In this document: one piece after another, positions 1-64,000 of the stretch | Layout of the letters: each line of letters starts with the position of its first letter | Position numbering within the stretch: position 1 is the stretch's first letter | DNA from: Candidatus Bathyarchaeota archaeon | Lineage (GTDB): Archaea > Thermoproteota > Bathyarchaeia > Bathyarchaeales > Bathycorpusculaceae | Direction: 5' to 3' | DNA length: 64,000 bases | Assembly (NCBI GenBank): GCA_026014725.1 | Contig: JAOZHV010000049.1 | Coordinates: 1-64,000 of the forward strand | Made by a program: the position numbers and the translations under genes | Notes under the pieces: generated by a model | What the model was told of the DNA's origin: nothing | Database searches by the model: none | What the model saw: only the letters and a program-made list of their open reading frames with translations

Positions 1-1
1 A

Positions 2-109
2 GCTGAAGGTGCAATCACCTACACAAACCAAACCGACATAGAAAACCACCAACTAATAGTGCTAAGCAACCAAATTAAGGAGCTGATACACAATGAAAAA
101 ACAGGCTAA
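2..109 (+). CDS. C-terminal end of a truncated, unidentified protein
   Basis: An open frame runs from the window edge to a TAA at 107-109 and gives 35 residues, polar and apparently helical. I do not recognise the family. The stop lies 20 bases before a tRNA-3'-end-like sequence at 129-147, a position in which the last gene of an element integrated at a tRNA gene could be found, but nothing in the residues identifies an integrase. It could also be a chance open frame. Confidence 0.35.
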   Translation, partial: AEGAITYTNQTDIENHQLIVLSNQIKELIHNEKTG

Positions 110-128
110 ATTCCAGTCAAATCTTTTG

Positions 129-147
129 AATCCCAGCGGGCCCGCCA
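129..147 (+). repeat. tRNA 3'-end-like repeat, copy 1
   Basis: The sequence AATCCCAGCGGGCCCGCCA can be read as a T-stem 3' strand (CCCAG), an acceptor 3' strand (CGGGCCC), a G discriminator and CCA. No matching D arm, anticodon arm or 5' acceptor (GGGCCCG) lies just upstream, because a reading frame occupies that space. It is therefore a fragment, not a working tRNA gene. Confidence 0.45.
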
Positions 148-418
148 CCCATCGTCTTAGTGCATGATTGTTTTTTAGTATTAGAAGAAGAAATGAGCGC
201 CCCTATTCATCATCTTCTATGGGGGCTTTGTGGCTTTGTCGGTTTTGGTGTCTGCGTTTGGTTTGGGTTGCTGGCTGGTTGTGGAGTAATCCTAAGGCGA
301 CTCGGCAAAAAAGCGAGACGAGCGACCGCCCGTTTTCGATTTGGGGACTGCCCTAACTTGGAGAATAACCAAAACCAATGTGGAGAAACGTTTAGCAAGG
401 AGTTGTCATCTTGGTTCA

Positions 419-437
419 AATCCCAGCTGACCCGCCA
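419..437 (+). repeat. tRNA 3'-end-like repeat, copy 2
   Basis: The sequence AATCCCAGCTGACCCGCCA follows GGTTC, giving a good T-loop (GGTTCAAATCC), an acceptor strand CTGACCC, discriminator G and CCA. The required 5' acceptor GGGTCAG is not found in the preceding 270 bases. It is a direct imperfect repeat of 129-147, as expected of attachment-site remnants or a degenerate tRNA. Confidence 0.45.
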
Positions 438-447
438 ACCACCTAAC

Positions 448-1932
448 CTAGCCAGAAACAAGATTTTTTAAATATTTTAAAATCAACTGAGGCTGGTTAT
501 AAGCAGTCTTGAGTGCCTTCCACGGGTTCTTAATATGATTAATCAGGGATAGCCTCTTGTATTCTGCCAAGGCTTTTGCAGCTATCTCTTTAACTTCTGC
601 TGGCGTGAAATCGTTAGTTGTTATCAGCGGCATGCCTTTGGGTTGCCGAGCCGCAGCGAAGGCGTTCCACGTTAAGTCTTTCTGGATGTAGCCTTTCTCT
701 TTGCATTCTTCATAGAGCCTTGTGCCGTATGACGGCGTAGCCATAAACAAGTGCATACCTACATCATAGTCCCGTTTGAGCCACAGAGCGAAATCAACAG
801 TTCTCTGCATACTCTCTTTTGTCTCGCCTGGGAAGCCGATGATGTAAAAAGCGCCCGTTTTTAACCCAATTTCCTTGCTGTTCTTCGCAAACTCCACCAC
901 ACGGTTGAGGTCTAGGCTTTTGCAGATGACCTTGTCTAAAACTTGTTGGTCGCCAGATTCAACGCCGATAAATATGCTGTTGGCTCCTGATTTTTTCATT
1001 TTTTTAAGCAAATCCATGCTCAAACAGTCTGCCCGCACACCGTTTGGTGTTTCCCAGCCGATTTTGATTTTCCGCTCGATTATTCCATCGCAGATTGCTT
1101 CGAACCTTGCAAGGTCAAGTGTTAAGTTGTCATCCTCAAAGAAGATGTTCTTTACTTTAAACTTGTCAACGACGTATTGGATGTGGTTTAGCACGTAATC
1201 GGCAGAGTGCGCCCTGAACCGTTTGCCCATGTGCAAGTGAACCGCGCAGAAACAGCAGTTAAAGGGGCACCCACGGCTTGTCACCATCGATATGGCTCGG
1301 TTCTGAAAACTGCGGTAACCTATCTTCTTAGGGTTAAGGTACTGCTCCATATCTACCAAGTCATAGGCTGGATAAGGCAACTCGTCCAAGTTCTCAATGA
1401 AAGGTCTGGGCTGGTTTACAACGACTTTGCCGTCTTTTCGGTATGCGATTCCTAAAATCTCGCTCAGTTGTTTCTTGCCTTCAAAGGCTTGAGCCACTTC
1501 CAGCATAGTGTACTCGCCTTCACCACAAACTACGATGTCGACGGCTTGTGCCTCTTCTAAAAATTCTTTAGGAACCAACGTAACGTGTGGGCCGCCGACT
1601 ACTGTTAAGATTTTTGAGTCAACTTGCTTGATTAGGCTACTGATTTTGAGTGTGTTTTCGATTTGGCATGTGAAGGGTCCTGCTATGCCAACAACATCTG
1701 GTTTTCGTGTTCTTACTTCTTGTTTTATCTGCTCCAAGGGCATGCCAACGCTTATGGTTTCACCGCTTTTTTCGAACGCTGAATCTGTCATGAAAGCATC
1801 CAAAATCTCTGCCTTATACCCGCCTTTCTGAAGGACTGCCGCTATATACATTAAACCTAAAGGCAAGTTGCCTGCAGGCGGCTCTGAACCTGCATAAAAC
1901 GTTTGCGGCGGATTAATGAAAAGTACTTTCAT
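448..1932 (-). CDS. B12-binding domain radical SAM protein
   Basis: A 494-residue protein with an N-terminal cobalamin-binding Rossmann-type domain (residues 1 to about 150) and a radical SAM domain carrying the 4Fe-4S motif CPFNCCFC (CxxxCxxC) near residue 225. The family performs radical methylations or rearrangements; the substrate cannot be read from sequence, and these proteins are often lipid, cofactor or RNA modifiers. The start MKVLFINPP is the usual one for this class. It is monocistronic and transcribed toward the window edge; the tRNA-like fragment at 419-437 lies just beyond its stop. Family assignment is firm, function open. Confidence 0.88.
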   Translation of the reverse strand: MKVLFINPPQTFYAGSEPPAGNLPLGLMYIAAVLQKGGYKAEILDAFMTDSAFEKSGETISVGMPLEQIKQEVRTRKPDVVGIAGPFTCQIENTLKISSLIKQVDSKILTVVGGPHVTLVPKEFLEEAQAVDIVVCGEGEYTMLEVAQAFEGKKQLSEILGIAYRKDGKVVVNQPRPFIENLDELPYPAYDLVDMEQYLNPKKIGYRSFQNRAISMVTSRGCPFNCCFCAVHLHMGKRFRAHSADYVLNHIQYVVDKFKVKNIFFEDDNLTLDLARFEAICDGIIERKIKIGWETPNGVRADCLSMDLLKKMKKSGANSIFIGVESGDQQVLDKVICKSLDLNRVVEFAKNSKEIGLKTGAFYIIGFPGETKESMQRTVDFALWLKRDYDVGMHLFMATPSYGTRLYEECKEKGYIQKDLTWNAFAAARQPKGMPLITTNDFTPAEVKEIAAKALAEYKRLSLINHIKNPWKALKTAYNQPQLILKYLKNLVSG

Positions 1933-2094
1933 TCGCTGTTACCAGTGACTATTTAGTTGACAAAGTAGAGATATTTAAATCAACTTATAACAATTCAATC
2001 CCTCTAAACAGCAATAGGGTAAGCTGATTTTTGTCTAATAGTTAATATTACCCGTATTTTCCCTGAAGCTTAGTTGGCATGTTACTGTTATATT

Positions 2095-2114
2095 ACAACC
2101 ACATAAGTTTATGA
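2095..2114 (+). promoter_or_regulatory. Shared KGG upstream element, copy 1
   Basis: ACAACCACATAAGTTTATGA lies about 60 bases before the ribosome binding site of the first KGG gene. It matches elements at 2863-2882 and 58920-58939, the only other KGG genes that head a transcription unit. The GTTTATGA part may be the TATA box; the ACAnCCACATA part would then cover the BRE or an operator. Confidence 0.7.
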
Positions 2115-2172
2115 GCGGTTATTCGGCTCTATTATTGTTAACTTTTCCATAGATTAGTAGGAGGTGAACGCT

Positions 2173-2493
2173 TTGAGTACCCGAACTGAAGAAACTAGAA
2201 AGGGCAAAATGACTGTTGCTGAGGCAGGAAGGAAAGGCGGACAAAGAACTGCTGCCACTCATGGGCGAGAGTTCTATGAAGAAATAGGTCGAAAAGGCGG
2301 CGAGAAAGTTTCCGCTGAGCGGGGTCCAGAATTCTATAGCGAAATAGGTAGCAAAGGAGGGTCTGAGAGAGCCAAGCAACATGAAGGCACTGCTGAGGCA
2401 CGAGGAAAAACAAGCCTTGAAGAGGCAGGTCACCGAGGCGGACAGAGAGTCCGCAAGTTAATCCAAGCTGGAAAAGCACATGAAGGAGAATAA
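2173..2493 (+). CDS. KGG-repeat stress-type protein (copy 1, longest)
   Basis: A 106-residue, glycine- and lysine-rich protein of the KGG family (known members: E. coli YciG, fungal Con-10 and bacterial general stress proteins). It begins with the block RKGKMTVAEAGRKGG, then has spaced units of the form HGxEFYxEIGxKGG, and ends with GGQRVRKLIQAGK. The TTG at 2173 is chosen because AGGAGGTGA at 2158-2166 gives normal spacing; an in-frame GTG at 2164 falls inside that site. KGG proteins are thought to be small, disordered hydrophilic stress proteins. It is followed by copy 2 after 62 bases. Confidence 0.85.
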   Translation: MSTRTEETRKGKMTVAEAGRKGGQRTAATHGREFYEEIGRKGGEKVSAERGPEFYSEIGSKGGSERAKQHEGTAEARGKTSLEEAGHRGGQRVRKLIQAGKAHEGE

Positions 2494-2555
2494 AATAAAA
2501 CTTTTTCGTTTACTCAATTGTTTCTTTTTAAATTCTGTTTTGGAGGTGATGTTTT

Positions 2556-2750
2556 TTGTCAAGGGACGAACGGAAAGGGAAAATGACTGTTGAGGAAGCT
2601 GGCCGAAGAGGTGGTCAACGGACAGCAGAGACTCATGGGGGAGACTTCTATAGTGAAATTGGTCGTAAGGGTGGAAAAATTGGTGGACCGCGAGGTGGAC
2701 AAAGAGTCCGTAAACTTATTCAAGAAGGGAGAGAACATGAGGAAGAATAA
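2556..2750 (+). CDS. KGG-repeat stress-type protein (copy 2)
   Basis: A 64-residue KGG protein with the family head (RKGKMTVEEAGRRGG), one HGGDFYSEIGRKGG unit and the family tail (GGQRVRKLIQEGR then acidic residues). Compared with copy 1 it has lost internal units, so length variation here comes from unit gain or loss. The TTG start has GGAGGTGA upstream. It has no copy of the shared upstream element and so is probably co-transcribed with copy 1 from 2095-2114. Confidence 0.84.
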   Translation: MSRDERKGKMTVEEAGRRGGQRTAETHGGDFYSEIGRKGGKIGGPRGGQRVRKLIQEGREHEEE

Positions 2751-2862
2751 TAATTATTCCTCAAGCTGTTCTTAAACAAAGTTGGTAGAATTCTCCTCTT
2801 TTGTTTTAATTTTAGCATTTTTTTTACCAAAACAGGGGACATTTTGATGTTGGTGTATCTTT

Positions 2863-2882
2863 ACAGCCACATATGTTTATGA
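2863..2882 (+). promoter_or_regulatory. Shared KGG upstream element, copy 2
   Basis: ACAGCCACATATGTTTATGA differs from the copy at 58920-58939 at a single base and from the copy at 2095-2114 at two. It sits about 50 bases before the ribosome binding site of KGG copy 3. Similarity continues a little further downstream (TCGGGCTAG here, TCGTGCTAG at 58.95 kb), so more than a TATA box is conserved. Confidence 0.72.
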
Positions 2883-2946
2883 GCTATGCCTCGGGCTAGG
2901 AAGTTGGAGAAAAAAGCGACCGTTTAACTTTTGGGAGGTGAACTGT

Positions 2947-3195
2947 TTGGGCGAAGAGAAAAGGAAAGGCAAGATGACCGTTGCGGAGGCAGGTCGAAGA
3001 GGCGGAGAAAAAACCTCTCAAACACACGGACCAGAATTCTACAGCGAAATAGGTAGCAAAGGAGGATCAAAGAGGGCTATGCAACATGAGGGTACAGCAG
3101 AAGCTGAGGGAAAAACAAGTTTAGAAGAAGCAGGGCACAAAGGTGGGCAGAGAGTTCGTAAATTAATCCAAGAAGGGAAAGCGCGTGAAGAATAA
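2947..3195 (+). CDS. KGG-repeat stress-type protein (copy 3)
   Basis: An 82-residue KGG protein: head RKGKMTVAEAGRRGG, a THGPEFYSEIGSKGG unit, a degenerate linker with QHEGTAEAEGKTS that is shared with copy 1, and tail GGQRVRKLIQEGK. The TTG at 2947 follows GGGAGGTGA with 7-base spacing; the in-frame GTG at 2938 lies inside the binding site. It heads the second transcription unit of the array, behind the element at 2863-2882. The linker shared with copy 1 suggests these two are direct duplicates. Confidence 0.84.
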   Translation: MGEEKRKGKMTVAEAGRRGGEKTSQTHGPEFYSEIGSKGGSKRAMQHEGTAEAEGKTSLEEAGHKGGQRVRKLIQEGKAREE

Positions 3196-3278
3196 TTTAG
3201 CGACTTTTCAAAATTCCTTGCTAGTTTAACTTTTCTCATATTGCTTTTGATTATGGATTAGTAGGAGGTGGAATGCGT

Positions 3279-3461
3279 ATGGCAGAGGAAAGAAAGAAGG
3301 GACAGATGAGCGTTGAAGAAGCCGGTCGATTGGGCGGTCAAAAAGGTGGGCGGAAGACCGCTGAGACTCATGGGCGAGAGTTCTATGAAGAAATAGGTCA
3401 TAAAGGTGGACAAAAAGTTCGCAGGCTTATTCAGGAAGGAAAGGAGCATGAAGAAGAATGA
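3279..3461 (+). CDS. KGG-repeat stress-type protein (copy 4)
   Basis: A 60-residue KGG protein (head ERKKGQMSVEEAGRLGGQ, extra KGG, THGREFYEEIGHKGG, tail GGQKVRRLIQEGK). The ATG at 3279 is chosen over the in-frame ATG at 3273 because GGAGGTGG at 3264-3271 would almost touch the latter. It is the only KGG gene here that starts with ATG. It is 83 bases from copy 3 and 53 bases before copy 5, probably in one transcript. Confidence 0.82.
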   Translation: MAEERKKGQMSVEEAGRLGGQKGGRKTAETHGREFYEEIGHKGGQKVRRLIQEGKEHEEE

Positions 3462-3514
3462 GCGGTTTCTTGAATCATTGGTTTTTTGTCAAGATGTTTT
3501 TGGAGGTGGTATGT

Positions 3515-3682
3515 TTGAGTGAAAAAAAGAAAGGTAAAATGACTGTTGAGGAGGCCGGGCGGCTGGGTGGAGAAAAAACCGCTAAGACCCATGGTGAAGA
3601 ATTTTACAGCGAAATCGGTCAAAAGGGTGGTCAACGAGTCCGCAAGCTCATACAAGAGGGAAAAGCCCGAGAAGAAGAATAG
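3515..3682 (+). CDS. KGG-repeat stress-type protein (copy 5)
   Basis: A 55-residue KGG protein with head KKGKMTVEEAGRLGG, one THGEEFYSEIGQKGG unit and the tail GGQRVRKLIQEGK followed by an acidic end. The start is the TTG at 3515, which follows GGAGGTGG and matches the MSxxx openings of its paralogues. The longer open frame back to 3458 would add an unrelated hydrophobic stretch and overlap copy 4, so I reject it. Confidence 0.83.
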   Translation: MSEKKKGKMTVEEAGRLGGEKTAKTHGEEFYSEIGQKGGQRVRKLIQEGKAREEE

Positions 3683-3747
3683 AATTTACCGTTAGCATTC
3701 ATCTTGTTTTCATTTATAAAATAGCTTTGTAAAGGGAGGTGAAAAAC

Positions 3748-4029
3748 ACGAGTAGTCAATCAACCGCGACAAGGCGTAGAGGAATAGGTCAGGGCAGAGG
3801 TACAAGAAGGCAATACACAGATAAAAGCGGGCGATCTGGGCGTGTAAGCCCAGCAATAGTTGAAAAATATCTTAAAGGGATGCATTATCCAGCAGAAAAG
3901 AAAAACCTTGTCAATAACGCAAAGACTAAAGATGCACCTGATGACGTAATGAACTTAATCAGTAGGCTACCTGATAAAACATACAACTCACCTATTGATA
4001 TAACAAAAGAAATAGGAAAAATCGAGTAG
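3748..4029 (+). CDS. DUF2795 family protein, apparent ACG start
   Basis: A protein of about 93 residues. Residues 30-90 match the DUF2795 pattern (SPAIVEKYLKGMHYPAEK, then a helix and ISRLPDKTYNSPIDI). DUF2795 proteins are small helical proteins of unknown role. GGGAGGTG at 3734-3741 is followed, at the spacing used by the neighbouring TTG starts, by ACGAGT where the paralogous leaders have TTGAGT. An in-frame GTG at 3739 lies inside the binding site, so ACG at 3748 is the best-placed start. It sits inside the KGG array and probably shares its transcript. Confidence 0.72.
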   Translation, partial: TSSQSTATRRRGIGQGRGTRRQYTDKSGRSGRVSPAIVEKYLKGMHYPAEKKNLVNNAKTKDAPDDVMNLISRLPDKTYNSPIDITKEIGKIE

Positions 4030-4103
4030 CCCAAATAGTTAACTTTATTATGGCTTTCTTGAAAGGAGCATCGCAGACTATTTTTAATGGAGGTGAAGTT
4101 GGA

Positions 4104-4310
4104 TTGACAGTTAAAACAACAGGAAAAAGAAAAATGACGAGGCAAGAGGCTGGAAAAAGAGGCGGCAAAAAAGTAGCGAGAGAAAGGGGTTCTGACTTCT
4201 ACAGGATAATAGGTAGAAAAGGTGGCGAAAAAGTTGCAGAAGAACGCGGCTCTGAGTTTTACAGAGAAATCGGACGAAAAGGTGGAGAAAACCGGGCCAA
4301 GAAGACCTGA
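4104..4310 (+). CDS. KGG-repeat stress-type protein (copy 6)
   Basis: A 68-residue KGG protein that differs from the others: GKRKMTRQEAGKRGG head, two near-identical RGSxFYRxIGRKGGE units in which RG replaces HG, and a basic end (NRAKKT) in place of the acidic tail. The TTG at 4104 follows GGAGGTGA with 7-base spacing; the earlier open frame from 4050 lacks such a site. It is a more diverged branch of the family and ends the array, before the ferritin-like gene. Confidence 0.82.
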   Translation: MTVKTTGKRKMTRQEAGKRGGKKVARERGSDFYRIIGRKGGEKVAEERGSEFYREIGRKGGENRAKKT

Positions 4311-4357
4311 AGGAAGCGCGAGAAGATATTGTTTTTTCCAAAATGCTTATTCTTTAA

Positions 4358-4370
4358 GTTAACATATTAT
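4358..4370 (+). promoter_or_regulatory. TATA box of the ferritin-like gene
   Basis: TTAACATATTATA lies about 25 bases before the ATG at 4386, and there is no ribosome binding site between them. This is the arrangement expected of a leaderless archaeal transcript. Confidence 0.55.
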
Positions 4371-4385
4371 ATGTTGGGTTATAAA

Positions 4386-4877
4386 ATGGCTGAAAATATT
4401 AATGATGAGAGGCTGGTTAAGTTCTTGAAAAACCAGATTGTTGTTGAAAAACAGATTGTTGATTCTCTCGAAAAAGCTCTCGTTGGGATGAAGAATCCTG
4501 CTGTCAAAGGGGTTCTGAAGGGGGTATCATTGGATTCTGTTAAGCACGCAGAGTTATACACGTCAGCCGTAACATTGCTAACTGATGTCTCAACAGCGTT
4601 GACTCAACAAAACCTTGACCAGCAAAGAGCCGTGGTTGAAAAACACATAGCAATAGAGGCGAACCTCATCAAGAAGTTAGAAGAAATGTTGCCAACCATA
4701 GAAAATGAGAAAGTGAAGTTTTTATTGAAAGCTATTTTAAACGATGAGAGAAGGCATCACGAAATGTTAAAGATGGTTCTAGACATAATTGTTCATGGGG
4801 AAACTATAACTGAAGCTGACTGGTGGAAACTGCTCTGGGAAAACGTGCCTTTCCATGGTGCACCTGGTGGAGGATAA
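4386..4877 (+). CDS. Ferritin-like four-helix protein
   Basis: A 163-residue, helix-rich protein with paired helices carrying Glu/His clusters: VVEKQIV, DSVKHAELY, AIEANLI and DERRHHEML (an ExxH). This matches ferritin/rubrerythrin-like bundles, though helix 2 has Ser where the first ExxH glutamate would be, so di-iron chemistry is uncertain. The ATG at 4386 is preferred over upstream frame extension because it suits a leaderless start behind the TATA box. Position at the end of the KGG array suggests a shared stress role, which is inference. Confidence 0.72.
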   Translation: MAENINDERLVKFLKNQIVVEKQIVDSLEKALVGMKNPAVKGVLKGVSLDSVKHAELYTSAVTLLTDVSTALTQQNLDQQRAVVEKHIAIEANLIKKLEEMLPTIENEKVKFLLKAILNDERRHHEMLKMVLDIIVHGETITEADWWKLLWENVPFHGAPGGG

Positions 4878-4892
4878 AAAAAGAATTCGAGT

Positions 4893-5834
4893 TTAAGAGT
4901 TGTTGTTAACCACTTGCTCTGAAGAAGTCCATGTTTCTTCAACTATTTGTTGAAGCTCCTGCAACACAGAAGCCAGCATTTCGCCTCTGCAGGTTAAGCC
5001 GTAAGCTTTCGGTGTTCTCCTTATAAAGATAAGTTTTTTGCCCTTCAATCCTCTGAGGTACTTGTAAACTCTTCTCATTGATAGCCCTGTTTCTTTCGAG
5101 AGTTTTCCAGCAGAGATACCTTCGTTGGGGATGGCATCGTAGATTTTTCGTTCGGTACCTGTGAATGTTTCTTTGTTTGGGTCACGCTTTGACCTAAAGA
5201 AGAAAATGTAATCTCTTTCTTCAGGCGTCTGTATTAATCCGACTGAGCGTAAGCGTTTGAGTATTCTGGATGCTATTTTCGGTGAGATTAACGCCTCTAT
5301 CTCTTCAAAAGTTTTGGGACCAGACAACAGAGCGCGAAGAAGTGTTTCTTCGTAACATTCAGAGTGAGCTGGCAAAACTTCAGCAAATTCTGGGAAACAC
5401 CCCAGAAGCTCGGTTAGTCGTCCGCCGAATGTTGTGGCGTAGTATTCATCTCGTGATTCAGTAGCTAGTCCAACCGCCATTAATGGTTGGAGATATTCTT
5501 CATTTATGGTTTCTTGGCTGTGTGAGCGTCCTGTTCTTTTTAGTTCTTGTTGGAGTTGACTTACAGAATACCTGCCGTTAACTATGGCGTTTAGGATGTG
5601 GAGGCGTGTTTCGTTCTTTAAAACGTTGAATAATTCTTTTATGTAGTTTGGGTTATCCATTGTCTCGCGGAGTTTTCGGAGTTCATTTTTGAGTTTATAG
5701 GCTTGGCAGCGTGTTATGCATTGGAGTGGTGATATTGGTGCACAGTTGCGGCATTCTGCATCTAGTGACTTAAGCATTGATGCTAGGTCGCGGTGGTTTT
5801 CACCATTGCGGGTTGGTTGGAGGACATTACCCAT
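4893..5834 (-). CDS. Multi-domain winged-helix transcriptional regulator with a cysteine motif
   Basis: A 313-residue protein. Residues 30-50 hold four cysteines (CRNC...QCITRC) that could bind zinc. An ArsR-like winged helix follows (KNETRLHILNAIVNG), then a second helix-turn-helix region, and a third near residue 230 (GISAGKLSKETGLSMRRVYKYL). Such archaeal regulators combine several HTH modules; the ligand is unknown. It is divergent from the 6006 regulator across a 171-base intergenic region with paired inverted repeats, so one or both may be autoregulated there. Confidence 0.78.
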   Translation of the reverse strand: MGNVLQPTRNGENHRDLASMLKSLDAECRNCAPISPLQCITRCQAYKLKNELRKLRETMDNPNYIKELFNVLKNETRLHILNAIVNGRYSVSQLQQELKRTGRSHSQETINEEYLQPLMAVGLATESRDEYYATTFGGRLTELLGCFPEFAEVLPAHSECYEETLLRALLSGPKTFEEIEALISPKIASRILKRLRSVGLIQTPEERDYIFFFRSKRDPNKETFTGTERKIYDAIPNEGISAGKLSKETGLSMRRVYKYLRGLKGKKLIFIRRTPKAYGLTCRGEMLASVLQELQQIVEETWTSSEQVVNNNS

Positions 5835-5928
5835 GTTGGTTTATTTCTCCTTTCGGCGTGTGTCAGACGGGGAAGGAGTGAAGAATGGGTGTAAAACTGC
5901 GTTTGCCATTGCGATTGGTGACCCGTCT

Positions 5929-5959
5929 TGACACGCGTCATAAAATATGACAAGCGTCA
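5929..5959. promoter_or_regulatory. Paired TGAC-N4-GTCA inverted repeats (candidate operator)
   Basis: Two inverted repeats, TGACACGCGTCA (5929-5940) and TGACAAGCGTCA (5948-5959), lie 19 bases centre to centre and abut the TATA-like ATTTAAATA at 5960-5968 of the 6006 gene. A half site TGAC also occurs at 5919. Placement over the BRE/TATA region between divergent regulators suggests a repressor operator. Confidence 0.6.
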
Positions 5960-6005
5960 TATTTAAATAGCTTTCTCCAACAAAATAGGTTATTCGGTGT
6001 AAAAC

Positions 6006-6380
6006 TTGATACTGCCGTGCGAAGTGGGAGTAAAGACGGTGCTACCTGCAGTAAAAGCGATAATGGCGCGTTCCATTGTTGAAAAACACGGCTTAAACGA
6101 AAAACAAACCGCTGACCTTTTAGGGCTATCACAATCAGCAGTCAGTCGATACGTTGGCAGAGAAAGAGGCAACCACTTAACCATAGAAAACACAGCCGAA
6201 GTAGCAGTACTCATAGACCAGATGGTTTCTTCACTCATAAGAGAACCCGATAACAAAGCCAAAATCCTCGCACTCTTCTGCCAAACCTGCACAACCATAC
6301 GCGAAAAAGGCTTAATGTGCTCCAAATGTCAAGAAGCCATGCCGCAGGAATGGGCAAAGAAATGCCTTTTCTGTCGTTAA
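6006..6380 (+). CDS. HTH transcriptional regulator (COG2522-like)
   Basis: A 124-residue protein opening with LPCEVGVKTVLPAVKAIMA and an XRE-type helix-turn-helix (LNEKQTADLLGLSQSAVSRY), the pattern of archaeal COG2522 regulators (some relatives are fused to ThiE; this one is not). The C terminus has six cysteines (CQTC, MCSKC, CLFC), which suggests metal binding or thiol sensing. TTG at 6006 is the only start that keeps the conserved LPCE block. The operator-like repeats sit 45-75 bases upstream. Confidence 0.8.
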   Translation: MILPCEVGVKTVLPAVKAIMARSIVEKHGLNEKQTADLLGLSQSAVSRYVGRERGNHLTIENTAEVAVLIDQMVSSLIREPDNKAKILALFCQTCTTIREKGLMCSKCQEAMPQEWAKKCLFCR

Positions 6381-6546
6381 CCAACAAGCACTTGTGGAAC
6401 ATTCACAACTCCAAAAGCAAACAGAAACAAAAAAGCAACGTTTTACGCAATCCATAGGTTGTTGTTGTAAGAGGAGAGGGGTTTACTCAACAGCTACTAC
6501 TATAGGAAAAACAAACTCAAAACAACCACATGCCACCACTCTTTAC

Positions 6547-6556
6547 GATATATAAG
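6547..6556 (+). promoter_or_regulatory. TATA box of the rpl44e operon
   Basis: GATATATAAG lies about 60 bases before the rpl44e start and is the only good TATA box in the 222-base gap after the regulator gene. The rest of the gap (6381-6602) shows nothing else I can name. Confidence 0.55.
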
Positions 6557-6611
6557 TCATAAAGTATAAGAACAGGTATGTTTCTTTAATGGAAAGCTGG
6601 TAGTGAACAAC

Positions 6612-6887
6612 TTGAACGTTCCCAAAGAAGTAAAAACTTACTGTCCAAAATGTAAAACTCACCAACTTCACAGTGTAACCCTCTACAAAGCCGGCAAACG
6701 CCGAGCACTCGCCAAAGGCGAACGCCACCACGAAAGAGAAAAGAAGGGTTACGGCGGACAAAAATACCCCTTACAACATGAATTCGCAAAAACAACCAAA
6801 AAACAAACCCTGCGTCTAAAATGCAAAAAATGCAACTACATGCGCCACAAAGACGGCATCCGCCTAAGAAAACTAGTTATACAATAA
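6612..6887 (+). CDS. rpl44e: Large ribosomal subunit protein L44e
   Basis: A 91-residue zinc ribbon protein of the 50S subunit. Two cysteine pairs are visible (TYCPKCKTHQ near the N terminus, LKCKKCNYMR near the C terminus) around the basic KGYGGQKYP region typical of L44e. The TTG at 6612 gives the usual MxVPKE opening, with GGTAGTGA as ribosome binding site; the in-frame GTG at 6603 lies within that site. It is first gene of the conserved archaeal cluster rpl44e-rps27e-aif2a-nop10. Confidence 0.95.
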   Translation: MNVPKEVKTYCPKCKTHQLHSVTLYKAGKRRALAKGERHHEREKKGYGGQKYPLQHEFAKTTKKQTLRLKCKKCNYMRHKDGIRLRKLVIQ

Positions 6888-6909
6888 CCATAAAGGAGAA
6901 AAGGAAAAA

Positions 6910-7107
6910 ATGTCAGAATGGAACAAACTCATCCCCAAACCAAGAAGCCTCTTCCTGCGCGTAAAATGCCGAAAATGCGGCAACGAACAACTCCTCTTCA
7001 GCAACGCAGTCAACAAAATCACCTGCAACGTATGCGGAGAAACACTTGCCACACCTACAGGCGGCAGAGCAAAACTCAACGCTGAAGTCCTCACAGTTCT
7101 CGAATAA
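6910..7107 (+). CDS. rps27e: Small ribosomal subunit protein S27e
   Basis: A 65-residue zinc ribbon protein of the 30S subunit with VKCRKCGNEQ and ITCNVCGETLATPTGG, both diagnostic of S27e. The start MSEWNKLIPKPRSLFLRVKC follows AGGAGAAAAGG. It lies between rpl44e and aif2a, the standard archaeal order. Confidence 0.96.
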   Translation: MSEWNKLIPKPRSLFLRVKCRKCGNEQLLFSNAVNKITCNVCGETLATPTGGRAKLNAEVLTVLE

Positions 7108-7125
7108 ACAGGTGACCAACCAAAA

Positions 7126-7911
7126 ATGGCTGAGCGTAAGCCCCAATGGCCAGAACCAGGCGACCTAGTCATCGCCACCATAGAAACAGTCACTGACTAT
7201 GGCGCTTACGCAAAACTTGATGAATACGAGAAACGCGGTTTACTCCACGTATCCGAAATCTCATCCTCATGGATAAGAAACATCCGGGACTTTGTCCGAG
7301 AAGGACAAAAGGTAGTCCTGAAAGTTCTGCGTGTTGACCCAGAAAAAGGCCACATCGACTTATCCCTAAGAAGAGTCACAAAAAGAGAAAGAATCGAAAA
7401 AATTCTTTCATGGAAAAAAGAAAGAAAAGCCGAAGCCCTAATCCGCGGAGTGGCAGAAAAAGTTGGCTTAACCAGCGAAGAAGTCTACCAAAAAGCTGGC
7501 ACAATAGTGGAAGAAAAATTCGGATTGTACGAAGGGTTTGAAAAAGCAGCAATCGAAGGTCCAGAAGCCTTAACAGAAATCGGCGTTCCAGAAAACATCG
7601 CCAAAGCATTTGCTCAGGTAGCACAGGAACGTATACACGTAAAAATGGTGAAAGTGAAAGGTGTTCTTGAAATCCGTTGCATGAAACCTAACGGTGTAAA
7701 ACTAATTAAAGATGCTTTCAAAAACGCAAAAAAAGAAAAAATAAAAGACGCCAACATAAAGTTCTACGTTATAGCTGCGCCAAAATATAGTATCGAAGTC
7801 TTAGCTGAAAACTATAAACGCGCCGAAGAGGTCATGCAAAAAACCGCAGAGAACGTAATTACAAACATAACAAAAGTGGGCGGACAAGGCACTTTTAGAA
7901 GGGAAAAATAG
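7126..7911 (+). CDS. eif2a: Translation initiation factor aIF2 subunit alpha
   Basis: A 261-residue subunit of the aIF2 heterotrimer that delivers initiator tRNA. It has the N-terminal S1 domain (GDLVIATIETVTDYGAYAKL, then GLLHVSEIS), the helical middle domain and the C-terminal alpha-beta domain, and has the usual length. The stop TAG shares its last G with the GTG start of nop10, indicating coupled translation. Confidence 0.96.
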   Translation: MAERKPQWPEPGDLVIATIETVTDYGAYAKLDEYEKRGLLHVSEISSSWIRNIRDFVREGQKVVLKVLRVDPEKGHIDLSLRRVTKRERIEKILSWKKERKAEALIRGVAEKVGLTSEEVYQKAGTIVEEKFGLYEGFEKAAIEGPEALTEIGVPENIAKAFAQVAQERIHVKMVKVKGVLEIRCMKPNGVKLIKDAFKNAKKEKIKDANIKFYVIAAPKYSIEVLAENYKRAEEVMQKTAENVITNITKVGGQGTFRREK

Positions 7912-8078
7912 TGGGATGGCAATTACGCAAATGCGTAAACTGCGAAAAATACACCCTAAACAAAACCAGTTGCCCCTACTGCGGTGGACCAGTAAAAATC
8001 CCGCACCCCCCCAAGTTCTCCCCAGATGATAAATACCTTAAATACCGAATGGCACAAAAAAGGAGCACAACACAATGA
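7911..8078 (+). CDS. nop10: Ribosome biogenesis protein Nop10
   Basis: A 55-residue zinc-containing component of the H/ACA pseudouridylation RNP. The protein opens with LRKCVNCEKYTL, continues SCPYCGGPV and has the conserved HPPKFSPDDKYLKYR, all typical of Nop10. It starts with GTG at 7911, overlapping the eif2a stop by one base, and its TGA overlaps the ATG of the next gene (ATGA at 8075-8078). Its presence implies H/ACA guide RNAs elsewhere in the genome. Confidence 0.94.
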   Translation: MGWQLRKCVNCEKYTLNKTSCPYCGGPVKIPHPPKFSPDDKYLKYRMAQKRSTTQ

Positions 8079-8845
8079 AAGAAACATACATCAAAGAATT
8101 CGTTCAAATCCAGCCTAACAACCCTGTCTTAATTGAAGGTCTCCCAGGCTTAGGCTTAGTCGGTAAAATCGCTTTACGTTACTTAATCAAACAATTAAAA
8201 GCCAAAAAAATCGCTTATTTATACTCACCACACTTCCCTTACTTCGTTTTAGTTAACAAAAAAGGCAATGCACGGTTGTTGCGAGGAGCATTCTATTATT
8301 ACAAAAATCCCAAAGGCAACGACGTTCTTCTCTTCACAGGCGATAGCCAATCACAAACAATCGAAGGACAATACGAAATCGCCGACCGCGTGTTAGACTT
8401 TGCAGAAAAAAATAATGTGAAAACAATCGCAACCATCGGTGGCTATCGCATGGAACCTAAAGAAAGACCTAAAGTCTACATAGCAGCAACGAGCAAAGAA
8501 ATCCGAGACAAAGCCATACAAGCAGGAGCAACTCTTAGCGCTTCAGGTAGTCCAATCGTCGGAACCGCAGGGCTGATACTTGGGCTTGCAAAATTCAAAA
8601 AAATAGAGGCAATATGCTTGTTAGGTGAAACACGTGGCTATTTGCCTGATCCTCTCGCAGCAAAAAGTGTTTTAGAGGTGTTGAAAGGAGCTTTCAATTT
8701 TGACCTAGACCTTGAGGGCTTAGATGAAGAAATAAGCCGAGCTGAAATCATGGCTGCACGTTTACAACAAATTGAAGAAAAACGCGCCATCCAAGCTGAG
8801 GAAACACGCAAGCAAGAAGACAAAAAAACCACATATATATCCTAA
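8075..8845 (+). CDS. PAC2 family protein (proteasome assembly chaperone-like)
   Basis: A 256-residue cytoplasmic protein of the PAC2 family, with the characteristic EGLPGLGLVGKIALRYLI near the N terminus and ATIGGYRMEPKERPKVYIAA in the middle. Archaeal PAC2 proteins resemble eukaryotic proteasome assembly chaperones; some members act in other assembly tasks, so the role is probable, not certain. The C terminus is charged and probably coiled coil. It overlaps nop10 by 4 bases and closes the translation operon, a common archaeal arrangement. Confidence 0.9.
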   Translation: MKETYIKEFVQIQPNNPVLIEGLPGLGLVGKIALRYLIKQLKAKKIAYLYSPHFPYFVLVNKKGNARLLRGAFYYYKNPKGNDVLLFTGDSQSQTIEGQYEIADRVLDFAEKNNVKTIATIGGYRMEPKERPKVYIAATSKEIRDKAIQAGATLSASGSPIVGTAGLILGLAKFKKIEAICLLGETRGYLPDPLAAKSVLEVLKGAFNFDLDLEGLDEEISRAEIMAARLQQIEEKRAIQAEETRKQEDKKTTYIS

Positions 8846-9930
8846 GAAAAACTTTTCCTAATTATTTCGACAGTTTTCACGCCGGCAGTGCCATCACCAA
8901 AAGGCGAAACCGCAGGTAACTCTCCCTCATAATCAACCGCTTCTTTAAGGGCTAACATAATCTTGTTCTCCTCAGTTCCAACTACCTTGGCAAATCCCGC
9001 TTCCACCGCTTCTTGCCGTTCAGTTGACAAGCGAATCACAAGCACACGTTTTCGTATGACTGGCGCAGTTGCTTCTTCTTGGATTCCACCCGAATCAGTG
9101 ATTATTAAGCTACATTTTTTCATGAGCATCAGAAAATCCAAGTAACCTAAAGGTGGCAGAATCAGCAAATTCTTCAGCTTCTCTATCTTCGTTAGTATGT
9201 CGTTTTCCTGTAACCTTTTTCTAGTTCGGGGATGCATTGGATAAACAATCGGAATAGGCGATTTCGAGAGAACCCCCACAAAAGCCTTGAGAACCTCAAT
9301 GTTGTCCACGTTTTCTGCTCTATGAGCCGTTGCCAATGCGAAAGTTTCAAACGGTATCTTTTCCATTATGGCTGATTTCTTTTCTGCAATCGGCAGATGC
9401 TCGTTTACAGCATCGATAGCTGTGTTGCCTGTGAGGAAGATTTTGCCCCAAACATTCTCTCTTAAAAGATTAGCTTTCGCTCGCTCTGTTGGTGCAAACA
9501 AGTACTCAGAAATGTGGTCAGTTAAGCGTCGATTGTGCTCTTCAGGCATTCGAAGATCAAAACTTCTAAGCCCCGCCTCCACGTGGCCAATTGGAATAAC
9601 TCGCTTATTTGCCGCTAATGCTACTGAGAGGACGCTGTTGGTGTCGCCTTCAACGAGAACGATGGAGGGCTCAACCTTTTCCAGCAATTGGTCCATCTTC
9701 ATCATTATTTCTGCTGTTTGCGCCCCAGGGGATGATGCTTCAATTTTTAGAGCATAATCTGGTGCTTGTAGATCAAGATTTTCGATGAATTGCTGGGACA
9801 TATTGTAGTCGTAGTGTTGCCCGCAGTGAACAAATAGAAAAGGAATTTTGGCTTTTTGGAGGGCTCGAATTATCGGAGCCATCTTGATTATTTCAGGTCT
9901 AGTTCCTGCAATCACTGCAACATGTTTCAT
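8842..9930 (-). CDS. wecB: UDP-N-acetylglucosamine 2-epimerase (non-hydrolysing)
   Basis: A 362-residue enzyme interconverting UDP-GlcNAc and UDP-ManNAc, the precursor of ManNAc-type surface sugars. The family signatures are visible: AGTRPEIIKMAPII at the start, GQHYDYNMSQ, EGDTNSVL, GHVEAGLRS and PEEHNRRLTDH, and TDSGGIQEEA toward the C terminus. The 3' end overlaps the convergent PAC2 gene by 4 bases. It is 12 bases downstream of mcm and probably co-transcribed, which is unusual company; the other nucleotide-sugar genes are at 27-31 kb. Confidence 0.94.
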   Translation of the reverse strand: MKHVAVIAGTRPEIIKMAPIIRALQKAKIPFLFVHCGQHYDYNMSQQFIENLDLQAPDYALKIEASSPGAQTAEIMMKMDQLLEKVEPSIVLVEGDTNSVLSVALAANKRVIPIGHVEAGLRSFDLRMPEEHNRRLTDHISEYLFAPTERAKANLLRENVWGKIFLTGNTAIDAVNEHLPIAEKKSAIMEKIPFETFALATAHRAENVDNIEVLKAFVGVLSKSPIPIVYPMHPRTRKRLQENDILTKIEKLKNLLILPPLGYLDFLMLMKKCSLIITDSGGIQEEATAPVIRKRVLVIRLSTERQEAVEAGFAKVVGTEENKIMLALKEAVDYEGELPAVSPFGDGTAGVKTVEIIRKSFS

Positions 9931-9942
9931 GATTTTCCTCTT

Positions 9943-11973
9943 TTAGGTTTTCTTTAGGCTGCCTTCTCTTGGCTCGTAAATTGTGCCTTCACGGAGCAGT
10001 TGGCTTATCATGCGTTCTACTTCGCCTCTTGGAATCTTGTGCTTGGTTTCCAACTCGTTCACCAGCAGGTCTTTTTCTACCATGCCTGTTACTTTCTCCA
10101 TACTCATGAGCGTTGACAACACAACATGTAACCTGTCACGGATGCTTTTGGGTCTGCCAGTCATAATCAAATCAATATCAACTTTGTAGGATGACATGTC
10201 AATGCCGACTTCTTCAAGCGACCTCTTCATTATCGCTATAGCCGCTTCTGCATCTTCAGCAGTCACTTCGTTTCGCAAGGCAACGCGTGCTCGAGCTTCA
10301 GCAATACGAACAAGTGATTCTAGCTGGCGAGCAGTAATTGCCACTGGCGAGCCTTCACTTTCACTTGCCGAACGCATGGCTAAATAGAAGTCACTGAGCC
10401 GTTTCAGTGCTTCTTCACCGAGTTCAGGTTTGACTCCCTTGGCGTAGCTGATATATTTGCGCAATAGTTCTGCATCAACTTGCGCTTCGACAGGGCTCAT
10501 TCCTCTTCGGTGAATTTCTAGGATGTGCCGCGACATTTTTCCATCTGCCTCCTTGTTTGGGGCATCACGAAGCACAAAAATCAAGTCAAAACGTGATAAG
10601 ATGGTGACTGGCAGTGAGATGTTTTCTGCTACGGTTCGGTTGGGTTCATATCTGCCTAGTGATGGGTTGGCGGCTGCAAGAACCGCGGTTCTAGCGTTTA
10701 ACGTGGCGACTATGCCTCCTTTCGCGACTGAGACGGTATGTTGCTCCATGGCCTCGTGAATGGCAACGCGGTCTTCAGGTCGCATTTTGTCCATTTCGTC
10801 GATGCATGCGATGCCTTTGTCTGCGAGGACTAGTGCTCCTGCTTCAAGACTCATGCTTCCGCCTTTTTCTCGGACTACCGCTGCGGTTAATCCTGCCGCG
10901 GTGGTGCCTCTGCCTGAAGTGTAGAGCCCTCTTGGTGCTATTCTTGAAACGTACTGGAGCATTTGGGATTTGGCTGTGCCTGGGTCACCGATGAGAAGCG
11001 CGTTCATTTCACCTCTTACCGTTACGTCTGGGAGGCTTTTTGAAACTCCGCCGAAGAGCAGGTACATGATGGCTTCTTTGATGTGTTCATAACCGAAGAT
11101 TGAGGGCGCAATTGAACTCATGATTTTGCGGTGCACCCACGGGTCTTTTGAGAGTTTGATTATTTTTTCTTCTTCCTCAGGTGTGGGCGGTGATGTTTCG
11201 GGCTCTTTGCCAAGCACTTCTATCGAGTTGGCGTCTAGTTGGAGAATGAATGTACGTAGTTTTCCCATGCCCATTAGCGATGGAGCAAAAGCTCGCACGA
11301 TACCGACTATTGAAACATGGTCTCCTGGTCTTGCCACGTCAACTATTTCGTCGCCGACTAGCTTGACCGCTAAAACTCTCGGCAGTTGCCCTGGGGGAAG
11401 GTCTTCGGGTTTTTCTTGTAGTCTTAGGTCTTGTGAGTCTATGAAGCTTGATTCTTCTTGAACAAATTCGAAGGGTCCATCTCTTCCACAGTCGGGAGCC
11501 ATGCAGACTGCTGGTGCTTTGAGGAACTGTCCTGTTTGTTCAACTTGGTTTATGGTGCCGCAGCGTTTGCATTTGAAGGCTGCGACTTGAACCATGGGTC
11601 GCACAGGTGTTGCTCGGACGACTATGCCTTCGACCATTACTAGTTTGCTCATTTGTCTTGAGCCGAGTCTGCGGAGCTGTTCTTTTCCTAGGAGCTTTAC
11701 GATTCTGACGATGATTTTTTCGATTTTTTCAGCGTATTCCGCGTCCTCGATTCTGAGTTGTTCGTATGCGCCTTTGCCTGCGTGTTGGAGGTATTCTTCG
11801 GGTTTGTTTAGGAGTTGCTCGGCTAGTGCTTGGTCAAATCCGTAGAGTTCTTCGAAATCAATTGTGAGTGAGCCTTTACCTGTGATTGCTAACTGTGCTA
11901 TACGTTGTCGATACTTTTCTTTTTTGAAGAATTCTTGGAAGCGTTGTTGGGGGTCGATGGCTTCTAGTGTCAT
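9943..11973 (-). CDS. mcm: Replicative DNA helicase MCM
   Basis: A 676-residue subunit of the hexameric replicative helicase. It has an N-terminal domain with a zinc site (CKRCG then CMAPDCG, residues about 133-160), the AAA+ domain with Walker A GDPGTAKSQML (about residue 330), Walker B CIDEMDKM and the arginine-finger SRFDLIF, and a C-terminal winged helix. Full length, no intein. Gins23 lies directly upstream with one base between the genes, so the two CMG helicase components are made together. Confidence 0.98.
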   Translation of the reverse strand: MTLEAIDPQQRFQEFFKKEKYRQRIAQLAITGKGSLTIDFEELYGFDQALAEQLLNKPEEYLQHAGKGAYEQLRIEDAEYAEKIEKIIVRIVKLLGKEQLRRLGSRQMSKLVMVEGIVVRATPVRPMVQVAAFKCKRCGTINQVEQTGQFLKAPAVCMAPDCGRDGPFEFVQEESSFIDSQDLRLQEKPEDLPPGQLPRVLAVKLVGDEIVDVARPGDHVSIVGIVRAFAPSLMGMGKLRTFILQLDANSIEVLGKEPETSPPTPEEEEKIIKLSKDPWVHRKIMSSIAPSIFGYEHIKEAIMYLLFGGVSKSLPDVTVRGEMNALLIGDPGTAKSQMLQYVSRIAPRGLYTSGRGTTAAGLTAAVVREKGGSMSLEAGALVLADKGIACIDEMDKMRPEDRVAIHEAMEQHTVSVAKGGIVATLNARTAVLAAANPSLGRYEPNRTVAENISLPVTILSRFDLIFVLRDAPNKEADGKMSRHILEIHRRGMSPVEAQVDAELLRKYISYAKGVKPELGEEALKRLSDFYLAMRSASESEGSPVAITARQLESLVRIAEARARVALRNEVTAEDAEAAIAIMKRSLEEVGIDMSSYKVDIDLIMTGRPKSIRDRLHVVLSTLMSMEKVTGMVEKDLLVNELETKHKIPRGEVERMISQLLREGTIYEPREGSLKKT

Positions 11974-11974
11974 G

Positions 11975-12529
11975 TTACTTTTCAGCTCCGTTTTCTAAGA
12001 TTTTAGTTTTCCACTCGGAGATTATTCTGACTAGTTGTTCGTAGATGATTTTTTCTTCGCTTGAGAATTTTTTGAGGACTTGTTCGCTTTGTGCTGGAGC
12101 GGCAGATAAGGCAACGATTTTCTTTAGCCTTGAATTGACAACGTCACGTGCCAGTTGTCTTGCTCGGTCGTATTCTTGGTATTTCTCTGATTGTTTTGAT
12201 GCTTGTTCTTTCAACTCAGAGATGAATCTGCGAAGTTTGGGGTAGAAGTTGGGTGGGAGTTCAGAGATTTGACTTGGGATTTGTACGCCTTCTTTCCATT
12301 GGACTTTGAATAGTTTGGTAGCGTCAAGGATTTCGTCTTCTCTGAAATGGGCTATTCCTGCGTTGGCGAGTTCTTTAGCTACCCAGAAGTAAGTTTCGTA
12401 TTCGTTGCCTTCGTCGAATGGACCAACGTTTAAGCCTGCGAGTTTGATTTCTGGGCAGTTGCGGTTTGCAACGATTTTTACCATTGAGTTTTCATAGCAA
12501 AAGTCTAGTGTGCAAATTTTGGCTGCCAA
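11975..12529 (-). CDS. gins23: GINS complex subunit Gins23
   Basis: A protein of about 184 residues of the GINS complex, which joins MCM and Cdc45/RecJ in the CMG helicase. The small B domain is N-terminal (VANRNCPEIKLAGLNVG then YFWVAKELANAGIAHF), which marks the Gins23 branch, and the helical A domain follows with LPPNFYPKLRRFI. I prefer TTG at 12529, which has AAGAGGG upstream; the frame stays open to a TTG at 12568, but TATA-like sequences at 12570-12590 would place transcription start beyond that codon. It precedes mcm by one base. Confidence 0.9.
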   Translation of the reverse strand: MAAKICTLDFCYENSMVKIVANRNCPEIKLAGLNVGPFDEGNEYETYFWVAKELANAGIAHFREDEILDATKLFKVQWKEGVQIPSQISELPPNFYPKLRRFISELKEQASKQSEKYQEYDRARQLARDVVNSRLKKIVALSAAPAQSEQVLKKFSSEEKIIYEQLVRIISEWKTKILENGAEK

Positions 12530-12628
12530 CGCTTCGTCCCTCTTCCCCTTAATGCTTGTGGGGTTCAACAGATATAGCGATAATGGTTTTAAGCGTTTTG
12601 CACTGACTGCTTGATGCCGTGGAAAGGA

Positions 12629-12664
12629 AATTTAGGTCTTTTTTTGGCTGTTTTAGCCTTTTTT
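12629..12664. repeat. Repeated AATTTAGGTCTTTTTT plus hairpin
   Basis: The 16 bases at 12629-12644 are identical to 53808-53823. They are followed by a GGCT/AGCC hairpin (12646-12658) and a T run, so on the plus strand this would work as a terminator. At 53.8 kb the 16-mer is likewise followed by T-rich sequence and a GCCT/AGGC hairpin pairing. Read on minus it is the distal part of the candidate RNA starting near 12880. Confidence 0.6.
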
Positions 12665-12897
12665 ATGTGTATACGGTAACTGTTTTTCCCAACGCTGATT
12701 TGTGGGTTTTTTCTGCTTTTGGCTGATTTTTTAAAATTAGTTGATGATGGGGTGGTTTCCCTTACTCTTCTTCAAGCGGGATTGGAGGTCAACTTCCTTT
12801 TGGCTTTTGCACCTGCTACAGGTTGGAGGTTGGTTGAGGCTGATTCTACAAGCATAACAAAAACCAACATTCGTCAACTCGGTCGTGTGATTTTTTT

Positions 12898-12916
12898 CTA
12901 TAGCCCCCCTTATTTA
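12898..12916 (-). promoter_or_regulatory. TATA-like box with G tract (repeat-family site E)
   Basis: On the minus strand this reads TAAATAAGGGGGGCTATAG, nearly identical to the site at 53872-53889 and similar to sites at 31.97, 50.24 and 54.0 kb. An AT-rich TATA-like box followed by five or six G and TATAG suggests a promoter directing a transcript toward 12.6 kb. The downstream start region seen in the other copies is not conserved here. Confidence 0.5.
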
Positions 12917-13054
12917 ACTCTCAACACCTGCCTAGTTTTCAAGGGCAGAATTGAGCGAGTGTTGTTCTCACTCTTTAATTCTTCACAGCAGAGCCCTCAA
13001 CCCATTATGCTGCTTGCGCTTAAAAACCTCTCTCAATCATATCTGGTGAAGGGA

Positions 13055-14305
13055 TTATGGCCATAGTCCTAGTGTTTTTATGGCGTTTGCCACTCTGCCC
13101 ACGCCCAACATCAAGGCGCCTGTTCGCATGTCGCTCTCTTCCCGTGCAACAATCGCTTCCACATCGTTGAAGGCTTTCGTCATTTTCTCCTCCAGCCTCC
13201 GATTCACTTTTTCAAGTGTCCACTGCTCACGCGTCAAATTCTGCACCCACTCAAAATAGCTTACTGTGACGCCGCCGCTGTTTGCTAGAATGTCAGGGAT
13301 GAGACAGATGCCTTTTTCGTAGAGCGCCTTGTCAGCTTCAGGGGTTGTCGGTCCATTAGCAGCTTCAGCCACCATTTTGGCTTTGATTTTGTCAACGTTC
13401 TTGCTGGTGATTTGGTTCTCAATCGCCGCTGGAATAAGCACGTCGCATTCAAGCTCAAGCAGTTCTTCATTGGTTATGTCCTTGCATCCCTCAAAATTCT
13501 GCACGCTGCCTGTTTTTTCTTTATGCGCCAAAACTGCTGCAGGGTTTAAGCCTTCTTCGTAGAATATGCCGCCGCTAGAATCGCTAACAGCTACGACTTT
13601 GCATCCGATTTCCCTCGCCGCCGTTGCCGCGTGGTAGCCTACGTTGCCAAAACCCTGAATGGCTACTGAGGCGCCGCCGAGTTTTAAGCCGTTGTTCTCT
13701 GCTGCCTGTTTGACGCAGTGGATGACTCCTCGTCCCGTGGCTTCGGTTCTACCCCATGAACCGCCGATTTCTACGGGTTTGCCTGTGACGCTTTCAGGTA
13801 TGATGTAGCCTTTTAGTTGGCTGTAGGTGTCCATTATCCAAGCCATTGTCTGCGCGTCAGTGTACATGTCGGGTGCTGGGATGTCGCGGTGTGGACCAAG
13901 ATAATCGCCAATTAGGCTCACGTATCTTCGTGTTAAGCGTTCCAGTTCGTGTTTGCTTAGTTTTTTGCTGTCTACGCAAACACCGCCTTTGGCTCCGCCG
14001 AAAGGTATGTCGGCTATGGCACATTTCCAAGTCATCAGCATAGCCAGCGCCTTCACCTCATCCAGAGTGATGTCTGGGTAATATCGGATTCCGCCTTTGA
14101 ATGGTCCACGTGCATCCCAGTGCTGAACACGGATGCCGTTAAAGACGCCGATTGAGCCGTCATCCATGCGGATGTCCATGCTCACGGTTATGGAGCGTTT
14201 GGGGTGGCTGAGCATTTTTTGGAGGCTTGAATCTAATCCGAGTTTTTCGGATGCCAGTTTTAGCTGGGATAAAGCGGTAGTTAATGTTGTTTGTTCTTCC
14301 GACAT
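13055..14305 (-). CDS. gdhA: Glutamate dehydrogenase
   Basis: A 416-residue hexameric Glu/Leu/Phe/Val dehydrogenase interconverting glutamate and 2-oxoglutarate plus ammonia. Seen are the substrate site GGIRYYPDITLDEVKAL, the catalytic lysine region PFGGAKGGV, PAPDMYTD and the Rossmann glycines in IQGFGNVGYHAA. Length is normal. The next gene on the same strand upstream (14528-16138) is a glutamate-synthase-like flavoprotein, so the pair probably serves nitrogen assimilation. NAD or NADP preference cannot be told reliably. Confidence 0.96.
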   Translation of the reverse strand: MSEEQTTLTTALSQLKLASEKLGLDSSLQKMLSHPKRSITVSMDIRMDDGSIGVFNGIRVQHWDARGPFKGGIRYYPDITLDEVKALAMLMTWKCAIADIPFGGAKGGVCVDSKKLSKHELERLTRRYVSLIGDYLGPHRDIPAPDMYTDAQTMAWIMDTYSQLKGYIIPESVTGKPVEIGGSWGRTEATGRGVIHCVKQAAENNGLKLGGASVAIQGFGNVGYHAATAAREIGCKVVAVSDSSGGIFYEEGLNPAAVLAHKEKTGSVQNFEGCKDITNEELLELECDVLIPAAIENQITSKNVDKIKAKMVAEAANGPTTPEADKALYEKGICLIPDILANSGGVTVSYFEWVQNLTREQWTLEKVNRRLEEKMTKAFNDVEAIVAREESDMRTGALMLGVGRVANAIKTLGLWP

Positions 14306-14527
14306 GAAAACGCCTTCTCTATTAAATTGTAATTGGGAATGGTTAGATAAGAATTGCCGTTTTATTTTTTCATGTGTTTGGTTGATGCTTTCGTATACAA
14401 AAATACCTATTGGTCTCAGCTGTGAGCATCTCTCTTATTTAAAAAAGATAGTTTTCAGAATTAAAGATTTGTATCGAATGATAAATTATGACCTTTGTTT
14501 TATAAAATAAAAAATAAAAGAAGTGGT

Positions 14528-16138
14528 TTAGTAGTCAAGGATTTTTTTGACTACGTCGTTTTCTACTTCATGTGCCAATGGAATGCCTGTGACTTGTGTG
14601 GCTATTGTGCTCAGGCTCATGAGGTCGCCTCTGTTGAGCAAGCTAAGTTTCCATTTGCGGTTGCCTGCCATGAGTTGCTTGAGGCCAACGCCGACTCTGT
14701 CGGTTAGGTAAGTGTAGACGCCTATGCTTTCCAGCGGGATTTCGCCGAAGCGTTTTCCGTATTTTGCTTTGAGTTCTGGGATAGCTATGAAGAATTTGTC
14801 TGGTGTTGCGCCGAACTTTTCCACGAAATTCTTTGGCAGTTTGCCTTCTGCTGCGAGTTGTTTGAAGTAGCTTGCTTTCATGGCTGCAGTGATTGGTGAG
14901 CGTCCCATCAGGACTGCTTTGACTAGTGGTCCTTGCCCGAAGTTGCTGAGGGCGATTGTTTTGAATATGCTAGTTTCTTCGATGAAGCCGCCTGCCATCA
15001 CAAGGTCAGGAACGTATTTGCCTTTCTTTTTGAGTATCTGTGCGCACTGTAGCACTAGCGCTTGCAGGTACAGTGTTGGGATGCTCATTTCATCCATCAT
15101 GGGCACTGGGCTCATGCCTGTTCCGCCGCCTGCGCCGTCAAAACTGAGTGCATCGATTTTTGCTTCGGAAGCCCATTTCATAGTGTATGCAACCGCGCTG
15201 GGTCGGTAAGCACCTGTTTTGAGGAAAACTTTCTTGGCGCCTTGTTTGCGGAGCCACTCGATGTCTTCTAGGAAACTTTTCTCTTTGGGTATTCCGACTC
15301 TGCTGTGGCGCTCGAAAGTGTTGAATACGCCGTCTTTGAATGCTTGCTGTACCACTGGGTCTTCAGGGTCTGGGATGACAACGTAACCGCGTTTCTTGAG
15401 CAGAAGGGCTTTTTCTAGACTCTTTAAGCGTACTTCGCCGCCGATGGCTTTGGCACCTTGACCCCATTTGCGTTCAATAATGTTAACTTCCAGCTTCGAT
15501 AGAGCGTATACATCTATGCCTAGTCTTTGGTCTTCGACGTTTGTCTGAATGATTACGTCTCCGTATTTTCCATCCCAAAACTTCCTAAATGAATCAACTC
15601 TGCGTTTTAGCTCTGGTGAATGGGTTATCTTTCCGTTAGCTAGTGATGCTTCAACGTCCATGCCTGCAATGTTTTCTCCGATGGTTACTGATACGCCTGA
15701 GAGAGCTGCGCCGATGGCTAGGGCATCCCAGTTTGCGCGTGCTACTTCTGTGGAGCCGAAAGCGCCTGTTAGAATTGGGAGTTTGAGTGGCATTCCACCG
15801 ACGACTGTTTCCGTGTTGACATTTGGGAATATGGCTGCTTCTGATGTTTCCGGTATGCCTTGCGCTTCGAAGAGTCCTGCTTGGATGCTAAAATGCGACC
15901 AGTCTAACCCAAAGTTCTTTAGTGCACCAGCTGTGCTGGTTCCGAATTGGGCTGGTTCAGGATAGAGTGCTTCTCTTCCCCTGAAAGCTGATAGGCTGAT
16001 TTCACAGAGCACTGGGCAGTCCCGAATGCATATGGGGCACATGCCGCTGATTGTGCTTGTGTCTTTCACACGTGTGTTTGTTCCAACTGTTGATTTACCG
16101 TTTAAATATGAACTGTTTTTATGTACTCTTTCGCTCAT
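14528..16138 (-). CDS. Glutamate-synthase-like FMN-binding protein
   Basis: A 536-residue protein matching the FMN-binding synthase domain of GltB, with SFDGAGGGTGMSPVPMM and DLVMAGGF phosphate- and flavin-binding segments. An N-terminal cysteine cluster (CPICIRDCPVLC) may hold an Fe-S centre or metal. It lacks the glutaminase domain and the GltD-type reductase, so either partner subunits are elsewhere or the protein is an FMN oxidoreductase of other specificity. Adjacency to gdhA (222 bases) supports a link with glutamate metabolism. Confidence 0.85.
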   Translation of the reverse strand: MSERVHKNSSYLNGKSTVGTNTRVKDTSTISGMCPICIRDCPVLCEISLSAFRGREALYPEPAQFGTSTAGALKNFGLDWSHFSIQAGLFEAQGIPETSEAAIFPNVNTETVVGGMPLKLPILTGAFGSTEVARANWDALAIGAALSGVSVTIGENIAGMDVEASLANGKITHSPELKRRVDSFRKFWDGKYGDVIIQTNVEDQRLGIDVYALSKLEVNIIERKWGQGAKAIGGEVRLKSLEKALLLKKRGYVVIPDPEDPVVQQAFKDGVFNTFERHSRVGIPKEKSFLEDIEWLRKQGAKKVFLKTGAYRPSAVAYTMKWASEAKIDALSFDGAGGGTGMSPVPMMDEMSIPTLYLQALVLQCAQILKKKGKYVPDLVMAGGFIEETSIFKTIALSNFGQGPLVKAVLMGRSPITAAMKASYFKQLAAEGKLPKNFVEKFGATPDKFFIAIPELKAKYGKRFGEIPLESIGVYTYLTDRVGVGLKQLMAGNRKWKLSLLNRGDLMSLSTIATQVTGIPLAHEVENDVVKKILDY

Positions 16139-16322
16139 TTGTTCAATTCCCCAAGTTTCGTTGCGATGTTTTGATGAGCATGAACACTCGTATAATATAT
16201 AATGTTATTCAATAGCTTCTATATGCAAATAAACGACAGCTAGGGAAAATAAATGAAACACACGTTCAACAATATATGGTGACAAAAGAACAAAATTAAC
16301 TTACAAACGGTTGGATATTTGT

Positions 16323-16658
16323 CTAAAATTTTTCAAGATATTCTTCAAAATTTTTCCTGTCACGCAGACACTGGGGGCAAACGCAACTGAACGGTAGATC
16401 CTTGGTAGTGCATATGTCTTTGTAATTGCACTCTTTACAGGGGAAGTCTCTGCCGCATCGCGTGCAACTCTGCAGGAACACTACTTCTGTGCCCAATATG
16501 CTTTCTATGGTACCCAGTAACTTTTCGATGTTATTGTAGCTTTTGATGGAGAAGATGCCTTCGTTGCGGTCATATTCCAACCCTAGGCGAAGCAGAGTGA
16601 GGAATTTTTCCTTATCAACACGAGGAAGCTTAAACGCCTTACTATTCAAAACCACCAT
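16323..16658 (-). CDS. Small cysteine-rich protein in the rfc operon
   Basis: A 111-residue protein I do not recognise. Residues 1-65 look alpha/beta without cysteines; residues 65-100 hold eight cysteines as CTRCG, CKEC, C, CVCPQC, suggesting two zinc sites or an Fe-S centre. It lies 6 bases downstream of rfcL on the same strand and so is probably co-transcribed with the clamp loader genes. A replication link is inference from position only. Confidence 0.7.
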   Translation of the reverse strand: MVVLNSKAFKLPRVDKEKFLTLLRLGLEYDRNEGIFSIKSYNNIEKLLGTIESILGTEVVFLQSCTRCGRDFPCKECNYKDICTTKDLPFSCVCPQCLRDRKNFEEYLEKF

Positions 16659-16664
16659 GCCTAC

Positions 16665-17903
16665 TCAGAACCTGTTCATTTTTGTTAGGAAATCAACTTC
16701 TTCAGGCGTAAACTTGAACCAATCAGCAAGTGGACTTTTTCGTTTTTTCTGCAAAATTGCTTTTACGAAAGGAACAAAATCATGCTTGGCAGTCTCGATT
16801 GAAACGTGGCATTGAGCGCCAATCTTTGCACAGATGTTGTCTAGTGTGGTTCGCTTGCCCTTAGTCCAAAATAATGTGATGATTCTTATTGGGGGCGAAA
16901 TGAAAGTGAAGGGCTTATACGACTCAGGATTTACCGCGGCAGCCTGCGCTAAAGAGTTATAAAAGTATTTCAGCAGATGCCAATTTTCGGTTCCAATTCT
17001 GCCCCTGAAAACGTCAGCTTGAGACACAAAATCGTAAGCGGTAGCCAACTCCACGGGGTTGGTGTACCGTTTTGGCAAGTTATCGCCAACTGATAACAGA
17101 AAATCGTCATAATCAACGCTTGAGTAACTTAGCAGTCTTGAGGCTTCAGCGATTGATGGCGCAGTGAAAAAGCCGTGCAGTGTTTCATCCATGCTTATGT
17201 CCTTATTTCGAGAACTCAACATCACAGTGTCTTGCAGGGTCAATACATGGTTTTCTTCGCTGAGACTTTGCAGGTCATTTATGGCTGAGCGCACGTCGCC
17301 TTTGCTGTTTTGTGCTATGCGCTCAAGGGCTTCGAACTCTGCTTTAACGTGCTCAAGCAAACAAATTTTCTGCAAAAGAGTAATTATCAGTGGGATTCTC
17401 ACTTGGTGGAACCGCACAAGCAAGCACACTTTCTTTAGCGGGCGAAGTTTGTCGATGTCAGGGTCGTTAGCCGCCATGATTACTGGCACAAGCGATTGCT
17501 CAATAATCTTTAGGATGGCGTTAACGCCGCCTCGGTCTTCGTTGCCTGCGATGCCATCAACCTCATCTAGGAAAAGCACGTTTCCGCCAGTCTTTGTTGA
17601 GCCAGAAAAGTTGTCTAAGGCAACGTATGACGTGGCAGGCTTCGCCACAGCGTTCACAGCTTTTTCCGAGCGGGTGTCACTTGCGTTCATCTCAATTACT
17701 GTAAACCCAAACTCGTTGGCGGTAGCATTAACCAGCGCTGTTTTGCCCACGCCAGGCGGACCATAAAGCAACACAGCTTTCTTGGTGTGCCTCTTATTTT
17801 TCAGCCATTCAACAAAGAGTGATTTAGCTTCTTCGTTCCCAACCACGTCTTCTATTTTTTTTGGGCGGTACTTTTCAACCCACAGTAGGTCATTTCGCAG
17901 CAT
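16665..17903 (-). CDS. rfcL: Replication factor C large subunit
   Basis: A 412-residue clamp loader subunit that with RfcS loads PCNA onto primed DNA. It opens with LWVEKYRPKKIEDVVGN, has Walker A GPPGVGKTALV (about residue 46), Walker B LFLDEVDGI and the RFC C-terminal domain. A typical archaeal C-terminal PIP box is weak (EEVDFLTKMNRF at the end). Its start overlaps the rfcS end by 14 bases, so translation is coupled. Confidence 0.95.
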   Translation of the reverse strand: MLRNDLLWVEKYRPKKIEDVVGNEEAKSLFVEWLKNKRHTKKAVLLYGPPGVGKTALVNATANEFGFTVIEMNASDTRSEKAVNAVAKPATSYVALDNFSGSTKTGGNVLFLDEVDGIAGNEDRGGVNAILKIIEQSLVPVIMAANDPDIDKLRPLKKVCLLVRFHQVRIPLIITLLQKICLLEHVKAEFEALERIAQNSKGDVRSAINDLQSLSEENHVLTLQDTVMLSSRNKDISMDETLHGFFTAPSIAEASRLLSYSSVDYDDFLLSVGDNLPKRYTNPVELATAYDFVSQADVFRGRIGTENWHLLKYFYNSLAQAAAVNPESYKPFTFISPPIRIITLFWTKGKRTTLDNICAKIGAQCHVSIETAKHDFVPFVKAILQKKRKSPLADWFKFTPEEVDFLTKMNRF

Positions 17904-18897
17904 AACTTTCCTCTATGCCTTTCCCAAACTTGGCAAACTGAGCCAAAAGCGCGCTTAACTGGATGTCGCTGTTTGCGCCCTGTGTTAAACGGTAATCATA
18001 CTCGCCAATGATGCCTGACAAGTCAGCCTTCTGTTCTGGGGTGAGGTCGGACATTTTAAAGATTTCCCGTTGAACTTGGCGCACGATTTCTGAGCCTGAG
18101 AAGCCATAGGAGCCCATGATGTCATACATTGTTTTTCTTGCTTCCATAAAATCGCCATACAGCGCCTTGCGAATCATCTTTTGAACTTGCACGGGACTTG
18201 CTTCGCCGATAACTAAAGAAACAGTTTTCTCGTCCACGACGCCTTCCTTGTAGGCTGAGGCTGTTTGTAACGCGTTGATGGCATGTCTCAAATCGCCTTC
18301 CGAATAATCCACAATCCGTTCTGCGGCTTCAGGAAGCAGATTCACGTTTTCTTTTTTGGCGATTGCTTGCAGGTGGTCTTTCATGGCTTGCCTATCTAGG
18401 CGTGAAAAACGGAAAATTGCGCATCGGCTCTGGATGGGTTCAATTATTTTGCTGGATTGATTGCAGATAAGTATGAATCTTGACGTGCGGGAGCCAACTT
18501 CCATGATGCGCCTGAGTGCCGTTTGGGCGGGACCAGTCATCTGGTCAGACTCGTCAAGGATGATTAGTGCGAATGGTATGTTGCCGAAGCCTGAGCGGCT
18601 GTAACGGGAGAAGTCTTTGATGCGGTCACGGACTGTGTCGATGCCTCTTTCGTCGGAAGCGTTTAGCTCAAGCGTGAAGCTTTTCCAGTTTGCGCCGTAC
18701 AGTTCATGAGCGATGCATAAGGCGACGGTGGTTTTTCCTGTGCCGGGGATGCCTGCCAGCAACAGATGCGGCATGGTTTTTGGGTTTCGCATGAACGCTT
18801 TAAGGCTATCTACTATCTCTTTTAAGTCTACGACTTCATCGAGTGTTTTTGGGCGGTACTTCTCCACCCACATAAGTCCTTCTTCATTAGCTGCCAT
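17890..18897 (-). CDS. rfcS: Replication factor C small subunit
   Basis: A 335-residue AAA+ subunit of the clamp loader with MWVEKYRPKTLDEVV, Walker A GIPGTGKTTVA (about residue 48), Walker B LIILDESDQM and the SRC motif IQSRCAIFRFSRL. It is intein-free. First gene of the rfcS-rfcL-16323 transcription unit, overlapping rfcL by 14 bases; pcn at 42.8 kb encodes the clamp it loads. Confidence 0.97.
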   Translation of the reverse strand: MAANEEGLMWVEKYRPKTLDEVVDLKEIVDSLKAFMRNPKTMPHLLLAGIPGTGKTTVALCIAHELYGANWKSFTLELNASDERGIDTVRDRIKDFSRYSRSGFGNIPFALIILDESDQMTGPAQTALRRIMEVGSRTSRFILICNQSSKIIEPIQSRCAIFRFSRLDRQAMKDHLQAIAKKENVNLLPEAAERIVDYSEGDLRHAINALQTASAYKEGVVDEKTVSLVIGEASPVQVQKMIRKALYGDFMEARKTMYDIMGSYGFSGSEIVRQVQREIFKMSDLTPEQKADLSGIIGEYDYRLTQGANSDIQLSALLAQFAKFGKGIEESYAAK

Positions 18898-18989
18898 TAA
18901 GGTAAACCTTCAACAATTATTATTACAATAGGTGCTTTTACTTTACTAATTTATCTTTCCCTGACAAGAAAAAATAGTTTGGCAAGGTA

Positions 18990-19322
18990 TCAGCCGATTT
19001 TGCTTCCTTCAGCAATGTCCTTTTCTGGCTGCAAAACTGTAACGTTTCCTGCTTCGTCTTCAGCGGCTAATATCATGCACTGCGACTCCAGACCCGCCAA
19101 CATGCGCCTCTGCAGATTCAACAAAAAGACGCATTTTTTACCCACCAACTCCTCAGGCGTATAATACTTGAGAAGCCCCGCCACCGCTTGCCTCTTCTCA
19201 CTGCCAAAGTCAACTATTAATTTAATCAGCTTCTTAGATTCAGGGACTTGCGTAGCTTCAATTATTTTTCCTACTCGAAAATCAAACTTTTGGAAATCAG
19301 CAAACGATACTTCTTCAGCCAA
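18990..19322 (-). CDS. tRNA-binding domain protein (MetRS beta/CsaA-like)
   Basis: A 110-residue OB-fold protein of the tRNA-binding domain family: FDFRVGKIIEATQVPESKKL, VAGLLKYYTPEELVGKK and LAGLESQCMILAA are the typical strands. The domain occurs as the C-terminal part of methionyl-tRNA synthetase or as a stand-alone chaperone-like CsaA protein; here it is free-standing, most like the separate MetRS beta subunit of many archaea. It is 33 bases downstream of endonuclease V on the same strand. Confidence 0.9.
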   Translation of the reverse strand: MAEEVSFADFQKFDFRVGKIIEATQVPESKKLIKLIVDFGSEKRQAVAGLLKYYTPEELVGKKCVFLLNLQRRMLAGLESQCMILAAEDEAGNVTVLQPEKDIAEGSKIG

Positions 19323-19355
19323 TGTTTAACCCTCAAGCGGATAGTTACTGAGCTT

Positions 19356-20024
19356 TTAGATATTTACTTTGCTTTCACTGGCAAGCTGTATGCGTTGTTG
19401 AGTCGCTAACTTGTGAGCTTGAATTAGCGGCTCTGGGATTCGGTTTTTTGCGCAGTGCTTTACGATTCGAACTGAGGTCTCTAAGGATACCATGTGACCG
19501 ACGCTAACGTAGACGGGTTTGGCACCCTGCTTGGTTGTTACTGCTTCGCCGATGACTTCGCTATTGTCAACCAAAAAAGTTCTCCCGCCCTTCTCAACTG
19601 GCGTGCCAATCAATCTGCTCTTTGCCGCACCCACAGTCGGTTTGCCTATTACAAGCCCAAGGTGACTGGCGAACCCGCACCTATACGGATGCGCTAAGCC
19701 TTGCGCGTCAACTAAGAAAACGTCAGGCTGAATCTTTAGCCGCTGGATGGCTGACACTGCAGAAGGGATTTCTCTAAAAGACAGCAAAGTTGGAACGTAG
19801 GGCATTTTCACTTGGCGCACCGCAACTTGGGCTTCCAAAAGCTGCAACGACTCATAATCTAAAACCACTACTGCTCCAATGCCCGCATTGTCCACGTATG
19901 AAACGTCAACGCCGCCGACGGTCTCCAACTTTTCTGGTAGTCTGTCTTCACGGATAATCTTCTTTGATAAGCAAACTTGGATTTCGTGAGCTTTTTTTAC
20001 TGAAAAATTCGTCAGTTTGGGCAA
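19356..20024 (-). CDS. nfi: Endonuclease V
   Basis: A 222-residue nuclease that cuts next to deaminated adenine (hypoxanthine) in DNA or RNA. The catalytic acids are visible: Asp in GGVDVSY, Glu in SFREIP and Asp in LVDAQGLAHPYRCG; the wedge PYVPTLL precedes the Glu. Full length. It lies 9 bases after the translin gene, and both may act on unusual nucleic acids. Confidence 0.95.
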   Translation of the reverse strand: MPKLTNFSVKKAHEIQVCLSKKIIREDRLPEKLETVGGVDVSYVDNAGIGAVVVLDYESLQLLEAQVAVRQVKMPYVPTLLSFREIPSAVSAIQRLKIQPDVFLVDAQGLAHPYRCGFASHLGLVIGKPTVGAAKSRLIGTPVEKGGRTFLVDNSEVIGEAVTTKQGAKPVYVSVGHMVSLETSVRIVKHCAKNRIPEPLIQAHKLATQQRIQLASESKVNI

Positions 20025-20033
20025 TTCAAGTGC

Positions 20034-20693
20034 TTAACTCTTTTTTTGCTTCTTACGCTTAGTCGTGCGTTTGGCTGATTCAACTCTTTTTAGTTGATCC
20101 TCAAGTGACTTTCTGCGTACTTCAAGCGTTATGTCACCGCGGGTATTCTCTATTATTCTTCGGGCAATGTCTGATTTATGCCTGAGTCCCGGCACAAGCA
20201 TGTAAGCCTCATCCAAAGCCAACAACTGCATGAAAACTTGATCCATAATTTTAAGGCACTCTTCGCCTGCTTCCACCTTGCCTTCACGCAAATTATCCAA
20301 TGCTAAGCGTCGGTATTCGCCGATTACATCCGCTAATCCCAAAACGTAATCGACAGATGGTACATGTATCTCTGAAGGCGTCACAAAACGGCCTTCCTTG
20401 ACAAGCATCAGAAAAATGTTAGCCTCCGAATACTCTTGTAGGGCAGCGCTAAACATGCCTCCGTAAATAATCTCAGGACACTCATCAGCTAATTTTTGGA
20501 GGTTTGAGATCATTTCTTTAGCGCTCGCAATCATTTCTTGTGCGTCTTTGATTCTTTTTTGATGAATAAGCAAAATCGCCTGCTTTGAAAGGCTCGTGGC
20601 TTTCCGCATGCTTTCATGCGTTTCGTCACGAACCTTGTTTTTCTCCACCAGTTCCTGTTTTACTTCTTGAATAACTTTTTCTAAAGCTGCCAA
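20034..20693 (-). CDS. Translin family protein
   Basis: A 219-residue, almost entirely helical protein of the translin family, which in eukaryotes and archaea forms octamers that bind single-stranded DNA or RNA; some archaeal members act as RNases. Visible are the charged first helix, the EYSEANIFLMLVKEGRFV region and DYVLGLADVIGEYRRLAL. The very basic C terminus (residues 205-219) may add nucleic acid binding. It is upstream of nfi in the same direction. Confidence 0.92.
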   Translation of the reverse strand: MAALEKVIQEVKQELVEKNKVRDETHESMRKATSLSKQAILLIHQKRIKDAQEMIASAKEMISNLQKLADECPEIIYGGMFSAALQEYSEANIFLMLVKEGRFVTPSEIHVPSVDYVLGLADVIGEYRRLALDNLREGKVEAGEECLKIMDQVFMQLLALDEAYMLVPGLRHKSDIARRIIENTRGDITLEVRRKSLEDQLKRVESAKRTTKRKKQKKS

Positions 20694-20759
20694 AACAACA
20701 CCACAAAGTAAGGTAATTGAGCTGTTATTTATTTCAATTTCTTAAATGCGCTCTGTTCT

Positions 20760-20951
20760 TTAGCGTTTTTCTGAGTTGCCCCACTTTTCAACCAGTAGTT
20801 TCCTGTCGCCTAATTCGAAGCTTACCTTGACGAAAATTGTGTCTGAGCCTTTAAAGGGAAACATGCTGTCTTCTGCCAAGTCTTTTGGCAAATAGACAAG
20901 GTACTTGCCGTCTTTTCTTCGAAAGAGGCGTCCTTTTCCTTCGCTTACCAT
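20760..20951 (-). CDS. Small conserved-type protein of unknown function
   Basis: A 63-residue protein with beta strands (RLFRRKDGKYLVYLPKDL, then TIFVKVSFELGDRKLLVEKW). It looks like a small beta-barrel or AbrB-like fold, but I do not recognise the family. It stands alone on minus between translin and taw1 with an ATG start and an adjacent promoter-like AT-rich stretch. It could bind DNA or RNA; there is no evidence beyond fold impression. Confidence 0.6.
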   Translation of the reverse strand: MVSEGKGRLFRRKDGKYLVYLPKDLAEDSMFPFKGSDTIFVKVSFELGDRKLLVEKWGNSEKR

Positions 20952-21018
20952 GGTAGCAACCGCTCATTGAAAGGGACTAGATTGTATATAAGTTTTATCT
21001 GAACTTTTCAAACGATAC

Positions 21019-22023
21019 TCACATAGCACTAACTTGTATCGGCTTCTTTAACCTGCTCAGCAATACAACACGGCTCTCTGGCGCTTCATCAATAACACTG
21101 TACCCAGTTTTCTTTGATAGCTGTTCGGCGAAAGCCCTGACTTCCTTGTGCATGGGCATGCTGTCAAACACTAACCGCAGATTGCTAAAGCCAATATGCA
21201 TGTAAGCTTTTGCTTCGATGTATGTTGGATTAGCCTTTTCAACAAGTTTAGCGTACTCATCAACCAAGTCCATATTGTGCTCTTTCACCAACGTCATGCG
21301 GGTCACGGTGGGGCAACGGAAACTCTGCAACAAACCAAGTGTCTCATTCAGCTTAGCCCAAGCATTTGGGAATTGCGGTCTGCAAACGCGCTTGTACACT
21401 TGCTCGTTTGGAGCGCAGACGGAAATGTAGAGTTGCGTGGGCTCTTGGCTTAGCTTTGAAAGTTTACTGGGCAGGGTACCGTTTGAAACCAGAAAAGTTG
21501 TCAACCCTTTTTGGTGGAATGCGCGGATAAGTTCACCCAACGGTTCATAGAGCGTAGGTTCACCTGTCAAACTAATCGCAACTTGATTGGGTCGGTGGGC
21601 TTCTTGAAACTTGCGCCAATCCGTCTTCTCATTGCCCTTATAACCGCTAATAATTTTCTCCTGTGCCCTAAAGCAGCCCTCAACAATCTCCTCAGGAGTA
21701 TCCTTGTTAGGGTTCTTCATCTCGTCCCATGTAACGCCTAAGTCCCCGCTCTGTGCCCTCCAGCAAAACAGGCACTGCTGCGTGCAGTAATAGAGCGAAG
21801 GTGTCATCTGGATGCAACGGTGTGATTGGATGCCGTAAAACTTCTGTTTATAACATGGTCTATTGTTAACGATGGATTCGTAGAGCCACTTGCACCGCTT
21901 AACCGCTGAATGCTTACCAACCAAATGGTATTTTTGCTTTTTTAATGCGCATGAAAGCGAAGAGAAAGGGGTGTTTTCCACAGGTTCCACCGAAATTCTA
22001 GTAGACCAAAGAAAAACAGACAT
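21019..22023 (-). CDS. taw1: tRNA 4-demethylwyosine synthase
   Basis: A 334-residue radical SAM enzyme that condenses pyruvate with m1G37 of tRNA-Phe to give 4-demethylwyosine. It has the Taw1 pattern: GIQSHRCIQMTPSLYYC, the radical SAM triad CTQQCLFC, the extra CxxxxxxxC region and SLTGEPTLY. The substrate m1G37 would be made by the Trm5-like enzyme at 24977. The start with TTG or an earlier codon is uncertain by a few residues. Confidence 0.96.
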   Translation of the reverse strand: MSVFLWSTRISVEPVENTPFSSLSCALKKQKYHLVGKHSAVKRCKWLYESIVNNRPCYKQKFYGIQSHRCIQMTPSLYYCTQQCLFCWRAQSGDLGVTWDEMKNPNKDTPEEIVEGCFRAQEKIISGYKGNEKTDWRKFQEAHRPNQVAISLTGEPTLYEPLGELIRAFHQKGLTTFLVSNGTLPSKLSKLSQEPTQLYISVCAPNEQVYKRVCRPQFPNAWAKLNETLGLLQSFRCPTVTRMTLVKEHNMDLVDEYAKLVEKANPTYIEAKAYMHIGFSNLRLVFDSMPMHKEVRAFAEQLSKKTGYSVIDEAPESRVVLLSRLKKPIQVSAM

Positions 22024-22156
22024 TTAAAAATCGCTATGGAAATAACCCATTTTGCGCTTTAGAAATGGCGACTTGTTTTCGGGTTCAAGTATGTATAAAC
22101 GATTAAATGGTAAGGTTTAAAATCCTCTCTTAGTTTATCATGAGCATTACAAGAAG

Positions 22157-24289
22157 ATGGCTATCTATTTAGGAGAGCAAAGTGGTTTGAATAACAAAAT
22201 TGTTGCCGTTACCCTCATGCTTTTAATAGCGCTCGGCGCTGTGTTCTTGCCTCTTCAGGTCCTCGCACAGAGCTCAACCATGAGCGTATACATATATGAA
22301 CTCAAGCCAGACGACGCAAGCGGAGTAGTAGGCAGTAGCGGTAGCATTCAAGGAAGCATATACACCAGCAACGGCGCCTACCAACTTTTATTCGGTAAAA
22401 CTGTTATCGTAAGCGGCGCGGCTGAAGGATATTACGTCAATACAAGCTTCACCGTGCCAGAAGTTCCAAGCGGTACCTACGCGTTAACTCTAAGAGATGT
22501 TGCAATAAACGTTAACTACACCAAACAGTTCACGGTAAAAACAAGCTACGCCATAAACGCTGTTCCATCAACATTGCAGGAAGGAGGCAGCCTCAAATTA
22601 AACGTCAGTGTTTTAGGAGGTCAACCAAGCACTCAATATGGTGCTACTATCACAGTTAAACTTCCCAGTTCACTGGGCACCACATATACTCAGACGGTTT
22701 CCTTGGGAACCGCAAACATCAAAGGAACTGCGAATGCTCAAGTTAACTATCCTGATAATAGTTTTTCGCCTGATGGCTCCCTCACTGACTATGCAGGAAC
22801 CTACAACATCTACTTTAACCAATCAGACTCCAGTGCGCTGGCTGAAAACACGTTCACGGTTAACTTTCTTGATTTAACCTCATATCACAGAGGCCAAACC
22901 GTAAACATAAAGGCAACAGGGTACCAGCCTAATCAAGCCGCAACGCTAACCGTAACCAACACCAAGACAGGTTCAACTCTTGCCACCGAGTCTGTCACCG
23001 CTTCGGCAAGCGGAGTAATCAGCACCTCATGGGTAGTTCCAGCCCAAGCAAGTATTGGCGAATACACCCTAAAAATAGTGGCGGAAGGCACCCAAAAGTC
23101 AATACAGGACTCACAAACTTTCACGGTTCCAGGGTACGCCGTCAAGGTTCAGACCACAAGTTTATCGGGGAACCCTACACCTGACATCGAGGTCAAAGCA
23201 CTAGACTACTCAAGCCAGAACACGTACAATGCAACTACCAATGCGGAGGGCACAGCAAGCTTTCAACTTGAGAAAGGTCCTCACCTTTTGACTGCCTTTT
23301 GGAACGGCGTTAACGTTGGAGAAACAAACGTAACCGTCACTGGCGAAGGCACCTTCAATTTACGGTGCCAATTAACCGACCTTAAAATTACAGTTAAAAA
23401 CACGCAGGGTATTGCAATGCCCTTTGTCGACTTAAATATAAAATACAATTATCAAACAACAACTATCGGATCAAAAACAGGCAATGCCACCGGACAAACA
23501 GGTCCCTCAGGCAGTTACTACTTAAAGTCAACGTTAGCAGGAGCAACATACACGGTGGAAGCTTCGCTCTATGGGCAAGTTTTCAATCCAAACAACAACA
23601 CCTTCGCAAATCTTCCAACTCAGGCAACGGCAGAAATCATAATTACCTGTCCAGATGAAAACGTAACACTCAACGTAATCGGCTACAGCGGAGAAGCAAT
23701 TCCTCAGGCACGTATAGAACTTGTTGAATTAACAAACGGGTTATTCTACGCCGCAACAACAGACAACTCTGGCACAGTCAGCACGCAGGTCACTTTCGGC
23801 ATGTATCGCGCTCGCATCTACAAAAACAACATCTTAATCAACGAAACAACCATACAAGCCTTCAGCACAGCCCAAAAACAAATACATTGCACCCTCTACG
23901 GCATCGAAGTTTCAGTCTCAGTTGTTGACTTCTTTGGTGGAGCCATATCAAATGCCAATGTTACATTAAACGGTCCAGAAAACGAAAGGTTCTCGGATAT
24001 GACCAAGAGTAATGGCGTGGCAACATTTAGCAACATAATAGGCGGAGACATGCAGATAATAGCTTGTGCTCTTGGAAGCCAAGATTACCAAGCCATAACG
24101 TTAACTATTGATAAGCCAACTACCGTGCAACTGAAAATAGACAAATTCGTTGCTTTCGGCTCATGGTTAATACCCGTAAGTTCCCTGTTCACAGTAATAA
24201 TCATACTAATCGGTATAATATTGCTAGCTTTAGTGGAGATATACAGACGAAGAAAAACCAAGCCTTCCAGCAGCGAAACCCCCGCCTAA
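22157..24289 (+). CDS. Large surface protein with Ig-like and carboxypeptidase-regulatory-like repeats
   Basis: A 710-residue extracellular protein. An N-terminal signal segment (residues 13-38) ends near VLAQSS; the ectodomain is Thr/Ser/Asn-rich with many N-x-S/T sites, several beta-sandwich repeats (residues 100-330) and carboxypeptidase-regulatory-like folds (residues 330-665, for example ANVTLNGPENERFSDMTKSNG). One C-terminal membrane helix (about residues 672-697) is followed by a basic tail. It is probably a cell-envelope or adhesin-like protein. No PGF-type archaeosortase signal is seen before the helix. Confidence 0.82.
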   Translation: MAIYLGEQSGLNNKIVAVTLMLLIALGAVFLPLQVLAQSSTMSVYIYELKPDDASGVVGSSGSIQGSIYTSNGAYQLLFGKTVIVSGAAEGYYVNTSFTVPEVPSGTYALTLRDVAINVNYTKQFTVKTSYAINAVPSTLQEGGSLKLNVSVLGGQPSTQYGATITVKLPSSLGTTYTQTVSLGTANIKGTANAQVNYPDNSFSPDGSLTDYAGTYNIYFNQSDSSALAENTFTVNFLDLTSYHRGQTVNIKATGYQPNQAATLTVTNTKTGSTLATESVTASASGVISTSWVVPAQASIGEYTLKIVAEGTQKSIQDSQTFTVPGYAVKVQTTSLSGNPTPDIEVKALDYSSQNTYNATTNAEGTASFQLEKGPHLLTAFWNGVNVGETNVTVTGEGTFNLRCQLTDLKITVKNTQGIAMPFVDLNIKYNYQTTTIGSKTGNATGQTGPSGSYYLKSTLAGATYTVEASLYGQVFNPNNNTFANLPTQATAEIIITCPDENVTLNVIGYSGEAIPQARIELVELTNGLFYAATTDNSGTVSTQVTFGMYRARIYKNNILINETTIQAFSTAQKQIHCTLYGIEVSVSVVDFFGGAISNANVTLNGPENERFSDMTKSNGVATFSNIIGGDMQIIACALGSQDYQAITLTIDKPTTVQLKIDKFVAFGSWLIPVSSLFTVIIILIGIILLALVEIYRRRKTKPSSSETPA

Positions 24290-24319
24290 ATTTGCCCCCT
24301 TTACTAGAAAAAAGTTTAT

Positions 24320-24688
24320 ATGGCAACTAAAGGTCATAAACAAAAGACGAGGAAACAACAACCCATAGATTTTGATTATGGCATTGAGGTGTACCTATTG
24401 GCTCAATCAAAAGCTTGTTCCCCAAAATGTCCATCTTTTAAATGCGCTAAAAACTCAGCATTCTACCGAAGAGATAGCATTTGGTGCAATTGGACAGAAG
24501 ACGTGTGCAACGTCGCAAACTGCACCTATTCAATGTGCATGAAAAGACGCTTATTGCCCGGCGGAATCTGCGGCGAAACTGTGAAACGGAAAACTGTTGA
24601 AAAAGACATAGAAGATGACTTCTTAGGTGAATCAGTGAAGCTTAAAGGAAAGGCACTGCGGAAACTCGGCGACAAAGAATTTTACTAA
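24320..24688 (+). CDS. Cysteine-rich protein of unknown function
   Basis: A 122-residue protein with eight cysteines between residues 33 and 84 (CSPKCPSFKC, C, CNVANC, C, C) flanked by lysine-rich ends. It does not match a zinc finger I know; metal or Fe-S binding is likely. AAAGTTTATATGG places a TATA-like stretch so close to the ATG that transcription must begin farther up or the start is later. It follows the surface protein by 30 bases and may be co-transcribed with it. Confidence 0.65.
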   Translation: MATKGHKQKTRKQQPIDFDYGIEVYLLAQSKACSPKCPSFKCAKNSAFYRRDSIWCNWTEDVCNVANCTYSMCMKRRLLPGGICGETVKRKTVEKDIEDDFLGESVKLKGKALRKLGDKEFY

Positions 24689-24736
24689 ACTTAAGTGAAC
24701 AAAAATTCCCGTGTACTATACACGGTTTCCTATTTC

Positions 24737-24898
24737 TTATTTCGATTGAACTCTCTTGACAACTGGCGGTTTAACTTTCTTTAAAATCCTATAACCGCAA
24801 ATGATGCATTTGGTTTCTCCGCCACGTAGTTCCAGCTCTTCAGATGGCACTCTTGAGCCACAACGCATGCATTCATAAACAATTCCTGTTCTTTCCAA
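24737..24898 (-). CDS. rpoP: DNA-directed RNA polymerase subunit P (Rpb12-like)
   Basis: A 53-residue zinc ribbon subunit of RNA polymerase: YECMRCGSRV, then TKCIICGYRILKKVKPPVVKRV, a pattern diagnostic of RpoP. I choose TTG at 24898 because a TATA box (TTTAAAA at 24934-24940) lies about 27 bases before GGAAGAGGCG, which is its ribosome binding site; the longer frame to ATG at 24949 would begin before that promoter and exceed the family length. It is divergent from the Trm5-like gene. Confidence 0.93.
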   Translation of the reverse strand: MERTGIVYECMRCGSRVPSEELELRGGETKCIICGYRILKKVKPPVVKRVQSK

Positions 24899-24933
24899 CG
24901 AAACGCCTCTTCCTACAAAGAAAAGCATTTTAC

Positions 24934-24940
24934 TTTTAAA
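24934..24940 (-). promoter_or_regulatory. TATA box of rpoP
   Basis: TTTAAAA on the minus strand, with expected transcription start near 24910, fixes the rpoP start at 24898. Confidence 0.5.
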
Positions 24941-24976
24941 CATTTCCAATACCTTAACATCAAAGAGGATGCATAC

Positions 24977-25825
24977 TTGAGAAAAAGGCTCAAAGAAAAG
25001 CTTGCGCTTCCATCAGGGCAGCTTGGTCAGGTTTACAATTCGTTCGACATAATCGGTGACATAGCCATTGTAAAAACACCCCCCGACAGCAATGTCGACA
25101 TGAAGATAATCGCAAAACAAATCATGCAAGTGCACAAAAACGTCAAAACAGTGTTCGCGCAAACTAGCGCCGTCAGAGGCGACTTTAGAGTACGCGAGTT
25201 AAGGCTTTTAGCAGGCGAAGGCAACACAAACACAACTTACAAGGAATCAGGCTGCATTTTTGCGGTTGACGTGGAAAAATGCTATTTTTCACCCCGCCTA
25301 TCTCACGAACGTGCACGAGTAGCCAGCCAAGTTAAGGCTGGTGAAGTAGTCGTAAACATGTTTTCAGGAGTAGGTTGCTTTAGCGTAATCATTGCCAAAA
25401 CCGTGCCTCAAGTCCAGATTTACTCTATCGATGTTAATCCGACCGCGTTTGAGTGCATGCAGAAGAATGTAAGAATCAATCGTGTTTACGGCAGGGTTAT
25501 TCCTCTGCTTGGTGACGCAAAAGAGATCATTCAAGCAAAACTGCAAGGTGTCGCTGACAGGGTTCTGATGCCCCTGCCAGAAAAAGCACTCGAGTACTTG
25601 CCTGTTGCGGTTTCAGCGTTAAAGAAAGGGGGCGGCTGGATTCACTATTACGATTTCCAGCATGTCTTGGGAAACGAAGACCCACTGGAGAAAACGAAGT
25701 CAAAGATAGTCCAAAAACTTGATCACATAGGTGTAAGGTACACGTTTGCCCACTCTCGTGTTGTACGTAGTACGGGTCCAAATTGGTACCAAACTGTTGC
25801 TGATATAAATGCGCTCATTGGGTAA
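24977..25825 (+). CDS. tRNA (guanine37-N1)-methyltransferase, Trm5 family
   Basis: A 282-residue class I methyltransferase. It has RELRLLAG, YFSPRLSHERARVA, the SAM-binding VVNMFSGVGCFSVIIA, the Trm5-type catalytic DRVLMPLPEKA and a C-terminal Rossmann end. m1G37 formation fits the taw1 gene nearby, whose substrate it makes. The N-terminal D1 domain of full Trm5 is absent, so Taw2 (which transfers the aminocarboxypropyl group in the same pathway) is an alternative; the MPLPEKA motif favours Trm5. The TTG at 24977 is the only start compatible with the stop at 24974. Confidence 0.82.
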   Translation: MRKRLKEKLALPSGQLGQVYNSFDIIGDIAIVKTPPDSNVDMKIIAKQIMQVHKNVKTVFAQTSAVRGDFRVRELRLLAGEGNTNTTYKESGCIFAVDVEKCYFSPRLSHERARVASQVKAGEVVVNMFSGVGCFSVIIAKTVPQVQIYSIDVNPTAFECMQKNVRINRVYGRVIPLLGDAKEIIQAKLQGVADRVLMPLPEKALEYLPVAVSALKKGGGWIHYYDFQHVLGNEDPLEKTKSKIVQKLDHIGVRYTFAHSRVVRSTGPNWYQTVADINALIG

Positions 25826-25995
25826 CTAACCACAGCATTACGTATCCATTTTAAGTATAATCAATGTGCAAACTGCTTCTTGAGAGAAAGCAACGTAGCC
25901 TTTGTTCTTCAATCTTTGCCTGTTAAAAGATGGAGCTATCTAATTTACGGTAACTATTTATGTTATTGCACTCTATCCTAATATGGTGTTGAATT

Positions 25996-26214
25996 TTGAA
26001 AACCGAAAAAATGGAAACGGCTTCTTCAACCTTAGAGAAAGCCAGCCACGAAATGGCTGACACAATCTTAGCCATAATGGATAAGCTTGCGGGAAAAGAA
26101 TCCGACATAAAATTAAGCTTTGAAGACTTAACCCTCGACATGGGCATGTTTAAGGCTAAACTTAACGGCGCAGTCGTTTTAGACATCGTTTACTCTAAAG
26201 ACGTCACTACTTAG
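25996..26214 (+). CDS. Small protein of unknown function (upstream of a pair)
   Basis: A 72-residue, probably alpha plus beta protein, with a helix rich in Ser, Glu and Met (residues 5-32) followed by two strands (IKLSFEDLTLDMGMFKAKLNG, AVVLDIVYS). I do not recognise it. TTG at 25996 or the ATG at 26011 may be used. It is 20 bases before 26235, which ends in a comparable beta region, so the two probably form one unit. Confidence 0.6.
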   Translation: MKTEKMETASSTLEKASHEMADTILAIMDKLAGKESDIKLSFEDLTLDMGMFKAKLNGAVVLDIVYSKDVTT

Positions 26215-26234
26215 TACGCCAAGGCAGGCTGAAG

Positions 26235-26630
26235 ATGCCTCTCGCTACTTTCATAGCTGAGATGCTCAAATCAGGAAAAATTACTGTATCCGCCAACAAT
26301 GTCGAAGCCGTAGAAATCACTGCAGACAATAAACAAATCGATGTAAACTCCGTCAACAAGGATTTCATAAAACAAACTCTTGCAGCTACGCGGGGAAACA
26401 AAAGCAAGGGAACCGTTGGGCTAATCAAGTCTGCCCGAAGCACTCTTGGCATGCTTAAGGATGTCGCTGAAGAACTCTCTGAAGCAGGCATAACAGTCAC
26501 CCTCTCTTACAAAGGCGACCTTGTTGCTACTATGGGTTCTAAAGCGAAACCTAAATTGTCAAGTGTAGTAACAGGTACAAAAGCCCTAGAAATCAATAGT
26601 CCACGAAAACTCTTAGAACTCGGTCTCTAA
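26235..26630 (+). CDS. Small protein of unknown function (second of a pair)
   Basis: A 131-residue protein with an N-terminal beta region (SGKITVSANNVEAVEITA), a central helix (STLGMLKDVAEELSEAG) and a strand (ITVTLSYKGDLVATMG). No family recognised and no membrane segment. Co-directional and close to 25996-26214. It reads well in codon use and has an ATG start, so I take it as real. Confidence 0.62.
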   Translation: MPLATFIAEMLKSGKITVSANNVEAVEITADNKQIDVNSVNKDFIKQTLAATRGNKSKGTVGLIKSARSTLGMLKDVAEELSEAGITVTLSYKGDLVATMGSKAKPKLSSVVTGTKALEINSPRKLLELGL

Positions 26631-26692
26631 ATTATCAAGGCGAGAATATTTTAATAGCTATCACTGATACATCTATCTGTGCTGTGATTTCG

Positions 26693-26962
26693 ATGAAGAG
26701 AAAGCTAATGGAAATCTTGGCTTGCCCAATCGACAAGTATCATCCGCTTGAACTTCACGTTTTCGAAGAAAAAGACGAAATAGTTGAAGGCTTAATCGTC
26801 TGCCCCAAATGCCTGCGCTGGTACCCAATCCGTGAGGAAATCCCAGAAATGCTGCCTGACGAGTTGCGCAAAGAAGCGGAAGATTTGCCGTTTCTAAAGA
26901 AGTGGAAAGCGCAGATTCCAGAAAAAATCGTTTCTGAAGGCAAGCCCTTCAACTTGAAATAG
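26693..26962 (+). CDS. Trm112 family methyltransferase partner
   Basis: An 89-residue zinc ribbon protein of the Trm112 family: MKRKLMEILACPIDKYHPLEL, then LIVCPKCLRWYPIREEIPEMLPDELR. Trm112 is the obligate activator of several translation-linked methyltransferases, in archaea including the Trm11/TrmG10-type enzyme, one of which is at 34319. ATG at 26693 gives the family's usual opening; an in-frame GTG at 26684 is possible. TATA-like AATATTTTAATA lies 50 bases upstream. Confidence 0.92.
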   Translation: MKRKLMEILACPIDKYHPLELHVFEEKDEIVEGLIVCPKCLRWYPIREEIPEMLPDELRKEAEDLPFLKKWKAQIPEKIVSEGKPFNLK

Positions 26963-26968
26963 CCCTTT

Positions 26969-27928
26969 CTAAAAACTTTCTAATTTTATTGCCATACCTT
27001 TTGCTGAAGACTTGATTGCTGCAGTAGCGACCTGTAGCGCTCTCACGCCATCCTCTCCAGTAACAATGGGTTTCTTTTTCTCCACTATGCAATCCACAAA
27101 GTGCTGGAGCTCCATTTTAAGGGGTTCTTGGAAGGGCAACCGCGGTTGCACAGTTTCCTTTTGCTGTTCAATCCACAGGTCCTGCGTTATGTAATCAAGT
27201 TTCATTATGGCTTCGCTCCCCGTCACAGTTAACAGGCGGGTCTTGTAGGGCGTGAGCCAGTTGGTCTCGATAAACGCGGTCTTGCCATCCTTGTAGGTAA
27301 GCATTATTTGGGCGTAGTCTTCGAATTTTTTGATTCTCATGCTGCCCATCTTTGCGTAGACGGAAAGGGGGTCTTCGTTTGAGATGAACCGCATAACGTC
27401 AATGTCATGGATGGCTGTGTCCTTCACGACGCCAACATCTCCGATTCTTTCAGGCCACTGTGAAACACGTTTGGCTGTTGCGCAGACTAATTCCCCGATT
27501 TTCTTGTTCTCAACCGACTGCCGTATGTGTTGCAGGCCAGGTATGAACCTCATGAGGAAGCCCACCGTCAAGTGCAAACCATTCTCCTGCGCAGTTTGAA
27601 CTAGTTTTTCTGCTTGTTTGGGGTTGGTTGCCATGGGCTTCTCAACTAAAACATGCTTTCCAGCCCTCAGCGCTTTTAGGGCTTCTTTGGCAAGGATTGT
27701 TGACCACGTGCAAACGTTGACTGCCTCAATCTCCTTGTTTTTTAGCATTTGTGCGCTGCTGGTGTAGGCTTTGGCGCCGTACTGTTTAGCCATGGCTTGG
27801 GCTCTTTCGCGGTTAACGTCGCATACTGCGATGAGTTCTGTTGAGGGCAATTCATGGTAGACTCTAGCGTGGTTTTTTCCCCATTGCCCTGTTCCGATTA
27901 CTGCAACACCCAGCTTTTTCATTGCCAA
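26969..27928 (-). CDS. Gfo/Idh/MocA family oxidoreductase
   Basis: A 319-residue NAD(P)-dependent sugar oxidoreductase. The nucleotide-binding start GVAVIGTGQWGKNHARVY, the catalytic lysine segment VEKPMATN and the helix with AIHDIDVMRF are visible. It resembles WbpB/WlbA-type UDP-sugar 3-dehydrogenases, which fits its place at the end of a nucleotide-sugar operon. Its start overlaps the end of 27919-29319 by 10 bases. Confidence 0.9.
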   Translation of the reverse strand: MAMKKLGVAVIGTGQWGKNHARVYHELPSTELIAVCDVNRERAQAMAKQYGAKAYTSSAQMLKNKEIEAVNVCTWSTILAKEALKALRAGKHVLVEKPMATNPKQAEKLVQTAQENGLHLTVGFLMRFIPGLQHIRQSVENKKIGELVCATAKRVSQWPERIGDVGVVKDTAIHDIDVMRFISNEDPLSVYAKMGSMRIKKFEDYAQIMLTYKDGKTAFIETNWLTPYKTRLLTVTGSEAIMKLDYITQDLWIEQQKETVQPRLPFQEPLKMELQHFVDCIVEKKKPIVTGEDGVRALQVATAAIKSSAKGMAIKLESF

Positions 27929-29319
27929 CTACCTGTTCCTCTTCCCAGCCCACAGTATATGAATCCTTCTGTTGTCACCTTTTTAGGCTCCATTGTACCT
28001 GTTAAATCCACGATGACTGAGGGCTTTTTCATAATAGCTTTAACTTTTTTTAGGTTCAAACGGGTAACCTGCTCTTGTCCTGACAGGATAACGATGCAGT
28101 CGGCGCCTTCCACTGCCTCATTCAAAACCGTTTTTACCGTTCGCAAATTTGTTTGCTCCTTCTTTGCTTTGGGGTCATAGATGCTGACCTTAGCGCCTTT
28201 CATTCCGAGCATTTTAACAAAAACATCCATAGCCAATGTGGGGTTAGCTGAGCCTATGACTGCAACCCTTGCCCTCCTCAAGGTCTTGCCGCAACTCCGC
28301 AACCCTTCCTGAGCGAGGTTAACTGCGTGTTTAACCATGTCCTTATTTATTTGACGCGCTAACGCTAGAAGCCGAAGCTTGGCATTCAAGTTCTCTGCGC
28401 TTTCAAGTAGCATATAGGCTTCGTTCTTGTTTTCTTCCTCAACGGTGGTTGGAAGAAAACTTGAGTCATTAAGGTCTAGTACTTTTAAAACCTCAAAATA
28501 GTCCACGTTCGCCTTTTCGCAGAAAACCGCCAACTCATTGGCTAACGCCCTGCTTGCATCATGTTTGACGGCGGCGAATAGCGCGGCAATCTCCGCGACT
28601 TTTACTTGATTAACAGTTTTCACGTTTCTGGATAACGTGTTGAAAACTGTTGTCGCTGCGTTAAGGCTGGTTTGGTCAGAAGCCGCAACTTTCAAGTTCA
28701 CATTTGATGTTTCCGTTGAGGGGACTGAGGTGTAAGCTAAACCAAAATCCTGACCTGCTTTGAGCCCTGACGTGTTCTCTAATGTTTCTTTTATTGTGCC
28801 TTCTGTGAAGCCGAAGCCTGCAACGCCGCTGTAAACTATCAGCGTGCCGCTTCGCAGGGATGCTCCTATTTGCTTGCAGGCATTTATGACTGGTGAATAA
28901 TCCGTCTTGTTTTTGTCATCAAGTTTAGGGGAGACGGTTAAGAGGATTATGTCGCTTTGAGGAACCGTGCTTTTTAGGTCGTTGCTGGTGATTATTCTTC
29001 CTGCCGTTATGTGGCTTTTTAGTTTGCTTTCAACGTTCGGTTGGGCGAACGGTGCTTTTCCTCTGGCAAGTTTTTTCATGACGCTTGGGTCAGCATCTGA
29101 GCATACAACTTTGAAACCTGCATCCGCGAAGGTATTCGCAAGGGTGACTCCTCTTTGGTCGCAGCCTACAACGCTTACAGTGTATGCTGAGCGTTTTTCC
29201 GCAGAATCGATTTCTTCGGGTTTGAGATGTAGGACTGACGGCAACCGTATTTTCTCCGAGTACAAGCTGGCTCTATATTGTTTCAAGGAGTTTTTTGAGC
29301 CTTGAACTGTAGTCCTCAA
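27919..29319 (-). CDS. Nucleotide-sugar dehydrogenase homologue lacking the catalytic cysteine
   Basis: A 466-residue protein of the UDP-glucose/GDP-mannose dehydrogenase superfamily: Rossmann start VSVVGCDQRGVTLANTFADA, the central helical domain with AEIAALFAAVKHDASRALAN, and the C-terminal domain VAVIGSANPTLAMD. In active relatives the central domain continues into a GxGFGGxCxPxD-like loop; here the equivalent stretch reads LDLNDSSFLPTTVEEENKN and has no cysteine. An unusual 40-residue N-terminal extension is present. The start is TTG at 29319 (overlapping glmM by 47 bases) or TTG at 29286. It is probably non-oxidising or structural. Confidence 0.8.
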   Translation of the reverse strand: MRTTVQGSKNSLKQYRASLYSEKIRLPSVLHLKPEEIDSAEKRSAYTVSVVGCDQRGVTLANTFADAGFKVVCSDADPSVMKKLARGKAPFAQPNVESKLKSHITAGRIITSNDLKSTVPQSDIILLTVSPKLDDKNKTDYSPVINACKQIGASLRSGTLIVYSGVAGFGFTEGTIKETLENTSGLKAGQDFGLAYTSVPSTETSNVNLKVAASDQTSLNAATTVFNTLSRNVKTVNQVKVAEIAALFAAVKHDASRALANELAVFCEKANVDYFEVLKVLDLNDSSFLPTTVEEENKNEAYMLLESAENLNAKLRLLALARQINKDMVKHAVNLAQEGLRSCGKTLRRARVAVIGSANPTLAMDVFVKMLGMKGAKVSIYDPKAKKEQTNLRTVKTVLNEAVEGADCIVILSGQEQVTRLNLKKVKAIMKKPSVIVDLTGTMEPKKVTTEGFIYCGLGRGTGSWQ

Positions 29320-30643
29320 CTAGCTTTAATGCTTTTTCTTGGTTTTTCGCTTCAGCATACAGCCTGAAAACTGGTTCGGTGCCGCTTGGTCTAATCAAAA
29401 TGGCGCTACTGTCGCTGAACCAGATTTTGACGCCGTCAATGGTGCTGACGTTTTCGCCTTTTACTTGTTCAAAGATTTTCTGTTGCAGAATCTCTTTTTT
29501 CTCGTCGGGGCATTTGATTTTGCCCTTCTCTATAAAGTACTGCGGTTGCTCAGCGACGAGTTGCGCTAGCGATTGACCAGTTTGTGCCATAATGTTGAGC
29601 AACAGTGCAGTGGTCATTGCGCCGTCACGGACTGCTTGGTGTGGACGGTAAAAAATTCCGCCGTTCTCTTCCCCGCCCAAATTAGCGTTTTCAGTTTTCA
29701 TGGTTTGGGAAACCGTGACGCTTCCCACTTTAGTCCAGATTAACTTGCCCTTGTATGCTTCCACAGTATCCTTGATTAAGGTGGATGAGCTTACAGGTGT
29801 AACGATTTTTGCGCCTTGGTTCTGGAGAAGATACTGCTTAATTACTACTGCGAAGGTTTTGTCGCCCCAGTAAATCACGCCGTTTCCGTCGACAAAGATT
29901 GAGCGGTCAGCGTCGCCATCAAAAGCAACTCCCATGTCAGCGCCTATTGCCTTAACAGTCGAAGCCAAATCACCTAAGCTTTCAGGTCTGGGTTCAGGCA
30001 TTCTGCCGGGGAAAGTGCCGTCGATGTTTGCGTTTATGCTGGTGACTTTGCAGCCAAGTTCTCTCAGAAGCACTGGCGCGGCTATTCCTCCGACGCTGTT
30101 TGCGGCGTCAACGACAACGTGGAAGTGTTTGCTGGCGATTTTTTCGACATCAACGTGCTTTTTAATGGCTTGAACATATTCATCGTTGATCCCTTCCAAA
30201 TCGTGCTTTTCGCCTAACTTATCCCAATCAGCGAAGACAATTTTGTTATCAAAGTAAATGTTCTCTATCTCTGTCTCCTGCTCATGTGAGGTTTCTATGC
30301 CGTCGCTCCAAATCACCTTAATGCCATTGTACTCTGGCGGATTATGCGAAGCTGAGATTATGACTCCGCCGTCCATCTTGTGGTTCTTAACCGCGAATTG
30401 AATCGCAGGGGTTGAAGCTATCCCAGCAAAGTAAACGTTGCATCCAGCAGCTGTTAAGCCAGCAATCACTGCTCTAGCAAACATGGGGCCGCTGGTTCGT
30501 GCGTCATAACCTAACAGTAAGTTTTTGTTTTTTCCAAAAAACGTTCCAATAGAGGCTCCGACTTTTATGGCCATTTCAGGCGTCAATTCGACGTTGACAA
30601 GGCCTCGTATGCCGTTTGTTCCAAAAAGTTTTCGTGCGCTCAT
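29273..30643 (-). CDS. glmM: Phosphoglucosamine/phosphohexose mutase
   Basis: A 456-residue alpha-phosphohexomutase. The phosphoserine loop IISASHNPPEYNG (about residue 96), metal-binding FDGDADRS, the sugar loop GGEENGG and the phosphate loop IRPSGTEP are all intact. In this operon the probable reaction is GlcN-6-P to GlcN-1-P toward UDP-GlcNAc; phosphomannomutase activity is the alternative. It is 7 bases downstream of the nucleotidyltransferase gene. Confidence 0.93.
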   Translation of the reverse strand: MSARKLFGTNGIRGLVNVELTPEMAIKVGASIGTFFGKNKNLLLGYDARTSGPMFARAVIAGLTAAGCNVYFAGIASTPAIQFAVKNHKMDGGVIISASHNPPEYNGIKVIWSDGIETSHEQETEIENIYFDNKIVFADWDKLGEKHDLEGINDEYVQAIKKHVDVEKIASKHFHVVVDAANSVGGIAAPVLLRELGCKVTSINANIDGTFPGRMPEPRPESLGDLASTVKAIGADMGVAFDGDADRSIFVDGNGVIYWGDKTFAVVIKQYLLQNQGAKIVTPVSSSTLIKDTVEAYKGKLIWTKVGSVTVSQTMKTENANLGGEENGGIFYRPHQAVRDGAMTTALLLNIMAQTGQSLAQLVAEQPQYFIEKGKIKCPDEKKEILQQKIFEQVKGENVSTIDGVKIWFSDSSAILIRPSGTEPVFRLYAEAKNQEKALKLVEDYSSRLKKLLETI

Positions 30644-30650
30644 AATATTT

Positions 30651-31751
30651 TCAGCTCAATACTCTTTTACAGTCAATCTTGGGTTTTAAAACGTTTTCAG
30701 AGACTTCCTTAGCTGGGCATATAGCTAAGCCTTCAGGCAGGTGAACGCCGTCTTTAATTTTGGCTTGGTCACCGACAATGCAGCCTTCAGACAGTTTCAC
30801 GTTTTTCCCTACTCGTGCTCCCTCGCCAACTATGGCGCCATTGAGCGTGGCAAAATCGCCGATTTCCACGTCTGCGAAAACTACGGAATTAGAAATATGC
30901 ACCTTCTTGCCAACCTTGGTGTTCTTTCCTATGATGGCATATGGACCGATTACTGATTTTTCACCCACAGAAACGTCCCCATCCAGCGCAATTGGCTTTT
31001 TCACCTCAAACTTCTCTGCGTTTTTCTGCTTTAGGCTATTGGCGATTGAATCAAGGATCACCTTGTTTGTCTCTATGTACTCTTCGGGTTTGCCAATGTC
31101 CATCCACAAGCCATTAATACAGTAACCGTAAAGCTTGCCTTCAGCAGCTAGTTTGGGGAAGACTTCGCGTTCGATGGAGACTGCTCTTCCCTGCGGAATA
31201 TAATCGAAAACTTTTGGGCTGAGAACGTATGCTCCAGCGTTTATGAGGTTACTTGGCGCTTCCCCTTTGGCTGGTTTCTCAATGAATCTTTTGATTTGCT
31301 CGCCATTTAGTTCAGCGACGCCGAAACTGCACGGGTCCTCAACTTTGCAGAGCGCGATTGTTGCCAGAGCGCTCAATTTTTTGTGTTCAGCAAGCAGTTC
31401 TCGGTAGTTTATGTCCGCAAAAATGTCACCGTTCAAGACGATAAAAGGCTCGCTGTGTCCGATGAGTTGCTCGGCTTTTTTGATTGGCCCAGCGGTTCCT
31501 AAGGGCATTTTTGGCGGGTCAATGGAAAACTTGACTTTTAAGCCGCACTTGGGCGGGCGCTGCTGTCGAATATAGAACTGTGTTAGCGCGTTTACTGCCA
31601 ATATGGCTTCGTCTACACCGTTTCTTGCTAACCGCTCAAAAATCCATTGGAGTAATGGTTTGTTAACGATTGGGAAAAGAGTTTTTGGCCTAGCGCAACT
31701 TAGCGGTCGTAGCCTCGTAGCAAAGCCGCCTGCTAAAATCAATGCCTTCAG
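30651..31751 (-). CDS. Sugar-1-phosphate nucleotidyltransferase with left-handed beta helix
   Basis: A protein of about 366 residues with an N-terminal nucleotidyltransferase domain (LILAGGFATRLRPLSCARPK) and C-terminal hexapeptide repeats (residues about 250-340). It probably makes UDP-GlcNAc or a related NDP-sugar. Homologues start MKAxILAGG; the codons here are CTG-AAG-GCA-TTG-ATT, with GGTGA six bases before the CTG at 31751. A TTG at 31742 would be 15 bases from that site and lose the conserved first residues, so a CTG start is likely. First gene of the nucleotide-sugar operon. Confidence 0.9.
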   Translation of the reverse strand: MKALILAGGFATRLRPLSCARPKTLFPIVNKPLLQWIFERLARNGVDEAILAVNALTQFYIRQQRPPKCGLKVKFSIDPPKMPLGTAGPIKKAEQLIGHSEPFIVLNGDIFADINYRELLAEHKKLSALATIALCKVEDPCSFGVAELNGEQIKRFIEKPAKGEAPSNLINAGAYVLSPKVFDYIPQGRAVSIEREVFPKLAAEGKLYGYCINGLWMDIGKPEEYIETNKVILDSIANSLKQKNAEKFEVKKPIALDGDVSVGEKSVIGPYAIIGKNTKVGKKVHISNSVVFADVEIGDFATLNGAIVGEGARVGKNVKLSEGCIVGDQAKIKDGVHLPEGLAICPAKEVSENVLKPKIDCKRVLS

Positions 31752-31869
31752 CGGGTGTCACCTTAATACGCAGTACACTAATAACTCATTTTTATATAAA
31801 CTTGTTATGCGTCACCGTTGGTGTTCTCAGCTCAACAGTACTCAGCCCAGAAAAAATGGTCCAGACGAA

Positions 31870-31998
31870 CATATTTGGAGCATATTAGGAACTCATTGCA
31901 GAATCCTGTAGGGGGTAGGTGCTGTTGGCTGTTTTCTAAGCCAAAGGCATGTTGAAAATCGTGTTTTTATAGGGAGGTAGGGTCTGTGGCAGAGCAAC
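31870..31998 (+). repeat. Dispersed repeat family, full-length copy A
   Basis: 129 bases that match, in opposite orientation, 53982-54113 along their whole length. Landmarks in order on plus: CATATTTGGA, GGGGGTAGGTGC, AAGCCA, GGCATGTTGAAAATC, a TATA-like TTTTTATAGGGAGGTAGG and GGCAGAGCAAC. A small hairpin (ATTTT/AAAAT, 31999-32010) follows. The TATA-like box with transcription start near GAGCAAC suggests a small RNA read toward the 3' end of the convergent CoA-binding gene. It fills most of the 276-base gap between the nucleotidyltransferase and the CoA-binding gene. Confidence 0.7.
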
Positions 31999-32027
31999 AT
32001 TTTCTAAAATCTCAGATGCCTTTTGCT

Positions 32028-32468
32028 TCATTGGTGCTTGTCTTTGTGTAAACGCTGGTGCTCAACCATTAAACATTTATCCATAACCACAATCAAACCC
32101 GCCTTTTGGGCGGCTTCCGCAGCCTGTTCGTTAACAATCCCCAGTTGCATCCAAACCACAAAAGGGCGCCCAACCGTCCGCTTGAGTTTGATGGCTTGCT
32201 CTACAATCGGCGGAACATCTTCCTCTTTCCTGAAAATGTCAACAACATCTAAGGTCTTCTGAATCTCTGGGGGCATATCAAGCAGGCTCTTGTAGCTTTC
32301 TTGACCAAACACTTCATCAACAAACGGGTTAACAGGAATGATGCAATAACCATGGTTTTTAAGGTAAGCCGCAACCCTGTGGCTTGGCTTGCCAATTTTA
32401 TCGGATAACCCGACAACTGCAATAACTTTGTACTTACTTAAAATCTCCTTAATCACTTCTCGGCTCAA
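32028..32468 (-). CDS. CoA-binding domain protein
   Basis: A 146-residue single-domain protein of the CoA-binding family (YccU-like): KVIAVVGLSDKIGKPSHRVA, GYCIIPVNPF, DVVDIFRKEEDVPPIVEQAI and VVWMQLGIVNE. It has a Rossmann fold and is thought to bind CoA; the cellular role is unknown. TTG start. It lies 17 bases after the HtrA-like gene on the same strand. Confidence 0.92.
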   Translation of the reverse strand: MSREVIKEILSKYKVIAVVGLSDKIGKPSHRVAAYLKNHGYCIIPVNPFVDEVFGQESYKSLLDMPPEIQKTLDVVDIFRKEEDVPPIVEQAIKLKRTVGRPFVVWMQLGIVNEQAAEAAQKAGLIVVMDKCLMVEHQRLHKDKHQ

Positions 32469-32485
32469 TTAATCACCACTGTGCT

Positions 32486-33442
32486 TTAAGGAGCTTCACT
32501 TAGTTTTAGCTCAAAAAAGTGCTCTCTACCCTTACGCAACGCATAAATCTTAATTCCTTCGCCAACCTTGCGCTTATGAATCTCACTAACTAACTCTTCA
32601 ATGCTATGAATCTGCATGTCGTCAACTTCTAGGATTATGTCGCCGTCTGCCATACCTGCGGCTTCTGCAGGGCTTCCCTCAGCAACCTTGGTAACTAAAA
32701 CCCCCTGTTCCACTGGCAAATCATAATAGTTCCCAATTTGTGAGGTTATGGTTAAACCGACTATTCCAAGCCAAGGTCTTTTAGCTACACCTTCAGCAAC
32801 GATGTCATCAGTACAAACTTTAGCGGCGTTTATGGGGATTGCAAAGCCGATGCCTTGCGCATATGGAATGATGGCAGTGTTTATCGCTATGACTTTTCCC
32901 GTTATGTCGACGAGTGGGCCGCCGCTGTTTCCAGGGTTGATTGAAGCGTCAGTTTGCACAAGGTTCTCTATTAAGCCCCTCTCGGATTCGATAGTGCGGT
33001 TTATTGCGCTGACAACTCCTGAAGTTACGCTGGGTCCACCTGCTAAACCGAAGGGGTTGCCGATGGCGTAAACTCGTTGTCCCATCCTAAGCTTGTCTGA
33101 ATCGCCTAACTCAACAGCCTGCAAGTTCTTTGCCGTTATTTTCACAACTGCTAGGTCATGGATGGCACATGAGCCTGCAATGATGCCTTCTACAACTTGA
33201 TTGTTCCATAAGGTTACGCTGATTTTTTCTGCACCGCCTACCACATGGTTGTTGGTTAGGACTAGTCCGTTGTTGTCGTTTGCTTGGATGATTGTGCCTG
33301 AACCCATGCCGCCTACTGGAACGGCTTGGTAGAAGATGTTGTGGATTAGTTTTATTGTGCTTATGTTTACTACGCTTTTGCTGACTTTTTCGATGATTTC
33401 TAAGATGGCGTTTTCGTCGTATGACAAGGGGTGGTTCCTCAA
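32486..33442 (-). CDS. HtrA/DegP-like serine protease with PDZ domain
   Basis: A 318-residue trypsin-like protease. The catalytic triad is present: His in LTNNHVVGG, Asp in AIHDLAVV and Ser in INPGNSGGPL; one PDZ domain occupies residues about 220-318 (PWLGIVGL... AAGMADGDIILEVDDM). There is no signal peptide or membrane segment, so it is probably cytoplasmic, unlike most bacterial HtrA. It likely handles damaged proteins. Co-directional with the CoA-binding gene. Confidence 0.94.
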   Translation of the reverse strand: MRNHPLSYDENAILEIIEKVSKSVVNISTIKLIHNIFYQAVPVGGMGSGTIIQANDNNGLVLTNNHVVGGAEKISVTLWNNQVVEGIIAGSCAIHDLAVVKITAKNLQAVELGDSDKLRMGQRVYAIGNPFGLAGGPSVTSGVVSAINRTIESERGLIENLVQTDASINPGNSGGPLVDITGKVIAINTAIIPYAQGIGFAIPINAAKVCTDDIVAEGVAKRPWLGIVGLTITSQIGNYYDLPVEQGVLVTKVAEGSPAEAAGMADGDIILEVDDMQIHSIEELVSEIHKRKVGEGIKIYALRKGREHFFELKLSEAP

Positions 33443-33522
33443 AAATGGTTAATTTCAGCGTTTTTAATAAAGCTTGAATGTTTTTTCTTTAGTAGTTGTT
33501 GACTAGACAATTGCTTGCACGC

Positions 33523-33640
33523 ACCGCGGTTTACCGCGGCCATCAGGGGTTTGGCTGATGCGGCTTTGGCAGTTTTACCACGGCCATCCTGTAAGGGATT
33601 AATTGGGTACTGGTCGTAGTAACAATGGTCGCAGTAAAAC
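33523..33640. repeat. Cluster of short direct repeats and palindromes
   Basis: TTTACCGCGGCCATC (33530-33544) recurs as TTTACCACGGCCATC at 33574-33588; between them CATCAG and CTGATG can pair as a hairpin. TGGTCGTAGTAA is followed after 2 bases by TGGTCGCAGTAA (33612-33637). CCGCGG occurs twice in 17 bases at 33523-33539. This could be a structured RNA, an operator region or repeat debris. Confidence 0.5.
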
Positions 33641-33672
33641 AACAAGCTACTGAACTGATTTTGCGCCAATAG

Positions 33673-33725
33673 TAACCTGCCCCCTATAGGTTTCAACATA
33701 GAACCACTAATAGGCTCCAAATATG
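33673..33725 (-). repeat. Dispersed repeat family, half copy B
   Basis: On plus the stretch reads AACCTGCCCCCTATAGG, then CATAGA, TAATAGGCTCC and AAATATG. It matches the distal half of copies C (54060-54113) and A (31870-31922, reversed). The promoter-like half is missing here, so this copy is either a relic or shows that the distal half acts by itself. Confidence 0.6.
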
Positions 33726-33758
33726 TCGCGTGAAAGTATGGTGCCCTGAGTTTAAGAT

Positions 33759-34274
33759 TTATTGTTTGTCATATTTCTCGAATTCATTATTAACTATCGT
33801 GAGCTCTATCCCTGCTTGTTTAAACATCTCAATCGTATCAGCATCAGCATGATAACGTTTCTCACAGACAACACGCTTTATGCCAGCGTTGATTATCATC
33901 ATGGCGCATGTTCGGCACGGCGTCATCTTGCAGAAAAGTGTTGCCCCCTCAAGCGGAATACCAAACCGTGCTGCCTGAATAATCGCGTTCTGTTCCGCAT
34001 GAAGCGTGCGTACACAATGTTGAGTAACTTCTCCGTTTGAGTTGAACACTTTGCGCATGTCGTGCCCAACTTCGTCACAATGGGGCAACCCTGCAGGAGC
34101 ACCAACGTAACCCGTCGTCATGATGCGCTTGTCCTTAACAATCACACAACCGCTTCTTCCACGGTCACAAGTTGCGCGTTTAGCAACTGCTTCACATAAA
34201 TCTAAAAAGTACCTGTCCCAGTTTGGTCTTGAACTCTTCTCCAACCGCTTTGCCCTCAAACCTTTTAGAAACAT
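33759..34274 (-). CDS. dCMP deaminase family protein
   Basis: A 171-residue zinc deaminase converting dCMP to dUMP for thymidylate synthesis. The zinc and catalytic residues are visible: HAEQNAII (His and Glu) and CKMTPCRTCAMMIINAG (PCxxC), with the second-site GRSGCVIVK and GYVGAPAGLPHCDE. Length is normal for the ComEB/dCMP deaminase group. Monocistronic, 44 bases before trmG10's end. Confidence 0.93.
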   Translation of the reverse strand: MFLKGLRAKRLEKSSRPNWDRYFLDLCEAVAKRATCDRGRSGCVIVKDKRIMTTGYVGAPAGLPHCDEVGHDMRKVFNSNGEVTQHCVRTLHAEQNAIIQAARFGIPLEGATLFCKMTPCRTCAMMIINAGIKRVVCEKRYHADADTIEMFKQAGIELTIVNNEFEKYDKQ

Positions 34275-34318
34275 AGTTCACTGAACAAATTAATAAATTT
34301 GCTATTCATTTCAAGTTG

Positions 34319-35617
34319 CTATTTTTCGAGGATGTGTATTTCTCTGCCAATCTTGTGGCGCTCATCCATTTCAACCAGTGAAGAAATATCCATCAAATGA
34401 TACTCATCAACCCCTGCTTCAGAGAACATGTCTCTCGAAAAAGCTCGTACTCTTCTAAACCCGCAAGCCTCAAGCCTCTCGCCGATAGGCATAGTCACCG
34501 CTTGCCCAGAACGAGTCCTGATGTAGGGAGTAACCAAAACCAACCGCCCACCGCTCCTCAAAACCCTGTACGCTTGCTCAACAAAATCAAAAAACAATGG
34601 CTCAAGCTTTTCAATAATCTTCTGTGCATACGGGCGAGTAGGCACCTGCCGCAGAGCTGGTCCCAAATCAGGCTCAGACACGATACAATCCACAACTTCC
34701 TGACCAATCTTCTCCGCTAACCTGCCAACGTCTCCCTGTACGACCCTGAAATCAGCCTGTTCCAAAGCATACTCTCTTTTGAGCCATTCAAGATTTTCCT
34801 CTGCTGCCTTGACGCACCAAGAATTGACATCCATGCCTACGACCATTGCTTTTTCAAGTAGTGCTTCCTGAAGAATCGTGCCCACGCCGCAGAAAGCATC
34901 AAGCAAAACCTTGCCAGACGTACAAGCAGAAAGATTAACCATAATTCTAGCTAAGCGTGGGGGCATGGCAAAGATTTTCCGTTGGTTGGGCTTGTAGATG
35001 TCTCTTTTTTGGAACTCAAAGGGGTTATGCACGGCAATTGTTGTGCCAGCCCACGCTTCTTTTCTGCCAATACAAAGCAATACTTCCGCTTTTGCCTCAA
35101 CTAACCCTTTCTTTAGAACCTCAACATGACTGAGTTGAGCTTGTTTTCTGTCTTTGGAAAAGCCCATGAACCTTGCTTTCTTGCCCTGCCCAGCCAACTC
35201 CCTCTTTACGGCGCTGCCTACGAATCGTTGCATGATGCCTGAGAATGGTCGTAGTGAGTTTTCAGAGCAGTATATGCTTACTCCAAAAAACACTTTACCG
35301 ACTGTCTTTCCCATAGCATCTATGGCGCCACTTGATACTAAGACCTTAATTAACTGGGCTTCTGCCTGCTTGTTTTTCTGCTGGAAGGCTTCTTTGAGGG
35401 TTTCTGTTGAAAGCTTGGCTTCTGTTTGGGCGATTTTTATTGTTCCACCCAAATCATCGATAATTGAGGCGTCAAGTGGTTCCTCGAATTTGATGGTGAA
35501 GAATTCTCTTGAGAAATACTCAATTTGGAACTTGATCGCTCTGGCTTTAAAGTAGCAAGTAAGCTCCGCTAAGGAAAGCATCCAGTTTTTACCTGATGTA
35601 AACAATAAAGTGGGCAT
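34319..35617 (-). CDS. trmG10: tRNA (guanine10-N2)-dimethyltransferase
   Basis: A 432-residue enzyme methylating G10 of tRNA. The N-terminal part is a THUMP domain (residues about 50-170); the catalytic domain has LDAFCGVGTILQEALL and the DPPY-like SEPDLGPALR, in which the usual P-P is changed to E-P-D-L as in Trm11/TrmG10 relatives. ATG at 35617 suits a leaderless transcript behind the TATA-like TTATATAG (35641-35648 on minus). The Trm112 protein at 26693 is its probable activator. Confidence 0.9.
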   Translation of the reverse strand: MPTLLFTSGKNWMLSLAELTCYFKARAIKFQIEYFSREFFTIKFEEPLDASIIDDLGGTIKIAQTEAKLSTETLKEAFQQKNKQAEAQLIKVLVSSGAIDAMGKTVGKVFFGVSIYCSENSLRPFSGIMQRFVGSAVKRELAGQGKKARFMGFSKDRKQAQLSHVEVLKKGLVEAKAEVLLCIGRKEAWAGTTIAVHNPFEFQKRDIYKPNQRKIFAMPPRLARIMVNLSACTSGKVLLDAFCGVGTILQEALLEKAMVVGMDVNSWCVKAAEENLEWLKREYALEQADFRVVQGDVGRLAEKIGQEVVDCIVSEPDLGPALRQVPTRPYAQKIIEKLEPLFFDFVEQAYRVLRSGGRLVLVTPYIRTRSGQAVTMPIGERLEACGFRRVRAFSRDMFSEAGVDEYHLMDISSLVEMDERHKIGREIHILEK

Positions 35618-35742
35618 TGTCAAGATAAAAAGTAGAATACCTATATAAGTGAAAGACCGCGCATGGGAGAATGACGCTATAAAGTAAACTGTAATGAAAC
35701 TAAACGGAAAAATACGTAAAGTTAACCGTGACTTACAAATCG

Positions 35743-35750
35743 TTTAAATA
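35743..35750 (+). promoter_or_regulatory. TATA box of rpl10e
   Basis: TTTAAATA predicts transcription start near 35772, which places the rpl10e start at the ATG 35789 and not at the in-frame GTG 35762 or ATG 35768. Confidence 0.6.
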
Positions 35751-35788
35751 TCGCTAAACCTGTGAGTATGCTACGAAAGGGACAGTGC

Positions 35789-36331
35789 ATGCACGCAAGA
35801 AATTATAGGCACGTGAAAAATCGAGCCTACACACGGAAAGAATATGCTAGAGGCTTCCCGCCACCCAAAATTGTAAAGTTCACTATGGGTGATACGAAAG
35901 CTACCTTTGAAATTGAAGGTCAACTTATCTCTACCAAACGAGCCCAAGTGCGCCACAGTGCCTTAGAAGCCGCGCGTGTCGCTACAAACCGCGTCTTAAT
36001 GGACAAACTCATAAACGATTACTACATGGTTGTCCATCCATACCCGCACATCATCCTGAGGGAAAACAAGATGATATTCGGCGCTCATGCTGACCGTCTC
36101 CAACAGGGAATGAGACGTTCCTTCGGAACAGCTATCGGCACAGCAGCAAAAGTAGAAGTAGACCAGCCCATAATAACTGTGAGAGTAAAAGCCGCAGCGG
36201 CTGAAATAGCCAAAGAGTCCCTAAAACGAGGAAGCGCAAAACTTCCAATAGCCTGTAAAATAGTTATCAACAAGATTCCAGTTTCTCCAAGCACCCCCGA
36301 AAAGGTTCAACCGGAGACGGAAACGCCTTGA
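35789..36331 (+). CDS. rpl10e: Large ribosomal subunit protein L10e (L16 family)
   Basis: A 180-residue 50S protein placed near the A site. ARNYRHVKNRAYTRKEYARG, HIILRENKMIFGAHADRLQ and the GMRRSFGTAIGTAA segment identify L10e. The ATG at 35789 gives the normal length; upstream in-frame codons precede the predicted transcription start. The stop overlaps the TTG start of ppsA by 4 bases, joining a ribosomal protein and a central-carbon enzyme in one transcript. Confidence 0.95.
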   Translation: MHARNYRHVKNRAYTRKEYARGFPPPKIVKFTMGDTKATFEIEGQLISTKRAQVRHSALEAARVATNRVLMDKLINDYYMVVHPYPHIILRENKMIFGAHADRLQQGMRRSFGTAIGTAAKVEVDQPIITVRVKAAAAEIAKESLKRGSAKLPIACKIVINKIPVSPSTPEKVQPETETP

Positions 36332-38763
36332 ATGTAGCAAAAGAGAAAGAATTGGTTTTATGGTTTGATGATATAAGAAACACTGATGTACCTATTGTCG
36401 GCGGCAAGAACGCCAGCTTGGGCGAAATGATCAATGCAGGCTTACCCGTTCCACCTGGGTTTGCGGTAACTGCCCATTCTTACGAGAAATTTATTTTAGA
36501 GAAAAAAATTGCAGAGAAAATCTACAAAATTCTTAAGGAAACAATCACAGACCCAAATGATCCTAAACAATATGATACAGCGTCAAAAAAGATTCGTGCA
36601 CTAATAGAAAAAACTCCGATACCGAAGGCTATCGAGAAGGCTATAAAGCAGGCATATCTTGATTTGAACAAGCGCCTAGAGCTTGAGGACATGTTTGTTG
36701 CTGTCCGCTCAAGTGCCACAGCCGAAGATTTACCTGACGCATCGTTTGCGGGTCAACAAGAAACTTACCTCAACGTTAAAGGTGTTGACGACCTGCTTGC
36801 TAAAGTTGTGAAATGCTGGTCAAGCCTCTTCACGCCGCGAGCAATCTTCTACCGAAACGAGAAAGGCTTTGCACATGAAAAAGTCTTCATTAGCGTCGGT
36901 GTTCAAAAGATGGTTAACTCCAGAGCCGCCGGAGTCATGTTTAGCATAAACCCTGTTAGCGGTAACCATGACGAAATTGTTATTGAAGGTAACTATGGTC
37001 TCGGCGAATCAGTTGTTTCTGGTGCTGTTAATCCTGACGACTTTGTTGTGGACAAAAACACCTTACAAATTAAAGAGCGTCGAATTTCCCGCAAAACAAT
37101 CAAGTACATTCGCGACCCCAAAACAGGTAAAACCGTGCACTTAGACGTTCCTGAGGCTGAGCAGAAAGTTACCTGCGTGAGCGACAAGGAAATCATTTTC
37201 CTTGCTGAACTTGCTAAACGCATCGAGAAGCATTATGGTAAACCCATGGATATTGAATGGGCAATCGACCAAGACCTGTCTTTCCCACAGAACATGATGC
37301 TAGTTCAAGCTCGCCCAGAAACCGTATTCGGTTCAAAAACAATGGAAGTACCTAAAATGGAAGAAACCAAAGCTCCCCAAGAAGCCCTAAAAATTGTTGT
37401 CCGTGGGATCTCTGCTGGCAGAAGAGGCTATGGCGCAGGCAAAGCCAAAGTTGTCCTAAACCCTGAAGATGCACACAGAGACATGACCAAAGGCGACATT
37501 CTCGTGACAACTATGACTGACCCTGACTTTGTGCCTTTTATGAAAATGGCAAGCGCCATCGTAACCGACAAAGGCGGAATCACCTCTCACGCAGCCATCG
37601 TGAGCCGAGAACTCAACATTCCCTGTGTTGTAGGCACTGAAATCGCTACACAGGTGATGAAGACAGGTCAAGAATATACTGTGGACTCAAGAAACGGAGT
37701 TATCTACGAAGGCATAATGGCACAAGCCGTTCAACCAGCAACAACCCAAAACGGCGGCGCAGTCACTCAAGTGGCAGATTCTGCTCCAGTAACTGCTACA
37801 AAAATCTACATGAACCTCGGAACCCCCGAGATGATTGAACAATACAAGAACCTGCCGTTCGAAGGCATCGGCTTAATGCGCACAGAATTCATCCTAGCCA
37901 GCGCCATAGGACAGCACCCAATGGCATTTGTCGATGCGGGTCAAGGACAACAATTCGTTGACAAACTCGCTGATGGCATAGCAACCGTTGCAAGAGCAAT
38001 CCAGCCAAAACCAGTTGTAGTACGGTTAAGCGACTTCAAAACCAACGAGTACCGCGGATTAAAAGGAGGAGAAAAATACGAAATCCTCGAAGAAAATCCC
38101 ATGCTCGGCTGGAGAGGTTGCAGCAGGTACATAAGCAAATGGTACATCCAAGCGTTCAGACTTGAGTGCCAAGCCATAAAGAAATGCCGCGCAGACTGGG
38201 GGCTCAAAAACGTCTACGTCATGCTGCCGATGGTTCGCACAGTCTGGGAAGCTAAAAAAGTACTTGAAATCATGAAGGAAGAAGGCTTAGAACGCAACAA
38301 AGACTTCAAAGTCTGGTTCATGGCTGAAACACCCTCAATCGCCATCATGGCAGACGAATTCAGCAAGCTTGTTGACGGCTTCAGCATAGGCTCAAACGAC
38401 ATGACACAAGGCGTACTCATGATTGACCGCGACTCCGAACGCTTAGGCCAAATGGGATACTTCGACGAACGCGACCCAGCAGTAAAACGCATCATTGCGC
38501 ACCTAATTAAAATTGCACATGAAAACGGATGCACAGTCAGCATCTGCGGCGAAGGGCCATCGAACCTGCCTGACTTCGCAGAATTCCTTGTTCGCGCAGG
38601 AATCGACAGCATATCCGTAAACAACGATGCCGTAGTTACGACTAGAAAGAATATTGCAAGCATTGAGCAAAAGATAATTCTTGAACGCCTCGCTGAACAA
38701 GCAGCAATCGCTCGGGGTCAACCATTAAAGAAGCCAACTCCCGACTGGGAATGGCCACAGTAA
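36328..38763 (+). CDS. ppsA: Phosphoenolpyruvate synthase
   Basis: An 811-residue three-domain enzyme converting pyruvate, ATP and water to PEP, AMP and phosphate. It has the N-terminal ATP-grasp domain (GGKNASLGEM, AVRSSATAEDLPDASFAGQQET), the swivelling phosphohistidine domain (DKGGITSHAAIVSREL) and the C-terminal PEP-binding barrel (GIGLMRTEF, SNDMTQ). Full length. It supports gluconeogenesis or, in reverse, glycolysis. TTG start overlapping rpl10e. Confidence 0.96.
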   Translation: MNVAKEKELVLWFDDIRNTDVPIVGGKNASLGEMINAGLPVPPGFAVTAHSYEKFILEKKIAEKIYKILKETITDPNDPKQYDTASKKIRALIEKTPIPKAIEKAIKQAYLDLNKRLELEDMFVAVRSSATAEDLPDASFAGQQETYLNVKGVDDLLAKVVKCWSSLFTPRAIFYRNEKGFAHEKVFISVGVQKMVNSRAAGVMFSINPVSGNHDEIVIEGNYGLGESVVSGAVNPDDFVVDKNTLQIKERRISRKTIKYIRDPKTGKTVHLDVPEAEQKVTCVSDKEIIFLAELAKRIEKHYGKPMDIEWAIDQDLSFPQNMMLVQARPETVFGSKTMEVPKMEETKAPQEALKIVVRGISAGRRGYGAGKAKVVLNPEDAHRDMTKGDILVTTMTDPDFVPFMKMASAIVTDKGGITSHAAIVSRELNIPCVVGTEIATQVMKTGQEYTVDSRNGVIYEGIMAQAVQPATTQNGGAVTQVADSAPVTATKIYMNLGTPEMIEQYKNLPFEGIGLMRTEFILASAIGQHPMAFVDAGQGQQFVDKLADGIATVARAIQPKPVVVRLSDFKTNEYRGLKGGEKYEILEENPMLGWRGCSRYISKWYIQAFRLECQAIKKCRADWGLKNVYVMLPMVRTVWEAKKVLEIMKEEGLERNKDFKVWFMAETPSIAIMADEFSKLVDGFSIGSNDMTQGVLMIDRDSERLGQMGYFDERDPAVKRIIAHLIKIAHENGCTVSICGEGPSNLPDFAEFLVRAGIDSISVNNDAVVTTRKNIASIEQKIILERLAEQAAIARGQPLKKPTPDWEWPQ

Positions 38764-38826
38764 ACTGAGTCTGCACAAATCCAGTGCAACACTTATTTTT
38801 CCTTTGTTTTAATATTATCTTTATGG

Positions 38827-39837
38827 GTGGTAACGCTGTTAGCTTTTGATTTTGAAGAAGAGAGAATAAAGCAGGAAATAATCAAACGTGATGCCAAACG
38901 AGTTTTGATTCAGCTACCTCAAGGTCTAAAGCCCGAAGCAACTAAGCTGGCAAAGATTATTGAGAAGAGTGGTGCGCTTCCAATAATTTCATCAGACCCA
39001 TGTTACGGAGCCTGCGACATAGCGGTTAATGAAGCAGATAGTTTAGGGGCAGGTTTGATAGTGCATTTTGGCCACTCTAAGATGGTTAAGCATGAGCAAG
39101 TGGCAACAATCTACGTTGAAGCAAGAGCCACCATAACCGTAGACAAGGCAGTAGAACAAGCGCTTCCCTTATTGAGGGACTACAAGAAAATCGGCTTAGC
39201 CACCAGCGTGCAGCATCTGCAAACACTAAACCAAGCCAGAGAAATCCTTGTCCGCGCTGGCAAAACAGTAATCATAGGCGACACAGGCAACATAAGCTAC
39301 GCTGGCCAGGTCAGCGGTTGCAACTATAGCAACGTCAAATCAATCGCCAACGAGGTCGAAACTTTCCTTTTTGTCGGCGGCGGAATATTCCATGCCCTAG
39401 GCATAGCCTTGAGCACGTCTAAACCGACAATTGTAGCCGACCCATATGACGACAGAGCCTTTCCAATTAACGAGCAAGCACAGACAATTCTAAAGCAACG
39501 CTTCGCATCCATCCAAGAAGCAAAAAAAGCAAAAACCTTCGGAATCCTCATAGGACTCAAGCCAGGACAAAAACACCTTGAAACTGCCATAAAAACCAAA
39601 GAGCTAGCAGAAAAACATGAAAAAACAGTTATACTTTTGGCTGGCAGAGAATTTACTCCTGAAACGTTTATGGAATTTCCAAGCATTGACGCTTATGTTA
39701 ATACGGCTTGCCCACGCATTTCGTTGGATGCTACTGGAAAGTTTCAAAAGCCAGTTTTAACCGTTAACGAGTTTATGGTGGTTTGCGGCGAAATTTCATG
39801 GGAGAGTTTACTCAAAAAAGGCTTATTCGAAAATTAG
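38827..39837 (+). CDS. dph2: Diphthamide biosynthesis enzyme Dph2
   Basis: A 336-residue Fe-S enzyme that transfers the aminocarboxypropyl group of SAM to a histidine of elongation factor 2. The three cluster cysteines are seen in SDPCYGACDIA, VSGCNYS and NTACPRISLD; the opening RVLIQLPQGLKPEA is typical. GTG start. Its end overlaps the METTL5-like gene by 40 bases; the order dph2-methylase-csl4-rpoL is common in archaea. Confidence 0.95.
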   Translation: MVTLLAFDFEEERIKQEIIKRDAKRVLIQLPQGLKPEATKLAKIIEKSGALPIISSDPCYGACDIAVNEADSLGAGLIVHFGHSKMVKHEQVATIYVEARATITVDKAVEQALPLLRDYKKIGLATSVQHLQTLNQAREILVRAGKTVIIGDTGNISYAGQVSGCNYSNVKSIANEVETFLFVGGGIFHALGIALSTSKPTIVADPYDDRAFPINEQAQTILKQRFASIQEAKKAKTFGILIGLKPGQKHLETAIKTKELAEKHEKTVILLAGREFTPETFMEFPSIDAYVNTACPRISLDATGKFQKPVLTVNEFMVVCGEISWESLLKKGLFEN

Positions 39838-40490
39838 ACTTAGAGCGGTTCCTCTCAAAAATCGCGCCTCAGCCAACCCCTCAGGCGCGTTTGGAGCAGT
39901 ATACACTTTCTGAGCATGTTGCCTCAACGATGCTCTACATCGTTGCATACACACACAATGATATCGTTGGGAAGTCAGTGCTGGATTTGGGTTGTGGAAC
40001 AGGCAGGCTATCGCTTGGAGCAGCGTATCTTGGTGCCGAAAGTGTTGTGGGTATTGATATTGACAGGTCAGCAATTGAAACCGCCCATGTAAACCAAAGA
40101 AAAACGGGTTTAGACAATGTTCAATGGATTCTTGGAGACATAAACGCAATCGGCGGCAAGTTTGATACTGTTCTTGAAAATCCCCCCTTTGGAGTACAGG
40201 CTCGTGAGGCTGACCGCCCCTTCTTAGTGAAAGCACTGCAAGCTGCGACATCAATTTATTCACTGCACAATCACCCTGAAACCGACCCACAGCTGATTAG
40301 GCAGCTTAAAGCCAGCCAAGGCTTCTTGCAAGTTCAACCTAACCCCTTCCTTGAGCGGTTCATCGCTAAGCATGGCGGCACTGTTAAAGCTGTATACGCT
40401 ATGCTAATGACCATACCACGCATGTTTGATTTCCATAAAAAACTAAAACATGATTTCGTTATCGACATGTACGTCATAAAAAGGCTATAG
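39798..40490 (+). CDS. METTL5-like RNA N6-adenine methyltransferase
   Basis: A 230-residue class I methyltransferase with VLDLGCGTGRLSLGAAYLGA and the adenine-N6 motif ENPPFGVQ. The NPPF motif, the LEQYTLSEHVAS entry helix and the dph2/csl4 setting match the archaeal relatives of METTL5, which methylates an adenine of small-subunit rRNA. ATG at 39798 is preferred over TTG 39783. The C-terminal part from about residue 165 (KASQGFLQVQPNPFLERF) is typical. Confidence 0.87.
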   Translation: MGEFTQKRLIRKLDLERFLSKIAPQPTPQARLEQYTLSEHVASTMLYIVAYTHNDIVGKSVLDLGCGTGRLSLGAAYLGAESVVGIDIDRSAIETAHVNQRKTGLDNVQWILGDINAIGGKFDTVLENPPFGVQAREADRPFLVKALQAATSIYSLHNHPETDPQLIRQLKASQGFLQVQPNPFLERFIAKHGGTVKAVYAMLMTIPRMFDFHKKLKHDFVIDMYVIKRL

Positions 40491-40614
40491 TGTTCCCTGC
40501 TCTCTGAGAGGGATTAAATATGCTTATTAATCAAAAGGTTTATTGCGAGGAATAGAAACTTAGCATATGCATTCCAAAATCAAACTTATTTCGCAAAGAT
40601 AAAGGGAAATCATC

Positions 40615-41196
40615 ATGACTCTAAAACCTGCTGAACAAAAAAGTGGTCATTTAGTGTTGCCCGGCGACCGATTGGGCGTTATTGAAGAGTTCATCCCTGA
40701 CTCAGGGACATACGTCAAAGACGGCGTCATATACTCTAAGATTGTAGGTCGTTCGCTATTAGATTTGCTAAACAAGCGAGTTTCTGTTTACCCAGTGGCC
40801 AATAGCGCGACTGTGCCGAAAGTTTCAACGGTTGTCATTGGGCAAATTGGCAACGCTCAATCTGACAATGTTTTGGTGAAAATCTTTAAAATTGGAAAAA
40901 AGAAACTAACAGGCAACTTCGGCGGTATTCTTCATGTTTCTGATGTTTCCGACCGTTATGTTAACGCCATGAGCGATGTTTGTAAGCCTGGAGACATTGT
41001 TAGGGCTAAAGTTATCAGCGAAAAGAACAAAATCTATCATTTGTCAACCAATGACAAGGGCTTAGGTGTCCTGTACGCTTTCTGTTCAAAATGCGGAAAT
41101 CTGCTTGAGCAACAGCGCTATGATTTAAAATGCTCTAAATGTGGAAGTGTTGAGAGACGAAAACTTGCTCCTGACTATGGAAAAGAACCACTTTGA
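40615..41196 (+). CDS. csl4: Exosome complex cap protein Csl4
   Basis: A 193-residue RNA-binding cap subunit of the archaeal exosome. It has an N-terminal domain with LPGDRLGVIEEF, a central S1 domain (GDIVRAKVISEKNKIYHLST) and a C-terminal zinc ribbon (CSKCGNLLEQ, LKCSKCGSVERR). Its stop overlaps the rpoL start (41193-41196). Confidence 0.94.
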   Translation: MTLKPAEQKSGHLVLPGDRLGVIEEFIPDSGTYVKDGVIYSKIVGRSLLDLLNKRVSVYPVANSATVPKVSTVVIGQIGNAQSDNVLVKIFKIGKKKLTGNFGGILHVSDVSDRYVNAMSDVCKPGDIVRAKVISEKNKIYHLSTNDKGLGVLYAFCSKCGNLLEQQRYDLKCSKCGSVERRKLAPDYGKEPL

Positions 41197-41498
41197 GGAG
41201 AGAAAAAGGCATGAAAGTAAATGTCTTGAAAAGATCTGATAAGGAATTAAAGATTGAAATTCAAGGTTCAAGCCACGGCTTATGCAACCTACTGCAGAAG
41301 AGGCTTTTAGAGGACAAAAGAGTGGACTTCGCAGGCTACGATGTCCCCCATCCTTTAGCGTCAAGCCCAATCATTTATGTTCGAATGAAAGGCAGAACTA
41401 AGCCTGAGGACGCTTTGATTGAGGCTGCCGAGAAAGTTCGTGCAGCAAACGATGCTTTCGGCAAAGAGTTAGACCGTGTTCTAAAAGCTAAGAAGTAA
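41193..41498 (+). CDS. rpoL: DNA-directed RNA polymerase subunit L
   Basis: A 101-residue subunit equivalent to Rpb11, forming the assembly platform with RpoD. LKIEIQGSSHGLCNLLQKRL and FAGYDVPHPL are the expected core. TTG or GTG start overlapping csl4 by 4 bases; an ATG at 41211 (MKVNVLKRSDKELKIEI) with GGAGAG before it is equally plausible. Confidence 0.93.
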   Translation: MRREKGMKVNVLKRSDKELKIEIQGSSHGLCNLLQKRLLEDKRVDFAGYDVPHPLASSPIIYVRMKGRTKPEDALIEAAEKVRAANDAFGKELDRVLKAKK

Positions 41499-41611
41499 CT
41501 TCCCCTATTTTTCAAACCTTTTAGCCTCTTAGCGTGCGTGCTGGCGTAATTGGTTTTAATTAAGAAGCGGTAGCTATATTAATTGAATTGAATAGTTTAA
41601 GGCGTTAAAGC

Positions 41612-42193
41612 TTGAGTCGCCCAAAAAGGTTCCGCGTTATAAAATCTGAGATTCGAGTGCTCGGCATAGATGATGGTCAGTTTACTCCTCACACGCAAGG
41701 CACTGTGATTGTGGTCGGGGTTGTTTTCCGCGGGGGCTGCTGGATTGACGGCGTCATGCATACTAGAATTGCCATTGACGGGTTAGATGCTACAGAAAAG
41801 TTGGCTTTGATGATTAATGATTCGCCTCACCGTAAGCAGTTGCGGATAGTAATGTTAAATGGGCTGACGTTTGCAGGTTTCAACATTGTTGACATTAAAC
41901 GGCTTAATGTGGCAACTGGACTTCCAGTCATAGTGTTAACCAGAGATATGCCCGATTTAGAAGCGATTCACCAAGCGCTCAAAAACTTGCCCGATAGCGA
42001 GGAGCGAAGGCGTATGGTGCTTGAGGCTGGAGAAATCCACGAGGTCAATTGTAAGGGGTCGAAAAGTTACATGGGGCTGGCTGGTATTTCACTGCCAGAT
42101 GCTTTGAGGATTGTTGAGTTAACTTCTACTAGGAGTAGTTATCCTGAACCGTTGCGTGTTGCCCATCTAATCGCTTCTGGTATCAGCCCTTGA
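41612..42193 (+). CDS. DUF99 family protein
   Basis: A 193-residue protein of DUF99 (UPF0215), with RVLGIDDGQF near the start, VVGVVFRGGCWIDGV and GLTFAGFNIVDI. The fold resembles endonuclease V/RNase H-like enzymes, but the catalytic residues differ and the function is unknown. It often lies near exosome, transcription and replication genes in archaea, as here between rpoL and TFS. TTG start. Confidence 0.9.
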   Translation: MSRPKRFRVIKSEIRVLGIDDGQFTPHTQGTVIVVGVVFRGGCWIDGVMHTRIAIDGLDATEKLALMINDSPHRKQLRIVMLNGLTFAGFNIVDIKRLNVATGLPVIVLTRDMPDLEAIHQALKNLPDSEERRRMVLEAGEIHEVNCKGSKSYMGLAGISLPDALRIVELTSTRSSYPEPLRVAHLIASGISP

Positions 42194-42265
42194 GAGGGCG
42201 ATTTAGAAAAAGTTTAAAAGTCTCAATGCTAAGGGAATCAAAAACGGATACGGTGTAAACGAAAC

Positions 42266-42625
42266 ATGGAATTCTGCCCCAGATGCGGTTCGCGGTTGGA
42301 ACCGAAAAAATCTAAGAGTGGCAAAGAAGCAACTCTGGTTCTTGCGTGCCCAAAATGCGGCTATAAGAAGTCTGAAGCTGGTAAAAAAGTTGAGGTTAAA
42401 GTTGCGCCGAAAAAAGTTATTCAGCATAATCCTCAGCAGTTTGTAGCCGTCATCGGTAAAGAAGAACAGAAACTTAGCACTCTGCCTACTGTGCGCATTG
42501 AATGTCCCAAGTGTGGGAACAATACGGCTTACGTTTGGCAAGTGCAAACGCGCGGGGCAGACGAGTCTTCGACACAGTTTTTGCGTTGCACTAAATGTAA
42601 TTATACGTTTAGAGAATACAGTTAA
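42266..42625 (+). CDS. tfs: Transcription factor S (TFIIS-like)
   Basis: A 119-residue two-zinc-ribbon protein stimulating transcript cleavage in stalled RNA polymerase. The N-terminal ribbon (FCPRCGSRLEP, LACPKCGYKK) and the C-terminal ribbon with IECPKCGNNTAYVWQVQTR and the catalytic RGADESSTQF (Asp-Glu) are complete, so it should be cleavage-competent. Confidence 0.96.
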   Translation: MEFCPRCGSRLEPKKSKSGKEATLVLACPKCGYKKSEAGKKVEVKVAPKKVIQHNPQQFVAVIGKEEQKLSTLPTVRIECPKCGNNTAYVWQVQTRGADESSTQFLRCTKCNYTFREYS

Positions 42626-42793
42626 CCCTGTTTCTTTTTTACTTTTAGGGGTTTCTCGGCTTTCCACCACTTTTTAGCTAACTCTTGCACGTTTGTGGGT
42701 TTATCTAGAAGAATTTATTTATTAGCTCACAGTGTAATGATAAGCGATATAACTTTACAGTGTAATAAGCATTAGAGCGAGGAAGAGAAGAGC

Positions 42794-43549
42794 ATGTTTA
42801 AGCTTAAAGTGTCTGACGCTAAACTCCTAAGAGATATGGCTACAGCCATTTCCATTCTTGTAGATGAAGCAACCTTCAAAATTGACTCTGAAGGGTTAAA
42901 ACTCCGCGCCATGGATCCGTCACGCGTAGCAATGATTGATTTTGAATGGCCAAAAAGCCTATTTCAGGAATATGAAGCTACCGAACCATCAAAGGTTTGC
43001 CTTAATATTAGTGAGTTACTAAAACTCCTAAAGCGTGCTGGTAAGGACGAGTCAGTTGAGTTATCTCTCGACGATAAGACTGGGCGGTTACTAGTAACTA
43101 TTGCTGGTAAGTATAGTCGTAACTTTACGATGCCTACGCTTGAAGCCTCTGAAGAAGAAGTGCCCACGCCCAAGATTACTTTTAACGTTAAAGCGAAAAC
43201 CACTACTCAGGGCTTGAGTCAAGCTATTGAAGATGCACAGCTTGTGAGCGACCATGTGCGCATTGAGGCTGAGCCAGAAAAGTTGACTCTTACTGCTTCG
43301 GGTGACTTGATGGGTGCAACCATTACTCTTCAGAAGGGCAGTGATGCTTTGCTTGATTTGGAAGTTAAAGAAAGTGCAAAAGCAACCTTTAGCTTAAGCT
43401 ACCTCTCAGAAATCATCAAGGCTGCGGCGGCTACATCAGAGATTGCAACGCTAGAGTTCTCCACGGACATGCCTGTTAGGATAGACTTTCAGCAGACAAA
43501 AGAGGGCAAATTAACGTTCTTCTTGGCGCCAAGAATCGAAACCGAATAA
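42794..43549 (+). CDS. pcn: DNA polymerase sliding clamp (PCNA)
   Basis: A 251-residue clamp subunit. The IDSEGLKLRAMDPSRVAMID start of domain 1, the interdomain region and the C-terminal LTFFLAPRIE, which receives PIP boxes, are all present. One PCNA gene is visible in the window. GAGGAAGAGAAG precedes the ATG; priL starts one base after its stop. Confidence 0.97.
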   Translation: MFKLKVSDAKLLRDMATAISILVDEATFKIDSEGLKLRAMDPSRVAMIDFEWPKSLFQEYEATEPSKVCLNISELLKLLKRAGKDESVELSLDDKTGRLLVTIAGKYSRNFTMPTLEASEEEVPTPKITFNVKAKTTTQGLSQAIEDAQLVSDHVRIEAEPEKLTLTASGDLMGATITLQKGSDALLDLEVKESAKATFSLSYLSEIIKAAAATSEIATLEFSTDMPVRIDFQQTKEGKLTFFLAPRIETE

Positions 43550-43550
43550 T

Positions 43551-44606
43551 GTGACAACCTTGCAGATGGAAACGGCGGGTTTCACTAGAGTTGACTTGGC
43601 GAAGTACCCTTTCTTAAAAGACACGGCTGAATACATTAAGCCTTTAGACCTGCAGATAGGCGACTTAAAAAGCGTAGGAATGGACCAAATTCTAAAGCGT
43701 GCTGAAGAGCGAGTTAACGAAGCAATCGAGCACCGCATAGTTACAAGGAACCTCAAGAAGTTAGACCTTGAAATTCTCTCTTTTCCCGTGGCAATCCTGC
43801 TTGTGGTAGCCACTGAGAACTCGCTTATTAAAAAACGGTATGCTCTGTCGGAGGCAAAGCAGGCTACAAATGACTTAGTCCTTGAGCCTAAAGAAAAAGT
43901 TCTCAAAGTCGCCTTAGATTTTGGGTGGAAGATAACGCTAAACCAAAAAGAAACTAGCGAATCTCCATTAGAATTCCTTGTTCACTTTACTGATTACCTG
44001 AGAAACACAGGTCACCTGCATGATAAAAAATGGAAGCTGACAAACAGTATCCTCTCAAACGGCAAGATTTACTTAAACCAAAAAGATGTAGCGCGGCTTC
44101 TGCAGGAAGAGATTCGCAGGCGCATCGAGAAAAGGCTTGAGGCAAAACTTCCACATTACCCTGAGGAACTCAGCATTATAGCTGAAAGAATAAAGAAATT
44201 GGCGGCTGAGAAACTTGGGCAAGGTGAAATGGAAGAGTTTCCCAAGGTTGTTGTGCAAGCTGCTTTTCCTCCCTGCATTAATGCTTTGTATGCTGATATG
44301 GCTGCGAATCATCACCTTTCGCATATTGGTCGCTTCACGTTAACTTCTTTTCTTGTTAACATCGGCATGTCGCCTGAGAATGTGGCTGAACTGTTCAAGA
44401 GTTTTTCAGACTTCAATGAACGGTTAACACGCTACCAAATCGAACATATCGCGGGGGAGCGCGGCTCGGCAACACGATATACTCCGCCTCAATGTTCAAC
44501 TCTGCAAACGCACGGTGTCTGCAAGAACCGCGATGAGTTGTGCCGCCGCGTTTATCATCCGCTTGCATATTACAGACGCAAGCAAGCTACTTTGAAACCA
44601 GCCTAA
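43551..44606 (+). CDS. priL: DNA primase large subunit
   Basis: A 351-residue regulatory subunit of the archaeal primase. The four cysteines of the 4Fe-4S cluster are at about residues 241 (PPCINAL), 314 (PPQCSTL), 323 (GVCKNR) and 330 (ELCRRV), in the conserved C-terminal domain. GTG start one base from pcn, so clamp and primase are translationally linked; the catalytic subunit is at 47268. Confidence 0.96.
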   Translation: MTTLQMETAGFTRVDLAKYPFLKDTAEYIKPLDLQIGDLKSVGMDQILKRAEERVNEAIEHRIVTRNLKKLDLEILSFPVAILLVVATENSLIKKRYALSEAKQATNDLVLEPKEKVLKVALDFGWKITLNQKETSESPLEFLVHFTDYLRNTGHLHDKKWKLTNSILSNGKIYLNQKDVARLLQEEIRRRIEKRLEAKLPHYPEELSIIAERIKKLAAEKLGQGEMEEFPKVVVQAAFPPCINALYADMAANHHLSHIGRFTLTSFLVNIGMSPENVAELFKSFSDFNERLTRYQIEHIAGERGSATRYTPPQCSTLQTHGVCKNRDELCRRVYHPLAYYRRKQATLKPA

Positions 44607-44682
44607 GTCTGAAAATTTGTTGTCTTGCATGTTCAGTTAAGATTTATTAGTCAATTTCTGAATAGTAAACTGAAGGCTTTTT

Positions 44683-45426
44683 ATGTGTCATCAATTAATA
44701 AGCGATAATATGGTACCCTCTCAGATCGGAGTAATTCTCCCAACCTATCGAGAAGCTGACAATGTTTCAAAATTAATTGATGACCTTGAAGGCTTGAATT
44801 TGGATGTCTCGATTTTAGTTATTGACGATTCCAGTCCCGACCACACAGCCGAAATTGTCCAGAAGAAACAGAAGGAATACGATAATGTGCTATTGTATGT
44901 TAGACCCAAAAAAAGTGGGTTAGGTTCAGCCATAACTGACGGCTTTAAATTTTTCTTGTCATCAAAACAGGTTCCTCGGTACATTGTGACTATGGATGCT
45001 GATTACTCGCATGATCCAAAGGCGCTTCCCCAACTTTTATCAAAGATGAATAATGACAGTTGCGGAATAGTTATCGGTAGCAGGTACGTAAAAGGTGGAA
45101 AAATTGTTGGCTGGCCATCAACAAGGAAAATTATAAGTAAAGTTGCTAATTATGTCGCTAAGGCTTCTTTAGGATTGAAACTGAAAGATTGCACTAGCGG
45201 TTACCGTTGTTACTCAACGCGGTTTCTGAAATTAGTCATTGGAAGTTTGCATAGCCAGACTTATGAGATCCAGATAGAAACTGTACGGCAAGCCGTTTTA
45301 AGAAATTTCAGTGTTAAAGAAACACCCATTGTCTTTATGAACAGGAAACATGGAAAATCAAAACTCACGTGGACTGAAATCACAAGTTTTATTTCTTACA
45401 CGCTCAAAGCAACCTTACATCTTTAG
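44683..45426 (+). CDS. Dolichol-phosphate mannosyltransferase-like glycosyltransferase
   Basis: A 247-residue GT2 enzyme of the Dpm1 type: GVILPTYREADNV, VIDDSSPDHTAEIV, SGLGSAITDGF, the DxD VTMDADYSHDP and TSGYRCYSTRF. It has no clear C-terminal membrane helices, so it is a peripheral enzyme like human DPM1. It would charge dolichol-phosphate with a hexose for protein glycosylation. An alternative ATG is at 44710. The next gene encodes a GT-C-like membrane protein that could use the lipid-linked sugar. Confidence 0.9.
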   Translation: MCHQLISDNMVPSQIGVILPTYREADNVSKLIDDLEGLNLDVSILVIDDSSPDHTAEIVQKKQKEYDNVLLYVRPKKSGLGSAITDGFKFFLSSKQVPRYIVTMDADYSHDPKALPQLLSKMNNDSCGIVIGSRYVKGGKIVGWPSTRKIISKVANYVAKASLGLKLKDCTSGYRCYSTRFLKLVIGSLHSQTYEIQIETVRQAVLRNFSVKETPIVFMNRKHGKSKLTWTEITSFISYTLKATLHL

Positions 45427-45481
45427 GAGTAATGCAGATAAGGGCTTGATAATTCTCAGCAGGGGACGACGGCGGCGCTTG

Positions 45482-47182
45482 ATGAAGAGATTCGGCACAA
45501 ACAGAATTTTTCTCTTGTTTTCCATCATGGTTTTGGTATTAAGCATCATCCTTGCTGTTGTAAGCTTGTTTCCAGTAGCCACAGGCGAAAGGCAATCAAC
45601 TGTCATAATTAACGATTCATTCAATTTAAGCCCGAATGAAACACGAAGACAAGGATTGGGGTCCTTTCACGGTAAAGAACAAAACATTTCTGTGTTGGTA
45701 GCGTCCCAAACAACTTTTCTGAAAAATTTTTCAATTGTAACCTATAGTGGGGTGCTTTATTCTAATTATTCAAACGTGGATATAGCTTTCACTTTTCCAG
45801 CAGGTGCTGACTACTACGAAGCAGTATTCTTCTCTAACGCGTCTAACGCTGGTATGGTACATTTTGAAGTATCTGTTGAAAATGCTGAGGTAACTTTTCC
45901 TTTTTCATGGTTAACTACTCCTGCAAAAATCATGTTTTTAATTAGTTTGGGTTTAGTGATGCTCTGTGTGTTGAGGCTTGTATTAGCCAAGCAAACCTTC
46001 TCATTTAATGGGGCACCATTGTTGCTGGGTCAAACTGGTCGTCGCCGTTTACGAGCGTTGGTTTTGCTTTCTCTTGCGGTTTGGCTTGTTCTTTTAGCGG
46101 TGAATTCTACTCCACTTGCTACCTTCGAGAATTGGTACACTGACCATGCAAGACACTCGTATGTTTCCAGTCTCTTCTTCAAAGACGGTTTCTCAGTTTT
46201 TGACCAATCGTTAGGACAGTTAGCAAGCCAAGACAACTCACCCGTTAAGTTTGTGACTTGGCCTGAAATGCCTCACGTGTACCCTTTGGGTAGCATTTTG
46301 CTTTTTTCACCATTTGGCGCTTTGTTGCAGAACGGGGTTGACGCAGTTATGGTTTACAAACTTGAGATTGCGCTCTTCTTAGTTATAGCTCATGTTTGTT
46401 TGTATTTCTTCTTAAACTCTTATTGGGAAAAAGATATGAACATGTTGCTGAAGCTTGTGGGTGTTTACATAATCTATGTTACTTTGATAATTTATGCCGC
46501 CAACGGCATGTTTGATTCAGTTCCTTTCCTGTTTGCCCTGCTGGCGTTAACAATGTTTCTAACAGAGCGTTACGACCTCTTCTTCTTGCTCATCGCCGTC
46601 TCGTTGTTTTTTAAATATCAAACAGGAATTTTTCTTGCACCCTTAATTGTCGTAGCTTTTCTAAAGTTGTATGATAAGAATCAACTCAGCGGTTTACTGC
46701 GAAACAAACCTGTTCTTGGCGGTACTGCCTTTATGGTTGCAAGCGGGGTAACGGCTTGTTTGAGTGCGCCTTTTCTTATGAACACCAGACCCGAGTTGGT
46801 GATGAATGGTATCAACGCTTTTTCCTCTAACACTCAAATCTCTTGGAGCCTGCAGTCTTCCTCTGTTTTATTGGCGCTTGCAATTACCTTATTATACGTG
46901 CTCTATATGCTAAATAAGAATAGTTTGCTTGCTTTCTCAGCGCTTTTCCTCTTGTTACCGAGCTTTATGTTACCTTACTTCCAAAACTGGTATTTACCCT
47001 TCATATTCATTTACGTGCTAATTCCTCAACAGAAAAAAGAGTTGGAAGCAACAGTTATTTGGCTTATCTTCATGATTTTTGTGCTCTCGTTTGGCGGCGC
47101 CGCCTTCAATCCCTTTAGCCTTTTTGAGCACTTCCAATATATGCTGAGGCACGTGATTTTCAATTTCTGTTTAATAATTTGA
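45482..47182 (+). CDS. Multi-pass membrane protein, probable GT-C glycosyltransferase
   Basis: A 566-residue protein with a first helix (residues 6-30), an extracellular beta domain with many N-x-S/T sites (30-140), and about ten further membrane helices. Between helices is NWYTDHARHSYVS, resembling the acidic loop of GT-C enzymes that use polyprenyl-phosphate sugars (GT39/GT87-like). The ATG at 45482 is chosen because the frame upstream overlaps the Dpm1-like gene and adds a basic tail without a ribosome binding site. Specificity is unknown; the neighbour would supply its donor. Confidence 0.75.
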   Translation: MKRFGTNRIFLLFSIMVLVLSIILAVVSLFPVATGERQSTVIINDSFNLSPNETRRQGLGSFHGKEQNISVLVASQTTFLKNFSIVTYSGVLYSNYSNVDIAFTFPAGADYYEAVFFSNASNAGMVHFEVSVENAEVTFPFSWLTTPAKIMFLISLGLVMLCVLRLVLAKQTFSFNGAPLLLGQTGRRRLRALVLLSLAVWLVLLAVNSTPLATFENWYTDHARHSYVSSLFFKDGFSVFDQSLGQLASQDNSPVKFVTWPEMPHVYPLGSILLFSPFGALLQNGVDAVMVYKLEIALFLVIAHVCLYFFLNSYWEKDMNMLLKLVGVYIIYVTLIIYAANGMFDSVPFLFALLALTMFLTERYDLFFLLIAVSLFFKYQTGIFLAPLIVVAFLKLYDKNQLSGLLRNKPVLGGTAFMVASGVTACLSAPFLMNTRPELVMNGINAFSSNTQISWSLQSSSVLLALAITLLYVLYMLNKNSLLAFSALFLLLPSFMLPYFQNWYLPFIFIYVLIPQQKKELEATVIWLIFMIFVLSFGGAAFNPFSLFEHFQYMLRHVIFNFCLII

Positions 47183-47267
47183 CTTGTAATTTATTGACAG
47201 TTTTAAAGTGCCGAGTTGGTTATAGTTAAATTTAGGAAACCCCAATTACTAACAAAAGAGGGAGCGT

Positions 47268-48503
47268 GTGAGGCAACTGGAGGCTTCTAGAGATTTCGTC
47301 TACCAAAAGTTCTGCGAATACTACCAAGACCCCGCCACAGTTATTCCCGCACCTGTTGGGTTTGACCAAAGAGAATTCGGCTACCTAATGTTCAAAGAAC
47401 GATTCATGGTTAGACACAAAAAGTTTACCAGTTTCAACAACTTCCGAGTAGTTCTTGCCCAGACTGTGCCCTCAGATGTTTATCATTCATGTGCCTATTA
47501 TGAAAACCCTGACTTTGAGATGGACAAGAAAGGCTGGTTAGGCGCAGACTTGGTCTTTGACATAGACGCAGACCACATACCTACCAGTTGCAACAAAATC
47601 CACGACGAATTCACGTGCACTAAATGCGGCTTTAGCGGCAGAGGAATAACACCCGAGGAATGTCCCTGCTGCGGCGCAACCAAGTTTGCAGCCAAAACTT
47701 GGGCTTGCGACCTCTGCATAGAATCCGCTCGAGACGAAGCCGTTAAGTTGCTTGATATGCTTGCGAATGATTTCGGCTTCTCAACTGACGAGTTGCATGT
47801 GTTCTTCTCTGGGCACCGCGGTTACCACGTGCATGTAGAGGAGGAAACGGTTCGCTCGCTGGATGCTATGGCAAGAAAAGAGATTGTTGATTACGTTACT
47901 GGCTTAGGCTTAACAGTTTTGGATAGGGAAGCCACGGAACGTCGGGGCAAACGTTCTGTTGCTAAAAAGTTTAGTTTGCACAACTTCGGCTGGAACAAGC
48001 GGTTGAAATTGGGGATGGAAAATTTTCTGCAAACCGCCACCAAAGAAGAACTCAAAGCCGTAGGCATCAAAAACGCTGCACTTCTAAACAACAAAGAAAC
48101 CATAATCAAACGCGCCATAAACGAAGGCAGATGGGAAAGCATCAAAGGCGTGAGCGTTCAAACATGGCTAAAACTCGCCGAACACGTAAAAGACACACAA
48201 GCATCAAAAATTGACACGGTTGTAACCACGGATATTCACCGTTTAATCCGAATGAACGGCACCCTGCACGGCAAAACGGGACTAAAAAAAGTTGAGTTTC
48301 CAGCCAAAGACTTGGCGGATTTTGACCCGTTTTCTGGAGCAGTAGCTTTTAAAAAGGGTGAAGTGAAAGTGTTGGTGTCTGATGCGCCAGAGTTTAGGAT
48401 GAGTGGGGAAACGTTTGGTCCATACAAAAACGAGACGGTTGAGCTGCCCATTGCTGCGGCAGTGTTGCTTATCTGTAAGAGGCGGGCTGAGGTGGCAAAC
48501 TAG
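47268..48503 (+). CDS. priS: DNA primase small (catalytic) subunit
   Basis: A 411-residue archaeo-eukaryotic primase. Catalytic acids are in LVFDIDADHIP, a zinc site in CTKCGFSGRG ... CPCCGATKF with CDLC, and the conserved FFSGHRGYHVHVE. HRLIRMNGTLHGKTG completes the active site. GTG start; the TAG overlaps the GTG of gins51 by one base. Confidence 0.96.
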   Translation: MRQLEASRDFVYQKFCEYYQDPATVIPAPVGFDQREFGYLMFKERFMVRHKKFTSFNNFRVVLAQTVPSDVYHSCAYYENPDFEMDKKGWLGADLVFDIDADHIPTSCNKIHDEFTCTKCGFSGRGITPEECPCCGATKFAAKTWACDLCIESARDEAVKLLDMLANDFGFSTDELHVFFSGHRGYHVHVEEETVRSLDAMARKEIVDYVTGLGLTVLDREATERRGKRSVAKKFSLHNFGWNKRLKLGMENFLQTATKEELKAVGIKNAALLNNKETIIKRAINEGRWESIKGVSVQTWLKLAEHVKDTQASKIDTVVTTDIHRLIRMNGTLHGKTGLKKVEFPAKDLADFDPFSGAVAFKKGEVKVLVSDAPEFRMSGETFGPYKNETVELPIAAAVLLICKRRAEVAN

Positions 48504-49078
48504 TGTATAATGAACTTTACTCGGCATGGCTAAGAGAAACCACTGAGAAATCCCTTGGTGGTTTACCACCTGACTTTTACGCACGCATCAAAGACTACAT
48601 AAAACGCATTAATCAAGAAGACAAATCGCTTGACAAAAGATCCGTAAAGATAAACTTGCTTGAGCATGAAGCGCAAAATGTTAAACGCATGCTTGAGGAA
48701 CTGCTAAAATTAAGGTACCAAAAAATAATCGACGCCGTCACGGAACTTCAAAAAGTGCCGTCAGAATTGTTAACGGTTGAAGAAACCAAACTGTGCGAGT
48801 GTTTTCTCACCTTTACTGATAACTACCAAAAGTTCTCTGAAAGCTTGATGCAGGGGCAATCTGCAACCAAACTTGACGTATCCACTGCCTCATGCGGCGC
48901 CCCCTCAGTGGCTAATAAGCGGTTGACAGTCCGCTTTTCGAAAAGCATTCCAGCAATCATGGGCGCTGACCTCAAGTCGTATGGCCCGTTTGCCGCTGAG
49001 GACGTGGCTTCTCTGCCAGCGGATAACGCGAAGATTTTGGTTAAACAGGGTTTAGCCGTTTTGGTTGACGTTTCCTAG
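48503..49078 (+). CDS. gins51: GINS complex subunit Gins51
   Basis: A 191-residue GINS subunit with the helical A domain first (GLPPDFYARIKDYIKRI) and the B domain at the C terminus (TVRFSKSIPAIMGADLKSYG, DVASLPADNAKILVKQGLA), the reverse of Gins23 at 11975. The priS-gins51 pairing is a standard archaeal arrangement. The 3' end overlaps the convergent archaeosortase gene by 27 bases. Confidence 0.95.
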   Translation: MYNELYSAWLRETTEKSLGGLPPDFYARIKDYIKRINQEDKSLDKRSVKINLLEHEAQNVKRMLEELLKLRYQKIIDAVTELQKVPSELLTVEETKLCECFLTFTDNYQKFSESLMQGQSATKLDVSTASCGAPSVANKRLTVRFSKSIPAIMGADLKSYGPFAAEDVASLPADNAKILVKQGLAVLVDVS

Positions 49079-50131
49079 CGGCACTGTGGGCGCGGCTTGT
49101 TTTTTACCGTTGAATTTTCGGTAGAGTTTTTGGCTTGCTATGATAAGTAGCGGGTAGGAGATTATCCATGCCATTGCGTAGAGTGGCCCGTAGTAGAAGT
49201 GGAACATTTGCACTTGGTTTGAGTTTGTGCCAAACTCCATGCCAATGGTGAATATGGTTGCGATACGTAGCACGTTGATGAAGTAGGTGACTATGATGCC
49301 CATGCTAAAGTATCCTATTCTTGCCCTCCACGACATTGGAATCCGCTTCAAAAACAACAAGGTCACAGCCGTGAAAATCAGCAAGCTCTCGATGCCTGCG
49401 CATGGCCACGCTATCGCGAACTTTGCTGTTCCCAACGGTCCAGTGGCTTGTATGGTCGGCATGCCCGTGCCGACTTCGGTTCCAAGCACTGCAGTGTAGC
49501 CCATTAAGCCAAGCAGATTAGATGCCAGCATGGCAGTTGTCGGCACAAGTAGCTGGAAAGGTGTGAACTCTCCATACGGAAATACGTTGTCTATAGTATA
49601 GAGAATGCCCACTAGCGCCACGAATATGGCTGGCAAAATAAACGCCATCAAGCCTTTTTTTCCGTACAACAGAAGCGTTGTCAGGCAGAACAAGCCTGAG
49701 AAAACAAGGTATTCGATGGCAAGCGGCATAGAATCGTAAAAAGCAACCCCGCTTGTCTGTGCCCAGTTTGCGATTGCACCGTTCAAACCAAAATAGTTCG
49801 CCAGCACCACGTACAACGTTGGTAGTAGCAGCGCCACTGTAAGGGCGACTAGGCGTGTCTTGTTTTGCCTGCTGATTTTCGGCACGATTTTTTCCCAACT
49901 CAAAATAAACTCCAGAGCTATGAGCCAGACAAAGAACAACAGGAAGGTTCTGCCTTTCCACATGAAGTTAAACGAGTCCTGCCCCGACAGCTTGAGGTAG
50001 GGGTCATAGGGGTTAAGCAAGAACAACAACGCTAAGGGTACAATGAACGCGATTATGGGCAATAACTTGAGCGCGGTTGCTCTGCTTTGCTGAAAAGAAT
50101 TTTTCATCGAGGAAATCATTCCTTTAATCAA
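49052..50131 (-). CDS. Archaeosortase/exosortase family protein
   Basis: A 359-residue integral membrane protein with about nine helices. The three catalytic residues of the family are seen: Cys in WPCAGIESL, Arg in NVLRIATIF and His in MFHFYYGPLY. Archaeosortases process C-terminal signals (PGF-CTERM-like) of surface proteins and may attach them to lipid. Two in-frame ATGs (50131 and 50107) could serve as start. No cognate target with a clear sorting signal is seen in the window. The gene ends inside gins51. Confidence 0.88.
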   Translation of the reverse strand: MIKGMISSMKNSFQQSRATALKLLPIIAFIVPLALLFLLNPYDPYLKLSGQDSFNFMWKGRTFLLFFVWLIALEFILSWEKIVPKISRQNKTRLVALTVALLLPTLYVVLANYFGLNGAIANWAQTSGVAFYDSMPLAIEYLVFSGLFCLTTLLLYGKKGLMAFILPAIFVALVGILYTIDNVFPYGEFTPFQLLVPTTAMLASNLLGLMGYTAVLGTEVGTGMPTIQATGPLGTAKFAIAWPCAGIESLLIFTAVTLLFLKRIPMSWRARIGYFSMGIIVTYFINVLRIATIFTIGMEFGTNSNQVQMFHFYYGPLYAMAWIISYPLLIIASQKLYRKFNGKKQAAPTVPLGNVNQNG

Positions 50132-50236
50132 GATAAAATTTAAAGTTATTCCAATTTAAAAAAGGCTATGCCCATCGATTAAGGCTTCACTGCGCAAAGA
50201 ACGACCAAATATGACAAAACAGCAAATGCGCCTCTG

Positions 50237-50271
50237 TTTATATAGGGGGATGGGGGTAGCCAGAGAGCAAC
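50237..50271 (+). repeat. Dispersed repeat family, promoter-like half copy D
   Basis: TTTATATAGGGGGATGGG, then GAGAGCAAC (50263-50271), matches the proximal halves of copies A and C. The start region continues CAACAAAACATAAC, which recurs as CAACAAAACATGAC on the minus strand near 53850. The copy lacks the distal half found in A, B and C. Confidence 0.65.
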
Positions 50272-50408
50272 AAAACATAACGTTTACGCAAAAAGGTTGC
50301 AAACGAAAGATAACTGCAAAAATCGCATCTAGCACCGCAAAGCACGCCCAAAAAACTTAATTGATTTTTCAATGCTCGCGACGTCGTTTTGCGTTTTTGA
50401 TGGTAACG

Positions 50409-50415
50409 TTTATAA
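50409..50415 (+). promoter_or_regulatory. TATA box of the rpl3 operon
   Basis: TTTATAA predicts transcription start near 50440, 16 bases before the rpl3 ATG, with little leader. Confidence 0.5.
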
Positions 50416-50455
50416 CCTCTTTTACTATTTGCTAAAGGCGCGAAGCTGAAGTACA

Positions 50456-51469
50456 ATGGGACATCGAAAAGTACATGCTCCAAGACATGGTTCACTAGCA
50501 TACTTACCTAGGAAACGCGCCAAAAAACCAGTCGCACGCATCAGATACTGGCCACAAATAAACGCGGACTCTCCTAGACTCTTAGGTTTCTCAGCCTACA
50601 AAGCAGGCATGACCTACATCTTCACTATAGAAGACCGAAAACGCTCCCCACATTTCGGCAAAGAAGTCATGCGAGCTGCAACCATCCTAGAAACGCCACC
50701 AATCCTTGTATGTGGCATTCGAACTTACAGAAAAACACCGTATGGGCTCCAAAACATAACCGAAGCATGGATGAAAGACCCACCAGCCATCCTAGACAGA
50801 GCACTGGTACTGCCAGAAAACTTTAACACCGAAGCCATGCTCGAAAAACTCCAACAAAACCTTGAACAAACAGCTGCAGTCCGTGTAGTCACCGCAACTC
50901 AACCCACACAAACAAACTTGGCAAAAAAGAAACCAGACCTCTGTGAAATCCAGCTTGGCGGAGGAACAATCCAGCAGCAGCTTGAATACGCTAAGCAGCT
51001 CTTAGGAAAAACAGTCACACCAGAAGAAGTTTTCAAAGACGGACAATATATCGATGTTGCAGCAGTCACGGTCGGCAAAGGCTTCCAAGGACCAGTAAAA
51101 CGCTGGGGAGTAACCAAACTCCAACACAAAGGCAGAAAAACAAAACGTGGCATCGCTACCCTTGGACCATGGAACCCACACCACCTCATGTACTCAGTAG
51201 CCCGAGCAGGACAAATGGGTTACCACCAACGATTAGAATACAACAAACGCATTCTAAAAATCGGCAAAGACGGCAAAGAAGTCACCGTTAAAGGCGGATT
51301 CATCCGTTACGGCGAAGTGAAAGGACCCTACATACTAATTGAAGGCAGCATAGCTGGACCAGAAAAACGCCAAATTCGTCTCCGAGTTCCAGCACGTCCA
51401 CCGCGAGAAATTCCAGACGCTCCACCACAAGTCACATATGTATCGCTGGATTCTCCTCAAGGAAAATAG
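50456..51469 (+). CDS. rpl3: Large ribosomal subunit protein L3
   Basis: A 337-residue early-assembly 50S protein. GFSAYKAGMTYIFTIED, the RWGVTKLQHKGRKTKRG loop reaching the peptidyl transferase centre and GPWNPHHLMYSVARAGQMG are typical archaeal L3. First gene of the operon rpl3-rpl4-rpl23-rpl2-rps19. Confidence 0.97.
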   Translation: MGHRKVHAPRHGSLAYLPRKRAKKPVARIRYWPQINADSPRLLGFSAYKAGMTYIFTIEDRKRSPHFGKEVMRAATILETPPILVCGIRTYRKTPYGLQNITEAWMKDPPAILDRALVLPENFNTEAMLEKLQQNLEQTAAVRVVTATQPTQTNLAKKKPDLCEIQLGGGTIQQQLEYAKQLLGKTVTPEEVFKDGQYIDVAAVTVGKGFQGPVKRWGVTKLQHKGRKTKRGIATLGPWNPHHLMYSVARAGQMGYHQRLEYNKRILKIGKDGKEVTVKGGFIRYGEVKGPYILIEGSIAGPEKRQIRLRVPARPPREIPDAPPQVTYVSLDSPQGK

Positions 51470-51482
51470 GTGAAAATAAGCC

Positions 51483-52268
51483 ATGGCGCAACAGAAAACC
51501 GCAGAAATTTTCGACTTACAAGGTAAATCAAAAGGAAAAATAACTCTTCCAGCTGTGTTTTCAACACCGCTAAGACCAGACGTTATTAAACGTGCAGTGC
51601 TATCCATACAATCTCGCAGGTTGCAACCGCAAGGCAGAGATCCCATGGCTGGAAAGAAAACCACTGCAGAATCACGCGGAACAGGCAGCGGAGTTGCAAG
51701 GGTTCCTCGTGTTAAAGGCGGAAGTGGAAGAGCAGCGTTTGCTCCCAGCACTGTTAAAGGCAGACAGCCTCATCCGCCGAAAGTAGAAAAAATTATAGTT
51801 AAAAATATACCGAAGAAAGAAGCAAAGTTAGCTTTAACTTCTGCCATTGCGGCAACAGCGCAGAAAGAAACTGTGGCTTCTCGCGGTCACAAAATCGAGG
51901 GTATTGGGTTGCCTTTGGTGGTTGATGATGCGCTTGAAGGATTAACTAAGGCTAAAGAAGTTGAAGAGGCACTTGCAAGCCTTGGTGTTGCCGCTGACAT
52001 CTTACGCGTAAAGGAAAGCCGCAACATTCGAGCGGGAAAGGGTAAGCATCGAGGCAGAAAAATGAAGCAAGCCGTTGGGCCACTAATAGTGGTTGTTGAC
52101 GGCAAAAGTATAGTTAATGCTGCAAGCAACATTCCCGGTGTAGAAGTAGCAACCGTAAACAATCTTAACACGGAGATGCTTGCGCCAGGGACTCATCCTG
52201 GAAGATTAACTGTTTGGACTAACGGCGCTATTGAAAAATTAAACACTCTTTATGGAGAGAAAGCATAA
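51483..52268 (+). CDS. rpl4: Large ribosomal subunit protein L4
   Basis: A 261-residue protein (L4/L1e) with IFDLQGKSKGKITLPAVFST at the start and the RVKGGSGRAAFAPSTVKGRQ extension entering the exit tunnel. AAATAGGTG precedes the ATG. The stop overlaps the rpl23 ATG by one base. Confidence 0.96.
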   Translation: MAQQKTAEIFDLQGKSKGKITLPAVFSTPLRPDVIKRAVLSIQSRRLQPQGRDPMAGKKTTAESRGTGSGVARVPRVKGGSGRAAFAPSTVKGRQPHPPKVEKIIVKNIPKKEAKLALTSAIAATAQKETVASRGHKIEGIGLPLVVDDALEGLTKAKEVEEALASLGVAADILRVKESRNIRAGKGKHRGRKMKQAVGPLIVVVDGKSIVNAASNIPGVEVATVNNLNTEMLAPGTHPGRLTVWTNGAIEKLNTLYGEKA

Positions 52269-52528
52269 TGAATACTAATGAGGTAATTTCGTACCCGCTG
52301 ATGACTGAGTCAGCTAGTTTAATGGTTGAAAAAGACAACAAACTAATCTTTGTTGTTAACTTGAAAGCTGGCAAAGCAGACGTTAAACGTGCTGTGGAAG
52401 AACTCTACGAAGTAAAAGTCAGCAAAGTAAACTTGCTCATCACTCCTCAAGGAGTAAAGAAGGCGTTCGTGAAGCTATCTCCTGAATTTAGGGCTTCAGA
52501 TGTTGCTATTAAACTTGGAATACTCTAA
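52268..52528 (+). CDS. rpl23: Large ribosomal subunit protein L23
   Basis: An 86-residue protein at the exit tunnel. YPLMTESASLMVEKDNKLIF and the KADVKRAVEELYEVKV motif identify it; archaeal members are short like this one. It overlaps rpl4 and is followed by rpl2 after 20 bases. Confidence 0.95.
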   Translation: MNTNEVISYPLMTESASLMVEKDNKLIFVVNLKAGKADVKRAVEELYEVKVSKVNLLITPQGVKKAFVKLSPEFRASDVAIKLGIL

Positions 52529-52548
52529 ACTAATAGAAGGTATGATTT

Positions 52549-53292
52549 ATGGGAAAGAGAATTCGTGTTCAAAGGCGTGGTCGCGGTGGACAGAACTTCC
52601 GCGCTTCCACTCACAAACGTGTGGCTCCTGCCAAGTATCCCTCTATTCCACCAAAGGAAGCTTTTGATGGTTTGCTTTGTGGTGTAGTGCAAGACCTTGT
52701 GCATGACCCAGGTCGTGGTTCGCCGTTGTCGTTGGTTAAGTTTGAGAATGGTTTGTCCATGTACACTGTTACTCCTGAAGGAGTATTTACTGGGCAAAAG
52801 ATTTGTTTCGGAGGTAATGCGCCTGCCGAGATAGGAAACATTCTTCCGTTAGGGAAAGTGCCTGAAGGAACACTGGTTTGCGCTCTTGAGTTGCATCCTG
52901 GTGATGGTGGCAAGATGGCGAAGTCTTCTGGTGCTTATGCTACTGTTGTTGGTCACACTCCTCAGGGTACGATGATTCGTCTGCCTTCCAAACGGACACG
53001 GTACATTAACGATTACTGTTTGGCAACTGTGGGTGTGGTTTCTGCGTCTGGACGCATAGAGAAGCCTTTCCTTAAAGCAGGCGAGAAATACCATTTGATG
53101 AAGGCTAAGGGTCACAAGTATCCAAGAACTAGCGGTCGCAAAATGGTTCCTGCAGTGCACCCTTATGGAAGCAGCAAACGTAGTGCAAGGCGAACAACTA
53201 CAACATCTCATGGTGCTCCTCCAGGGCAGAAGGTCGGTTTGATTGCTGCTCGTGGTCCAGGACAGAAGAAAAAGCGTGCTATTCGCGGATAA
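52549..53292 (+). CDS. rpl2: Large ribosomal subunit protein L2
   Basis: A 247-residue protein required for peptidyl transferase activity. The opening RIRVQRRGRGGQNFRAST and the C-terminal VAMNPVDHPHGG-equivalent (KMVPAVHPYGSSKRSARRT) are typical; the eukaryote/archaeal His before PYG is conserved. Confidence 0.97.
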   Translation: MGKRIRVQRRGRGGQNFRASTHKRVAPAKYPSIPPKEAFDGLLCGVVQDLVHDPGRGSPLSLVKFENGLSMYTVTPEGVFTGQKICFGGNAPAEIGNILPLGKVPEGTLVCALELHPGDGGKMAKSSGAYATVVGHTPQGTMIRLPSKRTRYINDYCLATVGVVSASGRIEKPFLKAGEKYHLMKAKGHKYPRTSGRKMVPAVHPYGSSKRSARRTTTTSHGAPPGQKVGLIAARGPGQKKKRAIRG

Positions 53293-53333
53293 GTATAATA
53301 GAGGTTTAAATGAAGTTTAGGTGTAGATGAAAG

Positions 53334-53738
53334 ATGCCGAAAGAATTTAGCTATCGTGGGCACAATCTTGAAAGTTTGTCAGCTATGTCTATGGATGAGT
53401 TTATTGCTTTGCTTCCGTCTAGGCAGAGGAGAAGTTTGCAGCGTGGTTTAACTGCAGAGCAGCGTACCTTGTTGGAAAAGTTGCGTGTTGCTAAAGAGGC
53501 TCAGAAAAAGGGTAAAGATGCTGGGATAAAGACTCATGTTCGGGACTTGATTATTTTGCCCGAGATGGTGGGTGCGAAGATTCAGGTGCATAATGGTAAA
53601 GAATTTGTTGCTATGGAGATTAAGCCTGAGATGATTGGGCACTATCTTGGTGAGTTTGCCATTACTAACAAGCCTGTTAGGCATGGAACTCCTGGTATTG
53701 GTGCGTCGCGTTCTTCGATGTATGTGCCGCTGAAGTAA
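53334..53738 (+). CDS. rps19: Small ribosomal subunit protein S19
   Basis: A 134-residue head protein of the 30S subunit. [39 protein letters not shown], then [20 protein letters not shown] are the archaeal S19 pattern. It is the last gene of the operon in this window: rpl22 and rps3, normally next, are absent. Confidence 0.96.
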
Positions 53739-53807
53739 ACCAGCCCTTTTATTTTCTTTGTTTTGTTGATGTTTTCATACGCGTGTTTTACAGTTTGTTG
53801 AAAATGC

Positions 53808-53889
53808 AATTTAGGTCTTTTTTGAGTTTTTTCGCCTTTTCTAGGCTGTCATGTTTTGTTGTCAGGGGAAACTATAGCCCCCTTATTTA
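53808..53889 (-). repeat. Repeat pair F: candidate minus-strand RNA with TATA-G5 box
   Basis: Read on minus: TATA-like TAAATAAGGGGGCTATAG (53889-53872), then CAACAAAACATGAC about 25 bases later, a GCCT/AGGC hairpin with an A-rich loop, and AAAAAAGACCTAAATT (53823-53808). The first and last parts recur at 12898-12916 and 12629-12644; the start region recurs at 50269-50282. This looks like a small RNA gene converging on rps19. Confidence 0.6.
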
Positions 53890-53939
53890 TAGTATTAATA
53901 AGCGCTGTGTGTGAAGGTTTCAGGGGGGAGTGGTGGCGG

Positions 53940-53975
53940 TGTATATACGGTTTGCATATACGTTTGTATATACGC
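53940..53975. repeat. ATATACG/CATATACG short repeats
   Basis: TGTATATACGG, GCATATACG and TGTATATACGC occur within 36 bases. Neighbouring units can pair (GTATATAC with GTATATGC on minus, an AAAC loop), forming a hairpin just downstream of the predicted start of repeat copy C. Confidence 0.5.
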
Positions 53976-53981
53976 AGTTTG

Positions 53982-54113
53982 GTTGCTCTGCCGATAGAGC
54001 CTATCCCCCTATTTAAAGCGCTGATTTTCAACATGCTAATGGCTTGAGAAAGCGTCAATGGCACCTACCCCCTATAGGTTTCTGCATAGAGTTTCTATTA
54101 GCATCCAAATATG
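53982..54113 (-). repeat. Dispersed repeat family, full-length copy C
   Basis: 132 bases matching copy A (31870-31998) in reverse orientation over the full length. On plus: GTTGCTCT with AGAGC pairing, CCCCCTATTTAAAGC, GATTTTCAACATGC, CACCTACCCCCTATAGGT and CCAAATATG. ATGCTAAT (54033-54040) and ATTAGCAT (54097-54104) are a perfect inverted repeat enclosing the ACCTA/TAGGT hairpin, so the distal half can fold as an RNA or cruciform. Confidence 0.7.
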
Positions 54114-54196
54114 CCTAGAAGCGCAGGCGTTGCAACTGGCGTTTGTTTGATTCTTATATTCCACGCGCGAGTATAGTTAGTTTTGGTGTCTACGGT

Positions 54197-54775
54197 TTGG
54201 CTAAAGAACCAGCAACAGTGGTTTACACGGTTGGGCACTCCACCCGAACCCTAGACGAATTCATCGAACTGCTCCAAGCCTACGCCGTCGCGCTGGTGGT
54301 TGACGTTCGCACGGTTCCAAGAAGCAGACACAACCCCCAATTCAACAAAGAAACCCTCCCCGCCACCCTCAAACCGTTTGGCATACGCTACATTCATATG
54401 CCAGAAATCGGCGGACTAAGGCGACCCAAACCCGACTCCGTCAACTTGGCTTGGAAGAACAGCAGTTTCCGCGGCTACGCCGACTACATGCAAACCAAAG
54501 AATTCACCGACAACCTACTAAAAATCATCGCGCTTGCACGGGAGAACCGTTTGGCACTGATGTGTGCTGAAGCGTTGCCTTGGCGCTGCCACCGAAACCT
54601 CATCAGCGATGCCCTCGTGGTACGGCATGTGAAAGTGGAGCACATCATAGGCAAAGACAGCACGATTAATCATGAACTAAACGAGATGGCGCATGTGGAA
54701 GGAACAAAGATAACCTATCCACTATACAGCAAAGAAACACCGCAAAAAACACTAACCGAATTTGGTTCCATTTGA
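54197..54775 (+). CDS. DUF488 family protein
   Basis: A protein of about 192 residues of DUF488: VYTVGHSTRTLDEFIELL, VVDVRTVPRSRHNPQFN, YIHMPEIGG, the SSFRGYADYM region and LALMCAEALPWRCHR. Function is unknown; the CAE...CHR motif suggests a catalytic or metal cysteine-histidine set. TTG at 54197 follows GGTG and a predicted promoter at 54153; the frame is open to TTG 54143, which precedes the transcription start. It lies between repeat copy C and the restriction-modification island. Confidence 0.85.
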   Translation: MAKEPATVVYTVGHSTRTLDEFIELLQAYAVALVVDVRTVPRSRHNPQFNKETLPATLKPFGIRYIHMPEIGGLRRPKPDSVNLAWKNSSFRGYADYMQTKEFTDNLLKIIALARENRLALMCAEALPWRCHRNLISDALVVRHVKVEHIIGKDSTINHELNEMAHVEGTKITYPLYSKETPQKTLTEFGSI

Positions 54776-54820
54776 ACATAACATGTTAAGAAATAGATTT
54801 TATGAAGACAGATAGTTTGG

Positions 54821-55228
54821 TTACCCACCGTATAGTTTACTAAGAATTTTTTTAATACTTTTTTCCAAGTCATGTTTTACGTCATATTCCCAAATTCGAA
54901 TAACTGTCCAGCCTGCCTTTTTTAACTCTCGATTAACTAGGCGGTCTCTTTTTTTATTCTGCTCAATTTTTTTCCTCCAGTATTCAACATTTGATTGAGG
55001 TTTAATGAAGCGTTTAGGATTACAATGCCAAAAATCAGAATCGATAAAGACAGCGATTCTTTTTTCAGAAAAAACAATGTCAGGTTTGCCAATCAATGCC
55101 TTATCATAACGAGTAAATTGAAGACCTCTTTTTTTGAGTTCATTTATTATCATTCGCTCTGCCTTTGTATCTGTAGAACGTATCCTTTGCATTGTCTTTC
55201 TGCGTTGTTCGGGCGTTAAATTATCCAT
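54821..55228 (-). CDS. vsr: Very short patch repair (Vsr) endonuclease
   Basis: A 135-residue nuclease that nicks at T:G mismatches left by deamination of 5-methylcytosine. NLTPEQRRKTMQRIRSTDT, LIGKPDIVFSEKRIAVFID, DFWHCNPK and WRKKIEQNKKRD are the family blocks, with catalytic Asp in PDIV and His in FWH. It is last gene of the methylase-nuclease operon, 5 bases after the PLD nuclease, and should repair the lesion that the adjacent methylase promotes. Confidence 0.93.
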   Translation of the reverse strand: MDNLTPEQRRKTMQRIRSTDTKAERMIINELKKRGLQFTRYDKALIGKPDIVFSEKRIAVFIDSDFWHCNPKRFIKPQSNVEYWRKKIEQNKKRDRLVNRELKKAGWTVIRIWEYDVKHDLEKSIKKILSKLYGG

Positions 55229-55233
55229 ATTTT

Positions 55234-56205
55234 TTACTTAGAAAAGTCCATATAATAAGTTTCATTGTCTATCTTATAAAAGTCGAGATGTGTTCGACCA
55301 TATCTATTTAAATCCTCTTTTCTGATAAATTGACCAGACCTCAAGCCAAGTCTACGCCTGAAATATTGCCCTATTAAGCTATTGTTGTGAGGGGTATGTA
55401 TAGCTTTACCATTAGCCTGTGCTCTAGTGCAAATTAACACTTTATCATCATCGGTATAAACAGTAAAATGAACCCCGACGGCAGGGAAGAAGTCAGAGCG
55501 GTAAACAGTCGAAGGCAATCTGATGTAGGCTTGATTAGGGTCTCTATCATACTCGGGTCTTTGCCCCCAATTTAATCCTGACCTTTTTGGAAGACTTCCG
55601 GAGTTATCAAGCAAGGAAACTCGTATTTGCGGTAGACCTTGTAGAACAAAATCAGGGGGTATCTCTTTATCTTCAAGGAGTTTTTTCTGTCTTTGCAGTC
55701 GCTTGTACGTTTGATCATTATAAATAGTTACAAAATTTTCGGCGTCTATGTGATTGCAATAAATTGTGTCACTTATTAAACTTTTGTAATATTCTGAAAG
55801 ATTCTCAGCTGAGCATTCAACCATTAATTCTTGTTGGTTGCTAAAAGCAGTTTGCGTATAATTCGCTGAGCCTGTAAATGCAAATAACGGCATGTCGTTT
55901 TTGAACCATACGTAAACTTTAGAGTGAACTGGAGGAGTTTTCACAAAATAGCTACAATAAAAGGAATTCTTGAAATCTTCGTTAACAAGCTGTTGGAAGC
56001 CACGGTGATTGCTTTTTGACAGTCCATCCTGTGAGGTCATACCTACTATTAATTCGACATTTACTTTGGCGCCTATGTTTTTCAATGTGTTTAAGTGATG
56101 AAAAGCCATAGCTGGAGTAGCATACCCCGATATGATGCGAAGTTTATTACACCCTTTTTCTGCTGGTTTTATTAGAACACGATTGAATAAATCATTGGTA
56201 ATCAT
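55234..56205 (-). CDS. PLD-type type II restriction endonuclease (NgoFVII-like)
   Basis: A 323-residue nuclease. The phospholipase D motif is present once as HSKVYVWFKND...GSANYTQ (about residues 95-118), as in NgoFVII/BfiI-type restriction enzymes, which work as dimers without metal. The C-terminal half (residues about 180-323) would recognise DNA. It sits between a cytosine methylase and vsr, all on minus with short gaps. The recognition sequence cannot be deduced. Confidence 0.85.
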   Translation of the reverse strand: MITNDLFNRVLIKPAEKGCNKLRIISGYATPAMAFHHLNTLKNIGAKVNVELIVGMTSQDGLSKSNHRGFQQLVNEDFKNSFYCSYFVKTPPVHSKVYVWFKNDMPLFAFTGSANYTQTAFSNQQELMVECSAENLSEYYKSLISDTIYCNHIDAENFVTIYNDQTYKRLQRQKKLLEDKEIPPDFVLQGLPQIRVSLLDNSGSLPKRSGLNWGQRPEYDRDPNQAYIRLPSTVYRSDFFPAVGVHFTVYTDDDKVLICTRAQANGKAIHTPHNNSLIGQYFRRRLGLRSGQFIRKEDLNRYGRTHLDFYKIDNETYYMDFSK

Positions 56206-56231
56206 AATTGTCTATTTCCAACTTGAATTAT

Positions 56232-57341
56232 TTATAAGCGTATCTGTTGGGGTTCAATTAGGGTTGTCTGAAGGCTACTGTAGAGTGATGATGCAATATT
56301 GGGTTCAATATAATTGTATTCTACTTCTGCAAATGTCTTGAGAATTGCTTCAAAGATTACTTGAGCGCCTTTCGGTGGCACTGCCATGCCGATTTGCCTC
56401 CTTACGCTTTCTTTTGAACCAAAGAAAAGAAATGAATCTGGAAAAGTTTGTAGCCTGGCTCTTTCTCTGTTGGTCAGTGCTCTATTCTCTCTCCAATGAT
56501 ACATGTGGGTGCCCCCACCGCCGCTTCCTGTAACTGTATAAGCTGGTTTTTCAGGGTCTAATCGTTTGTATATTGAACTTATTTTTGCACCATTAACTTT
56601 AAGCCTCAAGTGCTCAGGCATATTTGTTGCTGTAAAAGCGTTTTCGCCCGCTTTAATGTATTGTAATCTTTCTACTACATGTTTAGCTTGTTTTGTGCGT
56701 TCATTGTTAGGAGCATCATCTGGTATAGGAGGGTTCTCTAAAGCGTCCTTGCATTTTATTGGTTTTGGGCTTAAAATATCTGGCACTCTAAAAGTTTTGC
56801 CTAAATCCTTTCGTATTCCGACAATAATAATACGGTGCCTCGATTGAGGAACATTATATTGCTCAAATCTATAGAGATTAGGGGTAATATTATACCCTGT
56901 GTTAACCATTTCTTGCAATATTGTTTTGAGTGCCTCTCCTTCATTTGCATTCTTTAATCCCGCTACATTTTCTGCCAGAAACCAAAGAGGCTTGAAATGC
57001 CTAAGTGCTTTTATACCGTAAGTGTAAAGCTGACCATAAACACCATTAAAGCCTTTTTTCTCTCCTACGTCACTAAAGTCATTACATGGAAAGCCAAATG
57101 CAAGAGCATCGATTTTTGGGAGTTTATTCATGTCAAGTTTTGAGACATCTCGGCAAATGACACTTTCTGAACCGCCGGGTTTGATATTGTGGAGGTATGT
57201 TTTACAAGCATCTTCATCATAGTCATTAGCCCATGTTGGAGTGATTGAAAATATTTCACCATCTTTGACTATCTTGGATGAAACTGCTCCGTAAGCTAAG
57301 CCGCCGGCACCGCAAAATAATTCTCCCAGCCTAAAGTTCAT
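56232..57341 (-). CDS. DNA (cytosine-5)-methyltransferase
   Basis: A 369-residue type II methyltransferase. Motif I LFCGAGGLAYG, motif IV GFPCNDFSDVG with the catalytic cysteine, motif VI AENVAGLKN, motif VIII QSRHRIIIVG, motif IX RERARLQTFPDSF and motif X QIGMAVPP are all present; the target recognition region is residues about 195-290. GC content here looks lower than in neighbouring housekeeping genes, consistent with acquisition. First gene of the methylase-nuclease-vsr unit. Confidence 0.94.
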   Translation of the reverse strand: MNFRLGELFCGAGGLAYGAVSSKIVKDGEIFSITPTWANDYDEDACKTYLHNIKPGGSESVICRDVSKLDMNKLPKIDALAFGFPCNDFSDVGEKKGFNGVYGQLYTYGIKALRHFKPLWFLAENVAGLKNANEGEALKTILQEMVNTGYNITPNLYRFEQYNVPQSRHRIIIVGIRKDLGKTFRVPDILSPKPIKCKDALENPPIPDDAPNNERTKQAKHVVERLQYIKAGENAFTATNMPEHLRLKVNGAKISSIYKRLDPEKPAYTVTGSGGGGTHMYHWRENRALTNRERARLQTFPDSFLFFGSKESVRRQIGMAVPPKGAQVIFEAILKTFAEVEYNYIEPNIASSLYSSLQTTLIEPQQIRL

Positions 57342-57496
57342 ATCAAGTCCTTCTATCCACTACGCTTATATTTAATAGTTTTTTCCTTGTTCCTTTAAAA
57401 AATTATACCGATTCGGAATGCTGAATTAATAGTCTCAAGTTATGCGAACAGTCTTGCTCTGTTTTAACTATGGTATAGGGAAAAAGCGCAAGATTT

Positions 57497-58843
57497 CTAT
57501 TGTTTTTGTAGTTTTGCTATGAAGAACCCGTTGCATTGATGCAGATGCGGATAAAGCCTCTGACACTGAGCACGCCCATGTAGCCCCGGCAACCCGATTT
57601 TCGGCTCAATATCCACCAGAAGGAAATCGGTGTGCTCTTTGAGGAACTGCTCGATTATCATTTCGTTTTCCTCAACCGTTATGCTACATGTCGAGTAGGT
57701 TAGGTAGCCACCTTTGGCGACTTTTTCGGCGCAGTTGTTAATCATTTTCCACTGGATTTCTGCCATGTTCGCTATGGAGTTTGGGCTCAAACGCCACTTT
57801 GCTGAGGGTTGCTTGGCGAAGACTCCTGTGCTGGTGCATGGCGGGTCTAAAACCACCAAGTCAGCCTCACCCAAAACAGGGATAGAAACGGTAGCGTCCG
57901 CAATCACGGGTTCCGCGTTTTTTGTTCCCATGCGTTTGGTTTCGCTCTGCCAAGTCTTCATGCGTTTAACTGAAAAATCAAGTGAGTAGATGGTGCCTTG
58001 GTTTTGCATGAGTTGAGCAAGAAACGTTGTTTTTGCGCCCGGTGCAGCAGAAACGTCCAAGACCACACTGTTTGGTTTGGGGTTGGCGGCTAGCGTGGCA
58101 AAACAGCTGGCTTTGTCTTGAACGTAGAATAAGCCTTCTCTGTAGCTGGGCAAAGCGTTTAGCGGCTGTTTAGTTGCTTTGACTTTGTAAGTGTACCGCA
58201 ACGGCTCAACTTTTTCTAGTTCCACCCCTTCAGAACCCAGCCTTTGCACGATTTTCTCTTCAGTCTCCGCCAGCGTGTTCACGCGGATGTACGTGGGAGG
58301 CGGATTAACACTGCCCTCCAAAAACGCTACTGCCTCGTCTCTGCTAAACAGCTTAAAACAGTACTCTACAAACCACTGCGGATGAAAAGTCTGCAAGCTA
58401 ACTTTTTCCTCATCGTTTACCGATTGCAGAATCGGCTGGAGTTGGCGGGTCAGCAGAAAGCCCAAGAATGGTTCGACTTCGCGCAGGGTTTTCCAGCCCA
58501 GAATTGACCTGCCTAAGCTTGCGATGTTTTCTGCTTCTTTGAGGTTGAATTTGCCCCAGTTCTTCACAACACGCGCCTGATAAACGTAGAGTCGCAGGAA
58601 CGCTTGGATTCCAAGGTTGTATTCGCCGACTTTTTTAGGCGCCACCACGCTGTCGATGAATTTGTCGATGAGGTTTTTGCGTCGTGTTGTCTCAACCACC
58701 AAGCCGTAAGCGTACCGAACGGCATCGGGGTTGCGGATGCCCAGTTGCTTGACTGTTCGCATTAGTGCTGAGCGCTCATTTAAGCGGCGCATGTCCATCC
58801 AGCTTAACGTTTCAATGGCGATTGTCCAAGCATCCTTCAACAA
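57497..58843 (-). CDS. RsmB/NSUN-type RNA (cytosine-C5)-methyltransferase
   Basis: A 448-residue enzyme with an N-terminal NusB-like helical domain (residues 1-150) and a catalytic domain: VLDVSAAPGAKTTFLAQLM, DPPCTSTGVF and YSTCSITVEENE, both cysteines of the mechanism being present. Such archaeal proteins methylate rRNA or tRNA cytosines; the NusB domain favours rRNA. Monocistronic; the 58844-58919 gap separates it from the KGG element. Confidence 0.92.
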   Translation of the reverse strand: MLKDAWTIAIETLSWMDMRRLNERSALMRTVKQLGIRNPDAVRYAYGLVVETTRRKNLIDKFIDSVVAPKKVGEYNLGIQAFLRLYVYQARVVKNWGKFNLKEAENIASLGRSILGWKTLREVEPFLGFLLTRQLQPILQSVNDEEKVSLQTFHPQWFVEYCFKLFSRDEAVAFLEGSVNPPPTYIRVNTLAETEEKIVQRLGSEGVELEKVEPLRYTYKVKATKQPLNALPSYREGLFYVQDKASCFATLAANPKPNSVVLDVSAAPGAKTTFLAQLMQNQGTIYSLDFSVKRMKTWQSETKRMGTKNAEPVIADATVSIPVLGEADLVVLDPPCTSTGVFAKQPSAKWRLSPNSIANMAEIQWKMINNCAEKVAKGGYLTYSTCSITVEENEMIIEQFLKEHTDFLLVDIEPKIGLPGLHGRAQCQRLYPHLHQCNGFFIAKLQKQ

Positions 58844-58919
58844 TTACAGTTCACAGCGTAAACAAGATGCAAAGCTTCTAAATAAGACTTCAAAGTAAGG
58901 CCGCTGTTACTGCATTATC

Positions 58920-58939
58920 ACAGCCACATACGTTTATGA
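58920..58939 (+). promoter_or_regulatory. Shared KGG upstream element, copy 3
   Basis: ACAGCCACATACGTTTATGA, one base different from 2863-2882, lies 52 bases before the ribosome binding site of the isolated KGG gene, 56 kb from the array. Retention at a distant locus argues for common control of the KGG genes. Confidence 0.72.
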
Positions 58940-59005
58940 ATCATTCATCGTGCTAGACCATTATGTTCTAAAAAACCAAACTCCAAAAACGGAGGTGACG
59001 TGTTT

Positions 59006-59146
59006 TTGTCAAGGAGGCGAAGGGATGAAGAAGCGACTGCAAGAGGAAAAATGTCGGTGAGCGAAGCTGGCAGACGCGGCGGAGCAAGGGGCGGTCCAAG
59101 AGTCCGCGAACTAGTACGCGAAGGAAAAGAACAAGAAGAAGAATAG
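59006..59146 (+). CDS. Minimal KGG-repeat protein (copy 7)
   Basis: A 46-residue protein consisting of the family head (RGKMSVSEAGRRGG) joined directly to the family tail (GGPRVRELVREGKEQEEE), with no internal FYxEIG unit. TTG at 59006 follows GGAGGTGA at 58991-58998, as in the array. It shows that head plus tail is the smallest form kept. It is followed 68 bases later by a small zinc finger gene on the same strand. Confidence 0.8.
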   Translation: MSRRRRDEEATARGKMSVSEAGRRGGARGGPRVRELVREGKEQEEE

Positions 59147-59213
59147 TGCGTCACAAACTCCCCTGCACACCAGTTTAAGACACTTTGCTCCTTTTTCTTA
59201 GTTAGGTGAAACT

Positions 59214-59372
59214 TTGAGTTCGGCCGTAAAGCGCAAAAGCACTCCTGAAACTAAAGCAGGACAGTACATGTGTCCACAATGCGGCAAAATTTTTGATACT
59301 AAAAAACAGGTTGACAGGCACCTCTGCAAGGAGCATGAAGACCACCTCCGAACTATCGGAGCAATCGTTTAA
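59214..59372 (+). CDS. Small C2H2 zinc finger protein
   Basis: A 52-residue protein with one classical C2H2 finger: CPQCGKIFDTKKQVDRHLCK then H, spacing C-x2-C-x12-H-x4-H (residues 20-41), with a basic N terminus. TTG start at 59214 with AGGTGAAAC seven bases upstream. Archaeal single-finger proteins of this size are candidate DNA-binding regulators or protein adaptors. It lies between KGG copy 7 and polB and may be co-transcribed with either. Confidence 0.75.
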   Translation: MSSAVKRKSTPETKAGQYMCPQCGKIFDTKKQVDRHLCKEHEDHLRTIGAIV

Positions 59373-59473
59373 ACACAAATTTTGCTCTTGCAAGTTAACG
59401 GGCAGTTCCGCTAGTTTGAGAGAGTAAAGATTTTAGTCTCTTCCCACCATGTAACACTAAGGTTAAAACAGGG

Positions 59474-62197
59474 ATGGCGCGCACTCTCTTAGATTACTGC
59501 ATTACTCAAGAAGCTAAACCGCAGACACAACAAACAAAAGTGGAAGCGCCACAAAAAACACCCGAACCACAAGCCCCAATTCCTCATGAGAAAAAGAAGC
59601 GCCAACGCCAACCCTTCCCACCGATTGCGCCTGAGAACTTGCCTCCCTCATACCTTGTTTCAGCCACTTATGATGGACGCCAAAGGAAGGCAGTTATCAA
59701 ACTCTACGAGCCAGAATCAGGGCAAATGTACTTTTGGTATGATAATACGGGGCACAAACCTTACTGCCTTACAAACATACCCAAACAAGAAATGGAAAAA
59801 TTCGAGCGCGTCAAAAACCACGAGGGCTTCGACAGCTTCCAAACCGAAAAAAAACTCGACCCCCTAAACAACACAGTAATCGAAGTCACAAAAATTGTCA
59901 CCAAAGACCCCTTAGCCATCGGCGGCAGACCCGCAGGCACAATCCGAGACATAATCCCCGAAGACTACCCCAAACTTTTCGGCATGAGCATGCAAGACAG
60001 CGGAGCCAAGATTTGGGAGTCAAAAATCAAGTATTACCAATCATACATCTACGACAGGCAACTGTTGCCCGGCATGATTTACGAAGTAAAAGAAGGCAAC
60101 TTGGTGCCCGTGGTCGTGGAGTCTGCAACGGAAAACCTAAACAGAATCCAAGCGCTCTTTGCTGACTGCAAAAATGACGCTGAACGCGAGTACGCTGAAT
60201 TCTCAATGATGTGGGCTAAACTGCTTGAGTACCCAGCACCGCAGTTCCGCAGGGCAGCCATAGACATCGAAGTTTACTCGCCTCTAGCCAACAGGGTTCC
60301 TGACCCCCGCGAAGGCGCATGCCCCGTCATCGCCTGCTCAATCTACAGTTCAGACGGCGACAAAAAAGTGCTCCTGCTCAAGCGGGAAGGCATGATTGAA
60401 GGAGACCCCCAGTTATGCGCGGGCATAGAACTCGAGTACTGCGAAACCGAAGAAGAACTTCTCAAAAAAGTCTTCGACGTCCTCATGGATTACCCATTCA
60501 TCTTAACGTTTAACGGAGACGACTTTGACCTCCGCTACCTTGCGCACCGCGCCGAAAACTTGGGCTTTAACAAACGCGACATCCCTATAGACATCGGCAA
60601 ACGCGTCTGCCTTTTGCGCTATGGGATTCATATTGACCTCTACAAGTTCTTCTTCAACCGCTCAGTACAAATCTACGCCTACAGCAACCGCTACAAAGAC
60701 GTAAGCCTAGACGACGTAGGCAACGCACTCATCGGCACTACAAAAATCAAACTAGACAAGGACTTTGGCGACCTCTCCTGCAACGAACTAGCCGCATACT
60801 GCCTACGCGACTCAGAAATCACCTACAAACTAACCAGCTACGACAACGACGCCGCCATGAAACTAATTCTTGTTTTGGCAAGAATCGCCAGCATGCCCAT
60901 GGAAGACGTCAGCCGTCAAGGTGTAAGCCGATGGATACGCAACTTCATGCACCGTGAACACCGCAAACGCAATATGCTAATCCCAAACGCTGAAGACATC
61001 CTGACAAAAAAAGGCAAAACCAGCACCACCGCCATCATAAAAGGCAAAAAATACAAAGGCGCAATAGTCGTTGACCCAAAGCCAGGCGTGCACTTTAACG
61101 TTGCCGTTATGGACTTTCCCAGCCTATACCCGTCAATAATAAAAGTCTGGAACTTGGGCTACCAATCAATCTGCTGCAACCACCCCAACTGCAGGGAACA
61201 CGTTATCCCCGACACACAACATTGGGTGTGCACAGAAAAACGTGCCCTCGAAAGTCTCCTAATCGGTTCACTGCGGGATTTGCGTGTGCGCTGGTACAAG
61301 AACCGAGCCAAAGACAAGTCCCTGCCGCCTGAACTGCGTAGCTGGTACAGCATAGCACAAGGAGCACTAAAAGTTATCTTAAACGCCAGCTATGGCGTCT
61401 TCGGTGCTGACAGCTTTGACCTCTATTGCCCACCAGTCGCAGAAGCCACAGCCGCCATCGGACGCTACTCCATCACTCAAATACTAAAGCATGCCGAAGC
61501 CGTAGGCATTCAGGTCCTCTACGGCGACACCGACAGCTTATTCCTCAAAAACCCATCTAAAGAACAAATCGAGGAAGTAATCCATTACACGGAGCACGAA
61601 TTAGGCATGGGCATCGACATGGAAAAAACCTACCGCTACGCCGTGTTTAGCTCACGCAAGAAAAACTACCTTGGCGTGCTCGAAGACGGCACAGTGGACG
61701 TTAAGGGGTTAACTGGCAAGAAAAAACACATCCCCCTCTTCATAAAAGATGCCTTCAACCAGATGAAAGAAAGGCTTGCAAAAGTCAAAACACCTGAAGA
61801 CTTCGAGAAGGCAAAACGAGACATCGCCGAAATCATCCGCCAACGCCACGCCACCCTCAAAAAAAGAGAATGGAAAAACATGAATGAACTGGCTTTCCAC
61901 GTGGTTTTAGGCGACAACTTGGAACGCTACACTAAGACTACGCCTCAACACGTTAAAGCCGCAAAAATGCTGGTGGAAAGCGGCAGAGAACTGAGAGCAG
62001 GAGACTTGATAAGCTTCGTTAAAGTCAAAAGCAAAGACCACGTCAAACCAGTGGAGCTCACAACAAGAAACGAAGTTGACGTTGACAAATACATCGCGTA
62101 CCTGCAGTCCACGTTTGACCAAGTTTTGGATGCGTTGGGCTTGAATTTTGACGAGATAATCGGGTTAACTAGGCTTGCAAGCTTCCTAGGCGCATAG
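59474..62197 (+). CDS. polB: Family B DNA polymerase
   Basis: A 907-residue replicative polymerase. Proofreading motifs Exo I AIDIEVYS (about residue 263), Exo II FNGDDFDLRYL (about 345) and Exo III YCLRDSEITYKL (about 443) are complete, as are polymerase motifs A DFPSLYPSII (about 544), B KVILNASYGVFG (about 634) and C YGDTDSLF (about 683). No intein interrupts the active site. The N terminus (ARTLLDYCITQ) precedes a low-complexity Pro/Gln/Lys stretch (residues 13-45). Confidence 0.97.
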   Translation: MARTLLDYCITQEAKPQTQQTKVEAPQKTPEPQAPIPHEKKKRQRQPFPPIAPENLPPSYLVSATYDGRQRKAVIKLYEPESGQMYFWYDNTGHKPYCLTNIPKQEMEKFERVKNHEGFDSFQTEKKLDPLNNTVIEVTKIVTKDPLAIGGRPAGTIRDIIPEDYPKLFGMSMQDSGAKIWESKIKYYQSYIYDRQLLPGMIYEVKEGNLVPVVVESATENLNRIQALFADCKNDAEREYAEFSMMWAKLLEYPAPQFRRAAIDIEVYSPLANRVPDPREGACPVIACSIYSSDGDKKVLLLKREGMIEGDPQLCAGIELEYCETEEELLKKVFDVLMDYPFILTFNGDDFDLRYLAHRAENLGFNKRDIPIDIGKRVCLLRYGIHIDLYKFFFNRSVQIYAYSNRYKDVSLDDVGNALIGTTKIKLDKDFGDLSCNELAAYCLRDSEITYKLTSYDNDAAMKLILVLARIASMPMEDVSRQGVSRWIRNFMHREHRKRNMLIPNAEDILTKKGKTSTTAIIKGKKYKGAIVVDPKPGVHFNVAVMDFPSLYPSIIKVWNLGYQSICCNHPNCREHVIPDTQHWVCTEKRALESLLIGSLRDLRVRWYKNRAKDKSLPPELRSWYSIAQGALKVILNASYGVFGADSFDLYCPPVAEATAAIGRYSITQILKHAEAVGIQVLYGDTDSLFLKNPSKEQIEEVIHYTEHELGMGIDMEKTYRYAVFSSRKKNYLGVLEDGTVDVKGLTGKKKHIPLFIKDAFNQMKERLAKVKTPEDFEKAKRDIAEIIRQRHATLKKREWKNMNELAFHVVLGDNLERYTKTTPQHVKAAKMLVESGRELRAGDLISFVKVKSKDHVKPVELTTRNEVDVDKYIAYLQSTFDQVLDALGLNFDEIIGLTRLASFLGA

Positions 62198-62361
62198 CTC
62201 CGCGAAAGAGTACAAAAACTTCTCAGTCAAAGCGTAATAACCAAAGGCAAAGGTAACCTTTTGCTGTTTTTGTCATTTTTTCATCTTCCTGTTAAGATGG
62301 TATTTATAGCCTAACAAACCTTACTCTGGCGATAATCTATCGGGACGGGTGAAGGCGAACG

Positions 62362-63030
62362 TTAACTCAAGAATGTGCATCAACAATTCTAAAGGCACTA
62401 CGTGAAACTCTCGCCCTTCCTAAACTTGTAAAAACCAACAACGCCCCCTTCCAAACACTCATTGTCACGATTATTTCTCAAAACACCGCCGACATCAACA
62501 CCGAACGCGCCTTCGAAAACCTCTCGAACAACTTCGAAATAACGCCCCAAGCATTGGCAAATGCTCCTCTTAGCCAGGTTGAGTCGTGCCTTCACGTTGG
62601 CGGGCTCTACAAAAGCAAAGCCAAAACAATACAAACAATCTCAAAAATAATTCTTGAAAACTTTAACGGTTCACTTGCACCTATCTTGGCGTTGCCACTA
62701 CAAGAGGCAAGAAAAGCTCTCATGGAATTGCCAGGTGTTGGACCAAAAACAGCGGATGTTGTGTTGCTCTTCTCAGCAAACCAGCCCTCACTTCCAGTGG
62801 ACACTCATGTTAATCGTGTATCGAAGCGGCTTGGTCTTGCGCCAGCAGGCGGCGGTTACGAAGAGGTGCGTTTGAGTCTTCAATCACTTTTCAAGCCAAA
62901 AGATTACTTGGCAGTTCATTTGCTTTTAATTGCTCTTGGAAGAAAGTACTGCAAAGCACGCAAACCAAACTGCCCAGATTGCCCCGTGAACACTTACTGT
63001 CCATCAAACGGTCTGGGGGATAAGGCATGA
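62362..63030 (+). CDS. nth: Endonuclease III, apparent non-canonical TTA start
   Basis: A DNA glycosylase/AP lyase of about 222 residues for oxidised pyrimidines. TLIVTIISQNTADINTERAF, the helix-hairpin-helix LPGVGPKTADVVL with catalytic lysine, catalytic Asp in LPVDTHVNRVSKRLG and the 4Fe-4S cluster C-x6-C-x2-C-x5-C (CKARKPNCPDCPVNTYC) are present. The conserved region extends to about 62365 in a frame closed by TGA at 62350-62352, with no ATG, GTG or TTG before TTG 62554, which would lose essential helices. GGTGA stands 10 bases before TTA 62362. Confidence 0.9.
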   Translation, partial: LTQECASTILKALRETLALPKLVKTNNAPFQTLIVTIISQNTADINTERAFENLSNNFEITPQALANAPLSQVESCLHVGGLYKSKAKTIQTISKIILENFNGSLAPILALPLQEARKALMELPGVGPKTADVVLLFSANQPSLPVDTHVNRVSKRLGLAPAGGGYEEVRLSLQSLFKPKDYLAVHLLLIALGRKYCKARKPNCPDCPVNTYCPSNGLGDKA

Positions 63031-64000
63031 TCAAGTTACCTGACGAAGTTGCTCAATATTTTCCCTACACTAGCGTGCGCCCCCACCAAGACGACTTCAT
63101 AACCACAATCAACAACGCTGTTAACTACAGGCAATCCGTTCTAATTGAAGGCAGCAACGGGCTTGGAAAAACCATCTCCGCGCTCTCGGCTTGTTTGCCA
63201 GTTGCCATAAGAAAGAACCTCAAAATACTCTACGTTGCACGCACGCATCGTCAGCATGACCGTGTGATTGAGGAGTTGAGGGCAATTTACAAGCAACACC
63301 ACATCTCCGGCGTTTCCATCCGTGGACGCAACGAAATGTGCCTCAACGTGTTCGCCGCTAGGGGTGCTTTCGACTCTAAGTCGATGATGGAAGTCTGCGA
63401 ACTGCTCAAAGCCAAGAGCCGATGCCCCTACTACGTCAACGTAGACGAGCGCACCTACGATTACCTACAACTACAACAGCAAGTGGCAGCTCGCCCATAC
63501 ACGGCATCGGAAATCATGCGAACCTGCAAGAAAAAAGAAATCTGCCCCTACGAACTCATAAAAGCAGCGCTCTCAGATGCAAGAGTTGTTGCTTTAAGTT
63601 ACCTGTACGTTTTTGACCCCGTTATACGCACGGCTTTTCTGAAAAACTTGGAGACTGACCTACAAAAAATCATATTAGTCGTGGATGAAGCGCATAACTT
63701 GCCAGAGACCGCAATCGACATCTCAAGTAGCACTCTCTCGCTTTTCGTTATGCGGCAAGCAGAACTGGAAGCTAACAAGTTCGGGTACAAAGACATCGAA
63801 GAGTTCGCCAGTTTCTTTAGAGCTCACGTGGAAAAGATAACCGAGAACATTTTCAAAGAACAAATAATCTCACCTGACAGCATCATTGAAACCATCGAAA
63901 AGCAGGGAAACATCGATAAACCAAAAGACTTCTTTGAGCACCTCCATGAAGCAGGCATCGCCATAAAAAAAGCGCTGTTAGCGGAGGGCAAAAATCCACG
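63027..64000 (+). CDS. XPD/Rad3 family DNA helicase (5' part)
   Basis: The first 324 residues of an Fe-S SF2 helicase that runs off the window. Walker A IEGSNGLGKTISAL (about residue 45), the cluster cysteines at RNEMCLN, SRCPYY, RTCKKKEICPYE and Walker B VVDEAHNLPE are intact, so the visible part looks functional. The start ATG overlaps the nth stop by 4 bases (ATGA), coupling two DNA repair genes. Confidence 0.94.
   Translation, partial: MIKLPDEVAQYFPYTSVRPHQDDFITTINNAVNYRQSVLIEGSNGLGKTISALSACLPVAIRKNLKILYVARTHRQHDRVIEELRAIYKQHHISGVSIRGRNEMCLNVFAARGAFDSKSMMEVCELLKAKSRCPYYVNVDERTYDYLQLQQQVAARPYTASEIMRTCKKKEICPYELIKAALSDARVVALSYLYVFDPVIRTAFLKNLETDLQKIILVVDEAHNLPETAIDISSSTLSLFVMRQAELEANKFGYKDIEEFASFFRAHVEKITENIFKEQIISPDSIIETIEKQGNIDKPKDFFEHLHEAGIAIKKALLAEGKNP

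Follow-up and report, generated by a model that had tools for sequence, protein, structure and literature searches.

The repeat present in several copies in the window (the whole 64,000-nt stretch of DNA analyzed here) is an old family of short non-coding blocks that follow one another in a fixed order and are scattered between the genes of Bathyarchaeota. We lean towards the view that these are REP/BIME-like, non-autonomous mosaic elements that spread by copying within genomes through the action of a putative mobiliser.

When copy C was used as the query, 48 matches with E ≤ 0.001 were detected across the contigs of its own 2.56-Mb Bathyarchaeota genome, many of them with E values from 1e-20 to 1e-46, which excludes a chance origin. 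The dispersed family with two separable parts, one of them promoter-like, that was proposed in the earlier note is thus borne out as a modular family, and the additional copies that the proposal required are numerous. The same search confirmed the reported match of copies A and C over about 130 bases in opposite orientation: it is full-length, with 79% identity (E = 2e-21), A reading from R to P on the plus strand and C on the minus strand. In an alignment of 26 full copies, the complete unit spans ~131–138 nt and has sharp outer edges. As the earlier note stated, the copies are intergenic: none of A–D (Table 1) lies inside a confident gene, and the gene overlaps of copies involve short, weak ORFs only. 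Copy D indeed consists of the proximal half alone, whereas for copy B the claim of a lone distal half holds in that P is missing but fails in that R and H are both present and run on into a further module, I. Copies within a genome are ~74% alike, a value inflated by the choice of loci by exact core, so that a very recent burst is not visible.

Table 1. Copies of the repeat, their modules and adjoining features in the window.
Feature	Position	Strand	Details
Copy A, short form R-H-P, complete	31870..31998	+	R ~31870-31921, H ~31922-31960, P 31964-31999
Copy B, R and H, start of the long form without P	33640..33725	-	R 33725-33674
Copy B continued, I module right after H	33513..33642	-	nested inverted repeats of the TTTACTGCGACCAT / ATGGTCGTAGTAAA type
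Exosortase/archaeosortase-like gene (PF09721)	49052..50131		divergent from L3; adjacency also in genomes G043 and G006
Copy D, P module alone	50236..50274	+	divergent gap before ribosomal protein L3
Second P-like (T) module	53863..53892	-	downstream of copy C, same orientation
Copy C, short form R-H-P, complete	53982..54113	-	R ~54113-54062, P 54018-53983
Restriction island adjoining copy C, after S19	54821..56205		DUF488, Vsr endonuclease, NgoFVII-type restriction endonuclease; behind the L3-L4-L23-L2-S19 cluster; L22 not next after S19

The order and polarity of the modules are fixed, R-H-[I]-P. The R module (CATATTTGGATGCTATTAGAAACTCTATGCAGAAACCTATAGGGGGTAGGT) is 52 nt long and built of 11–12-nt CTATT-type units, the H module (GCTATTGGCGCTTTTTCAAGCCATTAGCATGTTGAAAA) is ~43 nt long, and in the P module (GCTTTATATAGGGGGATAGGGTCTATGGCAGAGCAACAAA) the layout described earlier, a TATA-like box followed by GGGGG and GAGCAAC, is correct and represents the P-family consensus. 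R can stand in tandem, with core-to-core distances that peak at 60–63 nt and form a second group at ~98–104 nt; P is often followed by a P-like module, T, and the GGGGG core is common to R, P and T, with a spacing of ~61 nt. Modules that share a gap have the same polarity by 20 to 1. Neighboring elements are convergent (26), divergent (24) or tandem (37) in random proportions, and, in one of several tests, the distance was shorter for convergent than for divergent pairs (p = 0.006).

Several additional features of the modules were observed in passing. Across all species, R varies in two short stretches through a small number of recurring, partly species-specific variants, those after CTAATAG including AAACTC, GATATC, TGGTTC, TCAATC and TAATAC. 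In one locus (L015), several same-orientation R arrays separate small genes, one of them PIN-domain-like by eye, giving the appearance of repeat-bounded gene blocks. A shared word, AAAAAGACCTAAATTCCATTTCYAATAG, follows P modules in several species (loci L008, L082, L191, L188 and L195); ahead of L3, it is conserved in G013 (L191) and G022, even where P has been lost.

In several copies, R-H and P are ~140–150 nt apart, and between H and P this long form contains the I module, a 115-nt double inverted repeat. I has 17 matches in its own genome and, as judged from their flanks, all 17 stand directly after H, that of copy B included; nearly all are then followed by a similar spacer and P. A separate MITE inserted into the repeat is therefore rejected, and I is an internal part of the long form R-H-I-P rather than an independent insertion. 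Among the 163 genomes of the order, I was found in its own genome only. Given that the 17 copies occupy one internal place and are absent from the other genomes, the long composite has spread within the lineage, unless I was inserted 17 times at a single internal site.

The exact core pattern recovers 66 stretches in GTDB genomes, all the named ones from Candidatus Bathyarchaeota, and has no match in viral contigs. The family is found in 44 of the 163 genomes of the order, mostly metagenome assemblies in which contig ends may have lost repeats; 40 of the 44 belong to one family, in which the distribution is patchy across many genera. Within the genus, a multi-species model of P separates rich genomes, with at least ~50 to more than 140 copies, from nearly empty ones (0–5), with G022 at 18; the counts for rich genomes are lower bounds, scoring having been limited to 150 candidates, and rare diverged copies may be missed because some of the sequences used to build the model were chosen by eye. 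In several species there are more than 100 copies of P alone, whereas their sisters nearly lack it (at least 98 copies versus 1, and at least 144 versus 1, in two sister-species comparisons). On a ribosomal-protein tree, the rich and empty states alternate, with ~6 changes that include sister pairs; among the rich versus empty sisters are G009/G021, G015/G016 and G043/G005 and, for P, G013/G024. R-H and P vary in part independently: G007 and G024 are rich in R-H and poor in P, and G011 and G015 the opposite. The copies cluster by species, with 27 label changes versus 62–66 after shuffling, a result in which similarity is likewise inflated by the exact-core choice of loci.

With respect to genes (simple ORF calls), the four arrangements of flanking genes are similarly frequent among 132 placed clusters (39, 32, 32 and 29). 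A role specific to 3'-UTRs was accordingly rejected, about a quarter of these copies being located between divergent genes. Copies approach gene ends closely and mostly keep at least 50 nt away from gene starts, and neither the repeat as a whole nor P shows a consistent gene orientation.

We propose that a putative enzyme recognizing the modules would make copies in trans and that modules could move singly or as composites; selection would purge those landing in genes or within ~50 nt upstream of their starts, and old ones would persist, partly homogenized through recombination between copies. The dispersal of I, the clustering by species and the bimodal abundance all favor such trans-acting amplification, and copying around the genome is probably the work of a putative machinery of this kind. 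In its favor we also count the sharp edges, the fixed polarity, the absence from sister species, the lack of a gene-orientation rule and a gap that differs between the sister genomes G018 and G011 by a segment containing R, its flanks being alignable. Against it we count the absence of any identified transposase, of a clean junction and of a very recent burst. In 83 comparable gaps of G011 and G018, no clean filled/empty junction or target duplication was found, with one imperfect pair; in the same two genomes, elements are rarer in conserved gene adjacencies (3 of 71) than in broken ones (24 of 87), a comparison in which gap length is an uncontrolled confounder. The obvious candidates for the mobiliser do not fit: a Y1 transposase is lacking in G000 and in the element-rich G006, G007, G011, G013, G018 and G022 and is present in several genomes empty of the repeat. 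Neither Y1 nor TnpB tracks the copy number, so that the RAYT/IS605 hypothesis was rejected, and searches for these two families identified no transposase for the repeat.

Random insertion, furthermore, does not predict sites that are common to many species in one orientation, and such sites were found. Copy C lies on the 3' side of rpsS (S19) and antisense to it, and in G013, G022 and G024, an antisense R-H is located 63–69 nt past the rpsS stop codon; in G000, R-H-P lies farther out from rpsS. P-type modules are found antisense after rpsS in G000, G006, G007, G011, G015 and G018, and upstream of L3, in the same orientation, in G000, G013 and G015. Four of these were first found by eye (after rpsS in G018, G006 and G015; before L3 in G013), and the reversed-sequence control gave no hit, some of the real hits being weak (E above 0.01). 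In 80 kb of G013, all 4 element loci have counterparts in G022, and G024 retains one such counterpart next to the orthologous gene, the other neighbor having changed. Same-site copies of different species are not mutual nearest relatives, copies of one genome being more alike. Such long-shared sites favor persistence, preferred-site targeting or selection.

Maintained protein-binding sites are the strongest rival explanation, and a serious one, although we regard it as the less likely reading. The modules would be binding sites of a putative lineage-specific DNA-binding protein involved in chromosome organization, insulation or transcription control; selection would keep the sites, and all would be lost together once the protein was lost. 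The shared positions and orientations near rpsS and L3, the conservation of all four loci between G013 and G022, the GGGGG core repeated across R, P and T at ~61 nt, and the all-or-none occurrence per genome are consistent with this possibility. However, the sites of copies A and B in the window are not shared with relatives and that of D only in part, the dispersal of I requires a copying process, there is no gene-orientation rule, and no candidate protein was identified. As a particular and rather unlikely version of this idea, directional R/P sites with GGGGG every ~61 bp might let a lineage-specific protein organize or insulate archaeal chromosomes, the sites being long fixed in place, homogenized by conversion and disappearing along with the protein. 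DNA of nearly this length is wrapped by an archaeal histone tetramer, and the combination of GGGGG cores with this spacing is suggestive.

A role of the repeats as transcribed RNA elements or small-RNA genes, in which P would serve as promoter or I would be a structured RNA, is improbable. The TATA-like box of P with GAGC ~25–30 nt downstream would fit such a role, as would the arms of I, in which 94% of cells are paired and several G-U exchanges occur on the R-to-P strand. Nevertheless, no double-sided (compensatory) change was found in the arms of I and the shuffled control was not exceeded, so that an RNA role of I is not proven. The distal-half hairpin described earlier does not hold up as a conserved structure either: of 26 full copies, 2 have the entire 8-bp stem ATGCTAAT/ATTAGCAT and 11 the entire ACCTA/TAGGT arms. 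A stem inside H pairs in 67% versus at most 43% in slid controls; among 118 aligned H sequences, no consensus structure or covariation was found, so that a covarying hairpin or pseudoknot in H is not supported. Strict and relaxed Rfam searches matched no family. P closes the unit on its 3' side and is often aimed at gene ends, and as a gene promoter it is not supported because 43 modules point towards the start of the next gene and 33 towards its end.

That the repeats are ordinary MITEs from a known insertion-sequence family, for which their small size, their dispersed copies and the inverted repeats of I could be cited, is highly improbable given that the elements have no terminal inverted repeats or recognizable ends of that type (the edges CATATTTGG and GCAGAGCAACAAA are unrelated), that I never occurs alone, and that Y1 and TnpB do not follow the repeat. 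On the features tested, the repeat is not a member of the REP/RAYT, IS605 or TIR-type MITE classes, and the earlier impression that no known element has this form stands, with Rfam, Y1 transposases and TnpB offering no explanation.

The copying model, which we prefer, places the family next to several known systems. The archaeal MITEs (reviewed in PMC10969869) are similarly short, non-coding and dispersed, whereas the Bathyarchaeota repeat lacks terminal inverted repeats and, in the Y1 and TnpB searches, an identified parent transposon. The repeats of halovirus HF2 (PMC8707807) are also archaeal and intergenic, with AT-rich promoter-like motifs at conserved positions, but they are viral and drive genes, whereas P is chromosomal, has no consistent gene orientation and has a core unmatched in viral contigs. 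With the STAR elements of Staphylococcus (PMC3532100), the repeat shares intergenic direct repeats with variable spacers and an abundance unrelated to species relatedness; it differs in sequence and module structure, and in that some of its sites are conserved between species, unlike those of STAR.

The closest parallel is with the bacterial repetitive extragenic palindromes, REP/BIME, which are short, intergenic, high-copy composite mosaics (PMC2817692, PMC3733652), as is the Bathyarchaeota repeat. The tetranucleotide GTAG happens to precede H, as in REP; for GTAG repeats, bacterial phyla are listed (PMC3733652). Unlike REP, H is weakly palindromic and does not covary; unlike the alternating units of BIME, the composite has one fixed polarity; unlike REP/RAYT, most element-rich genomes lack the Y1 transposase; and the host is archaeal and the sequences are different. 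A literature search on Bathyarchaeota repeats found nothing relevant. The family has sites common across a genus, and its copies number over 100 in some species but close to none in their sisters; this contrast between rich and empty genomes provides a ready comparison for finding the mobiliser or a binding protein. It also calls for caution, dispersed TATA-like motifs in such genomes being mostly repeats rather than gene promoters. To the bacterial theme of REP-like mosaic repeats, the Bathyarchaeota family adds a comparable, apparently undescribed archaeal system.
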